41,244 nucleotides of DNA from Sulfurovum sp. (GTDB lineage: Bacteria > Campylobacterota > Campylobacteria > Campylobacterales > Sulfurovaceae): NCBI GenBank assembly GCA_012329065.1, contig JAAXPZ010000019.1, positions 1-41,244 of the forward strand, read 5' to 3'. The notes beneath the pieces were generated by a model. The model made no database searches, had not been told where the DNA came from, and saw only the letters and a list, made by a program, of their open reading frames with translations. The number at the start of each line of letters is the position of its first letter. Position 1 is the stretch's first letter. Positions 1-41,244 of the stretch are shown one piece after another. A program made the translations under genes and the position numbers.

Positions 1-1
1 A

Positions 2-571
2 AATAATGGTTTTGAGGTAATTGAAGTAGCAACAAAAGAAGAGGCATTTGAGCTTGCCAAAGGTTTCGTTGAAAGCGGTATGAAAGTAGGACTGGGGGGA
101 TCTACTACAGTTTCAGACATTGGGCTATTGGAATGGCTGACACAGAAGAGTGATATAGAGTTGTGCAATCAGTATGAACAGGGCATCTCTATGGAAGAAA
201 ATGTAGAGCGTAGGCGACAAGGACTTGTGAGTGATCTGTATATCACTAGCTCTAACGCAATTACAAGAAATGGTGACCTTGTCAATGCAGATGGTGATGG
301 CAATCGTGTGGCTGCTCAGATATTTGGTCCAAAGAAGGTACTGCTGATTGTTAGTAAAAACAAAATAGTAGACAGTATACAGGATGGCTTCGGTCGCATT
401 AGAGGGCTAGTAGCACCTAAAAATATAGAACGAATGAATGCCAAGGCAATTTCTATGGGCAAAGAGCCACGCTATAATGATGGTAATATAGCTAATAAAT
501 TTGTCTTTATCAATGGTGATAAAGAGGGACGAACAACTATAATACTTGTAGATGAGGAGCTTGGCTTTTAA
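2..571 (+). CDS. LUD-domain (LutC/YkgG-like) protein, 5' truncated by window edge
   Basis: The frame is open from base 2 to the stop at 571, so the true start lies left of the window and the internal ATG at 80 is not a credible start. The visible N-terminal part reads as the LUD (DUF162) pattern NGFEVIEVATKEEAFELA followed by VGLGGSTTVSDIGL, the conserved GGS(T) region of the LutC/YkgG family. A central IYITSSNAIT-like stretch (written DLYITSSNAIT here) and NRVAAQIFGPKKVLLIV also fit. LUD proteins are linked to lactate and other hydroxy-acid oxidation, but single-domain members often have no assigned reaction. It abuts the next gene with no gap, so the two are almost certainly co-transcribed. 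The link to 2-hydroxyglutarate or related acids is an inference from that neighbour. Confidence 0.85.
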   Translation, partial: NNGFEVIEVATKEEAFELAKGFVESGMKVGLGGSTTVSDIGLLEWLTQKSDIELCNQYEQGISMEENVERRRQGLVSDLYITSSNAITRNGDLVNADGDGNRVAAQIFGPKKVLLIVSKNKIVDSIQDGFGRIRGLVAPKNIERMNAKAISMGKEPRYNDGNIANKFVFINGDKEGRTTIILVDEELGF

Positions 572-1756
572 ATGGTAGATTATCTGATAGTTGGTGCTGG
601 TATAATAGGTCTCAATATTGCTATCGCACTCAAGAAAAAGTACCCAAATGCCAAGATTACAATAATAGACAAAGAATCTTCTGTTGCCATGCATAGTAGC
701 GGTCGCAACTCAGGTGTGCTTCATGCAGGATTTTATTATACTGTTGACTCTCTCAAGGCTAAGTTTACTGGAGAAGGTAATCATCGGATGAAAGAGTTTT
801 GCCAAGAGAGAGGATTGCAGGTAAACAAGTGTGCCAAAGTAGTAGTAGCTACTAATCAAGAAGAGCTTGATGGTCTAGAGGAGCTCAAGAGGAGAGGAGA
901 TGCCAACTCTGTGCCTTTAGAGTGGATGACCCAAAAAGAGCTAGAAGAGATGTATCCTTATATTAAAACATATCAAAAAGCACTTTTCTCTCCAAATACT
1001 GCCACAATTGATCCAAAAGAAGTGACAGAGGAATTTGCCATAGTTGCCCAAGAAATGGGTATAGTGCTCCGATTAGATACTACTTATGAGTATAGAGTGG
1101 GCAAGAGTAGAGTTGGCACATCTGCTGGTATGATCGAGTACAAGAAGCTTATTAACTGTGCTGGACTATATGCAGATAAAATAGCCAAAGATTTTGATCT
1201 GGCAGAAAATTTTGTAATCATTCCGTTTAAAGGTGTATATTTAAAAGACAGTGGCAATAAGTCTAGATTAGCAACCAATATATACCCTGTACCCAATCTG
1301 GTAAATCCATTTTTAGGTGTTCATTATACACTTACTGTGGATAGTGATGCCAAGATAGGACCAACAGCAATACCTGCACTGTGGAGAGAGAACTATAAAG
1401 GCTTTACAAATTTTGACCTAGATGAAATGTTGCAGATTTTGTATTATGAAGCCAAACTTTTTATCACTAATGCCTTTGGTTTTAGATCTCTGGCTATAAG
1501 TGAGGTAAAAAAGTATACCCAATCACATCTGATAAGATTAGCCAAAAAGTTAACAAGTAAAATGGATCATGACGGATTTGATCAATGGAGCACCCCAGGC
1601 ATCCGAGCTCAGCTACTAGATACCGACACACTGGAGCTTGTGCAGGATTTTGTAGTAGAGGTAGAGGAGGAGAGTGTGCACATACTCAATGCCGTTAGTC
1701 CAGCCTTTACCTCCTCTATTCCTTTTTCTGAGTGGGTAGTGAAGAAGTGTTTGTAA
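572..1756 (+). CDS. lhgO: FAD-dependent oxidoreductase, L-2-hydroxyglutarate oxidase (LhgO) family
   Basis: The 394-residue protein is a DAO-fold flavoprotein. A dinucleotide-binding loop (VGAGIIGLNIA, residues 7-17) opens the protein and the conserved HSSGRNSGVLHAGFYY block follows at about residues 41-56, which is characteristic of L-2-hydroxyglutarate dehydrogenases/oxidases. The length matches the family (about 400). Expected chemistry is oxidation of L-2-hydroxyglutarate to 2-oxoglutarate with electrons passed from FAD to the respiratory chain or oxygen. The ATG follows the stop of the LUD gene directly, which suggests translational coupling. It is convergent with ald, with one base between them. 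The family assignment is firm; the exact substrate is inferred from the family. Confidence 0.85.
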   Translation: MVDYLIVGAGIIGLNIAIALKKKYPNAKITIIDKESSVAMHSSGRNSGVLHAGFYYTVDSLKAKFTGEGNHRMKEFCQERGLQVNKCAKVVVATNQEELDGLEELKRRGDANSVPLEWMTQKELEEMYPYIKTYQKALFSPNTATIDPKEVTEEFAIVAQEMGIVLRLDTTYEYRVGKSRVGTSAGMIEYKKLINCAGLYADKIAKDFDLAENFVIIPFKGVYLKDSGNKSRLATNIYPVPNLVNPFLGVHYTLTVDSDAKIGPTAIPALWRENYKGFTNFDLDEMLQILYYEAKLFITNAFGFRSLAISEVKKYTQSHLIRLAKKLTSKMDHDGFDQWSTPGIRAQLLDTDTLELVQDFVVEVEEESVHILNAVSPAFTSSIPFSEWVVKKCL

Positions 1757-1757
1757 A

Positions 1758-2864
1758 TTAAAATTTAGGTTCCCAGTAATTTATGCCTAGGCTTTTTGCC
1801 ACTGCTTTGTTGGTACACTTACCATCATAGATATTTAATCCATTCATGATGTCTGCATTTTCTTTGCATGCAACCTCTAATCCTTTGTTGGCGATTTCAA
1901 GACCGTATTTTAGCGTATTTGAAGTTAGTGCCATGGTGGATGTGAGAGAAACTGCTCCTGGCATATTGGCGACGCAGTAGTGCACAATGCCCTCTACTGT
2001 AAATATAGGATTGTCGTGATAGGTGAGACAAGAGGTCTCAAAGCATCCGCCCTGATCGATAGCAACATCTACAATGACTGCCCCTTTTTTCATGAGTTTC
2101 AAGTCATCCTTTGATATAAGCCTAGGTGCTGTAGCTCCAGGTATAAGCACAGCACCAATAACAAGATCAGCCTCTTTGATTGTGCGTACTATATTAGTAC
2201 GAGTTGAATATAGTGTTGTGATACTCGATCCGAAGATGTCATCCAGATAGGCGAGTCTTTGGGCAGAGATATCTAGTATGGTGACATTAGCTCCCATACC
2301 TACAGCTATTTTACAAGCATTTAGACCCACGATACCGCCTCCAATGATTACCACATTCCCTCTAGAAACCCCAGGCACACCACCCAGAAGCACACCTCTT
2401 CCACCAAATGTCTTCTCTAGATATTTAGCTCCTTCTTGCGTCGATAATCTTCCAGCGATCTCACTCATAGGTGTAAGGCATGGTAGGTTACCGTTGCTAT
2501 CAGTAATCGTCTCATATGCAATAGCTTTGACCTCTTTTGCCAACAACGCTTTGGCTTGAAGCTCATCTGCGGCCAGATGCAAGTAAGTATAAAGTATTTG
2601 TCCTTTTTTGAAAAAATCATACTCACCAGGTAAAGGCTCTTTGACTTTAACTATCATATCTGCTTCATCAAATATTCTTTGCTTACTGTCTGCAATATCT
2701 GCACCTTTTGATATATACTCATCGTCCTCAAATCCTGTACCGTGTCCAGCAGAGGTTTCCACTAAGATCTTATGTCCATCTCTGATATAAGCTTCAACAC
2801 AATCAGGTGTCATCCCAACGCGATATTCATGTACTTTTATCTCTTTGATTAACCCTATTGTCAT
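1758..2864 (-). CDS. ald: Alanine dehydrogenase
   Basis: The 368-residue protein matches the usual length of NAD-dependent alanine dehydrogenases (about 370). The N-terminus MTIGLIKEIKVHEYRVGMTP is the family signature. FTYLHLAA-type sequence (YLHLAADELQAKALL, about residues 92-106) carries the catalytic His region, and a Rossmann loop (VVIIGGGIVGLNACKIAVGMGANV) starts near residue 171. NMPGAVSLTSTMALTSNTLKY near the C-terminus is also typical. It interconverts L-alanine with pyruvate and ammonia in the cytoplasm. It runs convergently against lhgO and has its own upstream gap of about 150 bp shared divergently with the LRV-repeat gene. Nothing in the protein looks damaged. Confidence 0.95.
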   Translation of the reverse strand: MTIGLIKEIKVHEYRVGMTPDCVEAYIRDGHKILVETSAGHGTGFEDDEYISKGADIADSKQRIFDEADMIVKVKEPLPGEYDFFKKGQILYTYLHLAADELQAKALLAKEVKAIAYETITDSNGNLPCLTPMSEIAGRLSTQEGAKYLEKTFGGRGVLLGGVPGVSRGNVVIIGGGIVGLNACKIAVGMGANVTILDISAQRLAYLDDIFGSSITTLYSTRTNIVRTIKEADLVIGAVLIPGATAPRLISKDDLKLMKKGAVIVDVAIDQGGCFETSCLTYHDNPIFTVEGIVHYCVANMPGAVSLTSTMALTSNTLKYGLEIANKGLEVACKENADIMNGLNIYDGKCTNKAVAKSLGINYWEPKF

Positions 2865-2884
2865 TTTGTATCCTTTGGTTCAAA

Positions 2885-2905
2885 CTATTATTAGAGGTGC
2901 CCATA
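2885..2905 (+). repeat. Half copy of the dispersed AGGTGCCC palindrome
   Basis: CTATTATTAGAGGTGCCCATA matches the loop and right arm of the full palindrome at 22319-22352 exactly, but the left arm is absent. It lies in the divergent promoter gap between ald and the LRV-repeat gene. It may be a remnant of a once complete element. Confidence 0.6.
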
Positions 2906-3021
2906 AGTATATTACCATATTTATCTCTAAAATAGAGTACAAATACTATACAATATGATTGTCCCCTTGATCGAATAAGATGATTTGCTTCCTATTTATA
3001 GATTATGTGTTATAGTAAGAT

Positions 3022-4422
3022 ATGATAAAGAAGCAGATGCTATTGGAGCTATTGGAACAGAGCGATAGAAAAAAAGTACTTATTTTAGGAAAAAAAGGAC
3101 TTTTTGATCACAAGGAAATCGGTCGTTTTTTCAAATTATATACTCTTGAGCTCACAGATGTGCCCTGTAGCGATACAGTAGCCATCATAGAGCCACCTAA
3201 GCTAAATCCTATGGAAGAGATGATGAGTGAAGAGGCATATGAGATGGGAATGCCAAGCTATAACCTTGTTGAACTAGAAGAACTAATAAGCAAAACAATA
3301 GATGATGATAGCTTGCTGATGGCCATTAGGCTTGGTAATGATCAAGATAGAATCATTAGGATGCTCGGTAATCCTCATATCTCTGATGAACTTTTTGTAA
3401 GATTGCTTCAAATTTATCGTTGGGATGAGGAGGAGGATGACAGTAAAGATGATCGCAATGTCATCTTGCATACTTTGCGTCGCTATGTCGACATCAAGCC
3501 AAACGAAGAAGATCTACTTCAGACTTATCTTACGCTCCGTAGACTTGCTACTGAAGCTATCGACCCCGCACTTTTGATGGCTTTGATAGGTTTTCATAAT
3601 TTTGAATTTTTGGTACGAGGCAAAGAGAAGGTGACCCTCAGAGAGACTATTGCCAGAAATAGATATATAGATAGTGCCGTAATCACAAAGCTACTCTCCC
3701 TAAGAGACAGGAGGGCAGATATTGCATTGGCTGGAAACCCTGCAGTTTCACTTGAGGTATTAAAAAAACTAATCCAAAAATCAGATAATAATTTACATAA
3801 GGCATTGGCTACTAACCCCAATATAGACAATATGATATTTAAGACATTGCTTGCTTGTCAAAGCACTACAGTAGAGATACTTTTGTTAAAGCAGCACATC
3901 AGTAGGGGTAGATATGATATGGTAGTATCTGCAGAGCTAGATGCTGATATTATGGCTACTATGGCTGCCAACGAGCAACTAGATAACAATGTACAAGAGT
4001 TGCTTGTGAAAAGTGATAATATACTACTGTTGGAATATTTAGCACTTAATGATACAATGCAATCAGAGACATTGATTGTGTTATACAAAAAAGAGATAAT
4101 AAGTATACATATGTGTTTGGCTAAAAACTATCAAACCCCCAAGGATCTACTTTTGTATCTCTACTTAAGATACAAGAATAATAAAGATATGTTAGCAGCT
4201 CTTGCATACAACTCATCGTTGCCTCAAAGCAAGCTAGTGGAGTTGTACGGGGTAGGCGATTTTGAGATTAACAAAGGACTTGCTACAAACAAGAACCTGC
4301 CAAGAGATTTGATAGAGTATCTCAAACTTGATCATAGGTTACAAAACCATCTTGCAGAAAACGAGGTACTTATCAAGGAATATGAAAAGGTATTCGATTA
4401 TGACGCTAGAGCAATAATTTAA
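3022..4422 (+). CDS. LRV/HEAT-like repeat protein of MoxR-VWA operon
   Basis: This 466-residue protein has no catalytic motif I recognise. From about residue 110 to the C-terminus it is built of degenerate helical repeats of the leucine-rich-variant kind, with the recurring pattern (A)LA-x-NP-x-(hydrophobic) followed by two helices. Examples are MLGNPHISDELFVRLL, DIALAGNPAVSLEVLKKL, KALATNPNIDNMIFKTLL and GLATNKNLPRDLIEYL. Such repeats usually form an alpha solenoid for protein binding. The first 110 residues are different and unassigned. It is followed after 15 bp by a MoxR-like ATPase and then a VWA protein, so it is probably an adaptor or substrate receptor of that complex. The ribosome-binding site before the ATG is weak. 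Function is inferred from context only. Confidence 0.75.
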   Translation: MIKKQMLLELLEQSDRKKVLILGKKGLFDHKEIGRFFKLYTLELTDVPCSDTVAIIEPPKLNPMEEMMSEEAYEMGMPSYNLVELEELISKTIDDDSLLMAIRLGNDQDRIIRMLGNPHISDELFVRLLQIYRWDEEEDDSKDDRNVILHTLRRYVDIKPNEEDLLQTYLTLRRLATEAIDPALLMALIGFHNFEFLVRGKEKVTLRETIARNRYIDSAVITKLLSLRDRRADIALAGNPAVSLEVLKKLIQKSDNNLHKALATNPNIDNMIFKTLLACQSTTVEILLLKQHISRGRYDMVVSAELDADIMATMAANEQLDNNVQELLVKSDNILLLEYLALNDTMQSETLIVLYKKEIISIHMCLAKNYQTPKDLLLYLYLRYKNNKDMLAALAYNSSLPQSKLVELYGVGDFEINKGLATNKNLPRDLIEYLKLDHRLQNHLAENEVLIKEYEKVFDYDARAII

Positions 4423-4437
4423 AAAGAGAGTGACTAT

Positions 4438-5442
4438 ATGAAATCATCAAATATATTAAAAGTTATTGACAAGTTGATTGACAGGAAGCTACCTGTGTTT
4501 ATCTGGGGAGCACCAGGGATTGGAAAGTCATCTATTGTCAAGCAGATAGCCCAAGAAAAGAGCTTGGAGTTTTTGGATCTCCGCCTTTCTCTGCTTGACC
4601 CTACTGATCTGAAGGGTATCCCGTTTTTCAATGCTGAGACCAAAGAAGGCGTATGGGCAAAACCTAGCTTTTTGCCAAGTGATCCTCAGAGTCGAGGTAT
4701 ATTGTTTCTAGATGAGATAAACACCGCACCACCAGCTGTGCAGGCATCAGCATACCAGCTTATCCTTGATCGAAAAGTAGGAGAATACGAGCTACCAAGC
4801 GGTTGGAGCATAGTAGCAGCAGGAAACCGTGAAAATGATAGAGGAGTAATCTACAAGATGCCCCCACCTCTGGCAAATAGATTTGTACATTTTGAGATGG
4901 AAGTGGACTTTGATGATTGGAAAGCATGGGCTTATGATGCAGAGCTAGAAAACTCTATCATAGCTTACTTGGCATATGATAAATCTATGCTCTTTACATT
5001 TGATCCTACATCCAATGAAAAATCATTTGCAACACCAAGAAGCTGGGAATATGTAGATAGTATAATAAAATCAAACATAGAGAGTGGTCTTTTGCTAGAC
5101 AGCATCACTGGTGCAGTAGGACGAGAAGCAGCAGTAGGGTATAGTGCCTTTAAAAATGTAATAGGTGCACTTCCTGATCTCGAAAAGATATTGGAGGGTA
5201 CTCTTGATAAGCTTGATGAAGATAACCCAAAAGTCTTGATGGCACTTTGTATAGGTCTTGTCAATGCGATAAAGGAAAATACAAATGATGAAACTATAAG
5301 TAATTTACTTTTGTTCTCTATGCAAATTCCTGGAGAGTTTGCTATAATGTTAGTTAAAGATTTACAATCTGTAGGTGTTGACCTTGAGCGATCTGTTAGT
5401 TGGAAAGAATGGGTAAAGAAGTTTGCTTACCTGCTTTCATAG
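4438..5442 (+). CDS. MoxR-like AAA+ ATPase
   Basis: The 334-residue protein is a single AAA+ module. Walker A is GAPGIGKSS (residues 24-32), Walker B is ILFLDEIN (88-95), and the sensor-1 Asn is in VAAGN (126-130). PPPLANRFVHFEME is the arginine-finger region typical of MoxR ATPases. The C-terminal 130 residues form the lid and a helical tail. MoxR proteins act as chaperone-like ATPases that work with a partner carrying a VWA domain, and that partner is the next gene, 12 bp downstream. The upstream LRV-repeat gene lies 15 bp before it. A purine-rich AAAGAGAG motif precedes the ATG. The client of the complex is unknown. Confidence 0.85.
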   Translation: MKSSNILKVIDKLIDRKLPVFIWGAPGIGKSSIVKQIAQEKSLEFLDLRLSLLDPTDLKGIPFFNAETKEGVWAKPSFLPSDPQSRGILFLDEINTAPPAVQASAYQLILDRKVGEYELPSGWSIVAAGNRENDRGVIYKMPPPLANRFVHFEMEVDFDDWKAWAYDAELENSIIAYLAYDKSMLFTFDPTSNEKSFATPRSWEYVDSIIKSNIESGLLLDSITGAVGREAAVGYSAFKNVIGALPDLEKILEGTLDKLDEDNPKVLMALCIGLVNAIKENTNDETISNLLLFSMQIPGEFAIMLVKDLQSVGVDLERSVSWKEWVKKFAYLLS

Positions 5443-5454
5443 AATTCATAAGTT

Positions 5455-6621
5455 ATGAAAACTAACGAAAAGATAGCCAAAGCAAAAGCAAAACTGATGC
5501 TGGAGCATCCATATATCGGTGCTATATCAACAACGCTAAAACTTGAAAATGATTCTAAATCTTTGACATTTAGTAGCGATGGTGTCAGATTGATATACAA
5601 TGATGAATATTTTGAAAAGATTCCAGTACATGAGATTGAGTTTGCTTTAGCCAATGGTGCGATACATGCGATACTAAAGCACCAAGAGAGAGTATCGGAT
5701 AGGGTAGGCAGGATTTGGCAGGCAGCCACTGACTTGGTTGTCAATGTCATGCTAGTCAAGAACGACTTTATTTTGCCCCCTTATGTCTATTATGATGAGC
5801 GATTTGATGGGATGTATGCTGAAGAGATATACGATGTGCTCAAGGATGAGATGATCAACAATCAGTCCCGTGATGAGGCAGAAGTACAAGAAGAAGATAC
5901 ACCTGAAAATAAAGAAAATAAAGAAACAAAGAGCAATAATCAGCAAAAAAACCAAGAGCAAGAACTGCATCCAGAGAGCCTGAACAAAGAAGAAGAGAAA
6001 ATCCAAGAAGAACTCAAGGAGATTTTTGAGCAAATATTTCAAAAATATAAGCGACAAGGAGACCTGCCAGAAGGTATAAAGTTTGTAGTACCAGAGCACT
6101 TTTCGCAGCAAATAGACTGGCGGGAGACTCTGTATAGGCATATTGCAGAGTTTGCCAAGAGCACATATTCGTTCTTTCCGCCTAATAAAAAGTATCTATA
6201 CCGTGGCGTATATTTGCCAAGCCTAAGTTCTGATCTACTTCGTATAGTCATAGCGATTGATACATCGGGATCTATAGATGAAAATCTGCTTTCTATCTTT
6301 TTGGGAGAAACAAGCTCCATAATGCAGAGTTATCCCAACTACGAGATAGATATCATAACCGCAGATGCCAAAGTACAGTCACATAGAGTTTTTTCACCTG
6401 GAGAAATGCTTGAGTATGAGCTGCAAGGTGCTGGAGGTACGGACTTTCGCCCTGTATTTGAGTATATAGACCAGCACATTGACTATCCTACTATTCTGCT
6501 GTATTTTACAGACGGCATGGGTATATTTCCCGAAAAAGAACCATATTATAACCTATTGTGGGTAATGCCAAGTGCAAAAGAAGTGCCATTTGGAGAGACT
6601 ATAATCATTGAAGAAAATTAA
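5455..6621 (+). CDS. DUF2201-type protein with VWA-like domain; HExxH site degenerate
   Basis: The 388-residue protein has an N-terminal DUF2201-like (putative metallopeptidase) part, a charged Glu/Lys/Gln-rich linker at about residues 140-195, and a C-terminal VWA-like domain. The VWA part has a complete metal-site set: DTSGS (269-273), Thr in GGTDF (329) and Asp in FTDGMG (353). In the N-terminal part the place where I expect HExxH reads NGAIH (67-71), followed by AILKH, so the first His and the Glu are missing. If the alignment is right, the peptidase-like half is probably not catalytic. It pairs with the MoxR ATPase upstream. Together with the repeat protein it forms a three-gene operon of unknown client. 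Confidence 0.8.
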   Translation: MKTNEKIAKAKAKLMLEHPYIGAISTTLKLENDSKSLTFSSDGVRLIYNDEYFEKIPVHEIEFALANGAIHAILKHQERVSDRVGRIWQAATDLVVNVMLVKNDFILPPYVYYDERFDGMYAEEIYDVLKDEMINNQSRDEAEVQEEDTPENKENKETKSNNQQKNQEQELHPESLNKEEEKIQEELKEIFEQIFQKYKRQGDLPEGIKFVVPEHFSQQIDWRETLYRHIAEFAKSTYSFFPPNKKYLYRGVYLPSLSSDLLRIVIAIDTSGSIDENLLSIFLGETSSIMQSYPNYEIDIITADAKVQSHRVFSPGEMLEYELQGAGGTDFRPVFEYIDQHIDYPTILLYFTDGMGIFPEKEPYYNLLWVMPSAKEVPFGETIIIEEN

Positions 6622-6746
6622 TTTATATACACCATGGAAATTTGGTAACATCTGGGTACTTATCTCCTCTTTTTTTATCAAAACTGACAATTATTCGCAT
6701 CTTTAAGATAAGATAGAATAAATATTCTCTTATTAGGAGCAGTACT

Positions 6747-7079
6747 ATGATGCAACAATTAGATATGGCCTCAGATGAGTTCTTAACTGAACTGAAAAAG
6801 ACCAAGAAATTTACAGACAAAGTATGTAAGCAGTTTGGCTGGGAGTACCACCCTATGCATGATGTCAATGATGGAGTCCAGTTAGGACTAACTAGACATA
6901 AAATGCTCTACGGCAAAAGGTTTTGTCCCTGTTACATGGTAGATCCTGATGAGAGCAGACCAGGTAAATTCAAAAGTTCAGATAATCGTATCTGCCCCTG
7001 TCCCCAGGCAATCAAAGACGAAGTTCCCAATGAGGGTAAATGCCACTGTGGTATCTTCTGTACACCGATAGTGTCCTAA
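6747..7079 (+). CDS. Ferredoxin-thioredoxin reductase catalytic-domain protein, C-terminus rewritten by IS
   Basis: The 110-residue protein carries the cysteine motifs of the FTR catalytic beta chain: CPC (60-62), CPC (83-85), CHC (99-101) and one more Cys at 105. These would bind a 4Fe-4S cluster and form the redox-active disulfide. The spacing is wider than in plant-type FTR, as in free-standing bacterial versions. An AGGAG site precedes the ATG by 7 bp. The last three residues (IVS) and the stop are encoded inside the left inverted repeat of the IS256-family element at 7067-8382. Joining the two flanks at the 8-bp duplication restores CTPYVQANS as the ancestral ending. All cluster ligands are kept, so the protein may still work. 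Its reductant and target are not visible here. Confidence 0.8.
   Translation: MMQQLDMASDEFLTELKKTKKFTDKVCKQFGWEYHPMHDVNDGVQLGLTRHKMLYGKRFCPCYMVDPDESRPGKFKSSDNRICPCPQAIKDEVPNEGKCHCGIFCTPIVS
7059..7066 (+). repeat. Left target-site duplication of the IS256-family element
   Basis: TGTACACC lies directly left of the element and is repeated exactly at 8383-8390. Eight bases is the normal duplication length for this family. It falls in the Cys-Thr-Pro codons of the FTR-like gene. Confidence 0.9.
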
Positions 7080-8382
7080 AAAGTTCGCAATTTCACCAAT
7101 CTTCCTATTTCTAGACTACTTTTTGTAGCAACTCTTCATACTTGATCATCACCAATTCAAGCTTTTGTGGCTGTATATAGCTTCGTTCAACCTCCCATTC
7201 TTCAGTGTATTCCATCAGATAGCATGTTAGCAGCCGTATATAAGCATCTCTACTGGGAAATACACCCACCACTCTACTTCTGCGGCGTATCTCCCTGTTG
7301 AGTCGCTCCAGTACATTGGTGGAAGCTATACGTCTATGGTCAATATTGTCAAAGTGATAGAACTGCAAACTGTCTTCCAGTCCATCTTCAAGGCATACTA
7401 TAGCTTCGGGATACTTTTGACTGTACTCATCGATTATAAGATTGGACATAGCCATAGCACTCTTAAAATCAGGCTGCACCCATATCTGTTTCAGCCTTGA
7501 AGCAAACAGCTCCTTGCTTTTTGGAGAAACATAGGCTAAAATATTACGCATAAAGTGTACTTTGCATCGCTGACAGGAGCAGCCTGTGAGTTCATTTTTG
7601 ACTGCATTTTGTATGCCTTGGTGAGCGTCTGAAACTACCAGGGCACACTTTTTCAATCCTCTTGTTTTTAGCTTTTTGAAGAATGCTCTCCAGCTTTCAT
7701 TGCTTTCACTATAGAACGGCTCTATTGCTAATACTTCACGTTTACCGTCCATTCCTACACCATAGGCGATCATAATAGCAGTAGAGACAACACGACCATT
7801 GGATCGTATCTTTTCGTAAAGAGCATCTACCCATATAAAAGGATACTCGTTTTGAAGCGGTCTATTTCTGAATGCTTCTACTTGTTCATTGAGTCCCTTG
7901 TTTATCTGTGATACCTGTGATGCAGAGATACCATCTATACCCATCTCTTTGGCTACACGTTCTATCTTTCGTGTAGAGACTCCATTGATGTATGCTTCCT
8001 GGATGACAGACATAAGGGCTTGTTCTGCTCTTTTCTTTTCAGTGATAAAGAATGGGATATATCCGCCTTTGCGTAGCTTGGGTATCATCAGATACATTGT
8101 TCCCACTCTTGTATCGAAGCGTCTGGGTCTGTAGCCGCTGAAGTGGGTTTTTCTTTCATCACTATGCTCATTCTTATTTACACCTACCTTATTTGCTGCT
8201 TCTACTTCCATAAGCTGCTCTGTCATCCACTTGAGCATAGCCAGCATTGAATCTTCTTCCAAGATAAAGTCCGTCATTACCCTTTTAAACAATTCTCTTT
8301 CGTCAATTTTCATTTTATTCTCCAATATTTTCTATTGGAAGATTAGCATATTTGAAAATTGCGAACTTTATTTTACATTATC
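7067..8382 (-). mobile_element. IS256-family insertion sequence, complete
   Basis: The element is 1316 bp and is bounded by 8-bp duplications. Its ends start GATAGTGTCCTAAAAAGTTC on the left and, read inward from the right, GATAATGTAAAATAAAGTTC. About 22 of the first 28 bases agree, with AAGTTCGCAATTT identical, and an ATCTTCC block is also shared further in. It carries one transposase gene on the minus strand. The element sits inside the 3' end of the FTR-like gene. Perfect duplications and an intact transposase suggest a recent and possibly still mobile copy. Confidence 0.93.
7111..8313 (-). CDS. IS256-family (Mutator-type) transposase
   Basis: The DDE transposase of the element is about 400 residues, the normal length. 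The catalytic acids fit Asp in WVDALYEK (about 163), Asp in VVSDAHQGI (about 229) and Glu in NVLERLNREIRRRSRVVGVF (about 336). CSCQRCKVHFMRN between them is the C-x2-C-x-H-like block seen in the family. I place the start at the ATG at 8313 because a GGAG lies 6 bp before it; a TTG four codons upstream is also open. No frameshift or stop is present. The enzyme would act on the inverted repeats at 7067 and 8382. Confidence 0.95.
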   Translation of the reverse strand: MKIDERELFKRVMTDFILEEDSMLAMLKWMTEQLMEVEAANKVGVNKNEHSDERKTHFSGYRPRRFDTRVGTMYLMIPKLRKGGYIPFFITEKKRAEQALMSVIQEAYINGVSTRKIERVAKEMGIDGISASQVSQINKGLNEQVEAFRNRPLQNEYPFIWVDALYEKIRSNGRVVSTAIMIAYGVGMDGKREVLAIEPFYSESNESWRAFFKKLKTRGLKKCALVVSDAHQGIQNAVKNELTGCSCQRCKVHFMRNILAYVSPKSKELFASRLKQIWVQPDFKSAMAMSNLIIDEYSQKYPEAIVCLEDGLEDSLQFYHFDNIDHRRIASTNVLERLNREIRRRSRVVGVFPSRDAYIRLLTCYLMEYTEEWEVERSYIQPQKLELVMIKYEELLQKVV

Positions 8383-8390
8383 TGTACACC
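8383..8390 (+). repeat. Right target-site duplication of the IS256-family element
   Basis: TGTACACC matches 7059-7066 exactly and starts immediately after the right end of the element. Confidence 0.9.
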
Positions 8391-8412
8391 TTATGTGCAG
8401 GCAAATAGCTAG
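8383..8412 (+). pseudogene. Displaced 3' end of the FTR-like gene
   Basis: Read in the frame of the FTR-like gene and joined at the duplication, this stretch encodes the tail TPYVQANS and a TAG stop at 8410-8412. The IS has cut it off from the rest of the gene at 6747-7079. It has no start of its own and is not expected to be translated. Confidence 0.75.
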
Positions 8413-8416
8413 AGAG

Positions 8417-8725
8417 TTAAGATATCAATATTTTATTGGCTTCTATTTTTTGATTGAGTTCTTTATCTGTATAAAATGAACCAAATGGAAGTAGTGAGAG
8501 GATAAAGTATCGAGTTGACTCTTTCAGTGTGAATCCACTCTCTTTGTGAGCCCTAAAAAGTTGGTACACAAATGCTATAAATAGCACACCATGTGCCATC
8601 CCCGCAACCTTTGTAGCGATAGGAAATCCTGCAAAATACTTTAGGGGCATTGCGATAAATAGCAGTATAAGGTATGAGTAGCCCTCTATTTTATTAATAA
8701 TCTTAAATCTAATAAATTCTGACAT
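8417..8725 (-). CDS. DUF3817-family small integral membrane protein
   Basis: The 102-residue protein has three hydrophobic segments at about residues 16-33, 41-60 and 70-86. The sequence GYSYLILLFIAMPLKYFAGFP near the N-terminus and KVAGMAHGVLFIAFVYQLF fit the DUF3817 (YdzA-like) family, which has no known biochemical role. It would sit in the inner membrane. It begins after a weak AGGAC site. The gene ends four bases from the displaced FTR tail, so it is convergent with the gene the IS disrupted. It does not appear to share an operon with anything; the next feature upstream is a decayed RHS fragment. Confidence 0.75.
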   Translation of the reverse strand: MSEFIRFKIINKIEGYSYLILLFIAMPLKYFAGFPIATKVAGMAHGVLFIAFVYQLFRAHKESGFTLKESTRYFILSLLPFGSFYTDKELNQKIEANKILIS

Positions 8726-8786
8726 GATTTGTCCTATTTTTTATGGGAGTATATCTCAAGTTGATTAATAGGAGAGGCTAGTTTTC

Positions 8787-8981
8787 TTAATATATTCTGA
8801 AGCTTATGTATAGGCTTTTTTTGGATTTTGTGGGTACAAGTACTGCTATAGGCGTATCTCCATAGTAGATATACTCTCCTATAAGCTTATGTGCTTCATA
8901 GATGCAATAGGTTGTTGTGTCATTTACCGAGTGCGGTAATATCTTGCTTACTCTTCTATTCTGTTTCTGCTGCCATAAAGT
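8787..8981 (-). pseudogene. Decayed fragment of an RHS/YD-repeat protein C-terminal core
   Basis: This is what the 340-bp gap between the DUF3817 gene and metF holds. One minus-strand frame, open from 8981 to a TAA at 8787, translates through NDTTTYCIYEAHKLIGEYIY and then YGDTPIAVLVP. This matches the end of the RHS core, where LIGEY...EYIYLGDTPIAVL is highly conserved just before the variable toxin tip. There is no start codon, the frame upstream is broken by stops, and only about 60 codons remain. I therefore call it a remnant of a polymorphic-toxin gene. The rest of the gap shows nothing coding. Confidence 0.55.
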
Positions 8982-9066
8982 CTATGTATGCGTACTATCA
9001 TCTATTATATTGCCTGTTTTGTCCTAGGTATAGTTTACTTCTTTTTAGTTTGGGTAGTGTTTTCAT

Positions 9067-9993
9067 TTACTGCCCTATCAAGTCACTACACAAATCAAAC
9101 CGATTGTGTGTCATGAGATGCACCTTGCTGTGTAGCTCTATTATGTCATCAAAAATCTGTTTGGAGAGAGCAAAGCCTACTTCTTGTTGTTTTTCTATGC
9201 CGTCCATGGCAGCTAGATTCATCTCGTCTATGATGTCTTTTGGTACTTTTATGCCAGGGACTTTGTCGTTGATGAAATTTGCTGTTTTGGCTCTGACTAT
9301 AGGAAACTGTCCTATAACTAGCTGTGCTTCTTTGGCGGTTTCTCTGATGCTCTGTTCTTTGGCCGCATTAAAAGCATCCAGAAGTGTCTTGGCTCCTTCT
9401 ATATCATATACAGGTTGACTTATGATAGCCCTTGCTCCGTAGTTTAGTTTTTTTAGCATTTTTTTCTGTATTTTACTCATATCTCTAGCATAAGAGTTTG
9501 CCACTGCAAAAGGGTATATGGGTTTTGGTTTTGGATCTAAGTCATTATTGGAATAATCTGTACCATTGTTGAGTCGATATATGATACTTAGCAGTAGTGT
9601 GGAATCTCGCTCCAGTACTCCCTTGACTTCTGGCTGATCGGAGAGCTTTGCAGGGTCGCCAGTGAGTGCCAGTATGCATCGCAAGTCAAAATCATTGGCT
9701 CCGAGTAGGGTTGATTGTAAAGAGAGTTTGTTTTTGTCTCTCATGCTCATGGTGGCGATTACTGGCTTATCAAAGGTCTGCTGTATCTTGATGGCTGAGA
9801 GTACTCCGCTCATTTTGAGCTTTGCTAGAGGATTGTCCGTGCAGCTAAAGCCTGATACCTTATCCTGTAAGTTATACTTTTTGATCTCTTCTATGATACC
9901 ATCCACTGATGCACCATGAGGAGGAGTTATCTCTACAGTTATAAACTTCTTTGTCTCATTACATAAAAAATCACAAAATTCTTTGAACATCAT
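9067..9993 (-). CDS. metF: Methylenetetrahydrofolate reductase-family protein
   Basis: The 308-residue protein fits the MTHFR TIM-barrel family in length (about 290-310) and sequence. FITVEITPPHGASVDGIIEEI near the N-terminus carries the family Glu, GFSCTDNPLAKLKMS follows, and CILALTGDP (about residues 106-114) is the characteristic LxGDP loop. ARAIISQPVYD holds the conserved Gln. It would use FAD to reduce 5,10-methylenetetrahydrofolate to the 5-methyl form for methionine synthesis. Some relatives act with MetV-like or corrinoid partners, so the electron donor is open. It is divergent from serB with a 60-bp gap that must hold both promoters. Confidence 0.8.
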   Translation of the reverse strand: MMFKEFCDFLCNETKKFITVEITPPHGASVDGIIEEIKKYNLQDKVSGFSCTDNPLAKLKMSGVLSAIKIQQTFDKPVIATMSMRDKNKLSLQSTLLGANDFDLRCILALTGDPAKLSDQPEVKGVLERDSTLLLSIIYRLNNGTDYSNNDLDPKPKPIYPFAVANSYARDMSKIQKKMLKKLNYGARAIISQPVYDIEGAKTLLDAFNAAKEQSIRETAKEAQLVIGQFPIVRAKTANFINDKVPGIKVPKDIIDEMNLAAMDGIEKQQEVGFALSKQIFDDIIELHSKVHLMTHNRFDLCSDLIGQ

Positions 9994-10016
9994 ATACTCT
10001 TTATTGATTAATTGGC

Positions 10017-10022
10017 TATAAT
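10017..10022 (+). promoter_or_regulatory. Putative -10 box for serB
   Basis: TATAAT lies 31 bp upstream of the serB start in the short divergent gap. I see no good -35 hexamer at 16-18 bp, so the call rests on the -10 and its position. Confidence 0.35.
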
Positions 10023-10053
10023 TCTACCAAAATATTACTCATAGGTATATATA

Positions 10054-10677
10054 GTGAAAAAATTGGCAGTATTTGATTTCGATTCGACATTGATGGATGG
10101 AGAGACTATAGACTTCTTGGCACAAGAGCTTGGACTCAAAGAGCAGGTGGCTACTATCACCAAGAGAGCTATGGCAGGAGAGCTGGATTTTTATAAATCA
10201 TTATTAGCCAGAGTAACGCTACTGAAGGGTTTGCAAAAGAGTAGGGTAGATGAGATATGTACTTCACTTCCCTTGATGTCAGGAGCCATTGAGACAATAA
10301 GCGGACTCAAAGAGCGAGACTATACAGTAGTGTGCTTTTCTGGCGGCTTTCGCAATGCTACTAAGCCAGCTTGCGAAAGACTTGGTATAGATGCGGACTT
10401 CTCCAATTTTCTCCATGATGAAAATGGTATGCTTACTGGTAAGGTAGGGGGTGAGATGATGTATGGTGATGCCAAAGGCGACATGATAGTTCGTATCCAA
10501 AAGCTTCTAGGTATGGGGCGAGCAAACACCCTTGTGGTAGGTGATGGAGCCAACGATCTAAGTATGTTTGCTCACGCAGACACAAGAGTGGCATTCAATG
10601 CTAAAGAGGTACTCCAAAAAGAGGCTACCCACTGCATAGATATCAAGGATTTAAGAGGGGTGCTGGAGATTGCTTAG
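10054..10677 (+). CDS. serB: Phosphoserine phosphatase
   Basis: The 207-residue HAD-superfamily protein has all four motifs. Motif I is DFDSTLMD (residues 8-15, nucleophile Asp8 and Asp10), motif II is the Ser in CFSGGF (94-99), motif III is Lys141 in DAKGD, and motif IV is GDGANDLSM (163-171). This is the SerB pattern, for hydrolysis of O-phosphoserine in the last step of serine synthesis. It starts with GTG at 10054. It lacks the N-terminal ACT domain found in longer SerB proteins. Its last 35 bp overlap the 3' end of the GNAT gene on the opposite strand. Confidence 0.92.
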   Translation: MKKLAVFDFDSTLMDGETIDFLAQELGLKEQVATITKRAMAGELDFYKSLLARVTLLKGLQKSRVDEICTSLPLMSGAIETISGLKERDYTVVCFSGGFRNATKPACERLGIDADFSNFLHDENGMLTGKVGGEMMYGDAKGDMIVRIQKLLGMGRANTLVVGDGANDLSMFAHADTRVAFNAKEVLQKEATHCIDIKDLRGVLEIA

Positions 10678-11161
10678 GGGATAGCCATTTATACATCACC
10701 AAAGCATCGATATATCCAAGCAGAGGATGGTCAAATGCACTTGGTAGCCTCCCAATCGCATCAAACCCCAAACTATTCCAGAGCTCTATGGCTCTTTGAT
10801 TGCTAGATACCACCAAGTTAAACTGCATGGCTCGATACCCAAGCTTTAGAGCAGTCTCTTGAGAATGAATACACATAGAGGTAGCCACACCTCTGCCTCT
10901 GGCATCTGAAGCTACCATATACCCACAATTGCACACATGAGATCCTCTGTCAGACTGATTTGGCTTGATATAATATGTTCCTATTATCTGCTTGTTCGCT
11001 TTTGCTACAAATGTTTTATGTGGCGTCTCCATCCAGATGCGATACGCCTCATCTTTTGTGGTATCTTTGCAGTAAGGATAGGTATCTCCTTTGGAGACAA
11101 TCTCTGCAAATATTGGATAAATATGATCAAAATCTGACTCCGAGGCTTCTAAGATTTCCAT
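10643..11161 (-). CDS. GNAT-family N-acetyltransferase
   Basis: The 172-residue protein has the GNAT fold. The acetyl-CoA loop is ARGRGVATSMC (residues 87-97, RxxGxA type), preceded by the beta-4 strand GYMVASD and followed by an ALKLGYRAMQFNLV strand and the LWNSLGFDAIGRLP motif that ends many GNAT proteins. The sequence is like L-amino-acid or phosphinothricin-type acetyltransferases (IYPIFAEIVSKGDTYPY), but I cannot name the substrate. It lies 19 bp downstream of the DmeF-like gene on the same strand and is probably in its operon. Its 3' end overlaps serB by 35 bp. Confidence 0.85.
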   Translation of the reverse strand: MEILEASESDFDHIYPIFAEIVSKGDTYPYCKDTTKDEAYRIWMETPHKTFVAKANKQIIGTYYIKPNQSDRGSHVCNCGYMVASDARGRGVATSMCIHSQETALKLGYRAMQFNLVVSSNQRAIELWNSLGFDAIGRLPSAFDHPLLGYIDALVMYKWLSPKQSPAPLLNP

Positions 11162-11180
11162 CTCATTTTTCCCCTATTTA

Positions 11181-12107
11181 CTATTCTATGCAAGGAGCTT
11201 CCTTGCATTCATTTACCTCAATTGTGATATGAGATAACTTATTAAAACTTTTCAACAAGCCCTTATAGTATTCCATTGAATTTGGATAGTGTGTTACTAG
11301 GGCAATTATTGCTGCATAATGATTTGCACCTATTTTCCATATATGAATATCAGAAACCCTGTTGTCGGAGTCTCGTTCAATGGTTTCTTTGATTGCCTGT
11401 TGATATTCTCTTGCAATGCTTGCATCCAGCAGTATCGGGCTTGTTTGTTTTAGTAGACCATATGACCAGCGTGTAATAATTACTGCACCAACTATCCCCA
11501 TTATTGGGTCAAGCCAATCCCATCCTAAAAATTTACCTGATACTAGTGCCACGATGGCAAGCACGGATGTCATGGCATCTGCTAGGACATGAAGATAAGC
11601 CGCTCTTAAATTATGATCATGGTCACCATGATCATGCTGATGAGTGTGATTATGGTCATCTTTCAACAAAAATGCACTAATCACATTAACAGATAAGCCA
11701 ATACTCGCAACTACGATAGCTTCATTAAAATGGATTGTTTGTGGATTGACGATTCGCTGCAATGACTCAATTAGCATCACCAAAGCAACAACAGCCAAGG
11801 CAATTGCACTAGCAAAACCACCAAGGACATTAACTTTGCCTGTACCAAATGCATATGCTGGATTATTTGCATGTTTTCGTGCATAACTATAGGCAAAAAG
11901 TGTAATCATAAATGCAGCTACATGTGTAGCCATGTGCCAGCCATCTGCTAAAAGAGCCATTGAGCCATAGACAGTACCAGCAATAATCTCTACAATCATT
12001 GTTATAGCTGTGAGAGCTAGGACATATTGTGTCCGTCGCTCCCCTTTTTCATTTTTTACAGAAAAGTCATGACTGTGTTGCCAGTTTTCTAATGTGTATA
12101 TATGCAT
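11181..12107 (-). CDS. dmeF: Cation diffusion facilitator, DmeF-like Co/Ni/Zn efflux protein
   Basis: The 308-residue inner-membrane protein has six predicted transmembrane segments and a C-terminal cytoplasmic domain of about 80 residues. The metal site fits Asp55 and His58 in LLADGWHMATH and His173/Asp177 in HVLADAM. A His-rich loop (residues 151-165, HNHTHQHDHGDHDH) lies between segments four and five. The opening RRTQYVLALTAITMIVEI and the FGTGKVNVLGGFASA block are typical of the DmeF subgroup, which exports cobalt and nickel by proton antiport. The metal specificity is inferred from that similarity. No DmeR-type regulator gene is seen beside it. The GNAT gene follows closely. Confidence 0.85.
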   Translation of the reverse strand: MHIYTLENWQHSHDFSVKNEKGERRTQYVLALTAITMIVEIIAGTVYGSMALLADGWHMATHVAAFMITLFAYSYARKHANNPAYAFGTGKVNVLGGFASAIALAVVALVMLIESLQRIVNPQTIHFNEAIVVASIGLSVNVISAFLLKDDHNHTHQHDHGDHDHNLRAAYLHVLADAMTSVLAIVALVSGKFLGWDWLDPIMGIVGAVIITRWSYGLLKQTSPILLDASIAREYQQAIKETIERDSDNRVSDIHIWKIGANHYAAIIALVTHYPNSMEYYKGLLKSFNKLSHITIEVNECKEAPCIE

Positions 12108-12261
12108 TTGAGTTCCCTGTGTCTCAACTTATTTAGTTATTCAAAGAATCATTATATACACTGCAACCTTAATACTATAAAAAATAACAGGATGGAAAAT
12201 ATCCGTTTGATGTGCCCTAAACCTATTATGCTATAATTCCTCAAAAATATCATGGAGCACC

Positions 12262-14028
12262 ATGACATCCAAGTATTGCACCGTCAAACACCTCATAGAG
12301 CAAGCTCTCACATACAAGCAGGATCTAATCAAAGGTAATGTCATAGCCATAGTAGCAACGCTGATGATGGTCACGATTCCTCTATTTATCCCTGTTCTGG
12401 TCGACGAACTATTGCTTAAAAATAGTTCTGTGATGACTGGCTGGGTGGCTGAACACATAGCTCCTATGTCACTCATGGGCTTTGTGATTTTTTTCCTTAT
12501 TTTGACCCTTCTTCTTCGCTATATGGCTTTTGTGCTAAATGTATTGCAAGTCAAAATATTTCTAGGCATATCCAAAGACATATCTCTCTCACTTAGAAAA
12601 AAAGCAGTAGATCACCTAAAGAGAGTCTCGCTAAAAGAGTATGAGATGATGAGTCCATCAGCTATTACTTCCAAGCTAGTGACTGATGTCAATACAGTAG
12701 ATAGCTTTATAGGAACTACCGTGAGCCGATTCGTTATTTCATTGCTTACTCTGTTCTTTACAGCAATAGTGCTACTAATGATCCATTGGCAGTTGGCTAT
12801 CTTTATATTGGTAACAAACCCTATAGTAGTCCTGTTTACAGCTAGCGTAGCCCGTAATATAGGAAAGTTAAAAAAGGAAGAAAATCAGGCAACAGAGCTT
12901 TTTCAGGCTTCACTTGGCGAGACTCTTGAACTCTTTCATCAAATCAAAGCAGCCAATAAAGAGCAGTTTTTTTTCAACAGAGTAGAGCATAAAGCCGTGG
13001 AGCTCAAAGAAAAGTCCATTACTTTCGGATACAAAAGCGACAGAGCCATTAGGCTTTCATTTTTGATTTTTCTTGGAGGTTATGAGATATTTAGGGCAGT
13101 GAGTATATTGGCTGTGGCGTATAGTAGCTTGAGCGTGGGCTTAATGTTGGCGATATTTGGCTACTTATGGGTTATGGTGACACCCACTCAAGAGATCATC
13201 AACTTCCAGTATGCTCTGGCCAATGCTAGAACAGCATGTAAGAGAGTTAATGAAATTTTTGACATGGAACAAGAGCCAGAGGTTAAGAATTCAAAAGATC
13301 CTTTTATGGGCAAAGATGCGGTCTCCATTGAAGTGAGAGATGCTGAATTTGAATACAATAAAGATAAAAAGATATTAAAAAATATAAAGCTTAATATTCA
13401 CAAGAGCCAAAAGCTTGCGATAGTCGGTGCTAGTGGCTCTGGAAAGACTACACTAGCAAATATCCTAGTAGGCTTTTATCCTCTATTAAAAGGTGATATT
13501 TTTTACGATGGAGTAAGCAGTAAGGAGATAGAACTCTCCAAAATCAGAGAACATGCACATCTGATACTGCAGCACCCTAAGCTATTCAACGATACTATGA
13601 AATTTAACCTAACTTTGGGCGAAAAGCATGATCAGGACAGTATAGACTATGCAGTCAAAGTATCTCAGCTAGATGCAGTCATGGCAAATCTCGACAAAGG
13701 ACTAGACACAATAGTAGGCAAAGATGGAATCAAGCTAAGTGGTGGACAGAGGCAGAGAGTTGCTATAGCCAGAATGGTTCTCATAGATCCAAAGATAGTG
13801 ATTTTTGATGAGTCAACCTCCGCTTTGGATGTACATACTGAGGCAAGACTATTTGCTGATCTGCACGAGTATCTGAAGCCCAAAACCGTCATCACTATCG
13901 CACATAGATTAAGTACTATCCAAAACGCAGAGTATATATATGTGTTAGAAGATGGCATAGTAGTAGATAGCGGTTCACCAAATGATTTGATGGCAAAAGA
14001 TGAGAGCTACTTCTCAAGTATGATATAA
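12262..14028 (+). CDS. ABC exporter, fused permease and ATP-binding domains
   Basis: The 588-residue half-transporter has an N-terminal six-helix exporter domain (about residues 20-320) and a C-terminal nucleotide-binding domain. Walker A is GASGSGKTT (389-397), the signature is LSGGQRQRVAIARM from residue 492, and Walker B ends in DE (516-517) within IVIFDESTSALD; the H-loop is TIAHRLSTI. It is of the MsbA/multidrug/lipid type and would work as a homodimer, with the substrate unknown. The uppP gene follows after 8 bp, so lipid or envelope transport is a reasonable guess but no more. A GGAG lies just before the ATG. Confidence 0.9.
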   Translation: MTSKYCTVKHLIEQALTYKQDLIKGNVIAIVATLMMVTIPLFIPVLVDELLLKNSSVMTGWVAEHIAPMSLMGFVIFFLILTLLLRYMAFVLNVLQVKIFLGISKDISLSLRKKAVDHLKRVSLKEYEMMSPSAITSKLVTDVNTVDSFIGTTVSRFVISLLTLFFTAIVLLMIHWQLAIFILVTNPIVVLFTASVARNIGKLKKEENQATELFQASLGETLELFHQIKAANKEQFFFNRVEHKAVELKEKSITFGYKSDRAIRLSFLIFLGGYEIFRAVSILAVAYSSLSVGLMLAIFGYLWVMVTPTQEIINFQYALANARTACKRVNEIFDMEQEPEVKNSKDPFMGKDAVSIEVRDAEFEYNKDKKILKNIKLNIHKSQKLAIVGASGSGKTTLANILVGFYPLLKGDIFYDGVSSKEIELSKIREHAHLILQHPKLFNDTMKFNLTLGEKHDQDSIDYAVKVSQLDAVMANLDKGLDTIVGKDGIKLSGGQRQRVAIARMVLIDPKIVIFDESTSALDVHTEARLFADLHEYLKPKTVITIAHRLSTIQNAEYIYVLEDGIVVDSGSPNDLMAKDESYFSSMI

Positions 14029-14036
14029 GGATATAA

Positions 14037-14801
14037 ATGGATATTTTTCAGGCGATAATCATCGGTACAATAGAGGGTATTACAGAGTTTTTGCCTATTT
14101 CTTCAACGGGACATATGATAGTAGCATCGGAGTTCTTGGGGCTTCCTCAAAATGCTCTGATAAAAGCTTATGAAGTCATCATACAATTTGCTGCTATATT
14201 GGCCGTAGTACTGATATATAGAGACAAGATAGATATCCAAAAGATAAATCTATGGAGCAAAATCATGGTGGCCTTTTTGCCTCTGGCTATTGTTGGCTAT
14301 ATATTAAAAGATGAAATCAAGTCACTTTTTAATGTCCAGATAGTGGCTTGGATGTTTATAGTCGGAGGAATTGTATTTCTGATAGTTGAATATTTTTATG
14401 AAGAGAAATCGCATCATGTGCTAGAAGTAGAAGATGTGAGCATGAGGCAGGCTATTTGGGTAGGGATAGCACAGGTCTTTTCTCTAGTTCCAGGCACGAG
14501 CAGGGCAGGTGCTACTATTGTAGGCGGTATGCTCACAGGTCTTAGTAGAAAAGCATCTATGGAATTCTCATTTTTACTTGCAGTTCCCGTGATGACAGCA
14601 GTCAGCGGATATGATTTACTTAAACACTATCAAGACTTTGCAGATGCAAATTGGATAGCCTTTATAGTAGGATTTGTGACAGCATTTGCGGTGGCGTATT
14701 TGACGATTAAGCTTTTTCTTGCCTTTATTCAGAGATTTACCTTTGTGGCTTTTGGTATCTATAGGATACTCTTTGGTATAATACTGCTCATGATTATCTA
14801 G
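14037..14801 (+). CDS. uppP: Undecaprenyl-diphosphatase
   Basis: The 254-residue polytopic membrane protein is UppP (BacA). The catalytic (E/Q)xxxE motif is E13-G-I-T-E17 in [16 protein letters not shown], with His26 close by, and the second motif [20 protein letters not shown] carries the conserved Arg. About eight hydrophobic segments are present and the length is close to the usual 260-270. It recycles the undecaprenyl carrier for peptidoglycan synthesis by removing a phosphate from the pyrophosphate form at the outer face of the inner membrane. It lies 8 bp after the ABC exporter and shares its transcript. Confidence 0.95.
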
Positions 14802-14933
14802 GAAGGGATCTTGAATGCCCACAGGATAATGCTTGGGGTGTAAGTCTAGAATGACGATGGTGTTCGTCTAGATAATATTGATTGTGCTAAATGATTGAAT
14901 TTACAGAGTTTCCTTCTTTGGAGGCTTTATTAA

Positions 14934-14999
14934 GTTCAAACTGGTTTTGAACATACGGGTTAGCACCGTATTTTGAGGATAGTGGAAATATTTATCCTC
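14934..14999 (+). promoter_or_regulatory. Leader with three consecutive hairpins before the DEAD-box helicase
   Basis: Three stem-loops follow one another in the gap before the helicase. The first pairs GTTCAAA (14934-14940) with TTTGAAC (14946-14952) over a 5-nt loop. The second pairs ATACGG (14953-14958) with CCGTAT (14966-14971). The third pairs GAGGATA (14975-14981) with TATCCTC (14993-14999). The leader ends about 37 bp before the ATG. No U-tract follows, so it is not a plain terminator. RNA-helicase genes elsewhere often have structured, autoregulated leaders; that role here is inferred. Confidence 0.5.
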
Positions 15000-15036
15000 T
15001 CTGCACATTGCCGACCTATTAAACAAAAGGCACAAT

Positions 15037-16422
15037 ATGACATTTCAAGATTTTGATTTTCACCTAGATATCGCTAAAGGCGTAAAAATAGCAGGCTTCA
15101 AGGAGCCAAGCCCCATACAAAAAGAGGCGATACCCATTATCACTGCAGGACAGGATTTGGTAGGGCAGGCACACACAGGCACGGGCAAAACTGCGGCATT
15201 TGGACTACCTATGATGGATATGATAGCAAAAGGGCAGATAGAGCGGGTACTAGTGATCACGCCTACTCGTGAGCTAGCAACACAAGTGAGTGACGAACTC
15301 TATCATCTAGGTAGATTTGCAGGTATTCGTACACTGACGGTGTATGGCGGAGTAGGGTACGGAAGGCAAATTGCTTTGATACATAAAGGAGTGCAAATTG
15401 TAGTTGCAACACCAGGAAGACTCAAGGACCTCTACAAAAAAGGCAAGATCGATGTGTTCAATCCAGAAATAGTTATACTTGACGAGGCTGATGAGATGCT
15501 CGATATGGGTTTTTTGGATGATATTAAGGAGATATTTGAGTATATCCCACAAAATCGTCAAACCTTACTTTTTTCAGCCACTATGCCAGAGCCCATCAAG
15601 CAGTTGGCTGACTCTATACTTTACCAGCCTAAATTTATCTCAGTTGTAGGAGATGAAGCTACTACAAACAATATTATAGATCAGAGATATCTAGTTATCA
15701 ATGAGAGTCAGAGAGATGAGGCGATTGTACAGCTTTTAGAGAGTGAAAACTATAACAAATGCCTAATTTTTTGCCGCATGAAGAGAGAAGTTGATAGGCT
15801 TTCTGAACATCTGGCAGCCATGGGATTTGCTGCATCTGGACTACATGGAGATATGGAGCAGATGGATCGCGATAGCGTAATCAAATCTTACCGAAGAACT
15901 CAAACTAGGATACTAGTTGCCACAGATGTAGCCGCTAGGGGGTTGGATGTCAAGGATGTAACCCATGTATTTAATTATCATATTCCTTTTGATCCACAGA
16001 GTTATGTGCATCGTATAGGGCGAACTGGAAGGGCAGGAAAGTCTGGTCAGGCGATTACCCTAGTATCCACTGGGGAGTTCAAAGAGCTTCAGCGTATACA
16101 AAAAGAGGTGGGTGCTGAGATGAGACTTGATATGCTAGAGGTAGGTGATGGAAATATATCTCAAGAGTCTATTGATTTTATGATGCAAAAGCTTGATGAG
16201 ACAGCAATTCATCCAGATATTGATAAGGTTTTGCAATCTCTCTCAAGCATGGATCAATCGACATTTATTAAAAAAGCACTCTCTCATATGATCTCTCAAG
16301 AACAAAACAGCTTAGGATTCCAGATAGGATATAGTCAATCTGATGTTGATAATATGCTTAACAATCATCATCAGGAGCAGAAGAACACAGGAAGTAACAA
16401 AAGAAAAAAAAGACGAAGATAG
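15037..16422 (+). CDS. DEAD-box ATP-dependent RNA helicase
   Basis: The 461-residue protein has the whole DEAD-box core. The Q motif is FKEPSPIQKEAIP, motif I is AHTGTGKTAAF, Ia is PTRELATQV, II is DEAD in VILDEADEMLDMGF, III is SAT, and the C-terminal RecA domain has ATDVAARGLDV and HRIGRTGRAGKSG. The last residues are basic (NKRKKRRR), likely an RNA-binding tail. The nearest named relatives are RhlE/CsdA(DeaD) helicases, but it lacks a long DbpA-like RNA-binding domain. It remodels structured RNA such as ribosome precursors or mRNAs. It stands alone behind a leader with three hairpins, which could reflect autoregulation. Confidence 0.92.
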   Translation: MTFQDFDFHLDIAKGVKIAGFKEPSPIQKEAIPIITAGQDLVGQAHTGTGKTAAFGLPMMDMIAKGQIERVLVITPTRELATQVSDELYHLGRFAGIRTLTVYGGVGYGRQIALIHKGVQIVVATPGRLKDLYKKGKIDVFNPEIVILDEADEMLDMGFLDDIKEIFEYIPQNRQTLLFSATMPEPIKQLADSILYQPKFISVVGDEATTNNIIDQRYLVINESQRDEAIVQLLESENYNKCLIFCRMKREVDRLSEHLAAMGFAASGLHGDMEQMDRDSVIKSYRRTQTRILVATDVAARGLDVKDVTHVFNYHIPFDPQSYVHRIGRTGRAGKSGQAITLVSTGEFKELQRIQKEVGAEMRLDMLEVGDGNISQESIDFMMQKLDETAIHPDIDKVLQSLSSMDQSTFIKKALSHMISQEQNSLGFQIGYSQSDVDNMLNNHHQEQKNTGSNKRKKRRR

Positions 16423-16524
16423 CTTCTATCATTTAAGGATGACTAAGTAAAAATATAGCTAGAATTTAGAATCCAAATCTAAGATGCCCCAAAGGGGTCT
16501 ATTGTCACAATAAAGGTAGATAAA

Positions 16525-16761
16525 ATGGAAGTAAATATTATAGGGGAAGCACTAAAATTTATGCTGCTTGGCATGGGTGTTGTATTTATCTTTTTATACA
16601 TTATGGTACTTGTCATAAAAGCACAGGCTTATATTATTGAAAAGTACTTTCCAGACAAGGTGCCTGCTATACCAACATCATCTATTAAAGACAATGATGA
16701 AAAAACTCGCGTAGCGGCGGTGATTGCAGCAGTTACTGAATTTCGAAAAAACAAATCATAA
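16525..16761 (+). CDS. oadG: Sodium-pump decarboxylase gamma subunit (OadG family)
   Basis: The 78-residue protein has a single hydrophobic segment (about residues 10-31, LKFMLLGMGVVFIFLYIMVL) followed by a hydrophilic tail ending AAVIAAVTEFRKNKS. The GMGVVFIFL pattern and the closing (V/I)AAAIAA-like stretch are the marks of OadG. The protein anchors the alpha subunit to the membrane beta subunit. It is the first gene of oadG-oadA-oadB and lies 14 bp before oadA. An AAAGGTAG site precedes the ATG. Confidence 0.85.
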   Translation: MEVNIIGEALKFMLLGMGVVFIFLYIMVLVIKAQAYIIEKYFPDKVPAIPTSSIKDNDEKTRVAAVIAAVTEFRKNKS

Positions 16762-16775
16762 AATAAAGGTTTTTA

Positions 16776-18563
16776 ATGGCAAAAAAATATATTGATATTA
16801 TGGATACAACCTTTAGAGATGGATTTCAATCTGTCTTTGGGGGAAGGGTGCTGATGGATGACTTCTTTCCTGCGGTTGAGGCAGCAAAAAAAGCTGGCAT
16901 TACTCACTTTGAATTTGGCGGAGGAGCTAGATTCCAAAGTCTTTTTTTCTATTTAAATGAAAATGCTTTTGATATGATGGACAAGTTTAGAGAGATTGTT
17001 GGTTCAGAAGCAAATCTTCAGATACTTTCTCGTGGTATCAACACAGTTATGTTGGATACTGGAAGTCGTGAGATGATCGATCTTTTTGCTAAAATGTTTG
17101 CTAAGCACGGCACAACAACAGTAAGAAACTTCGATGCACTCAATGATGTAGATAACCTCGAATACAGTGCAGGCTGTATTAACAAGCATGGTATGAACCA
17201 TGAGGTTGTTGTGACTATGATGGATCTTCCTCCTGGCTGCAAGGGCGCACATGATGTGGCATTTTATGAAAAGACATTGAGAAGTATTCTTGACAGTGAT
17301 ATCGAGTTTGACTCAGTCTGTTTCAAGGATGCCTCGGGCACATCAAATCCCAATAAAGTTTTTGAAACAATCTCTATGGCAAGAAAACTTTTAGGTGAAG
17401 AGACACATCTTAGACTGCATACACATGAGACAGCTGGCGTAAGTGTAGCTTGTTATTTAGCTGCACTAGAAGGTGGTGCCAATGGTATAGATTTGGCAGC
17501 AGCACCAGTTAGTGGTGGTACAAGTCAACCAGACATCCTGACTCTGCTTCATGCAACCAAAGGAACAGATTATAATCTTGGAGACCTTAGGATCGATAAG
17601 ATATTGAAATACGAAGAGATACTACAAGAGTGTTTGAGTGAGTACTTTATTCCTCCAGAAGCTACACAAGTAAGTCCATTAATACCATTTTCTCCTATGC
17701 CTGGTGGCGCACTGACAGCAAACACACAGATGATGAGAGATAGTGGCAATCTCGATAGATTTGATGAAGTGATTTCAGCGATGAAAGAGGTAGTTGAGCG
17801 AGGTGGGTATGGCACATCGGTTACACCAGTTAGTCAATTCTACTGGCAGCAGGCCTATGCCAATGTAATGTTTGGTCCATGGAAACAAATAGCTCCTGGA
17901 TATGGCAGAATGGTTTTGGGAAGATTTGGTACAACACCAGTAGCTCCCGATCCAGAGATAGTGGCACTAGCGGCGGACAAGCTTGAAATGGATCCAACAA
18001 CTGAAAATCCTTTAGATATTGCAGATAGACATGATGAAAAATCTATTGCACATTGGAAAAAAGTACTCGAAAACGAGGGGCTTGAAAGTACAGAAGAGAA
18101 TATATTTATCGCAGCAGCGTGTGACAAGAAGGGTATTGCGTTCCTCAAAGGTGATGGTCCTTTGATGGTAAGAAAAGGTGAAAAAGAATATAATGGAGCA
18201 GATATGGCAGGGAATTATACAGTAGTAGTGGATGGCAAGAAATACAGTGTACAGGTAGCAGAAGGTGATGCGGACATAAAGGTGACAGAGGCTAGTGCTT
18301 CCACGGCAGTGGCAGCAACTGTAGCTCCAGGTACTACCGCAGCTGCAGGATCCGTAGAGGTTCTGTCTCAAACCCCAGGTAATGTCTGGAAGATCGTTAA
18401 AAATGTAGGAGATAGTGTAGAAGAAGGTGATGTTATCATGATACTTGAGGCTATGAAAATGGAGATTGATATCCCAGCCACACAAGCAGGAACAATTACA
18501 TCTATTGATGTCAATGCAAGTGATGCCGTACAAGACGGTCAGTTACTCGCTACTATTTCATAA
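16776..18563 (+). CDS. oadA: Oxaloacetate decarboxylase alpha subunit / pyruvate carboxylase subunit B
   Basis: The 595-residue protein has the carboxyltransferase TIM barrel first ([10 protein letters not shown] at residues 10-19, metal ligands in [10 protein letters not shown]), then the conserved PYC_OADA region, an Ala/Thr-rich hinge, and a C-terminal biotinyl domain with the biotin Lys561 in EAMKMEID. It moves CO2 between oxaloacetate and biotin. With the membrane subunit downstream it would form a Na+-pumping oxaloacetate decarboxylase. The same subunit type can act as PycB with a separate PycA; no pycA lies in this window. The oadB gene follows after 8 bp, and pckA is next, which places it at the pyruvate/oxaloacetate/PEP node. 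Confidence 0.92.
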
Positions 18564-18571
18564 GGCAGATC

Positions 18572-19912
18572 ATGAAGGTTAAACAGATTTTTATTGCACT
18601 TGCATTAGTCTTTTTTGCGACAACAATGTCGTTGCAGGCAGGAGGCTCCGAACAAGGTGCAACAGTCCCTGATGCCCCAACCCAAAAAAGTGTCCAAAAA
18701 CCATATGAGTCCAAAACTATGAGTGAGTTGACGGCAAGTTTTTGGCAGACAACAGGAATTAATGCTATTTTTGATCTTAACGACGGAGAGAAAACATCAG
18801 AGCCTAAAGGGGTAGCCTACGAAAGAGAGATGAACTGGTTTGAGTCGTCTCTTGGTCGTATTATGATGATTATTATTGCATTTATATTGTTCTATTTGGC
18901 TATTGCTAAAAACTTTGAACCATTGCTTTTGATTCCCATAGCATTTGGCGGAATATTGGCAAATATTCCATTAGCTGGCATAGGCGGAGAACATGGTATG
19001 CTTGGTATCATCTACAACATGGGCATAGCAAACGAATTTTTCCCTCTACTTATTTTTATGGGAGTAGGGGCGATGACTGATTTTGGGCCACTGTTGTCAA
19101 ATCCCAAAACAGCTATACTCGGAGGTGCTGCTCAGTTTGGAATCTTTGGCTCACTTGTTGGAGCTGTTGCTATTGGATTCTCTTTGCAGGACGCATCTGC
19201 TATTTCAATCATAGGTGGAGCAGATGGTCCAACATCTATCTTTATAGCCAACAGGCTCGCACCTGATATGCTGGGTGCTATTGCTGTAGCCGCATACTCA
19301 TATATGGCACTGGTACCAGTCATTCAGCCTCCTATCATGAAGCTTTTGACCACAGTTGAAGAGCGGCAGATAGTGATGAGGAAGGGTAGAAAAGTACATA
19401 GACTTGAGAAACTTCTATTTCCAATTCTTGTACTCATGTTGACTATTATGATACTTCCTGAATCAGCACCATTAATAGGTGCATTCACATTTGGTAACTT
19501 TGCCAAAGAATCTGGTGTAGTAGATAGACTTAGCGATACTATGCAAAACTCTTTGATTAACATAGTTACTATTTTCCTAGGACTTGCAGTTGGCTCAAAG
19601 TTGGCTGCTGATAAGTTTTTAGTTGTAGAAACAATGGGGATTATGATTATCGGGCTTATCGCATTTTCTGCAGGTACAGCAATGGGTGTAATCATGGCAA
19701 AAATTATGAATAAGTTTTCTAAAGAACCCATAAATCCTCTCATTGGAGCAGCTGGGGTATCTGCGGTGCCTATGTCTGCTAGAGTTGTGAGTAAGGTTGG
19801 TTCTGATGCTAAGCCAGGAAATATTCTACTAATGCATGCAATGGGTCCCAATGTCTCAGGTGTCATTGGTTCTGCTGTGGCAGCAGGCGTGTTGCTGTCT
19901 ATATTTAAATAA
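18572..19912 (+). CDS. oadB: Sodium-ion-translocating decarboxylase beta subunit
   Basis: The 446-residue membrane protein is OadB, decarboxylating carboxybiotin and exporting Na+. The conserved blocks are [20 protein letters not shown], the Na+-site [19 protein letters not shown], and [20 protein letters not shown]. It is a little longer than the usual 375-435 because of a leading segment with a signal-like hydrophobic stretch (residues 3-22) and a polar region up to about residue 90 before the first core helix ([19 protein letters not shown]). It is the third gene of the oad set. A short hairpin (AGCAC-AAAA-GTGCT, 19912-19925) sits between it and pckA. Confidence 0.92.
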
Positions 19913-19990
19913 GCACAAAAGTGCTACAATAACACAAGTAAAGCAAGACAATTCTTTTTGCTTGTGAAACCTTATAAAAAAGAGGAACTA

Positions 19991-21583
19991 ATGGCTGTAA
20001 TTACTCCAAAAAGGCTCGATGAGCTGGGTCTGGAAGATATAGGAAGAGTTTTTTATAATACTGGATATAGTGAACTGATAGCACATGAAGTAAATCATAG
20101 AGAGTGTAAACTGTCTACATCTGGTGCCACGATTTGTGATACAGGTATTTTTACAGGCAGAAGTCCAAAAGATAAATATTTTGTAGATCAAGAGCCATCA
20201 AACAAGCATATTGCATGGGGTGATACAAATTATCCTATTGGCGAAGATATATTTGATGAACTTCTTGAGATTACTCAAAAACAACTTTCAGGAAAAGATA
20301 TTTATATAGTAGATGCTTTTGCTGGGGCAAGTGAAGCGAGCAGAAGAAAAATCAGATTCATAACTGAAGTTGCATGGCAAGCACATTTTGTCAAGAATAT
20401 GTTCATCAGACCTACTGAAGATGAGCTGACAGACTTTAAGCCAGATTTTGTTGTCTATAACGGATGCAAGGTTACTAATAAAAAGTATCAAGAACACGGT
20501 ATGAACTCGGATGTATTTGTACTCTTTAATATAGAGAGAAATATCTCTATCATAGGTGGCACATGGTACGGAGGAGAGATGAAAAAAGGTATCTTCTCTA
20601 TGATGAACTATTGGTTGCCACTTGAAGGAAAGCTCCCTATGCACTGTTCGGCAAATGTGGGTGAAAAGGATGATGTATGCCTATTTTTTGGACTTTCTGG
20701 TACTGGCAAGACTACACTCTCTACAGACCCAGGCCGTGCGCTCATAGGTGATGATGAACATGGATGGGATGATCATGGAGTTTTTAACTTTGAGGGCGGA
20801 TGTTATGCTAAGGTTATCAACTTAGATCCTAGAAGTGAGCCAGAAATATATGGTGCTATCAGCAAGGATGCCTTGCTGGAAAATGTAGTATATGATGATA
20901 CAGGTAGAGTCGATTATGAAGATGGAGCTAAAACAGAAAATACTCGCGTCTCATACCCTATCGAGCATATTATAAATCATCAACAAGATTTACAGGCTGG
21001 ACATCCAAATAATATAATTTTCCTCACAGCAGATGCATTTGGTGTACTTCCTCCTGTAAGCAAACTCAACAAAGAACAGGCAATGTACTACTTTCTCTCT
21101 GGATATACTGCCAAAGTAGCAGGTACAGAGAGAGGCATTACTGAGCCAGTAGCTGCATTTTCAGCATGTTTTGGTGAAGCATTTTTACCGCTACACCCTA
21201 CAGATTATGCAAAGCTTCTTGGAGAAAAGATAGATAAGCACGGTGTTAATGTTTATCTAGTTAACACTGGATGGACAGGTGGAGTCTACGGTGTGGGTAA
21301 AAGAATGAGTATTAAAGACACAAGAGCTTGTATTACTGGTATTCTTGATGGGTCTATAAATGATTCTGAGTTTGAAAGTCTTCCTATATTTAATTTGTCA
21401 ATACCAAAATCACTCAAAGGTGTCCAAGACTACAGTATCCTCAACCCCGTCAAAACATGGGAAAATAAAGATGCATACATGAACACACTAACAAAGCTTG
21501 CAAAAATGTTTCAAAAGAACTTCCATCGTTATGATAGTCATGGAGATGAGTTCAATTTTGCATCTGCAGGACCACAGATTTAG
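19991..21583 (+). CDS. pckA: Phosphoenolpyruvate carboxykinase (ATP)
   Basis: The protein is 530 residues from the ATG at 19991, which has AGAGGA in front of it and gives the normal family length; a TTG eleven codons upstream is also in frame but has no such site. The kinase-1a loop is [11 protein letters not shown] (from residue 234), the metal-binding GDDEHGWDD follows, and [18 protein letters not shown] and [14 protein letters not shown] are all present. It converts oxaloacetate and ATP to PEP and CO2 for gluconeogenesis. It sits directly after oadGAB, so the four genes control carbon flow between pyruvate, oxaloacetate and PEP. The 78-bp gap before it may carry its own promoter. Confidence 0.96.
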
Positions 21584-21597
21584 CCCCAAGGTATCCC

Positions 21598-22035
21598 ATG
21601 TTAACAAAACTCAAATTTAAACTCCTTAATATGTTTAGGGAGTTTTTAGTTTATCATAGCTCATCGCTCGAATTTAGAGCAGAGCTAATACTTCTAATGA
21701 TCATGACTGATGGCGAAATAGAGCCTTGCGAAGAAGAGCTCATCCAGAAAATATCCGAAGAGATATACGGAGAAGATAGGGGCAGAGCAAGACTGCTTTC
21801 TGAGACCATACATGAGCTTCACGATAAAATTATCAACAATAATGGACTGGAATATGTTGACCTTGTTGTTAAAATATCTAATGACATTAAAAAAACTCCA
21901 AGATTTGTAAGCAAAATCAATATAGCACATCTCAGACAATTCAGAGAATGCCTTAAAGATGAAGAGGACTTAATATTCCATGATAGAGTGATCGACTTTT
22001 TGCTAGATTTAAAGGAAGAACATGGAGAGCTATAG
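21598..22035 (+). CDS. TerB-like domain protein
   Basis: The 145-residue protein is helical. FRAELILLMIMTDGEIEPCEEELIQKISEE (about residues 26-55) matches the first metal-binding-like helix pair of TerB domains, where hydrophobics precede a DG-x-(I/V)-x-x-x-E pattern. The rest is weakly conserved. TerB proteins are linked to tellurite resistance and to membrane-associated stress complexes, but many have no defined role. It starts 14 bp after pckA and overlaps the acylphosphatase gene by 14 bp, so the three are likely co-transcribed. A second TerB-like (DUF533) protein lies two genes downstream. I am fairly sure of the family and not of the function. Confidence 0.65.
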   Translation: MLTKLKFKLLNMFREFLVYHSSSLEFRAELILLMIMTDGEIEPCEEELIQKISEEIYGEDRGRARLLSETIHELHDKIINNNGLEYVDLVVKISNDIKKTPRFVSKINIAHLRQFRECLKDEEDLIFHDRVIDFLLDLKEEHGEL

Positions 22036-22297
22036 AATTATTATTTCAGGCAAAGTACAGCATGTATATTATCGTAAGTTTATCTCACAAGCTTTTCAGA
22101 AGCTAGGCATTCAAGGATATATTAGAAATCTCCCAGATACTACTGTGAAGGTTATTGCTCGTATTTATGATGATGATTACAGTAATGTGATAGAAGTATT
22201 AAGAAAAGGTTCTCCTTTGAGTGCTGTATCGGATATCTCTATTGATATCATAAATGACGACGACATTATTTATGATGGATTTGAAATTAGAACCTAA
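22022..22297 (+). CDS. Acylphosphatase-family protein with altered phosphate loop
   Basis: The 91-residue protein has the acylphosphatase fold and length. The catalytic Arg is Arg18 in GKVQHVYYRKF and the catalytic Asn is Asn36 in GYIRNLPD, both in the expected places. The family loop is usually VQGVGFR; here it is VQHVYYR, so both glycines are replaced, which may change activity. It would hydrolyse acylphosphates such as acetyl phosphate or carbamoyl phosphate. Its start lies inside the 3' end of the TerB-like gene, so translation is probably coupled. The next 80 bp hold a full copy of the dispersed palindrome. Confidence 0.8.
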   Translation: MESYRIIISGKVQHVYYRKFISQAFQKLGIQGYIRNLPDTTVKVIARIYDDDYSNVIEVLRKGSPLSAVSDISIDIINDDDIIYDGFEIRT

Positions 22298-22318
22298 ATA
22301 CAAAAAAATACAGTATAA

Positions 22319-22352
22319 TATATGGGCACCTATTATTAGAGGTGCCCATATA
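22319..22352 (+). repeat. Full copy of the dispersed AGGTGCCC palindrome
   Basis: Two 13-base arms (22319-22331 and 22340-22352), centred on GGGCACCT and AGGTGCCC, pair perfectly around the loop ATTATTAG. No T-run follows, so it is not a simple terminator. It lies between the acylphosphatase stop and the ribosome-binding site (AAGGAG, 22363-22368) of the DUF533 gene. Related copies are at 2885, 23773, 29203 and 39301. Confidence 0.85.
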
Positions 22353-22376
22353 CATCTAAATGAAGGAGAATAAAAT

Positions 22377-23219
22377 ATGGATGCGATAAAAATATTGGGT
22401 AGCCTATTAAACAGTGGTGCACTATCAAAAGGCTCTGGTGGGGATGTTCTCGGAACTCTTATAGGAGCTGCTTTGGGAGGTTCTCAAAACGAACCTACAC
22501 AAGGTGGTGGTTCATTGGGTGATTTGTTAGGATCCGTACTTGACGGTGGAGCATCTTCGTCATCTACTGGAGGACTAGGCGATTTATTAGGCGGTCTACT
22601 GGGTGGAGGTAAATCTTCTTCTGGAGGAGGAATTGGCGATTTGCTTGGTTCTGTCCTTGGCGGTGGGACTACTTCAAATGCAGCTACACCAACTGATGCA
22701 AAAGGGCTTGAAGATTTATTGGGGATAGGCAAAAGTGCTTCTGGAGGACTTGGTGGTTTGCTTGGAGGAGCTTTGGCAAAATACGGTCAAGTGCAAAATC
22801 CAAACTTGCCAACACCAAGTGCTGATGACTATAGTACTCTACCAAAAGGTATGAATCCAAGAGAAGCATCAAAAGAAGCAGAACTTATGATCAAGGCTAT
22901 GATTAATGCTGCCAAATCAGATGGTAACTTTGATGAGGCAGAGCAGAAGAAAATACTCTCCAAGCTTGGGGATGTAACTCAAGATGAGATTAATTTCATT
23001 CGTAGAGAGTTTGCCACACCTCTTGATGTGCAAGAGTTTGTCAATAGTGTACCTAGAGGACTTGAACGACAAGTATATTTGATCTCTCTTGCAGCTATTG
23101 ATTTAGATGAAAACTCTGAAGCGAAGTATCTTGGTGAATTAGCTAAAGAGCTTAGGATTGATACTGATGAAGCAAATCAAATCCATGCACAACTAGGGGC
23201 ACCAAAAATCTTTTCGTAA
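22377..23219 (+). CDS. DUF533 (YebE-type) TerB-like protein with Gly/Ser-rich N-terminal half
   Basis: The 280-residue protein has two parts. Residues 1-150 are Gly/Ser/Leu-rich, with repeated GxLGDLLGSVLGGG-like units (for example GLGDLLGGLLGGG), probably membrane-active or aggregating. Residues 165-280 form a DUF533/TerB domain: AELMIKAMINAAKSDGNFDEAEQKKIL, then an RQVYLISLAAIDLDENSEAKYLGELA helix pair with the acidic DG/D-x-x-E positions. The family (E. coli YebE is a relative) has no established function. It has a good AAGGAG site and follows the palindromic repeat. A pair of alternative hairpins lies right after its stop. Confidence 0.8.
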   Translation: MDAIKILGSLLNSGALSKGSGGDVLGTLIGAALGGSQNEPTQGGGSLGDLLGSVLDGGASSSSTGGLGDLLGGLLGGGKSSSGGGIGDLLGSVLGGGTTSNAATPTDAKGLEDLLGIGKSASGGLGGLLGGALAKYGQVQNPNLPTPSADDYSTLPKGMNPREASKEAELMIKAMINAAKSDGNFDEAEQKKILSKLGDVTQDEINFIRREFATPLDVQEFVNSVPRGLERQVYLISLAAIDLDENSEAKYLGELAKELRIDTDEANQIHAQLGAPKIFS

Positions 23220-23238
23220 AATCTTTTTGAATATAATT

Positions 23239-23319
23239 AAGGAGTAGCCAAGTACTTTAGATTTCGATATATCTTGTCGGATACACTTCGACTTTGGCTA
23301 CCCCTTATCTTGTAAGGGG
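23239..23319 (+). other. Two mutually exclusive hairpins after the DUF533 gene
   Basis: AAGGAGTAGCCAA (23239-23251) pairs with TTGGCTACCCCTT (23294-23306), 12 of 13 positions matching. CCCCTTA (23301-23307) also pairs with TAAGGGG (23313-23319). The two share CCCCTT, so only one can form fully. This looks like a switch or a long-armed transcript end between convergent genes. No poly-T tract follows either form. The role is unknown. Confidence 0.4.
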
Positions 23320-23377
23320 AGGGAGATAAAACTACTTTTTGAAAACTTTCTGTATAGCTTGCGGAAAGCTTCTTTCT

Positions 23378-23581
23378 CTATTTCTCTTCAGTGGAAGTAT
23401 TGTTTTCTGCTGTTTCGTTTGTGTCCATGGAGGCGTTATCTTCTCCAGTGGCTTCAACATCATCTGCTGACATCACTTCTGTTGTATCAGTATTTTCCGC
23501 TTTTTGTGTGTGTCCATCAGCATAAGAGTAGAGTGTTATCATCAAAAGTGTAGCTATTGATATCATAACTTTTTTGATCAT
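23378..23581 (-). CDS. Small exported acidic protein
   Basis: The 67-residue product starts MIKKVMISIATLLMITLYSYA, a clear signal peptide with likely cleavage near residue 21. The mature part is about 46 residues, rich in Asp, Glu, Thr and Asn, with no Cys and no obvious fold, so it is probably disordered in the periplasm. I do not recognise the family. It is a single gene with its own promoter region upstream, divergent from the candidate small RNA ending at 23748. Confidence 0.55.
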   Translation of the reverse strand: MIKKVMISIATLLMITLYSYADGHTQKAENTDTTEVMSADDVEATGEDNASMDTNETAENNTSTEEK

Positions 23582-23678
23582 ATATTTCCTTTGTGTGTAT
23601 TATGAAAGCCAATGGGCTTATATACGAGAACGAATCTAAAGATTTTGCATATCCGAACAAAAGAAGTATAACTGAAGT

Positions 23679-23748
23679 GCGTTACTTTACTGTGAGTCTA
23701 ACATTACCTGCCCAAGTAATACTAGGGGCTCAAGAGGAGCCCTTTTTT
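23679..23748 (+). ncRNA. Candidate small RNA ending in an intrinsic terminator
   Basis: No plus-strand gene ends here, yet a canonical terminator lies at 23726-23748. A possible promoter is TTGCAT (23645-23650), 16 bp, TATAAC (23667-23672), which would start transcription near 23679 and give an RNA of about 70 nt. A small stem (ATTAC/GTAAT) lies inside it. The 5' end is a guess; an earlier start near 23610 (TTGATC, 18 bp, TATTAT) is also possible. I recognise no known RNA family. Confidence 0.4.
23726..23748 (+). terminator. Rho-independent terminator without an upstream gene
   Basis: GGGCTC (23726-23731) pairs with GAGCCC (23737-23742) around AAGAG, followed by six T. The T-run is only on the plus strand, so it ends a plus-strand transcript. 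Confidence 0.8.
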
Positions 23749-23772
23749 GTACTGATGTGTAATTTTTAGTAT

Positions 23773-23784
23773 TTAGAGGTACCC
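23773..23784 (+). repeat. Variant half copy of the dispersed palindrome
   Basis: TTAGAGGTACCC differs from the consensus half TTAGAGGTGCCC by one base. It sits directly after the adk stop codon on the minus-strand reading, so it lies in the adk 3' untranslated region. Confidence 0.4.
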
Positions 23785-24381
23785 TTAAATATCTTTTATC
23801 ACAAAAGCTTCCATATCTGTGACAACTTCCTCAAGCGTTCTCTCTCCATTGATTACATGAAGTAAATCTTTGTTTGTATAGAATTTTTGAATCCCAGAAA
23901 GTGGATCAGTGTAGATTTTCATTCTATCATAAAATACCTCTATCTTGTCGTCACTTCTCTCTTCGCCTGGAGATGCTTCAGCTGCACGACCTAAAATTCG
24001 CTCTTTTGCTACATCTTCACTGACTCTTACTTCTATAACTGAAACAAGTGTAACACTATCTTCTTTTGCTTCTATTTTATCGAAGGCTGTCATCTGCTCT
24101 ATACTTCTAGGATAGCCGTCAATGAGGATAGTATCTACAGGAGCATTTTTGATTGCTGCCATGATAGTGTTTACGATAATATCAAGCGGCACTAATGTGC
24201 CTTTTGAAATATAGCTTTCTATAGTTTGCCCTAGCTCGCTACCACTTGCTACTTCTGCTCTAAGCATGTCGCCCGTAGAGTAGTGTACAATTTTGTCACT
24301 ATGTTTTTCGGCAATCATACTTGCATCTGTTGTCTTGCCTGATCCTGGAGCCCCTATGATTAAAAATAGTTTTTTACTCAT
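23785..24381 (-). CDS. adk: Adenylate kinase (short LID type)
   Basis: The 198-residue protein has the P-loop GAPGSGKTT (10-18), an unusual ending where most Adk proteins read GKGT. STGDMLRAEV and IDGYPRS (the GFPR-like AMP site) are present. GRAAEASPGEERSDDK is the LID arginine region; it is short and has no zinc cysteines. It interconverts ATP, ADP and AMP. It follows aspS by 5 bp and is clearly co-transcribed with it. Some UMP/CMP kinase relatives look similar, but the AMP-site sequence supports Adk. Confidence 0.9.
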   Translation of the reverse strand: MSKKLFLIIGAPGSGKTTDASMIAEKHSDKIVHYSTGDMLRAEVASGSELGQTIESYISKGTLVPLDIIVNTIMAAIKNAPVDTILIDGYPRSIEQMTAFDKIEAKEDSVTLVSVIEVRVSEDVAKERILGRAAEASPGEERSDDKIEVFYDRMKIYTDPLSGIQKFYTNKDLLHVINGERTLEEVVTDMEAFVIKDI

Positions 24382-24386
24382 ATATT

Positions 24387-26144
24387 TTATCCTTCTGCTT
24401 GAATTTGCTGTCTTATTCTTAGACTGAGTTCTTTAAGCTGCTCGTTGTCTACTGGGCTTGGTGCCTTTGTAAGCAGACATTGGGCTCTTTGTGTTTTTGG
24501 AAATGCTATGACATCACGAATGCTGTCTGAGCCTACCATAAGCATTATGAGCCTATCTAGACCCAAGGCAAAACCACCATGTGGAGGTGCCCCAAATTTC
24601 AATGCATCCAACAAGAAGCCAAACTTCTCCTGTGCATCTTCTCCTGAGATGCCAAGAAGTTTGAATATCTCTGCTTGTATTGCTTCTTTATGAATACGAA
24701 TAGATCCACCGCCAAGTTCAGTACCATTAAGTACAATATCGTAAGCGATAGAATTGATATCTTCGATATCTTCATGGTCTAATGTTGTCGGCTGAGTGAA
24801 GGGATGATGAAGTGCTTTGACTCTGCCATCCTCTATCTCAAACATAGGAAAATCCACTACCCATAGAAACTCAAATGTATCTTTAGGAATAATTTCCATC
24901 AGTTCAGCTAGATATATCCTAAACCTTCCCATATAGTCTAGAACAACTTTCTTTTCACCTGCACCAAAGAATACCACATCTCCCACCTTAAGCCCACAAC
25001 GCTCAATGATTGCCAGAATATCCTCATCAGTAAAGAATTTTGTCAAAGGCCCTTTGAGCCCGTCTTCTTTCATTTGGAAATACCCTAAACCATGAGCTCC
25101 AAACTTCCGCACATAGTCTTCAAAGCCTTTCATTTGTCTCTTTGAAAAGATATTGTCGCCATTTGGTACCTTAAGTGCCTTGATGCGGTTTCTTTTTTCT
25201 GTTTTGGCTATGCTGGAGAATATCTCATTATCACATCTCTCAAAGATATCTATCACATCTACCATCGGCATATCATACCTCATATCCGGTTTATCTGTAC
25301 CATAGTTTTCCATAGCATCAGAGTAAGTCATTCTATTAAATTTAGTGGGTATATCAAATCCACATTTGTCAAAGACATCATAGATGAGCTTCTCAGCGAC
25401 CAAAATTACATCTTCTTGATCACAGAAACTCATCTCAACATCTATCTGAGTAAATTCAGGCTGTCTGTCAGCTCGTAAATCCTCGTCTCTAAAGCATTTG
25501 GCTATCTGAAAGTATTTATCAAATCCACTCACCATCAAAAGCTGTTTGAACAGCTGTGGGGATTGTGGTAAAGCATAGAACTCTCCGCTGTGCACACGAC
25601 TAGGAACCAAATAATCTCTTGCACCTTCTGGTGTAGACTTTGTGATTATAGGTGTCTCCACCTCCAAAAACCCCAATTCATCTAATGCATTTCTTGCCAC
25701 AATAGTTGCCTTGGATCGAAGTTTGAAAATATCATATGACCTTTGAGTTCTTAGTTCAAGATATCTATATTTGAGCCTGATCTCCTCATTGACTTTGTCA
25801 TCACCAAGGTCAAATGGCATAGGTAGCGATCTATTCTCAATTATAAGCTTATCTACTACGATTTCGACTTTGCCTGTTTTTAGATTCGGATTCTCTAGTC
25901 CCTCTCCTCTTGCTCTTACACTTCCAGTAGCGATTAGCACAAACTGATCACGCACATCTTCAGCTTGTTTGTGTGCCTCGATGTCATCAGCAGGATCACA
26001 TACCAGCTGTAGTACTTGATCCTTGTCTCTTAGGTCTACAAATATGATGCCGCCATGATCTCTACGACTAGATACCCATCCAGCCACCGAAACGACTTGA
26101 CCGATATGCTCCTCACCAATATCTGCACAATAGTGTGTTCTCAC
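24387..26144 (-). CDS. aspS: Aspartyl-tRNA synthetase
   Basis: The 585-residue class II synthetase has the bacterial architecture: an OB-fold anticodon domain at the start ([19 protein letters not shown]), the motif-2 sequence [22 protein letters not shown], the GAD insertion domain in the middle, and motif 3 at the end ([20 protein letters not shown]). The length is normal. In Campylobacterota this enzyme is generally non-discriminating, also charging tRNA-Asn for later amidation by GatCAB; that is inferred here, as no gat or asn genes are in the window. It is the first gene of aspS-adk. Confidence 0.97.
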
Positions 26145-26308
26145 GAATTATCCTCTTTATTTATTATTAGTATTGACGCGATTGTATCTAAAAATCACTT
26201 TGACACACAAAGTTTTAAGTCTAGAAATACATTCACACTTTTTTGATATAATTTCATGCTATACTGTCATTTATATATTATTGATACAAAAAAACACAAG
26301 GAGATATT

Positions 26309-27070
26309 ATGTTTAGAAAAAAGGGTGTTGCATTATTGTTAGCAGGTTCGCTTCTTACGGGTCATGTTGCTCATGCAAGCTTTGGTGATGCCGTTGTAGG
26401 AGGTGTTGTAGGAGGTGTTGTAGGATCTGTGATTACCAATGAAGTCTACAAAAACAACAGAAACAAGAGGAGCTACAAGAGACCAGCAAAGAGATACAAG
26501 AAGCGAGTCAAAGCCAAAAAAAGATATGTTGCGCCAGTAATGACAAGCGAAAAGAAAATACAAAAATCTCTGTCAACCCTTGGTTTTTACCATGGTAAAA
26601 TAGATGGAGAGATAAACTCTTATGAGACTCGTACTGCGATAAAGTCAATGAATAATGCCTATGAAATAGGAGATACAGCTTCATTAAGTCCAAAAGCAAG
26701 GGATGCTTTGATATATCTTGGTGATCTGTTTGTTTTTGATAGGACACTTATTTCCAAAGACAACAGTAAGAGGGCCAAAGGAAAAAAGATACAAACTGCT
26801 TTGAAAATACATGGCTTCTACCATACTAAAATTGATGGATCAGTAGGACCTGGTACAAGAAAAACCATATCTGAGTACAAGACTGCTAAAGGATTATCCC
26901 ATGGTAATAGACTTGATTTTGAAGAAGAATATCAACTGATAAGTTCTGCCAAAAAGATGAATGATAAAAATATAGACAGCACAGTGACCTCGCTAAAAGG
27001 CAACAGTGCTCAAGCCAAAACAAATAGCGATAATAGTCTAGGCACTGTAGTGCTTCAGCCTGCCAATTAA
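26309..27070 (+). CDS. Exported protein with glycine zipper and two peptidoglycan-binding domains
   Basis: The 253-residue product has a signal peptide (residues 1-23, ending HVAHA). A glycine-zipper stretch (DAVVGGVVGGVVGSVITNEVY, about 28-48) and a very basic segment (49-77) follow. Two PG_binding_1-type repeats come next: IQKSLSTLGFYHGKIDGEIN (from about 84) and IQTALKIHGFYHTKIDGSVG (from about 161), each with the expected G-x-DG turn. It likely binds the cell wall in the periplasm or at the outer membrane. A possible extended -10 (TGCTATACT, ending 26265) lies about 45 bp before the ATG. No catalytic domain is visible. Confidence 0.75.
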   Translation: MFRKKGVALLLAGSLLTGHVAHASFGDAVVGGVVGGVVGSVITNEVYKNNRNKRSYKRPAKRYKKRVKAKKRYVAPVMTSEKKIQKSLSTLGFYHGKIDGEINSYETRTAIKSMNNAYEIGDTASLSPKARDALIYLGDLFVFDRTLISKDNSKRAKGKKIQTALKIHGFYHTKIDGSVGPGTRKTISEYKTAKGLSHGNRLDFEEEYQLISSAKKMNDKNIDSTVTSLKGNSAQAKTNSDNSLGTVVLQPAN

Positions 27071-27098
27071 GGGTATATACAATATATGAACCTTCAGA

Positions 27099-28364
27099 CT
27101 ATTCACTTTTTCTAACTATGTCTGCACCAAGAGCTGAAAGCTTACCCTCTAAGTTATCATATCCGCGATCTAAGTGATATATTCTTTTGACTTTGCTGGT
27201 GCCATTTGCCACCAGCGCCGCCAAAACCAAAGCTGAACTTGCTCGTAGGTCAGTTGCCATTACTGTGGCAGCATTCAGCTCATCTGTAGAATGTATGGCT
27301 GCTGTGTTGCCTTTGAGCCATATATCTGTACCTAAACGGTTGAGCTCACTGACATGCATAAATCGGTTTTCAAACAATCGCTCCTCTATCAGACTCTCTC
27401 CGTCAGCTATAGCAGCAACAGCCATGAATTGGGCTTGCATATCTGTGGGAAAGCCTGGATATTCTGCAGTAACAATATTGACAGGGGCTAATTTTTTTGC
27501 TGGATGGATAGTTATTTTCTCATTATTTATAGTGAAACTACACCCCATAGACTCTAATTTGTCTATGGTCGCCTGTATATGTTCTTGATTTACCTTATCG
27601 AGTGTTATTTTGGAACCAGTAATCGCTCCAGCACACAAATAAGTACCTGCCTCTATTCTGTCAGGAATTATCTCTATAGGCTTTTTAAATGAAAGAGTTT
27701 TACCAGCACTGCCAACTATCGTGATACGATCTGTAGCTATACCATCTATTTTGATGCCAGCATCAGCGATCATCTCACATAACTGTACAACTTCTGGCTC
27801 CCTAGCTGCATTTATTATCTCAGTTGTGCCGTGAGCCATAGCTGCAGCCATGACTATATTTTCAGTTCCCCCTACAGTAATCTTGTCAAATACAATTTTG
27901 GCACCATGAAGACCATTGGGAGCCTCAGCTCTAACATAACCACCCTTTATCTCCATTTTTGCACCCATGGCCTCTAGTGCTTTTAAATGTAAGTCAATAG
28001 GGCGTTGCCCAATTGCACAACCACCTGGTAGGCTTACTTCGCATTCTCCAAAGCGAGTCAAAAGTGGACCCAATACAAGTATGGAAGCCCTCATTTGAGA
28101 CACTATCTCATATACAGCCTTAGTGGAATTGATGCTACTGTTATCTATGATTGCTACGGTATTATCATGCTTAACTGTTCCTCCAAGCATACTTAAAAGC
28201 TTGAGTAGTGTCCTTATGTCTACAACATTAGGTAGATTGGTTAAAATAACCTCTCTATCACTTAGTATAGTGGCTGCTATAATAGGCAGAGAAGCATTTT
28301 TTGCCCCACTGATTGTCACCTCTCCACTTAATTTTCTACCTCCAACAATCTCCAAATAATCCAT
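27099..28364 (-). CDS. murA: UDP-N-acetylglucosamine 1-carboxyvinyltransferase
   Basis: From the ATG at 28364 the protein is 421 residues, the usual MurA length. Lys22-Asn23 in [10 protein letters not shown] and the catalytic Cys116 in [15 protein letters not shown] then fall where MurA has them (22, 23 and about 115). A GTG five codons earlier (28379) is also open, but the alignment favours the ATG. The enzyme transfers enolpyruvate from PEP to UDP-GlcNAc, the first committed step of peptidoglycan synthesis. Having Cys rather than Asp at this position predicts fosfomycin sensitivity of the enzyme itself. It is a single gene, convergent with the peptidoglycan-binding protein. Confidence 0.96.
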
Positions 28365-28576
28365 ATGTTTTCCATTCACTTAATTTTGATTGTATTTTAT
28401 CATAATAGAATTAGCAAGAGATATATGCCACAAGGGATATTTTTTACTTCTAAGTATGTAAAATTAATATATTTTTATATAATTATTGATATTTTCATAT
28501 ATGTTTAATATTTATTAGTGTAATATATTACTTAATATTTAACTATAAAGTCTAATACATGGGCTTGGGAGCAGTT

Positions 28577-29194
28577 ATGAGTGATACTCTTGATAGACTT
28601 AAGGCACTTAGCGATAAGCTAGAGGTGAAGCTGGCAGGCAAGACTGCAAGTTCACCTACAAAAGAGGTGAAGCCTATTGCAATAGCGGTCGTCAAACCAG
28701 TTAAAAAAATCCAAGATGTAGAAAAAGAGCACAGCAACACTGTCAGTACTCATACAAAATTGGCAGAACGAATTATCACACTTATGTCTATAGACAAGAA
28801 TACAGAGAAGGTAAGAGCACAAAATATTCACAAAGTAGCAAGACTTTATCAAAAACTCAATATACAAGAGAAAGCACCAGACTTCGATCAGATATTTATC
28901 TACAAAGCAATGAATATCAGCGGAATTGGTCTAAAAGAGGATGACTTTGGTGAGATTAGAGAGGGAAAATACTGTCAAATTATTGCAATCACCTATGAAC
29001 CAGATAAAAACGGCAAAAAAAAGGCTAAAAATATCTCATTGAGCTACTTTGGAAAAGCTGAAAAGCTTGCAGAGCGGCTAAAAAATGATATTATGGAATT
29101 TGTGTTACGCTGGAGATACGAAAAGGCCTTTCAAAATCTTGAGCACTATAGATATTTACTTGACAAAATAAAGCCTAGTGATAAGCTTTTTTAA
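28577..29194 (+). CDS. Unrecognised cytoplasmic protein
   Basis: I place the start at the ATG at 28577 because GGGAG lies 6 bp before it; an ATG six codons upstream has no such site. The product is about 205 residues. Residues 1-60 are Lys/Ala/Val-rich and probably flexible. The remainder is mixed alpha/beta and ends with a helical, charged segment (YEKAFQNLEHYRYLLDKIK). No signal peptide, membrane segment or catalytic motif is visible. The 200 bp upstream is very AT-rich with no gene. It may form an operon with the two genes downstream, but 100 bp with a repeat half copy lies between. Confidence 0.65.
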   Translation: MSDTLDRLKALSDKLEVKLAGKTASSPTKEVKPIAIAVVKPVKKIQDVEKEHSNTVSTHTKLAERIITLMSIDKNTEKVRAQNIHKVARLYQKLNIQEKAPDFDQIFIYKAMNISGIGLKEDDFGEIREGKYCQIIAITYEPDKNGKKKAKNISLSYFGKAEKLAERLKNDIMEFVLRWRYEKAFQNLEHYRYLLDKIKPSDKLF

Positions 29195-29202
29195 ATACCC
29201 GC

Positions 29203-29219
29203 TTTAGAGGTGCCCTTTA
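29203..29219 (+). repeat. Half copy of the dispersed palindrome
   Basis: TTTAGAGGTGCCCTTTA contains the TTAGAGGTGCCC half shared with the copies at 2885 and 22319. The left arm is missing. It lies 8 bp after a stop codon. Confidence 0.55.
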
Positions 29220-29296
29220 GTATACTTTGTTGTCAACATTAAGGGGTATATCTAAAGAAATATAGGGTAGAATTCTATAAAATTATAGAGGTAAAA

Positions 29297-29632
29297 ATGC
29301 ATATCGACATAACCCCAGAAAATTTACTGATACAGCTTGGTTACCCTACAACTCCTGTTATGCTAGAACAAATGAAAGATATTATTGACAATACAAGAGG
29401 ATTTAGTAAATTCTCAAAACATATTTTGAGCCTAAATGACGAGCTTAGGCATTTGGCAGGCTATATCGCTATGTCAAACTCATTTAAGTATCTCAAAATC
29501 AAAACAGATAATAGTAGTACGGATGATGTGAGTGCATTTGTTAAAACTCTAAATAAATGGAGCGACAAATATAAAGTATCACTCGAAAAAGTAGATGGAA
29601 AAAATACATTTTATGTAATCGGTCAAGCATAA
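29297..29632 (+). CDS. Unrecognised small protein upstream of a UvrD-type helicase
   Basis: The 111-residue soluble protein has no signal peptide, Cys or known motif. It appears alpha-helical in its first 60 residues (LEQMKDIIDNTRGFSKFSKHILSLNDELRHL) and ends with a short beta-rich part (KVSLEKVDGKNTFYVIG). AGAGG precedes the ATG by 5 bp. The helicase starts 9 bp after its stop, so the two are probably co-expressed. That is the only hint of function. Confidence 0.65.
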   Translation: MHIDITPENLLIQLGYPTTPVMLEQMKDIIDNTRGFSKFSKHILSLNDELRHLAGYIAMSNSFKYLKIKTDNSSTDDVSAFVKTLNKWSDKYKVSLEKVDGKNTFYVIGQA

Positions 29633-29641
29633 CCCTGCCGT

Positions 29642-31696
29642 ATGCCACTTAACAGATTGAATCAAGAGCAGCTAAAGGCTGCAACAGCCGCTAGTGGGCA
29701 AAATCTAGTCATAGCTAGTGCCGGCACGGGAAAAACCTCTACGATAGTCGGAAGAATAGTTCATTTACTTCAAGAGGGTGTAGAGCCAGAAAAGATATTA
29801 CTACTCACATTTACCAACAAAGCAGCTGGTGAAATGATAGCTAGGCTAGGAGCCTTTTTTCCAAAAAAAATAGTCGATCGTATAGAGTCTGGTACTTTTC
29901 ACGCTGTTTGCTATCGTTGGTTGAAAAAGATTACTCCCAGTTTGTCCCTTAAGCAGCCTTCAGAACTGAAAACACTATTTAGAAGTGTATATGAAAAAAG
30001 GCAGTTTACTAGACTGGGTCATGATGTAGAACCATTCTCTGCCACCTACCTATATGAGATGTATCAGCTTTATCAAAATGCCTCGCTGGAGAGCTTTGAT
30101 ATGTGGTTTCTGGAACTATATCCCGACCATGAGCCACTGATGGATATATATCTTGATATTTGTGATGAATTTGAGAGAACAAAGCAAGATTATGGGTTTG
30201 TATCTTTTAACGATTTGCTTCTTCATACTAAAGAATATGTCACAGATAATCACATACATTTTACTGAAATACTAGTTGACGAATATCAGGACACCAACAC
30301 TCTCCAAGGGGCTCTCATAGACACACTTAGGTCAGATTCACTCTTTTGTGTAGGTGACTATGACCAGAGTATATATGCCTTCAATGGTGCTAATATCAAA
30401 AATATATCTACTTTTGCAGAAAGATACTCAAATGCAAAAGTTTTTACTCTAACAAAAAACTATAGATCAGTAGCTCCTATACTCTCTCTTGCAAATAGGG
30501 TTATAGAGAGAAATGAGAGAATATACCCCAAAAAGCTGGAGGTAGGAAGGGTGGGTGATGCACATTCTCCTAGATTGCTCATATATGACGAGCTTTTTGA
30601 GCAGTACCAGTCTATTTCAAGGCAAATCAAAAAAAGTCATCTTCCCAATGAGCACATAGCAGTCATATTTCGCAACAACTCTAGTGCTGATGGTATCGAA
30701 GCAAGCCTTAGAGACCTTGGGCTGCCGTGCAAGAGAAAAGGTGGTGCTAGCTTTTTTGATGCAAAAGAGGTGAAGTTTCTCCTAGATATTCTTGCATTAA
30801 TGACAAACCCTAAAGACATGATGGCATTTATTCATATTTTTGAATATGGGAAAGGTATCGGCACTGCATTATCAAAAGAGTTTTTTCTATGCCTTGTGCA
30901 TTTTGGAAATGGAAATTTGATGCGAGGAATCCTGCATCCAGAGCAGTACGACCTGCCCAAACTTAACCCAAACAAAAATATGCAATTGGGTCTTTTTGAT
31001 GATGATTTAGACATAGGATCTGTAAGTAGATTTAAAGATATAAACATTAGTGAAGCACTCAGGTCTCATCCTCTACTGAAGCATCCGAAACTTAGTGTTG
31101 ACGGATTGAAGTTTTTTATCAGTTTTTATCAGCTAATGAAAAGCGTCCAGCAGAGCAGAGTTCCCAAAAGCATTCTTGCTGCTGTGATTGACTCAGATTT
31201 ATATGCTGTGATTGTCGATATCTTGTCTACACAAAGAGCTAGGTTGAAAACAGGAGAGGTCGATCAGGAGAAAAAAGGGCAGTCTAAAGACAGAATACTC
31301 CGTAAGGCAGGGATATTACTGAATCTGTCTTCTCACTACAAGGAGTTAAATAGGTTTGTCAATGCTATGATATTAGGTGGTGGAGAGCTGAGCGAAGGAG
31401 AAGGAGTAAACCTGCTTACTGTTCATGCCTCCAAAGGACTTGAGTTTACTGAAGTATTTGTAGTCGATCTGATGGATACTAGATTTCCAAACCATAAACT
31501 AATGAATAAAAGTGGAGGGGCATTAGAGGAGGAACGCAGACTCTTCTATGTAGCAGTCACCCGTGCCAAGGATAGACTATCGCTTTCATACGCAAAATAT
31601 GATAGAGTCAGAAAAATTGATTTTAAACCATCACTATTCTTGTTTGAAACAGGACTACTCAAGGGAGAGCCGATATACCCCAATGAAAAAGAGTAG
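29642..31696 (+). CDS. UvrD/Rep/PcrA-family ATP-dependent DNA helicase
   Basis: The 684-residue superfamily 1A helicase has Walker A ASAGTGKTST (25-34), LLTFTNKAAGEM (Ia), ILVDEYQDTN (II), GDYDQSIYAFNGA (III), TKNYRS (IV), LLTVHASKGLEFTEVFV (V) and RRLFYVAVTRAKDRL (VI). It unwinds DNA 3' to 5' in repair or replication restart. The protein is slightly shorter than E. coli UvrD (720) and ends soon after motif VI, without a long C-terminal tail. The upstream small gene is likely in the same transcript. Which of UvrD, Rep or PcrA it corresponds to cannot be decided here. Confidence 0.9.
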   Translation: MPLNRLNQEQLKAATAASGQNLVIASAGTGKTSTIVGRIVHLLQEGVEPEKILLLTFTNKAAGEMIARLGAFFPKKIVDRIESGTFHAVCYRWLKKITPSLSLKQPSELKTLFRSVYEKRQFTRLGHDVEPFSATYLYEMYQLYQNASLESFDMWFLELYPDHEPLMDIYLDICDEFERTKQDYGFVSFNDLLLHTKEYVTDNHIHFTEILVDEYQDTNTLQGALIDTLRSDSLFCVGDYDQSIYAFNGANIKNISTFAERYSNAKVFTLTKNYRSVAPILSLANRVIERNERIYPKKLEVGRVGDAHSPRLLIYDELFEQYQSISRQIKKSHLPNEHIAVIFRNNSSADGIEASLRDLGLPCKRKGGASFFDAKEVKFLLDILALMTNPKDMMAFIHIFEYGKGIGTALSKEFFLCLVHFGNGNLMRGILHPEQYDLPKLNPNKNMQLGLFDDDLDIGSVSRFKDINISEALRSHPLLKHPKLSVDGLKFFISFYQLMKSVQQSRVPKSILAAVIDSDLYAVIVDILSTQRARLKTGEVDQEKKGQSKDRILRKAGILLNLSSHYKELNRFVNAMILGGGELSEGEGVNLLTVHASKGLEFTEVFVVDLMDTRFPNHKLMNKSGGALEEERRLFYVAVTRAKDRLSLSYAKYDRVRKIDFKPSLFLFETGLLKGEPIYPNEKE

Positions 31697-31743
31697 CATT
31701 TTTTAGTATAATCTATTTTCGTAATATACATCAAGGTGAAGTA

Positions 31744-32031
31744 ATGATTAGAATTGTTCCAGTTGTGTTTTTGTTGACAATATCTCTATTTGCGAGATTT
31801 TCTGCAATCCCAACCATAGAGTGTGAGGCCTTCAATAACATGAAGCATACTACAAACAGCAATAGCGTTGTGTTAGATACCAGTAAAAAGTATATAGTTT
31901 TGAAAAAGTACAAAGGTCAATATCTATTACTCTTAAAGGGTCAAAACCCTGCCCAGAGGTGGGTGAATAGTGAATGTTTTTCAACCAAAAAAGATAAAAT
32001 CATTCAAATAGATAAAGTTAGCAAAAAGTAG
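31744..32031 (+). CDS. Small exported protein, family unknown
   Basis: The 95-residue protein begins with a hydrophobic signal (IRIVPVVFLLTISLFA, residues 2-17). The mature part has two Cys (in IECEAF and NSECFS), which could form a disulfide in the periplasm, and a beta-rich core (KKYIVLKKYKGQYLLLLKG) followed by NPAQRWVNSECF. The core resembles a small SH3-like fold by eye, but I do not recognise the family. A TATAAT (31707-31712) sits 31 bp before the ATG as a possible -10, with no clear -35. It may be a stand-alone domain of a larger secreted enzyme family. Confidence 0.55.
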   Translation: MIRIVPVVFLLTISLFARFSAIPTIECEAFNNMKHTTNSNSVVLDTSKKYIVLKKYKGQYLLLLKGQNPAQRWVNSECFSTKKDKIIQIDKVSKK

Positions 32032-32130
32032 ATGCCGCAAAGGCATAGTAGATGCAAAAAATTAAATGAGGATAAAAGATGAACAAAATAACAATATATC
32101 ATAACATGAAACTTATTGGATAAATGCAGT

Positions 32131-32823
32131 ATGGATAGGTTTGGATATATAGGAATCGGAATAATGATGTTGCCATTTTGGATATTTCTGTATATGAATG
32201 TTGACAAAGTAGTAAAAGATAAAATGATTAAACATGGCATGATAGGAGCTATCATTGCAATAGCAACTGAACATATCTTTATCAAAGACTACTGGGTTCC
32301 TCCTCCTTTGTTTGGAATCGAAGGTTTCTATTCACTAGAAGATTTTATTTATGGTTTTTTGATAGTGGGCATCTCTATTTCTATATATAATTATGTGTTT
32401 GCATCAGAACCCAAACATATACACAAGAAGTATAGAGTTTTTTCTTATGCGTTAGTCATATTAGTCTTAGGATCTTTTTATATACTTAGTACAATTTATG
32501 GCTACAACTCCACTATTGTTATATCACTGGCTATGTTTGCTGCCGCAGTTGTTATGATTATTATTCGAAATGATCTCTGGAAAAAAGCACTTATGTCTGG
32601 TCTAATGGTGCTGTTTATACTCATTTTTATCCACATGATTCTTTTTAACATCTTCCTTACTGGCTGGTGGCATAGATACTGGTTGCTTGCAGATGGTCCA
32701 TACGCTTATTATATACTAAATATACCATGGATAGAGTATATATGGTACTTTAGTATAGGGTTTTTCATGAGTATTATCTCTGATTTTTCACACGGTAGAG
32801 CTAATAATAGCACAAAGAAGTAG
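32131..32823 (+). CDS. Polytopic membrane protein, distantly like lycopene-cyclase-domain proteins
   Basis: From the ATG at 32131 the product is 230 residues with about seven hydrophobic segments. A TTG five codons upstream is also in frame. IFIKDYWVPPPLFG and GFYSLEDFIYGFLIVGISISIYN resemble the paired motifs (PPxLF; then E-D/S-F-x-F-G-F) in proteins annotated with a lycopene cyclase domain, but I see no carotenoid genes nearby. A 14-codon ORF (32079-32123) with a good GAGG site ends 8 bp before this ATG and could be a leader peptide or couple translation. The function is unknown. Confidence 0.55.
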   Translation: MDRFGYIGIGIMMLPFWIFLYMNVDKVVKDKMIKHGMIGAIIAIATEHIFIKDYWVPPPLFGIEGFYSLEDFIYGFLIVGISISIYNYVFASEPKHIHKKYRVFSYALVILVLGSFYILSTIYGYNSTIVISLAMFAAAVVMIIIRNDLWKKALMSGLMVLFILIFIHMILFNIFLTGWWHRYWLLADGPYAYYILNIPWIEYIWYFSIGFFMSIISDFSHGRANNSTKK

Positions 32824-32908
32824 GATTATTTTTAGCTTTCAGAACATTATGATAAAATCGCGGTAAATGTAGTCTCACCAATGATAGTATATATAAAAAG
32901 GAATTAAA

Positions 32909-34507
32909 TTGCTAAGTACAGTTAAGATAACACAAAGATATGGAAAAAGAGTGCTTTTTGATAAGATAAGTATCACTTTGGATGCGGGCAAGAGATACGG
33001 GCTTATCGGAGCCAATGGGGCTGGAAAGTCAACCTTTATGAAGATTTTATCGGGTGAGTTAGACCCTACAGATGGCGAAGTACAGATACAGCCAGGAGCC
33101 AGATTGGGATCACTTAGTCAAAATCAATATGCCTTTGAGGAGTTTGCACTCAAAGATGCTGTGCTTTATGGAAACAAAAAGCTATATGAAGCTCAAAAAG
33201 AGAAAGAGAAGCTCTATATGGAAGGTGATTTTGACAGTGATGAGGTCAATAATCGCCTAGGAGAACTAGAGATGGTCTGTGCAGATGAAGATCCCACATA
33301 TGAGAGTGAAGTCAAGATAGAAAAGCTTCTTACTAAACTAGGCTTTCCTGTAGAGCAACATGATGAGCCAATGAGCTCTATCACTGGTGGTGACAAATTC
33401 AAAGTATTGTTAGCACAGGTTCTCTTCCTCAAGCCTGATGTTCTCTTGCTTGATGAGCCGACCAACAACCTTGACATAGAGACAATATCATGGCTTGAAG
33501 AGGAGCTTAAGCGACACGAAGGTGTGCTAGTGGTCATCTCGCACGATAGACATTTCCTCAACGGTGTTGTTACACATATCTTAGATCTGGACTTTCAAAA
33601 TATCCGTGAGTTTACAGGTAGTTATGATGACTGGTATATCACCGCCAATCTACTAAGCAAGCAGGCAAATACGGATCGAAGCAAGGCACTCAAGGAAAAA
33701 GAGGAGCTTGAGAAATTTATTGCTAGATTTTCCGCCAATGCCTCCAAGGCAAAGCAGGCAACAAGCCGTCAAAAACAGCTAGACAAGCTAGAAGTTGGTG
33801 AAATACAAATTTCGAGCCGTAGAGATCCCTCAATCATGTTCAAGCCACACAGGGATACTGGAAATGAAGTACTTGAAGTCAAGAATCTTAGTAAGAGTTA
33901 TGATGCAGAACAAGTATTTGAGGGGCTTAGCTTTAAAATCAATCCAAATGATAAGATTGCACTCATAGGCGCCAACGGTGTAGGCAAAAGTACACTACTA
34001 GAGATACTTATGGGCAAGATTAAGGCAGATAGTGGAAGTTATAATTGGGGACAAACAGTCACCACAACATATTTTCCACAAAACGCCACAGATGTGGTAA
34101 TGGGAGATGAGGAGTTGCCACAATGGATCCAAGGATTTGATCCCAAATGGCATATTGATGATATTCGCAAAACTCTAGGTCGTATGCTTTTTTCTGGAGA
34201 AGAGCAAAAAAAGAAGGTTGATGCTTGCTCAGGAGGAGAGAAGCATCGTGTTATGCTTTCCAAGATGATGATGGACTCTGCCAATTTCCTTATACTTGAT
34301 GAGCCCAACAATCACCTCGACCTTGAGGCTATAATTGCCTTGGGCGAGGCACTACATGGCTATCAGGGTGGGGTAATCTGTGTCTCACACGATAGGGAAC
34401 TGGTAGATGCTTTTGCCAACCGCATTATCAAACTAAACGAAGATGGTACATTTATTGACTTTGAGGGCGACTATGAGGCATATGTGGAGGAAACAGGAGG
34501 GCACTAA
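32909..34507 (+). CDS. ABC-F family ATPase, YbiT type
   Basis: The 532-residue protein has two nucleotide-binding domains and no membrane segment. Walker A loops are GANGAGKST (34-42) and GANGVGKST (354-362). The second domain has a normal signature (CSGGEKHRVMLSKMMM), while the first is degenerate (TGGDKFKVLL). A charged linker joins them. QNQYAFEEFALKDAVLYGN matches the YbiT subgroup and its length (about 530). ABC-F proteins act on the ribosome during translation stalling. The start is TTG, preceded by AAAGGAA. No Arm-rich insertion typical of EttA stands out. Its 3' end faces the ferritin gene with a strong hairpin between. Confidence 0.9.
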   Translation: MLSTVKITQRYGKRVLFDKISITLDAGKRYGLIGANGAGKSTFMKILSGELDPTDGEVQIQPGARLGSLSQNQYAFEEFALKDAVLYGNKKLYEAQKEKEKLYMEGDFDSDEVNNRLGELEMVCADEDPTYESEVKIEKLLTKLGFPVEQHDEPMSSITGGDKFKVLLAQVLFLKPDVLLLDEPTNNLDIETISWLEEELKRHEGVLVVISHDRHFLNGVVTHILDLDFQNIREFTGSYDDWYITANLLSKQANTDRSKALKEKEELEKFIARFSANASKAKQATSRQKQLDKLEVGEIQISSRRDPSIMFKPHRDTGNEVLEVKNLSKSYDAEQVFEGLSFKINPNDKIALIGANGVGKSTLLEILMGKIKADSGSYNWGQTVTTTYFPQNATDVVMGDEELPQWIQGFDPKWHIDDIRKTLGRMLFSGEEQKKKVDACSGGEKHRVMLSKMMMDSANFLILDEPNNHLDLEAIIALGEALHGYQGGVICVSHDRELVDAFANRIIKLNEDGTFIDFEGDYEAYVEETGGH

Positions 34508-34522
34508 AGGGATTTTGGGTAG

Positions 34523-34552
34523 AGAGATAAGTATTTTTACTCACTTATCTCT
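34523..34552. terminator. Hairpin between convergent abc-F and ferritin genes
   Basis: AGAGATAAGT (34523-34532) pairs perfectly with ACTTATCTCT (34543-34552) over a 10-nt loop. It is placed as a shared transcript end, but the T-tract after it is weak on both strands. Confidence 0.5.
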
Positions 34553-34564
34553 ACTTTAGCCTTC

Positions 34565-35074
34565 TTAAGCGTCACCGTTTTCAGGTAAACTTCTTTGACC
34601 TAGCTCGTTGTCTATCATCAGTATTCCATAGCCATCAGACTTGACCATTTTCAGCTTGGCAATGATCTCACCTACTGAGGCTTCCTCTTCAACCTGCTCA
34701 TTGACAAACCATTGAAGTAGATTGTAAGTGGCATGATCTTTCTCTTTTAGAGCCATATCAGACAGTTCATTTAGGCTCCGTGTCATTAGTTGTTCATGTT
34801 CTAGGCTTAGCTTAAATATCTCAAGTAGTGTGCCAAATTTTTTACTGGGCTTTTCTAGTGCCTCCAAAGTAATACTTGCACCTTGCTCTATGAGATAGTT
34901 GTATATGCGAGTAGCGTGCTGATGTTCTTCTTCATACTGCAGTAGAAACCATTTAGCTGAGCCATTGTAATCATTTTTACTACAGTGTGCCGACATGGAT
35001 AGATATAGGTATGCAGAGAAAAACTCATGGTTTAGTTGTTTGTTGAGTGCTTTCGTCATTTTTTTACTAATCAT
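34565..35074 (-). CDS. ftnA: Non-heme ferritin
   Basis: The 169-residue four-helix protein has the ferroxidase ligands Glu17, Glu50 and His53 (in NHEFFSAYLYLSMSAHC and YEEEHQHATRIYNYL), with further acidic positions in helix C and NEQVEEEASVGEIIAKL in helix D. The length and the HEFFSAYLY opening are those of bacterial FtnA (about 165-170). It stores iron as a 24-subunit shell. The start at 35074 is one of several Met/Ile codons near the N-terminus and is consistent with the family. It stands alone, convergent with the ABC-F gene. Confidence 0.95.
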   Translation of the reverse strand: MISKKMTKALNKQLNHEFFSAYLYLSMSAHCSKNDYNGSAKWFLLQYEEEHQHATRIYNYLIEQGASITLEALEKPSKKFGTLLEIFKLSLEHEQLMTRSLNELSDMALKEKDHATYNLLQWFVNEQVEEEASVGEIIAKLKMVKSDGYGILMIDNELGQRSLPENGDA

Positions 35075-35173
35075 TCATTGTCCTTTTGTAATCAATTTTA
35101 TATATTTTTATTGTATCATGCTTTTCATAACAAGGCTAGACGAAAGTTGAATTTAAAAAAAGGTGTGTGTTTT

Positions 35174-35250
<77 letters not shown>

Positions 35251-35330
35251 ACAGATAAGAAATTTCTTTCTCGTTTAATAAGGAGTGAGATTATAGCTTG
35301 AAAAACTATATCTAAACTTAACTATCTTTT

Positions 35331-35405
35331 TGGATGGGGCGGAGGGATTCGAACCCCCGAATACTGGTACCAAAAACCAGTGCCTTACCGCTTGGCCACG
35401 CCCCA
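35331..35405 (-). tRNA. tRNA-Gln (TTG)
   Basis: The minus strand begins TGGGGCGTGGCCAAGCGGTA, has the anticodon stem CTGGT/ACCAG around TTTTGGT (anticodon TTG), a TTCGAAT T-loop and ends CCGCCCCATCCA. It is 75 nt with CCA encoded. It lies upstream of tRNA-fMet and shares its promoter. Confidence 0.95.
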
Positions 35406-35438
35406 ACAATACAAAGCCATACGGCTTATGTGGACGGC

Positions 35439-35467
35439 ATTATAGCAATAAAATCTTTAGATGTCAA
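35439..35467 (-). promoter_or_regulatory. Consensus sigma70 promoter for tRNA-Gln and tRNA-fMet
   Basis: On the minus strand TTGACA (35467-35462), a 17-bp spacer and TATAAT (35444-35439) match the consensus fully. The -10 ends 33 bp before tRNA-Gln, as expected for a stable-RNA promoter. Confidence 0.85.
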
Positions 35468-35539
35468 GAGTTTGAACAGGAAATATTTTCAAAGATTTAG
35501 CACAAATATACAGGATACTCTATGAGAAGCATGTATATA

Positions 35540-36685
35540 CTATAAAAACCCTATTTGCTTAAATTCATGTAAGTGTTTTGATGGCACTCCTACCCATTTT
35601 CTTGCTATAGTATGATAGATTGATCTAAAGTCTATAGAATGTACTAGGTCGCCATTACGGTCTAAATTTTTAAGTGATGGATGGTTGCCATAGATGCCAC
35701 CCTTGACCATGCCTCCAGTGATAAAATGTGGAGCGGCTGTACCATGATCTGTGCCTTTGTTGGCATTTTGAGATGCTCGTCTACCAAATTCAGAGTAGGT
35801 CATTATGAGCACATCATCCCATTTGCCAGACGCTACGAGATTTTGCCTGATTGTTGCTATGCCTTCTGATAATTGCTTGAGTAGACTGGAATGCCTGCTG
35901 TCTTGGTTTGTATGTGTATCAAATGATCCTAAACTAACTTTGAAAAATGGTATACCAGTATCGCTATTGATGAGTTTAGTTGCGGCTTCAAGCTGCCGTC
36001 CAAAAGTTGATTTTTTGAATCTGTGGGATAATTCCATACTCTTGTCTAAGGAACTCTTCAGTAGATCGGCACCTTTGCGTATCTCAGCCTCAGTGTGCAA
36101 TATATGATATAAAGCTTTATTGTCTCCCGCAAGAGATATACGACCCTTTATCTGTTTGGATTGTTGCAAAAACCTCTTGATGCTGCCTATTTTGATGACA
36201 CCTTGCGATAAACCAGACAGAGGTCCGTACTCTCCCCCTAGAATGACTCCTTTTAAGCTATTGCTTTGAGGCATATTTAGTGTATTGAGCCAACCATCAT
36301 CTAAATACTCCTGTGCACTTGATGCTGTATCCCATATCTCAATAGAGCGAAAATGTGATCTATTGGGATTTGGATATCCTACTCCCTGTATCAAAGCCAA
36401 TTCATCTCTTTCAAACATCTCCTTGAACTCTACCATGGACGGATGAAGTGCTATGTTGTTACTGAGGCTATGTATATCTCTATTTTCTATTGCCAAACTT
36501 GGTCTAAGTTTGTAGTACAGTGGGTCTTGGTATGGTATGACGGTATTTAGCCCATCATTCCCACCCTTTAGCTCTATTAGTATAAGATGTCTTCTTTTTT
36601 GCAATAATGCATTGCTTGCATGCAGCGATAGCGGAAATGCCGCTGCTTGAAGTGCAATAAGCTTTAATAGTGTTCTTCTGTTCAT
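35540..36685 (-). CDS. DUF1501-family exported protein
   Basis: The 381-residue protein starts MNRRTLLKLIALQAAAFPLS, a twin-arginine-like signal (RR then hydrophobic core). ILIELKGGNDGLNTVIPYQDP, SHFRSIEIWDTAS and YSEFGRRASQNANKGTDHGTAAPHFITGG are the DUF1501 hallmarks, and the fold is related to sulfatases/alkaline phosphatases. The activity is unknown. It lies 7 bp after a DUF1800 gene; this pair is common and the two proteins are probably co-exported and work together, perhaps at the cell surface. Confidence 0.88.
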   Translation of the reverse strand: MNRRTLLKLIALQAAAFPLSLHASNALLQKRRHLILIELKGGNDGLNTVIPYQDPLYYKLRPSLAIENRDIHSLSNNIALHPSMVEFKEMFERDELALIQGVGYPNPNRSHFRSIEIWDTASSAQEYLDDGWLNTLNMPQSNSLKGVILGGEYGPLSGLSQGVIKIGSIKRFLQQSKQIKGRISLAGDNKALYHILHTEAEIRKGADLLKSSLDKSMELSHRFKKSTFGRQLEAATKLINSDTGIPFFKVSLGSFDTHTNQDSRHSSLLKQLSEGIATIRQNLVASGKWDDVLIMTYSEFGRRASQNANKGTDHGTAAPHFITGGMVKGGIYGNHPSLKNLDRNGDLVHSIDFRSIYHTIARKWVGVPSKHLHEFKQIGFL

Positions 36686-36692
36686 AATGTCC

Positions 36693-38036
36693 TCACTTTA
36701 ATTGATATAATGGATGTTGCAGTATGGTTCGTATCGTCTGCTTGAAGTTATTAGACGGAGTAAGATATACATTTATCGGCAAAAGTATTTTTGCCACCCT
36801 CTCTTCCTCTGTTTTACCAGCTTGTGTCAAATCAAAAAGGTCATATCTAAGCTTTTGCATCTCATCACCTCTCGTTAGTTTGCTCAAAAAACCTTTTCTG
36901 AGCAGTAGAGTATTTGCATCTATCCAGTTTTTCCCTCCTTTCCATCCTTTGACATTGGGCGGGTCAAGTAGTAGCTGTCCTAGTCTTTTGGCATACTGTA
37001 CTCCAAGCACGGGATCAAAGTCTTTGTACCCAAAAGTACGCAGTGTTCCTACAGTAAGTTCAATGGGTGACTTGATCATTGTGCCTCTAACAGCTGGGTC
37101 TCTAAAATGCTTGGATGTCAGTATGGCAAAGAGAAGAGGTCGGATCTCATAGTTTTGCTCTTTCAGTAGTCTCGAGAGCCTGCCTAGCTCACTTTCATCA
37201 ATGTCATAACTGACATAGTGATACCATAGTTTTTTTACAATATGTCTAGATGTTGCATTTTGTTCTAAAATGATATCGATCATATCGTGGGCATCGAAGT
37301 TGCCTTCATGACCAAATATCTGTTTCTTTCCACTATCATGAAGCTTTTTTTTGAATCTAAACTTGAGATTACGATTGAGGCTGTATCCAGTCAATGCCCG
37401 AGATAGCTCTTGAATATCTTTTTCACTATAGTTCCCCTCTCCCATTGTAAAGAGTTCTAGAAACTCCCGACCTAGATTTTCATTGGGATGACCTTTCTTG
37501 TTCACGCGGTTATCGAGATAGATTAGCATAGCAGGATCTTCTACTATAGCATGCAAAAGTTTAGCATAGTTCCCAAAAGCATGTTTTCTAAAAAGCATGT
37601 TTTGCTGATACATTACCATAGGATGTTTTGTTTTCTTTAGTCCAGATGTGAAATGATTATGCCAAAACAGAACCATATGCTCCAAAAAAGGATCTTCTGT
37701 TTTTAGCATTTTTTTAAACCATAATGCTCTAAGCTTCGCCCATTCTTTTCTGCGAATCTTTTGAAATGCATTGCGTTCGCTGGCATTAAGCTTGGAGAAT
37801 TTTTTATGTGGCCTAGATGGCTTTTGTGCGTAGAGTGGGGCTGTTTCATCTTCAATACCCGTTGAGTGACTGAGTATTTTTTTGACTGCCTGTTTGTAGT
37901 TTTTACTTTGAAGACATACAGAGAGTTGTTTTTTATCTACACCAAACGAAGTACGATTGAGTAGATGTATACACTCAGATATATCAGTAGCAAAAACTGA
38001 TAGAGGTATGATTGATAATAGGAGATACTTGAGCAT
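36693..38036 (-). CDS. DUF1800-family exported protein
   Basis: The 447-residue protein has a signal peptide (MLKYLLLSIIPLSVFA, residues 1-16), then the family pattern: ECIHLLNRTSFGVD near the start, HNHFTSGLKKTKHPMVMYQQN, EDPAMLIYLDNRVNKKGHPN, then ENLGREFLELFTMGEGNYSE and IQELSRALTGYSL. These fit DUF1800, a helical exported protein of unknown role. It is transcribed ahead of the DUF1501 gene with a 7-bp gap. The C-terminal half carries conserved DPPNVKGWKGGKNWI. Confidence 0.88.
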   Translation of the reverse strand: MLKYLLLSIIPLSVFATDISECIHLLNRTSFGVDKKQLSVCLQSKNYKQAVKKILSHSTGIEDETAPLYAQKPSRPHKKFSKLNASERNAFQKIRRKEWAKLRALWFKKMLKTEDPFLEHMVLFWHNHFTSGLKKTKHPMVMYQQNMLFRKHAFGNYAKLLHAIVEDPAMLIYLDNRVNKKGHPNENLGREFLELFTMGEGNYSEKDIQELSRALTGYSLNRNLKFRFKKKLHDSGKKQIFGHEGNFDAHDMIDIILEQNATSRHIVKKLWYHYVSYDIDESELGRLSRLLKEQNYEIRPLLFAILTSKHFRDPAVRGTMIKSPIELTVGTLRTFGYKDFDPVLGVQYAKRLGQLLLDPPNVKGWKGGKNWIDANTLLLRKGFLSKLTRGDEMQKLRYDLFDLTQAGKTEEERVAKILLPINVYLTPSNNFKQTIRTILQHPLYQLK

Positions 38037-38160
38037 CGATATCCTTTCTTTTTCGTGATATACAATACTAGTATATAATACGCTAATGCAGATTAACTAA
38101 ATATTAATGACTATTAACACATTTCATAAGTGATAGGGTTCAATATATACCTGAATTAGA

Positions 38161-38166
38161 TATAAT
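38161..38166 (+). promoter_or_regulatory. Putative -10 box for ribBA
   Basis: TATAAT lies 33 bp before the ribBA ATG. A weak TTCAAT sits 16 bp upstream. I see no FMN riboswitch in this 160-bp gap. Confidence 0.4.
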
Positions 38167-38199
38167 ACTTTGCTTATATAGATAACACTAGGGATAAAC

Positions 38200-39231
38200 A
38201 TGTTAGAAGTGACAAAAAGAGTAGAGAGAGCTATAGATGTAATCAAAAAAGGTGGCATGGTCATCATGATGGATGACGAAGATAGAGAGAATGAGGGTGA
38301 TCTGGTCTATGCTGCGACATTTTCTACACCCAAGATGGTCAATTTTATGGCAAAAGAGGCTAGAGGCTTGATATGCACTCCTATCACCAAAAAACTTGCA
38401 AAAAGCTTAGACCTCATGCCTATGGTGTACAATAACGACTCCAATCACGAGACAGCATTCACGGTCTCCATAGACTCTACTACTGCTAGCACTGGTATAT
38501 CCGCGGCAGAGAGAGATGATTGCATCTCCAAGCTTGCCAATCCTTTGACGGTTAGTAGTGATTTTGTGAGACCTGGACATATATTTCCTCTCATCGCCAA
38601 AGATGGGGGTGTGCTAGTGCGTACAGGGCATACAGAGGGTTCCATAGATATATGCAGACTGGCTGGACTTTCTCCAGTAGCAGTGATCTGTGAGATCATC
38701 AAAGATAATGGAGAGATGGCACGCATGGATGACCTCGAAGTGTTCTCTGTAGAGCACAATCTCCCTATAGTCTATATATCTGATATCGTATCTTATAGAT
38801 TATCCAACGAACAACTTATCAAAAGAACCTCAGAAGAAGAGAGGGATTTCAGAGGAGTCAAGGTACAACAGTACACCTACAGCGATCACTTAGATAGGAT
38901 TCATACGATCATACAGTTTTACTCATCTCACGAAACAGCCAATGTCAAATTTCACAACATTGCTCCAGACATAAATATCATACTTGATGACAAACGATTT
39001 GAGGCATTAAATAGCTCTATAGAGTATCTCAAGCAAAACGGAGGAGTTTTAGTTTTCCTAGATACTAAAACGATATCCAAGGAGCAAGCCAGAGAATTTG
39101 GAGTAGGTGCACAAATACTCAAAGACCTAGGCATCAAAAATATAAATCTCCTCACCAACACAAAAGATACAGAGTTTGTGGGACTTGCTGGTTTTGGTCT
39201 GCATGTAGTTGAAAAAATAGTCATAACCTGA
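38200..39231 (+). CDS. ribBA: 3,4-dihydroxy-2-butanone 4-phosphate synthase with degenerate GTP cyclohydrolase II domain
   Basis: The 343-residue protein starts with a complete RibB domain: DDEDRENEGD (25-34) with the metal ligand Glu residues, and RTGHTEGSIDICRLAG with His144. It makes the four-carbon precursor of riboflavin from ribulose 5-phosphate. The C-terminal part, from about residue 205, aligns in place of RibA but lacks the zinc cysteines (C-x10-C-x-C region) and the catalytic block, so it is not expected to hydrolyse GTP. This truncated type is known in Campylobacterota. A separate RibA should exist elsewhere. It is followed by an intrinsic terminator and stands alone. Confidence 0.9.
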   Translation: MLEVTKRVERAIDVIKKGGMVIMMDDEDRENEGDLVYAATFSTPKMVNFMAKEARGLICTPITKKLAKSLDLMPMVYNNDSNHETAFTVSIDSTTASTGISAAERDDCISKLANPLTVSSDFVRPGHIFPLIAKDGGVLVRTGHTEGSIDICRLAGLSPVAVICEIIKDNGEMARMDDLEVFSVEHNLPIVYISDIVSYRLSNEQLIKRTSEEERDFRGVKVQQYTYSDHLDRIHTIIQFYSSHETANVKFHNIAPDINIILDDKRFEALNSSIEYLKQNGGVLVFLDTKTISKEQAREFGVGAQILKDLGIKNINLLTNTKDTEFVGLAGFGLHVVEKIVIT

Positions 39232-39240
39232 TACAGCTCC

Positions 39241-39266
39241 AAAATATGTCAATCTGACATATTTTT
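39241..39266 (+). terminator. Rho-independent terminator after ribBA
   Basis: AAAATATGTCA (39241-39251) pairs with TGACATATTTT (39255-39265) over a 3-nt loop, ending in a run of T. It starts 9 bp after the stop of ribBA. The stem is AT-rich. Confidence 0.65.
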
Positions 39267-39300
39267 ACCACATGTACAATTTTTCCATTACAATGCCTTT

Positions 39301-39326
39301 AGGGCACCTCTAATAATAGGTGCCCT
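39301..39326 (-). repeat. Full copy of the dispersed palindrome, inverted orientation
   Basis: AGGGCACCT (39301-39309) pairs with AGGTGCCCT (39318-39326) around CTAATAAT. Its reverse complement matches the copy at 22319-22352 in arms and loop. It lies at the left border of the accessory block, 22 bp before the small ORF. Confidence 0.8.
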
Positions 39327-39348
39327 TTATATTGTCTAGGAGTTTTTG

Positions 39349-39483
39349 ATGGAAGAATTGATAGTACAGGGTAAAACAAGTATAAAGACACTAAATACAA
39401 AGAATCATTATCTCACAAAGGGCAACCACAAGGGATTGCCCCTATGGGCAGATGAATTTTTCATGATGGGGTTTTTAAAATGA
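39349..39483 (+). CDS. 44-residue ORF coupled to radC
   Basis: The ORF starts at an ATG preceded by AGGAG (39338-39342) at 6 bp spacing, which is better than most sites in the window. It ends in TGA overlapping the ATG of radC (ATGA), so radC translation is probably coupled to it. The peptide starts MEELIVQGKTSIKTLNTKNH and ends WADEFFMMGFLK; it is soluble and mildly basic. I do not recognise it. It may be a leader, a small antitoxin-like protein or part of the radC operon. It was found by reading the gap, as it is too short for usual gene calling. Confidence 0.55.
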   Translation: MEELIVQGKTSIKTLNTKNHYLTKGNHKGLPLWADEFFMMGFLK

Positions 39484-40139
39484 CTGCATTACGAGACTTG
39501 CACAAAGATGACAAGCCAAGAGAAAAACTCCTACATAAAGGGGTACAGGCCCTAAAAAATGATGAGCTACTAGCCATACTTCTAGGATCTGGTGTACAGG
39601 GTAAAGATGTGCGTAAGTTGAGCAAAGAGATAGTCTCTCTTATGGATAGGGGCTTTGATACACTCACTCTAAAAACTTTATGTGATATACATGGTTTAGG
39701 TATCGCCAAAGCTTCACAGATACTCGCATCACTTGAACTGAGTAAACGCTACCTCATACGCACTAACAGACGCATCACCGATGCAAAAGATGTCTATGAT
39801 GAGCTACACAAATACGCCAACAGACAGCAAGAACACTTCCTGACCATTACCCTAGATGGTGCAAGCCACATCATCAACACCCGTACTGTATTTATAGGCA
39901 CACTCAACCAGTCACTCGTCCACCCTAGAGAAGTATTCACTGATGCCATTGCTGACCGTGCAGCAGGCATCATCATCGCTCATAACCATCCATCTGGTAC
40001 GCTAGAAGCGAGTAGGGCAGATGTGGCTATCACGCAGAGATTGATGGAGGTTTCCAAACTTGTGGGCATAGAGTTACTAGACCATGTAATACTCTCAAAG
40101 CAGGGGTATTTTTCGTTTTCGGATGAGGGATTGTTGTGA
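39480..40139 (+). CDS. radC: RadC-family JAMM/MPN+ protein
   Basis: The 219-residue protein has an N-terminal helix-hairpin-helix-like part (LCDIHGLGIAKASQILASLEL) and a C-terminal JAMM metalloprotease-like domain with Glu151, AHNHPSG (His168 and His170) and Asp181. The set is complete. Despite its name, the role in DNA repair is not supported, and RadC genes often occur in mobile or defence-related blocks. Its start overlaps the stop of the 44-residue ORF, and its own stop overlaps the ATG of the PemK/MazF-like gene (TGATG). The three are thus likely one transcript. Confidence 0.92.
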   Translation: MTALRDLHKDDKPREKLLHKGVQALKNDELLAILLGSGVQGKDVRKLSKEIVSLMDRGFDTLTLKTLCDIHGLGIAKASQILASLELSKRYLIRTNRRITDAKDVYDELHKYANRQQEHFLTITLDGASHIINTRTVFIGTLNQSLVHPREVFTDAIADRAAGIIIAHNHPSGTLEASRADVAITQRLMEVSKLVGIELLDHVILSKQGYFSFSDEGLL

Positions 40140-40558
40140 TGGGCAATGTATATGATGCGTGGAATAGTGTTAAAAAGAAAACAGAGAAGACACAACGAAA
40201 GTTGGGAATCAAAGCACGTGATATATTTTGGTTAAAAGTAGGCAAGAATATTGAACATGAAGTATATGGAAAAGGTGAGGAATTTTTGCGTCCTGTGATT
40301 ATCATACGTCAGCTTACAAGTGATTTGTTTGTGGGTGTACCTACAACCAGCACAAAGAAAGAAAACAATGACTACTTTCATACCATTACCTATAAGAACC
40401 GAAAAAATACAACGGTGTCTAGTGTGGCAATGTTGTTGCAGTTTAAAACATATAGTAAAAAGAGGCTGTTGAGTAAAATAGGAACAGTTCAGAAAAGTGA
40501 ATTTGATGTGATTGTAAAGAAATTAAAAAGAGTGATTGACCCTACTTGCAAGGACTAG
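40139..40558 (+). CDS. PemK/MazF-family toxin-like protein
   Basis: From the ATG at 40139 the protein has 139 residues. After a basic, helical extension (residues 1-25, VKKKTEKTQRKLGIKARD), the PemK/MazF fold begins with IFWLKVGKNIEHEVYGKGEE. The catalytic Arg is in FLRPVIII (Arg51) and the Thr in GVPTTSTKK (Thr69/70), as in MazF-type mRNA interferases. No antitoxin gene lies directly upstream; instead the start is embedded in the stop of radC, and hsdM follows after 140 bp. The opposite strand at its 3' end has a strong promoter and a structured RNA candidate (40541-40611), which may serve as its antitoxin. Activity is inferred from the fold and motifs. Confidence 0.85.
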   Translation: MGNVYDAWNSVKKKTEKTQRKLGIKARDIFWLKVGKNIEHEVYGKGEEFLRPVIIIRQLTSDLFVGVPTTSTKKENNDYFHTITYKNRKNTTVSSVAMLLQFKTYSKKRLLSKIGTVQKSEFDVIVKKLKRVIDPTCKD

Positions 40559-40611
40559 TACCTTATGTGCAAGCAGGTGTGCCTTTCGGCTAATACTGGG
40601 AGTTATCCCAT
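40541..40611 (-). ncRNA. Candidate structured antisense RNA against the PemK/MazF-like gene
   Basis: The predicted start is near 40611. The minus-strand RNA folds into TGGGA/TCCCA (40610-40597, loop TAAC), GCC-GAAA-GGC (40590-40581) and CCTGCTTGCA/TGCAAGTAGG (40577-40568 with 40550-40541, including a G-U pair). On the plus strand that pair is A-C and the middle loop is TTTC, so the folding is better on the minus strand. It overlaps the last 18 bp of the toxin gene. A T-rich stretch follows at 40529-40525. The 3' end is approximate. No RNA family is recognised. Confidence 0.55.
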
Positions 40612-40617
40612 GCAGAG

Positions 40618-40646
40618 ATTATAGCATACATCTAGTTAAAAGTCAA
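40618..40646 (-). promoter_or_regulatory. Strong sigma70 promoter for the antisense RNA
   Basis: On the minus strand TTGACT (40646-40641), a 17-bp spacer and TATAAT (40623-40618) lie with a TGC extension before the -10. This points into the 3' end of the PemK/MazF-like gene and away from hsdM. Confidence 0.75.
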
Positions 40647-40699
40647 TCATAGGGTTATTTTAGGTAAAATATCTGCCAATACAAGGTAGAGGGATTTAG

Positions 40700-41244
40700 A
40701 TGGGCGATGAGCAGAAGAAGCAACTGGAACAGCAACTTTGGAACATAGCAAATGAGCTTCGTGGGAAGATGGATGCGGATGAGTTTCGGGATTATATATT
40801 GGGGTTTATCTTTTATAAGTATCTGTCTGGAAAGATGCTGGCTTATGCCAATGATTTACTAAAAGAAGACGGTGTTACTTACCTTGCGTTAGATGAAAAT
40901 TCTGATGAGGGCAAAGAGTATTTGGCTGCCATCTCTGAAGAGTCTTTAAATAAACTGGGTTACTTTTTAGAGCCGTCTAAACTTTTTTCTCAGGTAGCAA
41001 AAAGAGGTAAAGAGAGCGACACACTCATCATAGAAGAGCTTAGTGAGATACTCAACGACATCGCCAACTCTACCATGGGTACGGAGAGTGAAGATGATTT
41101 TGAGCATCTGTTTGAAGACTTGGACTTGGCTTCTACTAAGTTAGGGCGTACTGTGGAGGCTCGTAACACGCTCATCTCTAAAGTGCTTACACACCTTGAT
41201 GCCATAGACTTTGACTTGCAAAACCAAGAGCGTGATGTGCTGGG
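40700..41244 (+). CDS. hsdM: Type I restriction-modification methyltransferase subunit HsdM, 3' truncated by window edge
   Basis: The frame is open from the ATG at 40700 to the right edge, 181 codons. An AGAGGGA site precedes it. The visible part is the HsdM N-terminal helical domain: LEQQLWNIANELRGKMDADE followed by FRDYILGFIFYKYLSGKM, then helices ending near RNTLISKVLTHLDAIDFDLQN. The catalytic NPPF region lies beyond the window. It should methylate adenine in a host-specific sequence together with HsdS and protect DNA from HsdR. It opens an RM locus directly after the radC/PemK-like block, which suggests an accessory or defence region continuing to the right. Confidence 0.93.
   Translation, partial: MGDEQKKQLEQQLWNIANELRGKMDADEFRDYILGFIFYKYLSGKMLAYANDLLKEDGVTYLALDENSDEGKEYLAAISEESLNKLGYFLEPSKLFSQVAKRGKESDTLIIEELSEILNDIANSTMGTESEDDFEHLFEDLDLASTKLGRTVEARNTLISKVLTHLDAIDFDLQNQERDVL

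Follow-up and report, generated by a model that had tools for sequence, protein, structure and literature searches.

The window is a 41,244-nucleotide stretch of a Sulfurovum sp. genome. At positions 3022-6621 it carries three open reading frames on the same strand, separated by gaps of 15 and 12 bases (Table 1). An earlier note on this DNA had described a tight LRV/MoxR/VWA gene set here, and the open reading frames bear this out.

Table 1. Genes, domains and motifs of the three-gene locus in the window
Feature	Position	Strand	Extent	Assignment or basis
BRCT-LRV protein	3022..4422	+	466 aa	proposed substrate adaptor; ORF, fold and Pfam
BRCT-like N-terminal domain (predicted)	3046..3297	+	residues 9-92	b1-a1-b2-b3-a2-b4-a3; fold matches
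Alpha solenoid, LRV repeats (predicted)	3304..4356	+	about residues 95-445	model secondary structure, 1lrv match
MoxR-type AAA+ ATPase	4438..5442	+	334 aa	AAA_3, motifs
MoxR Walker A, GAPGIGKSS	4507..4533	+		motif alignment
DUF2201 protein	5455..6621	+	388 aa	metallopeptidase-like domain and C-terminal VWA domain; PF13203, PF09967
Degenerate HExxH position, NGAIH	5653..5667	+	residues 67-71	
VWA domain, complete MIDAS (DTSGS, GGTD, FTDG)	6244..6609	+	residues 264-385	PF09967

The middle gene encodes a MoxR AAA+ ATPase, as judged by its domain, its motifs and its VWA genetic partner. The AAA_3 domain scored 35.3 bits against the Pfam cut-off of 27. Walker A, Walker B, AAGN (sensor 1) and LxNRF (arginine motif) were present in all 18 MoxR rows. 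The nearest solved relative by sequence was Midasin (6or5, 4.2e-10, over about 100 residues), the only solved MoxR relative found in this way at E 0.001.

The third gene encodes the DUF2201 protein. DUF2201_N (PF13203) and DUF2201 (PF09967) scored 114.8 and 86.2 bits against cut-offs of 23.2 and 26.4, respectively. The model of this protein is moderate (pLDDT 74.5, pTM 0.46); its VWA domain matched VWA/I domains at VIA Z 12-13.6, and the N-terminal part was barely covered by the search. The VWA metal site is complete in the window protein, and the peptidase-like part reads NGAIH at the HExxH position, both as the earlier note had stated. The MIDAS residues (DxSxS, T, D) were kept in all 84 aligned clade rows, a set that also takes in LRV-less MoxR-VWA pairs and fragments and that counts some genomes twice, from two collections. 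HExxH was present in none of these 84 rows (3 of them gapped); its first position was N in 72 rows, and its second was never E in the rows with letters. Among relatives outside the phylum, 10 of 15 rows had HExxH. The disarmed peptidase of the earlier note survived both this alignment and a reading by eye of the 388-aa translation, in which no HExxH was seen elsewhere. The peptidase motif is thus lost in the whole clade, which fits a scaffold role.

The protein encoded by the first gene is a predicted LRV-type solenoid, by its repeats and its modelled fold. In the window protein alone, LRV_2 scored 15.1 bits, under the Pfam cut-off of 27; across the family, LRV_2 was found in 24 of 24 members and LRV in 19 of 24 (E up to 1; best LRV 1e-12). 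The AlphaFold2 model had a pLDDT of 90.4. The LRV crystal structure 1lrv matched residues 204-448 of this model (Z 10.1, rmsd 8.0 over 215 residues), and other helical-repeat proteins reached similar Z in the same fold search. A sequence search of the PDB (E up to 1) brought up no LRV chain, and Foldseek returned nothing for the model at E 0.001. Pfam scans of this protein, in which a VMAP or iSTAND component was sought, gave LRV families and weak odd matches.

A BRCT domain, predicted from the fold and weak by sequence, opens the solenoid protein. This domain is the most informative clue to the binding target of the putative adaptor. When the full-length model was searched, the N-terminus matched the DNLJ chain of 9a6z, an integrative model going by its title (VIA Z 9.6, rmsd 2.6 over 77 residues), the single BRCT 7scy (Z 8.1) and RFC1 2ebu (Z 7.5). 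Foldseek gave 2ebu a probability of 1.00, yet an E of 0.056. Within the full-length model, the order of strands and helices agreed with that of known BRCTs. With 51 N-termini against ligase BRCTs, hhalign gave 34% one way and 79% the other; the three controls covered the first direction only and gave 0.7, 0.1 and 0.1%. An earlier hhalign run with 26 rows, 4 of them wrongly cut, gave 2.2% against ligase BRCTs and 1.0, 0.6 and 0.1% for the controls. Pfam BRCT matched 2 of 21 members, neither over the cut-off (best E 0.066). In the window genome, PF00533 was found in one place only, on another contig and not in this protein, and no BRCT chain was among the 5 matches of a PDB sequence search. The BRCT-like start had been missed by the earlier note.

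In the hhalign alignment, our protein has LG where ligase BRCTs have TG, and M68 opposite the lysine of their GSK. We take TG and the GSK lysine to be the phosphate-binding residues of ligase BRCTs; phosphate binding is therefore doubtful here. E65, at the start of BRCT helix 2, was acidic in 49 of 52 rows. Among the matches listed in the literature searched, a BRCT in a MoxR system was unreported.

The LRV gene and a close-type MoxR (at least 54% identical) were found in the same 24 of 60 related genomes, and LRV, close-type MoxR and close-type VWA were all absent from the other 36. The Fisher value for LRV/MoxR co-occurrence was 2.8e-17, kinship uncorrected. A close-type VWA gene was found in 23 of the 24 genomes; in the remaining one, G001, the contig ends beside MoxR. 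In G014, MoxR is a fragment only (residues 1-142). Presence varies within five genera (g1, g5, g9, g10 and g11), and in every one of them the genes co-vary. The earlier note had counted the repeat gene as one of a trio, and its co-retention with the other two upholds this. At the level of the phylum, a whole or nearly whole LRV protein was found in 21 of 200 genomes (at least 95% complete), and all 21 had a strong VWA match. In G108 and G167, a strong VWA match occurs although the LRV protein is missing, and the same phylum also has MoxR-VWA pairs with no LRV gene next to them; therefore, not every MoxR-VWA pair needs this adaptor.

All three genes lay within 5 kb in 10 of the 24 genomes, so adjacency alone does not explain their co-retention. 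In 9 genomes, two lay together and the third was either elsewhere or past the end of a contig; in 5, all lay apart. Broken assemblies account for part of this scattering. In both the MoxR and LRV trees, the window copy grouped with genus g4, joined by g7 in the LRV tree, and G001 and G003, of the window's own genus, grouped with G029 and g2. The placement of these three genomes thus matches between the two trees, of which the MoxR tree has 22 rows, with G048 and several trio genomes left out. From this agreement, it looks as if the genes moved together.

A conserved fourth gene, which the earlier note had suggested looking for, was sought by clustering the ORFs that reach 70 aa, both in 43 stretches (the window and L031-L072) and in 80 named loci. 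None was constant, and the neighbours were clade-local only: a Pif1-like helicase and a response regulator in Sulfurimonas and Sulfuricurvum, and a MotA/MotB-like pair in Sulfurovum. Of the 80 named loci, 20 have the Pif1-like gene downstream of VWA. It was rejected as a part of the trio, since 45 of the 60 genomes carry it, 24 of the 36 trio-less ones among them (vs 21 of the 24 with the trio). The VWA gene is followed in some Sulfurovum loci by a MotA-like and an OmpA/MotB-like gene, a ZorA/ZorB-like pair; against PADLOC, the pair of L031 matched ZorA2 (1.1e-19) and ZorB1 (2.2e-59). The ZorA-like gene was found in 35 of 60 genomes, 21 of the 24 with the trio vs 14 of the 36 others (p 2e-4, kinship uncorrected); in the window's family the counts were 19 of 20 vs 9 of 17 (p 0.005). 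Though enriched, it also occurs in trio-less members of g1 (one of two), g5, g9, g10 and g11, and it was therefore not taken as a fourth part.

Known MoxR systems resemble the trio in part. In gammaproteobacterial and similar MoxR-DUF2201 operons, a VWA protein about 30% identical adjoins MoxR, whereas the third gene is different, at about 375 aa (9 loci). This gene was rejected as a BRCT-LRV homologue (hhalign 0.5%), and the one tested had no Pfam family at E 0.01. Midasin/Rea1, to which our MoxR is closest among solved structures, is an AAA ring whose MIDAS domain pulls on a repeat-protein assembly factor; it is a single giant eukaryotic chain, and its client is in ribosome assembly. NorQ-NorD is a precedent for the proposed machine, going by the available portions of PMC9976466 and PMC13036017. 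It combines a MoxR ring partner with a VWA protein, in which an N-terminal domain precedes a MIDAS-bearing VWA at the C-terminus, but the available portion of PMC9976466 mentions neither a DUF2201 domain nor a third BRCT-LRV protein. In NorD, a finger enters the ring. Jumbo and N4-like phages carry a pair of MoxR and metallopeptidase-vWA proteins (gp24 and gp25 in N4), and the window pair matched PHROG 1297 (ATPase; MoxR, 2.7e-100) and PHROG 1314 (4.6e-85). Among 50,697 phage records, 810 had a MoxR-like match and 638 a VWA-like match; in Pollock and phiFa, an annotated ATPase lies at most 3 kb from the VWA match. The N4 gp24 ATPase and gp25 vWFA protein are of unknown function according to the available text of PMC2784036. 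The phage pair differs from the trio in that a virion-assembly role is predicted for it (PMC7824862, available portion) and in that the window LRV protein had zero matches in the phage and plasmid collections.

Four other roles were weighed for the trio. It could be a maturation chaperone for a respiratory metalloenzyme, replacing NorQ-NorD in denitrifying campylobacterotes, which we consider possible though unlikely. MoxR-VWA pairs are known metal-insertion chaperones (PMC13036017, in the portion available). A NorB-like match, with the class judged from bit score and ORF length, was found in 17 of 24 trio genomes, or 18 with the ambiguous piece of G010, vs 10 of 36 others (Fisher 1.5e-3 or 5e-4, respectively, kinship uncorrected). 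This count does not include the qNOR-like matches of G014 and G023, the pieces of G046 or a third class (545-565 aa), and the two pieces of G031 resemble a split cbb3 oxidase. However, the window genome, estimated as 100% complete, has the trio and only one COX1-family match, which scores as the main class and is taken for the cbb3 oxidase; it has no nosZ or nifH match. The trio in a genome without a NorB-class match therefore speaks against NOR as an obligatory client, a further difference from NorQ-NorD. In the window's family, the NorB enrichment was borderline (14 of 20 vs 6 of 17, p 0.05), and there was no clear association for NosZ (13 of 24 vs 11 of 36, two of the 11 below cut-off) and for nifH (4 of 24 vs 8 of 36). 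NorB-like, NosZ and NifH were rejected as obligatory clients; in the 60 genomes, none of nitric-oxide reductase, nitrous-oxide reductase, nitrogenase, the Pif1-like gene and the ZorA-like gene had the trio's pattern. A role in genome maintenance is likewise possible though unlikely. The BRCT domain would bring the MoxR-VWA motor to DNA, to a repair or ligase-like complex or to a chromosome-bound protein, and the motor would strip or remodel it. BRCT domains act mostly in DNA transactions, the predicted fold lies near ligase, RFC1 and single-BRCT entries, and the Pif1-like helicase gene is a downstream neighbour in 20 of 80 loci. Against this, BRCT domains are also plain protein-protein modules, the Pif1-like gene is common in trio-less genomes too, and the LG and M68 substitutions make phosphate binding doubtful.

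The earlier note had stated that NTPase-VWA sets with repeat proteins occur in conflict systems. MoxR-vWA ternary systems with an AAA+ MoxR, a vWA and a third protein (VMAP, iSTAND, beta-propeller and FtsH classes) are described in the available portion of PMC7159879. An anti-phage or other conflict system of this kind would agree with the patchy presence of the trio within genera, the apparent horizontal exchange, the ZorA2/ZorB1-matching pair after the VWA gene in some Sulfurovum loci and the enrichment of the ZorA-like gene. However, in all five mixed genera that gene occurs in trio-less members too. PADLOC gave no match for the repeat protein, weak ones for MoxR (best PDC-S01, 1.7e-4) and a single marginal one for VWA (E 0.24), nothing that would convincingly place the trio in a known anti-phage system. 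The bpMoxR model scored 17.2 bits, under the cut-off of 27, so membership of the beta-propeller ternary class was not found. The words LRV and BRCT have 0 occurrences in the main text of PMC7159879 as available, no effector domain was recognised here when neighbours were compared by clustering, the window LRV protein is unmatched in plasmid and phage collections, and the trio genes are often scattered. A defence role thus has little support, and we regard it as improbable. Least credible by far is that the trio is an ATP-dependent protease in which the DUF2201 domain has remained a peptidase, with an unusual site. The last H of the motif is retained in 72 of 84 rows, and a jumbo-phage MoxR-vWA with a fused metallopeptidase is predicted to process structural proteins (PMC7824862, available portion), but the absence of HExxH from every clade row, with N in first place in 72 and E in second in none of those with letters, argues against it.

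In this study, we consider it probable that the trio is an ATP-driven protein-remodelling machine for assembly or maturation, composed of adaptor, MoxR and VWA. MoxR would form an AAA+ ring, and the VWA protein would be its fixed co-chaperone, docking on the ring. The MIDAS metal would grip an acidic residue of a partner, and the dead peptidase-like domain would serve as a scaffold or platform and not as a protease. The BRCT-LRV protein would be a dedicated adaptor whose solenoid and BRCT recognise the client; by analogy with NorQ-NorD or Midasin on their targets, the VWA domain may grip or pull it. In a narrower version, which we think rather unlikely, the trio would be a Midasin analogue: the MoxR-VWA MIDAS would grip E65 and, at a checkpoint step, pull the BRCT-LRV protein away from a large complex together with an attached nucleoprotein or assembly factor. 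The earlier note had suggested that the solenoid recognises a client, the ATPase remodels it and the dead peptidase acts as a scaffold. Part of this gained ground: the three genes are inherited as a unit, their NTPase and MIDAS motifs are intact, and the clade-wide loss of the peptidase motif fits a scaffold.

No paper pairing MoxR with Sulfurovum was found in the literature searched. To our knowledge, MoxR-VWA pairs are widespread and few have a known client, and their DUF2201 branch is almost unstudied. The DUF2201 protein offers a natural case of a peptidase-like domain that lacks its active site and is nevertheless retained. The strict co-retention ties a putative dedicated BRCT-like adaptor to the MoxR-VWA pair, and the trio would lend itself, as a defined set of three proteins, to reconstitution and client fishing.

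The three genes that the earlier note had described as a set of a repeat protein, a MoxR ATPase and a VWA protein are sound as observed. Reading frames, spacing and Pfam matches are collected in the table. Scanned alone, the window product of the first reading frame matched LRV_2 under the cut-off and had two other weak Pfam matches. On the upstream side, an alanine dehydrogenase gene on the opposite strand is accompanied by genes encoding an FAD oxidoreductase and a protein with a LUD domain. Downstream, a gene of the ferredoxin-thioredoxin reductase beta type is followed by one for a Mutator-family transposase. No relative of the reductase gene was found near the trio in 43 clustered stretches. 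The window is contig 2 of an assembly totalling 1.94 Mb, and the named VWA relatives nearest to the window protein were Sulfurovum records.

Features of the window and of named loci (L numbers) holding relatives of the VWA gene
Feature	Position	Arrangement	Basis
BRCT-LRV ORF	3022-4422	same direction as other two	ORF reading
MoxR ORF	4438-5442	same direction; 15 bases after first ORF	Pfam AAA_3 over cut-off
VWA ORF	5455-6621	same direction; 12 bases after MoxR ORF	Pfam DUF2201_N and DUF2201, both over cut-off
Ferredoxin-thioredoxin reductase beta-type gene	6747-7079	directly after trio	PF02943, 93.9 bits
Mutator-family (IS256-like) transposase	7111-8325	close downstream of the gene after the trio	
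MotA/ExbB-like and OmpA/MotB-like genes	L031:9428-11655	near VWA gene	PADLOC ZorA2 1.1e-19, ZorB1 2.2e-59 (sole pair scanned)
Third gene, protein of ~375 aa	L136, L137, L139, L142, L145, L149-L152	after MoxR-DUF2201	

The trio is a real unit. The BRCT-LRV protein was found in 24 of 60 related genomes (E 1.2e-18 or lower; a weak partial match in genome G033 was left out), and the close-type MoxR (at least 54% identity) in the same 24, as a fragment only in G014. Genomes with only a distant MoxR (G011, G055 and G056; 43-45%) were left out, as were those with only a distant VWA protein (the same three and G048). The close-type VWA protein (E 1.6e-40 or lower) occurred in 23 of the 24; the exception, G001, has a contig end beside its MoxR gene. 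The repeat gene is thus conserved with the other two, as the earlier note required. A second survey covered 200 genomes of the phylum, each at least 95% complete. The LRV protein was whole or nearly whole in 21, leaving out 6 with short solenoid matches only, and all 21 were among the 23 with a strong VWA protein (E below 1e-100; 4 with weaker ones left out). The whole trio lay within 5 kb in 10 of the 24 genomes. In G026, a single contig, some 100 kb separates the VWA gene from its two partners, and in G007 the distance along the main contig is at least 0.5 Mb; broken assemblies blurred the distances in other genomes. That such scattered loci are kept together argues for one function. Short LRV-type proteins (about 190-250 aa, solenoid part only) were also seen in G006, G053, G058, G082, G106, G177, G187 and G239, several of them without the trio.

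HExxH was present in none of 84 clade rows (3 gapped) of the DUF2201/VWA protein. The first position was N in 72 and the last H in 72; the MIDAS was complete in all 84. Among DUF2201 proteins from elsewhere in the phylum, more distantly related, HExxH was likewise missing (0/5; both H without E in 4), and 10 of 15 relatives outside the phylum had it. This indicates that the loss is common to the phylum proteins seen and has gone furthest in this clade. The model of this protein was moderate (pLDDT 74.5), and its VWA part matched VWA/I domains at Z 12-13.6.

The repeat-protein model, from an alignment of the window protein and 23 relatives, was confident (pLDDT 90.4). Family members matched LRV_2 (24/24) and LRV (19/24) at E up to 1. 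The solenoid matched 1lrv (Z 10.1, rmsd 8.0, 215 residues), with many helical-repeat proteins scoring alike in the same list. Residues 9-92 are modelled in the order b1-a1-b2-b3-a2-b4-a3, a fold matching BRCT domains: the DNLJ chain of 9a6z, titled an integrative model (Z 9.6, rmsd 2.6, 77 residues), 7scy (Z 8.1, rmsd 3.4, 80 residues) and RFC1 2ebu (Z 7.5, rmsd 3.4, 78 residues; Foldseek probability 1.00, but E 0.056). By sequence, only 2 of 21 members matched Pfam BRCT (best E 0.066). Against ligase BRCT domains, hhalign gave 2.2% with a first profile containing 4 wrongly cut rows; 51 N-termini against 22 cleaned ligase rows gave 34%, and 79% with query and target swapped, in both cases along the span of the domain. 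Controls were run in the first direction only, where three profiles gave at most 1%. We therefore consider the N-terminal domain BRCT-like with good, though not final, confidence.

In G001, of the window's genus, the trio has the same neighbourhood, near the alanine dehydrogenase (84% identical) and oxidoreductase (75%), and its MoxR and LRV proteins are 57% and 28% identical to those of the window, versus 78-81% and 46-51% for genus g4. In the MoxR tree as in the LRV tree, some forks being modestly supported, the window copy grouped with g4 (in the LRV tree also g7); the copies from G001 and G003 fell beside those of G029 and genus g2. At least one replacement or transfer of the trio as a unit would be the simplest reading of these sequences.

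The survey for a conserved fourth gene, which the earlier note had proposed, found none common to all in 43 clustered stretches and 80 named loci; neighbours vary from clade to clade. Pif1-like helicase was present in 21/24 trio genomes versus 24/36 others, NosZ in 13/24 versus 11/36 and NifH in 4/24 versus 8/36. NorB-like (17 or 18/24 versus 10/36; p 1.5e-3 or 5e-4) and ZorA-like proteins (21/24 versus 14/36; p 2e-4) were enriched; kinship is uncorrected in all these comparisons. Neither tracks the trio inside mixed genera: all three g9 genomes have NorB-like and ZorA-like matches, with the trio in one, two g11 trio genomes have no counted NorB-like match, and ZorA-like genes occur both with and without the trio. 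MotA/ExbB-like and OmpA/MotB-like genes similar to those of L031 lie near the VWA gene in the Sulfurovum loci L035, L073, L077, L079, L106 and L130. The window genome had no NorB-like, NosZ or NifH match, which makes each of the three unlikely as the obligatory client.

Of 50,697 phage records, 810 contained MoxR-like and 638 VWA-like proteins, N4 gp24/gp25 relatives among them, and VWA relatives occurred in 81 of 72,556 plasmid records; the window BRCT-LRV protein had no match in either set. A jumbo-phage MoxR-VWA pair carrying a fused metallopeptidase has been described, with virion assembly as its predicted role (PMC7824862). PHROG (family 1314) and several phage records give the phage DUF2201-VWA proteins the label HNH or homing endonuclease. 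Pfam assigns their bacterial relatives a peptidase-like part and a VWA domain, and the label is perhaps a propagated misannotation. Gammaproteobacterial and similar MoxR-DUF2201 pairs differ from the trio in their third gene (9 loci). Its protein is possibly the adaptor of that branch; the one tested, from L142, had no Pfam or PADLOC match. In Sulfuricurvum, Sulfurimonas-type and Aliarcobacter records (L107, L109, L113, L117, L119, L120, L122 and L124), MoxR-VWA pairs were seen that have no LRV gene next to them; the VWA motif reads NCVMH in 5, NAVMH in 2 and NSVMH in 1. They perhaps represent a second paralogue type.

For NorQ-NorD, a finger of the VWA protein has been placed in the pore of MoxR, and client maturation was shown to require the MIDAS motif (PMC9976466); the finger is also described from cryo-EM structures (PMC13036017). 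By analogy, the DUF2201 protein would couple MoxR to the BRCT-LRV adaptor. E65, the conserved acid with which BRCT helix 2 begins, is acidic (E or D) in 49 of 52 aligned rows, and our guess is that it is a candidate MIDAS ligand. The client may be DNA-linked, as the BRCT domain suggests, or a respiratory complex, as the NorB enrichment suggests. In the literature searched on MoxR-type systems, no description of a BRCT-LRV/dead-peptidase variant was found. As MoxR-VWA chaperones, the trio belongs to a known kind of system; its distinct features are the putative BRCT-LRV adaptor, the dead peptidase-like platform and the strict co-retention of scattered genes.
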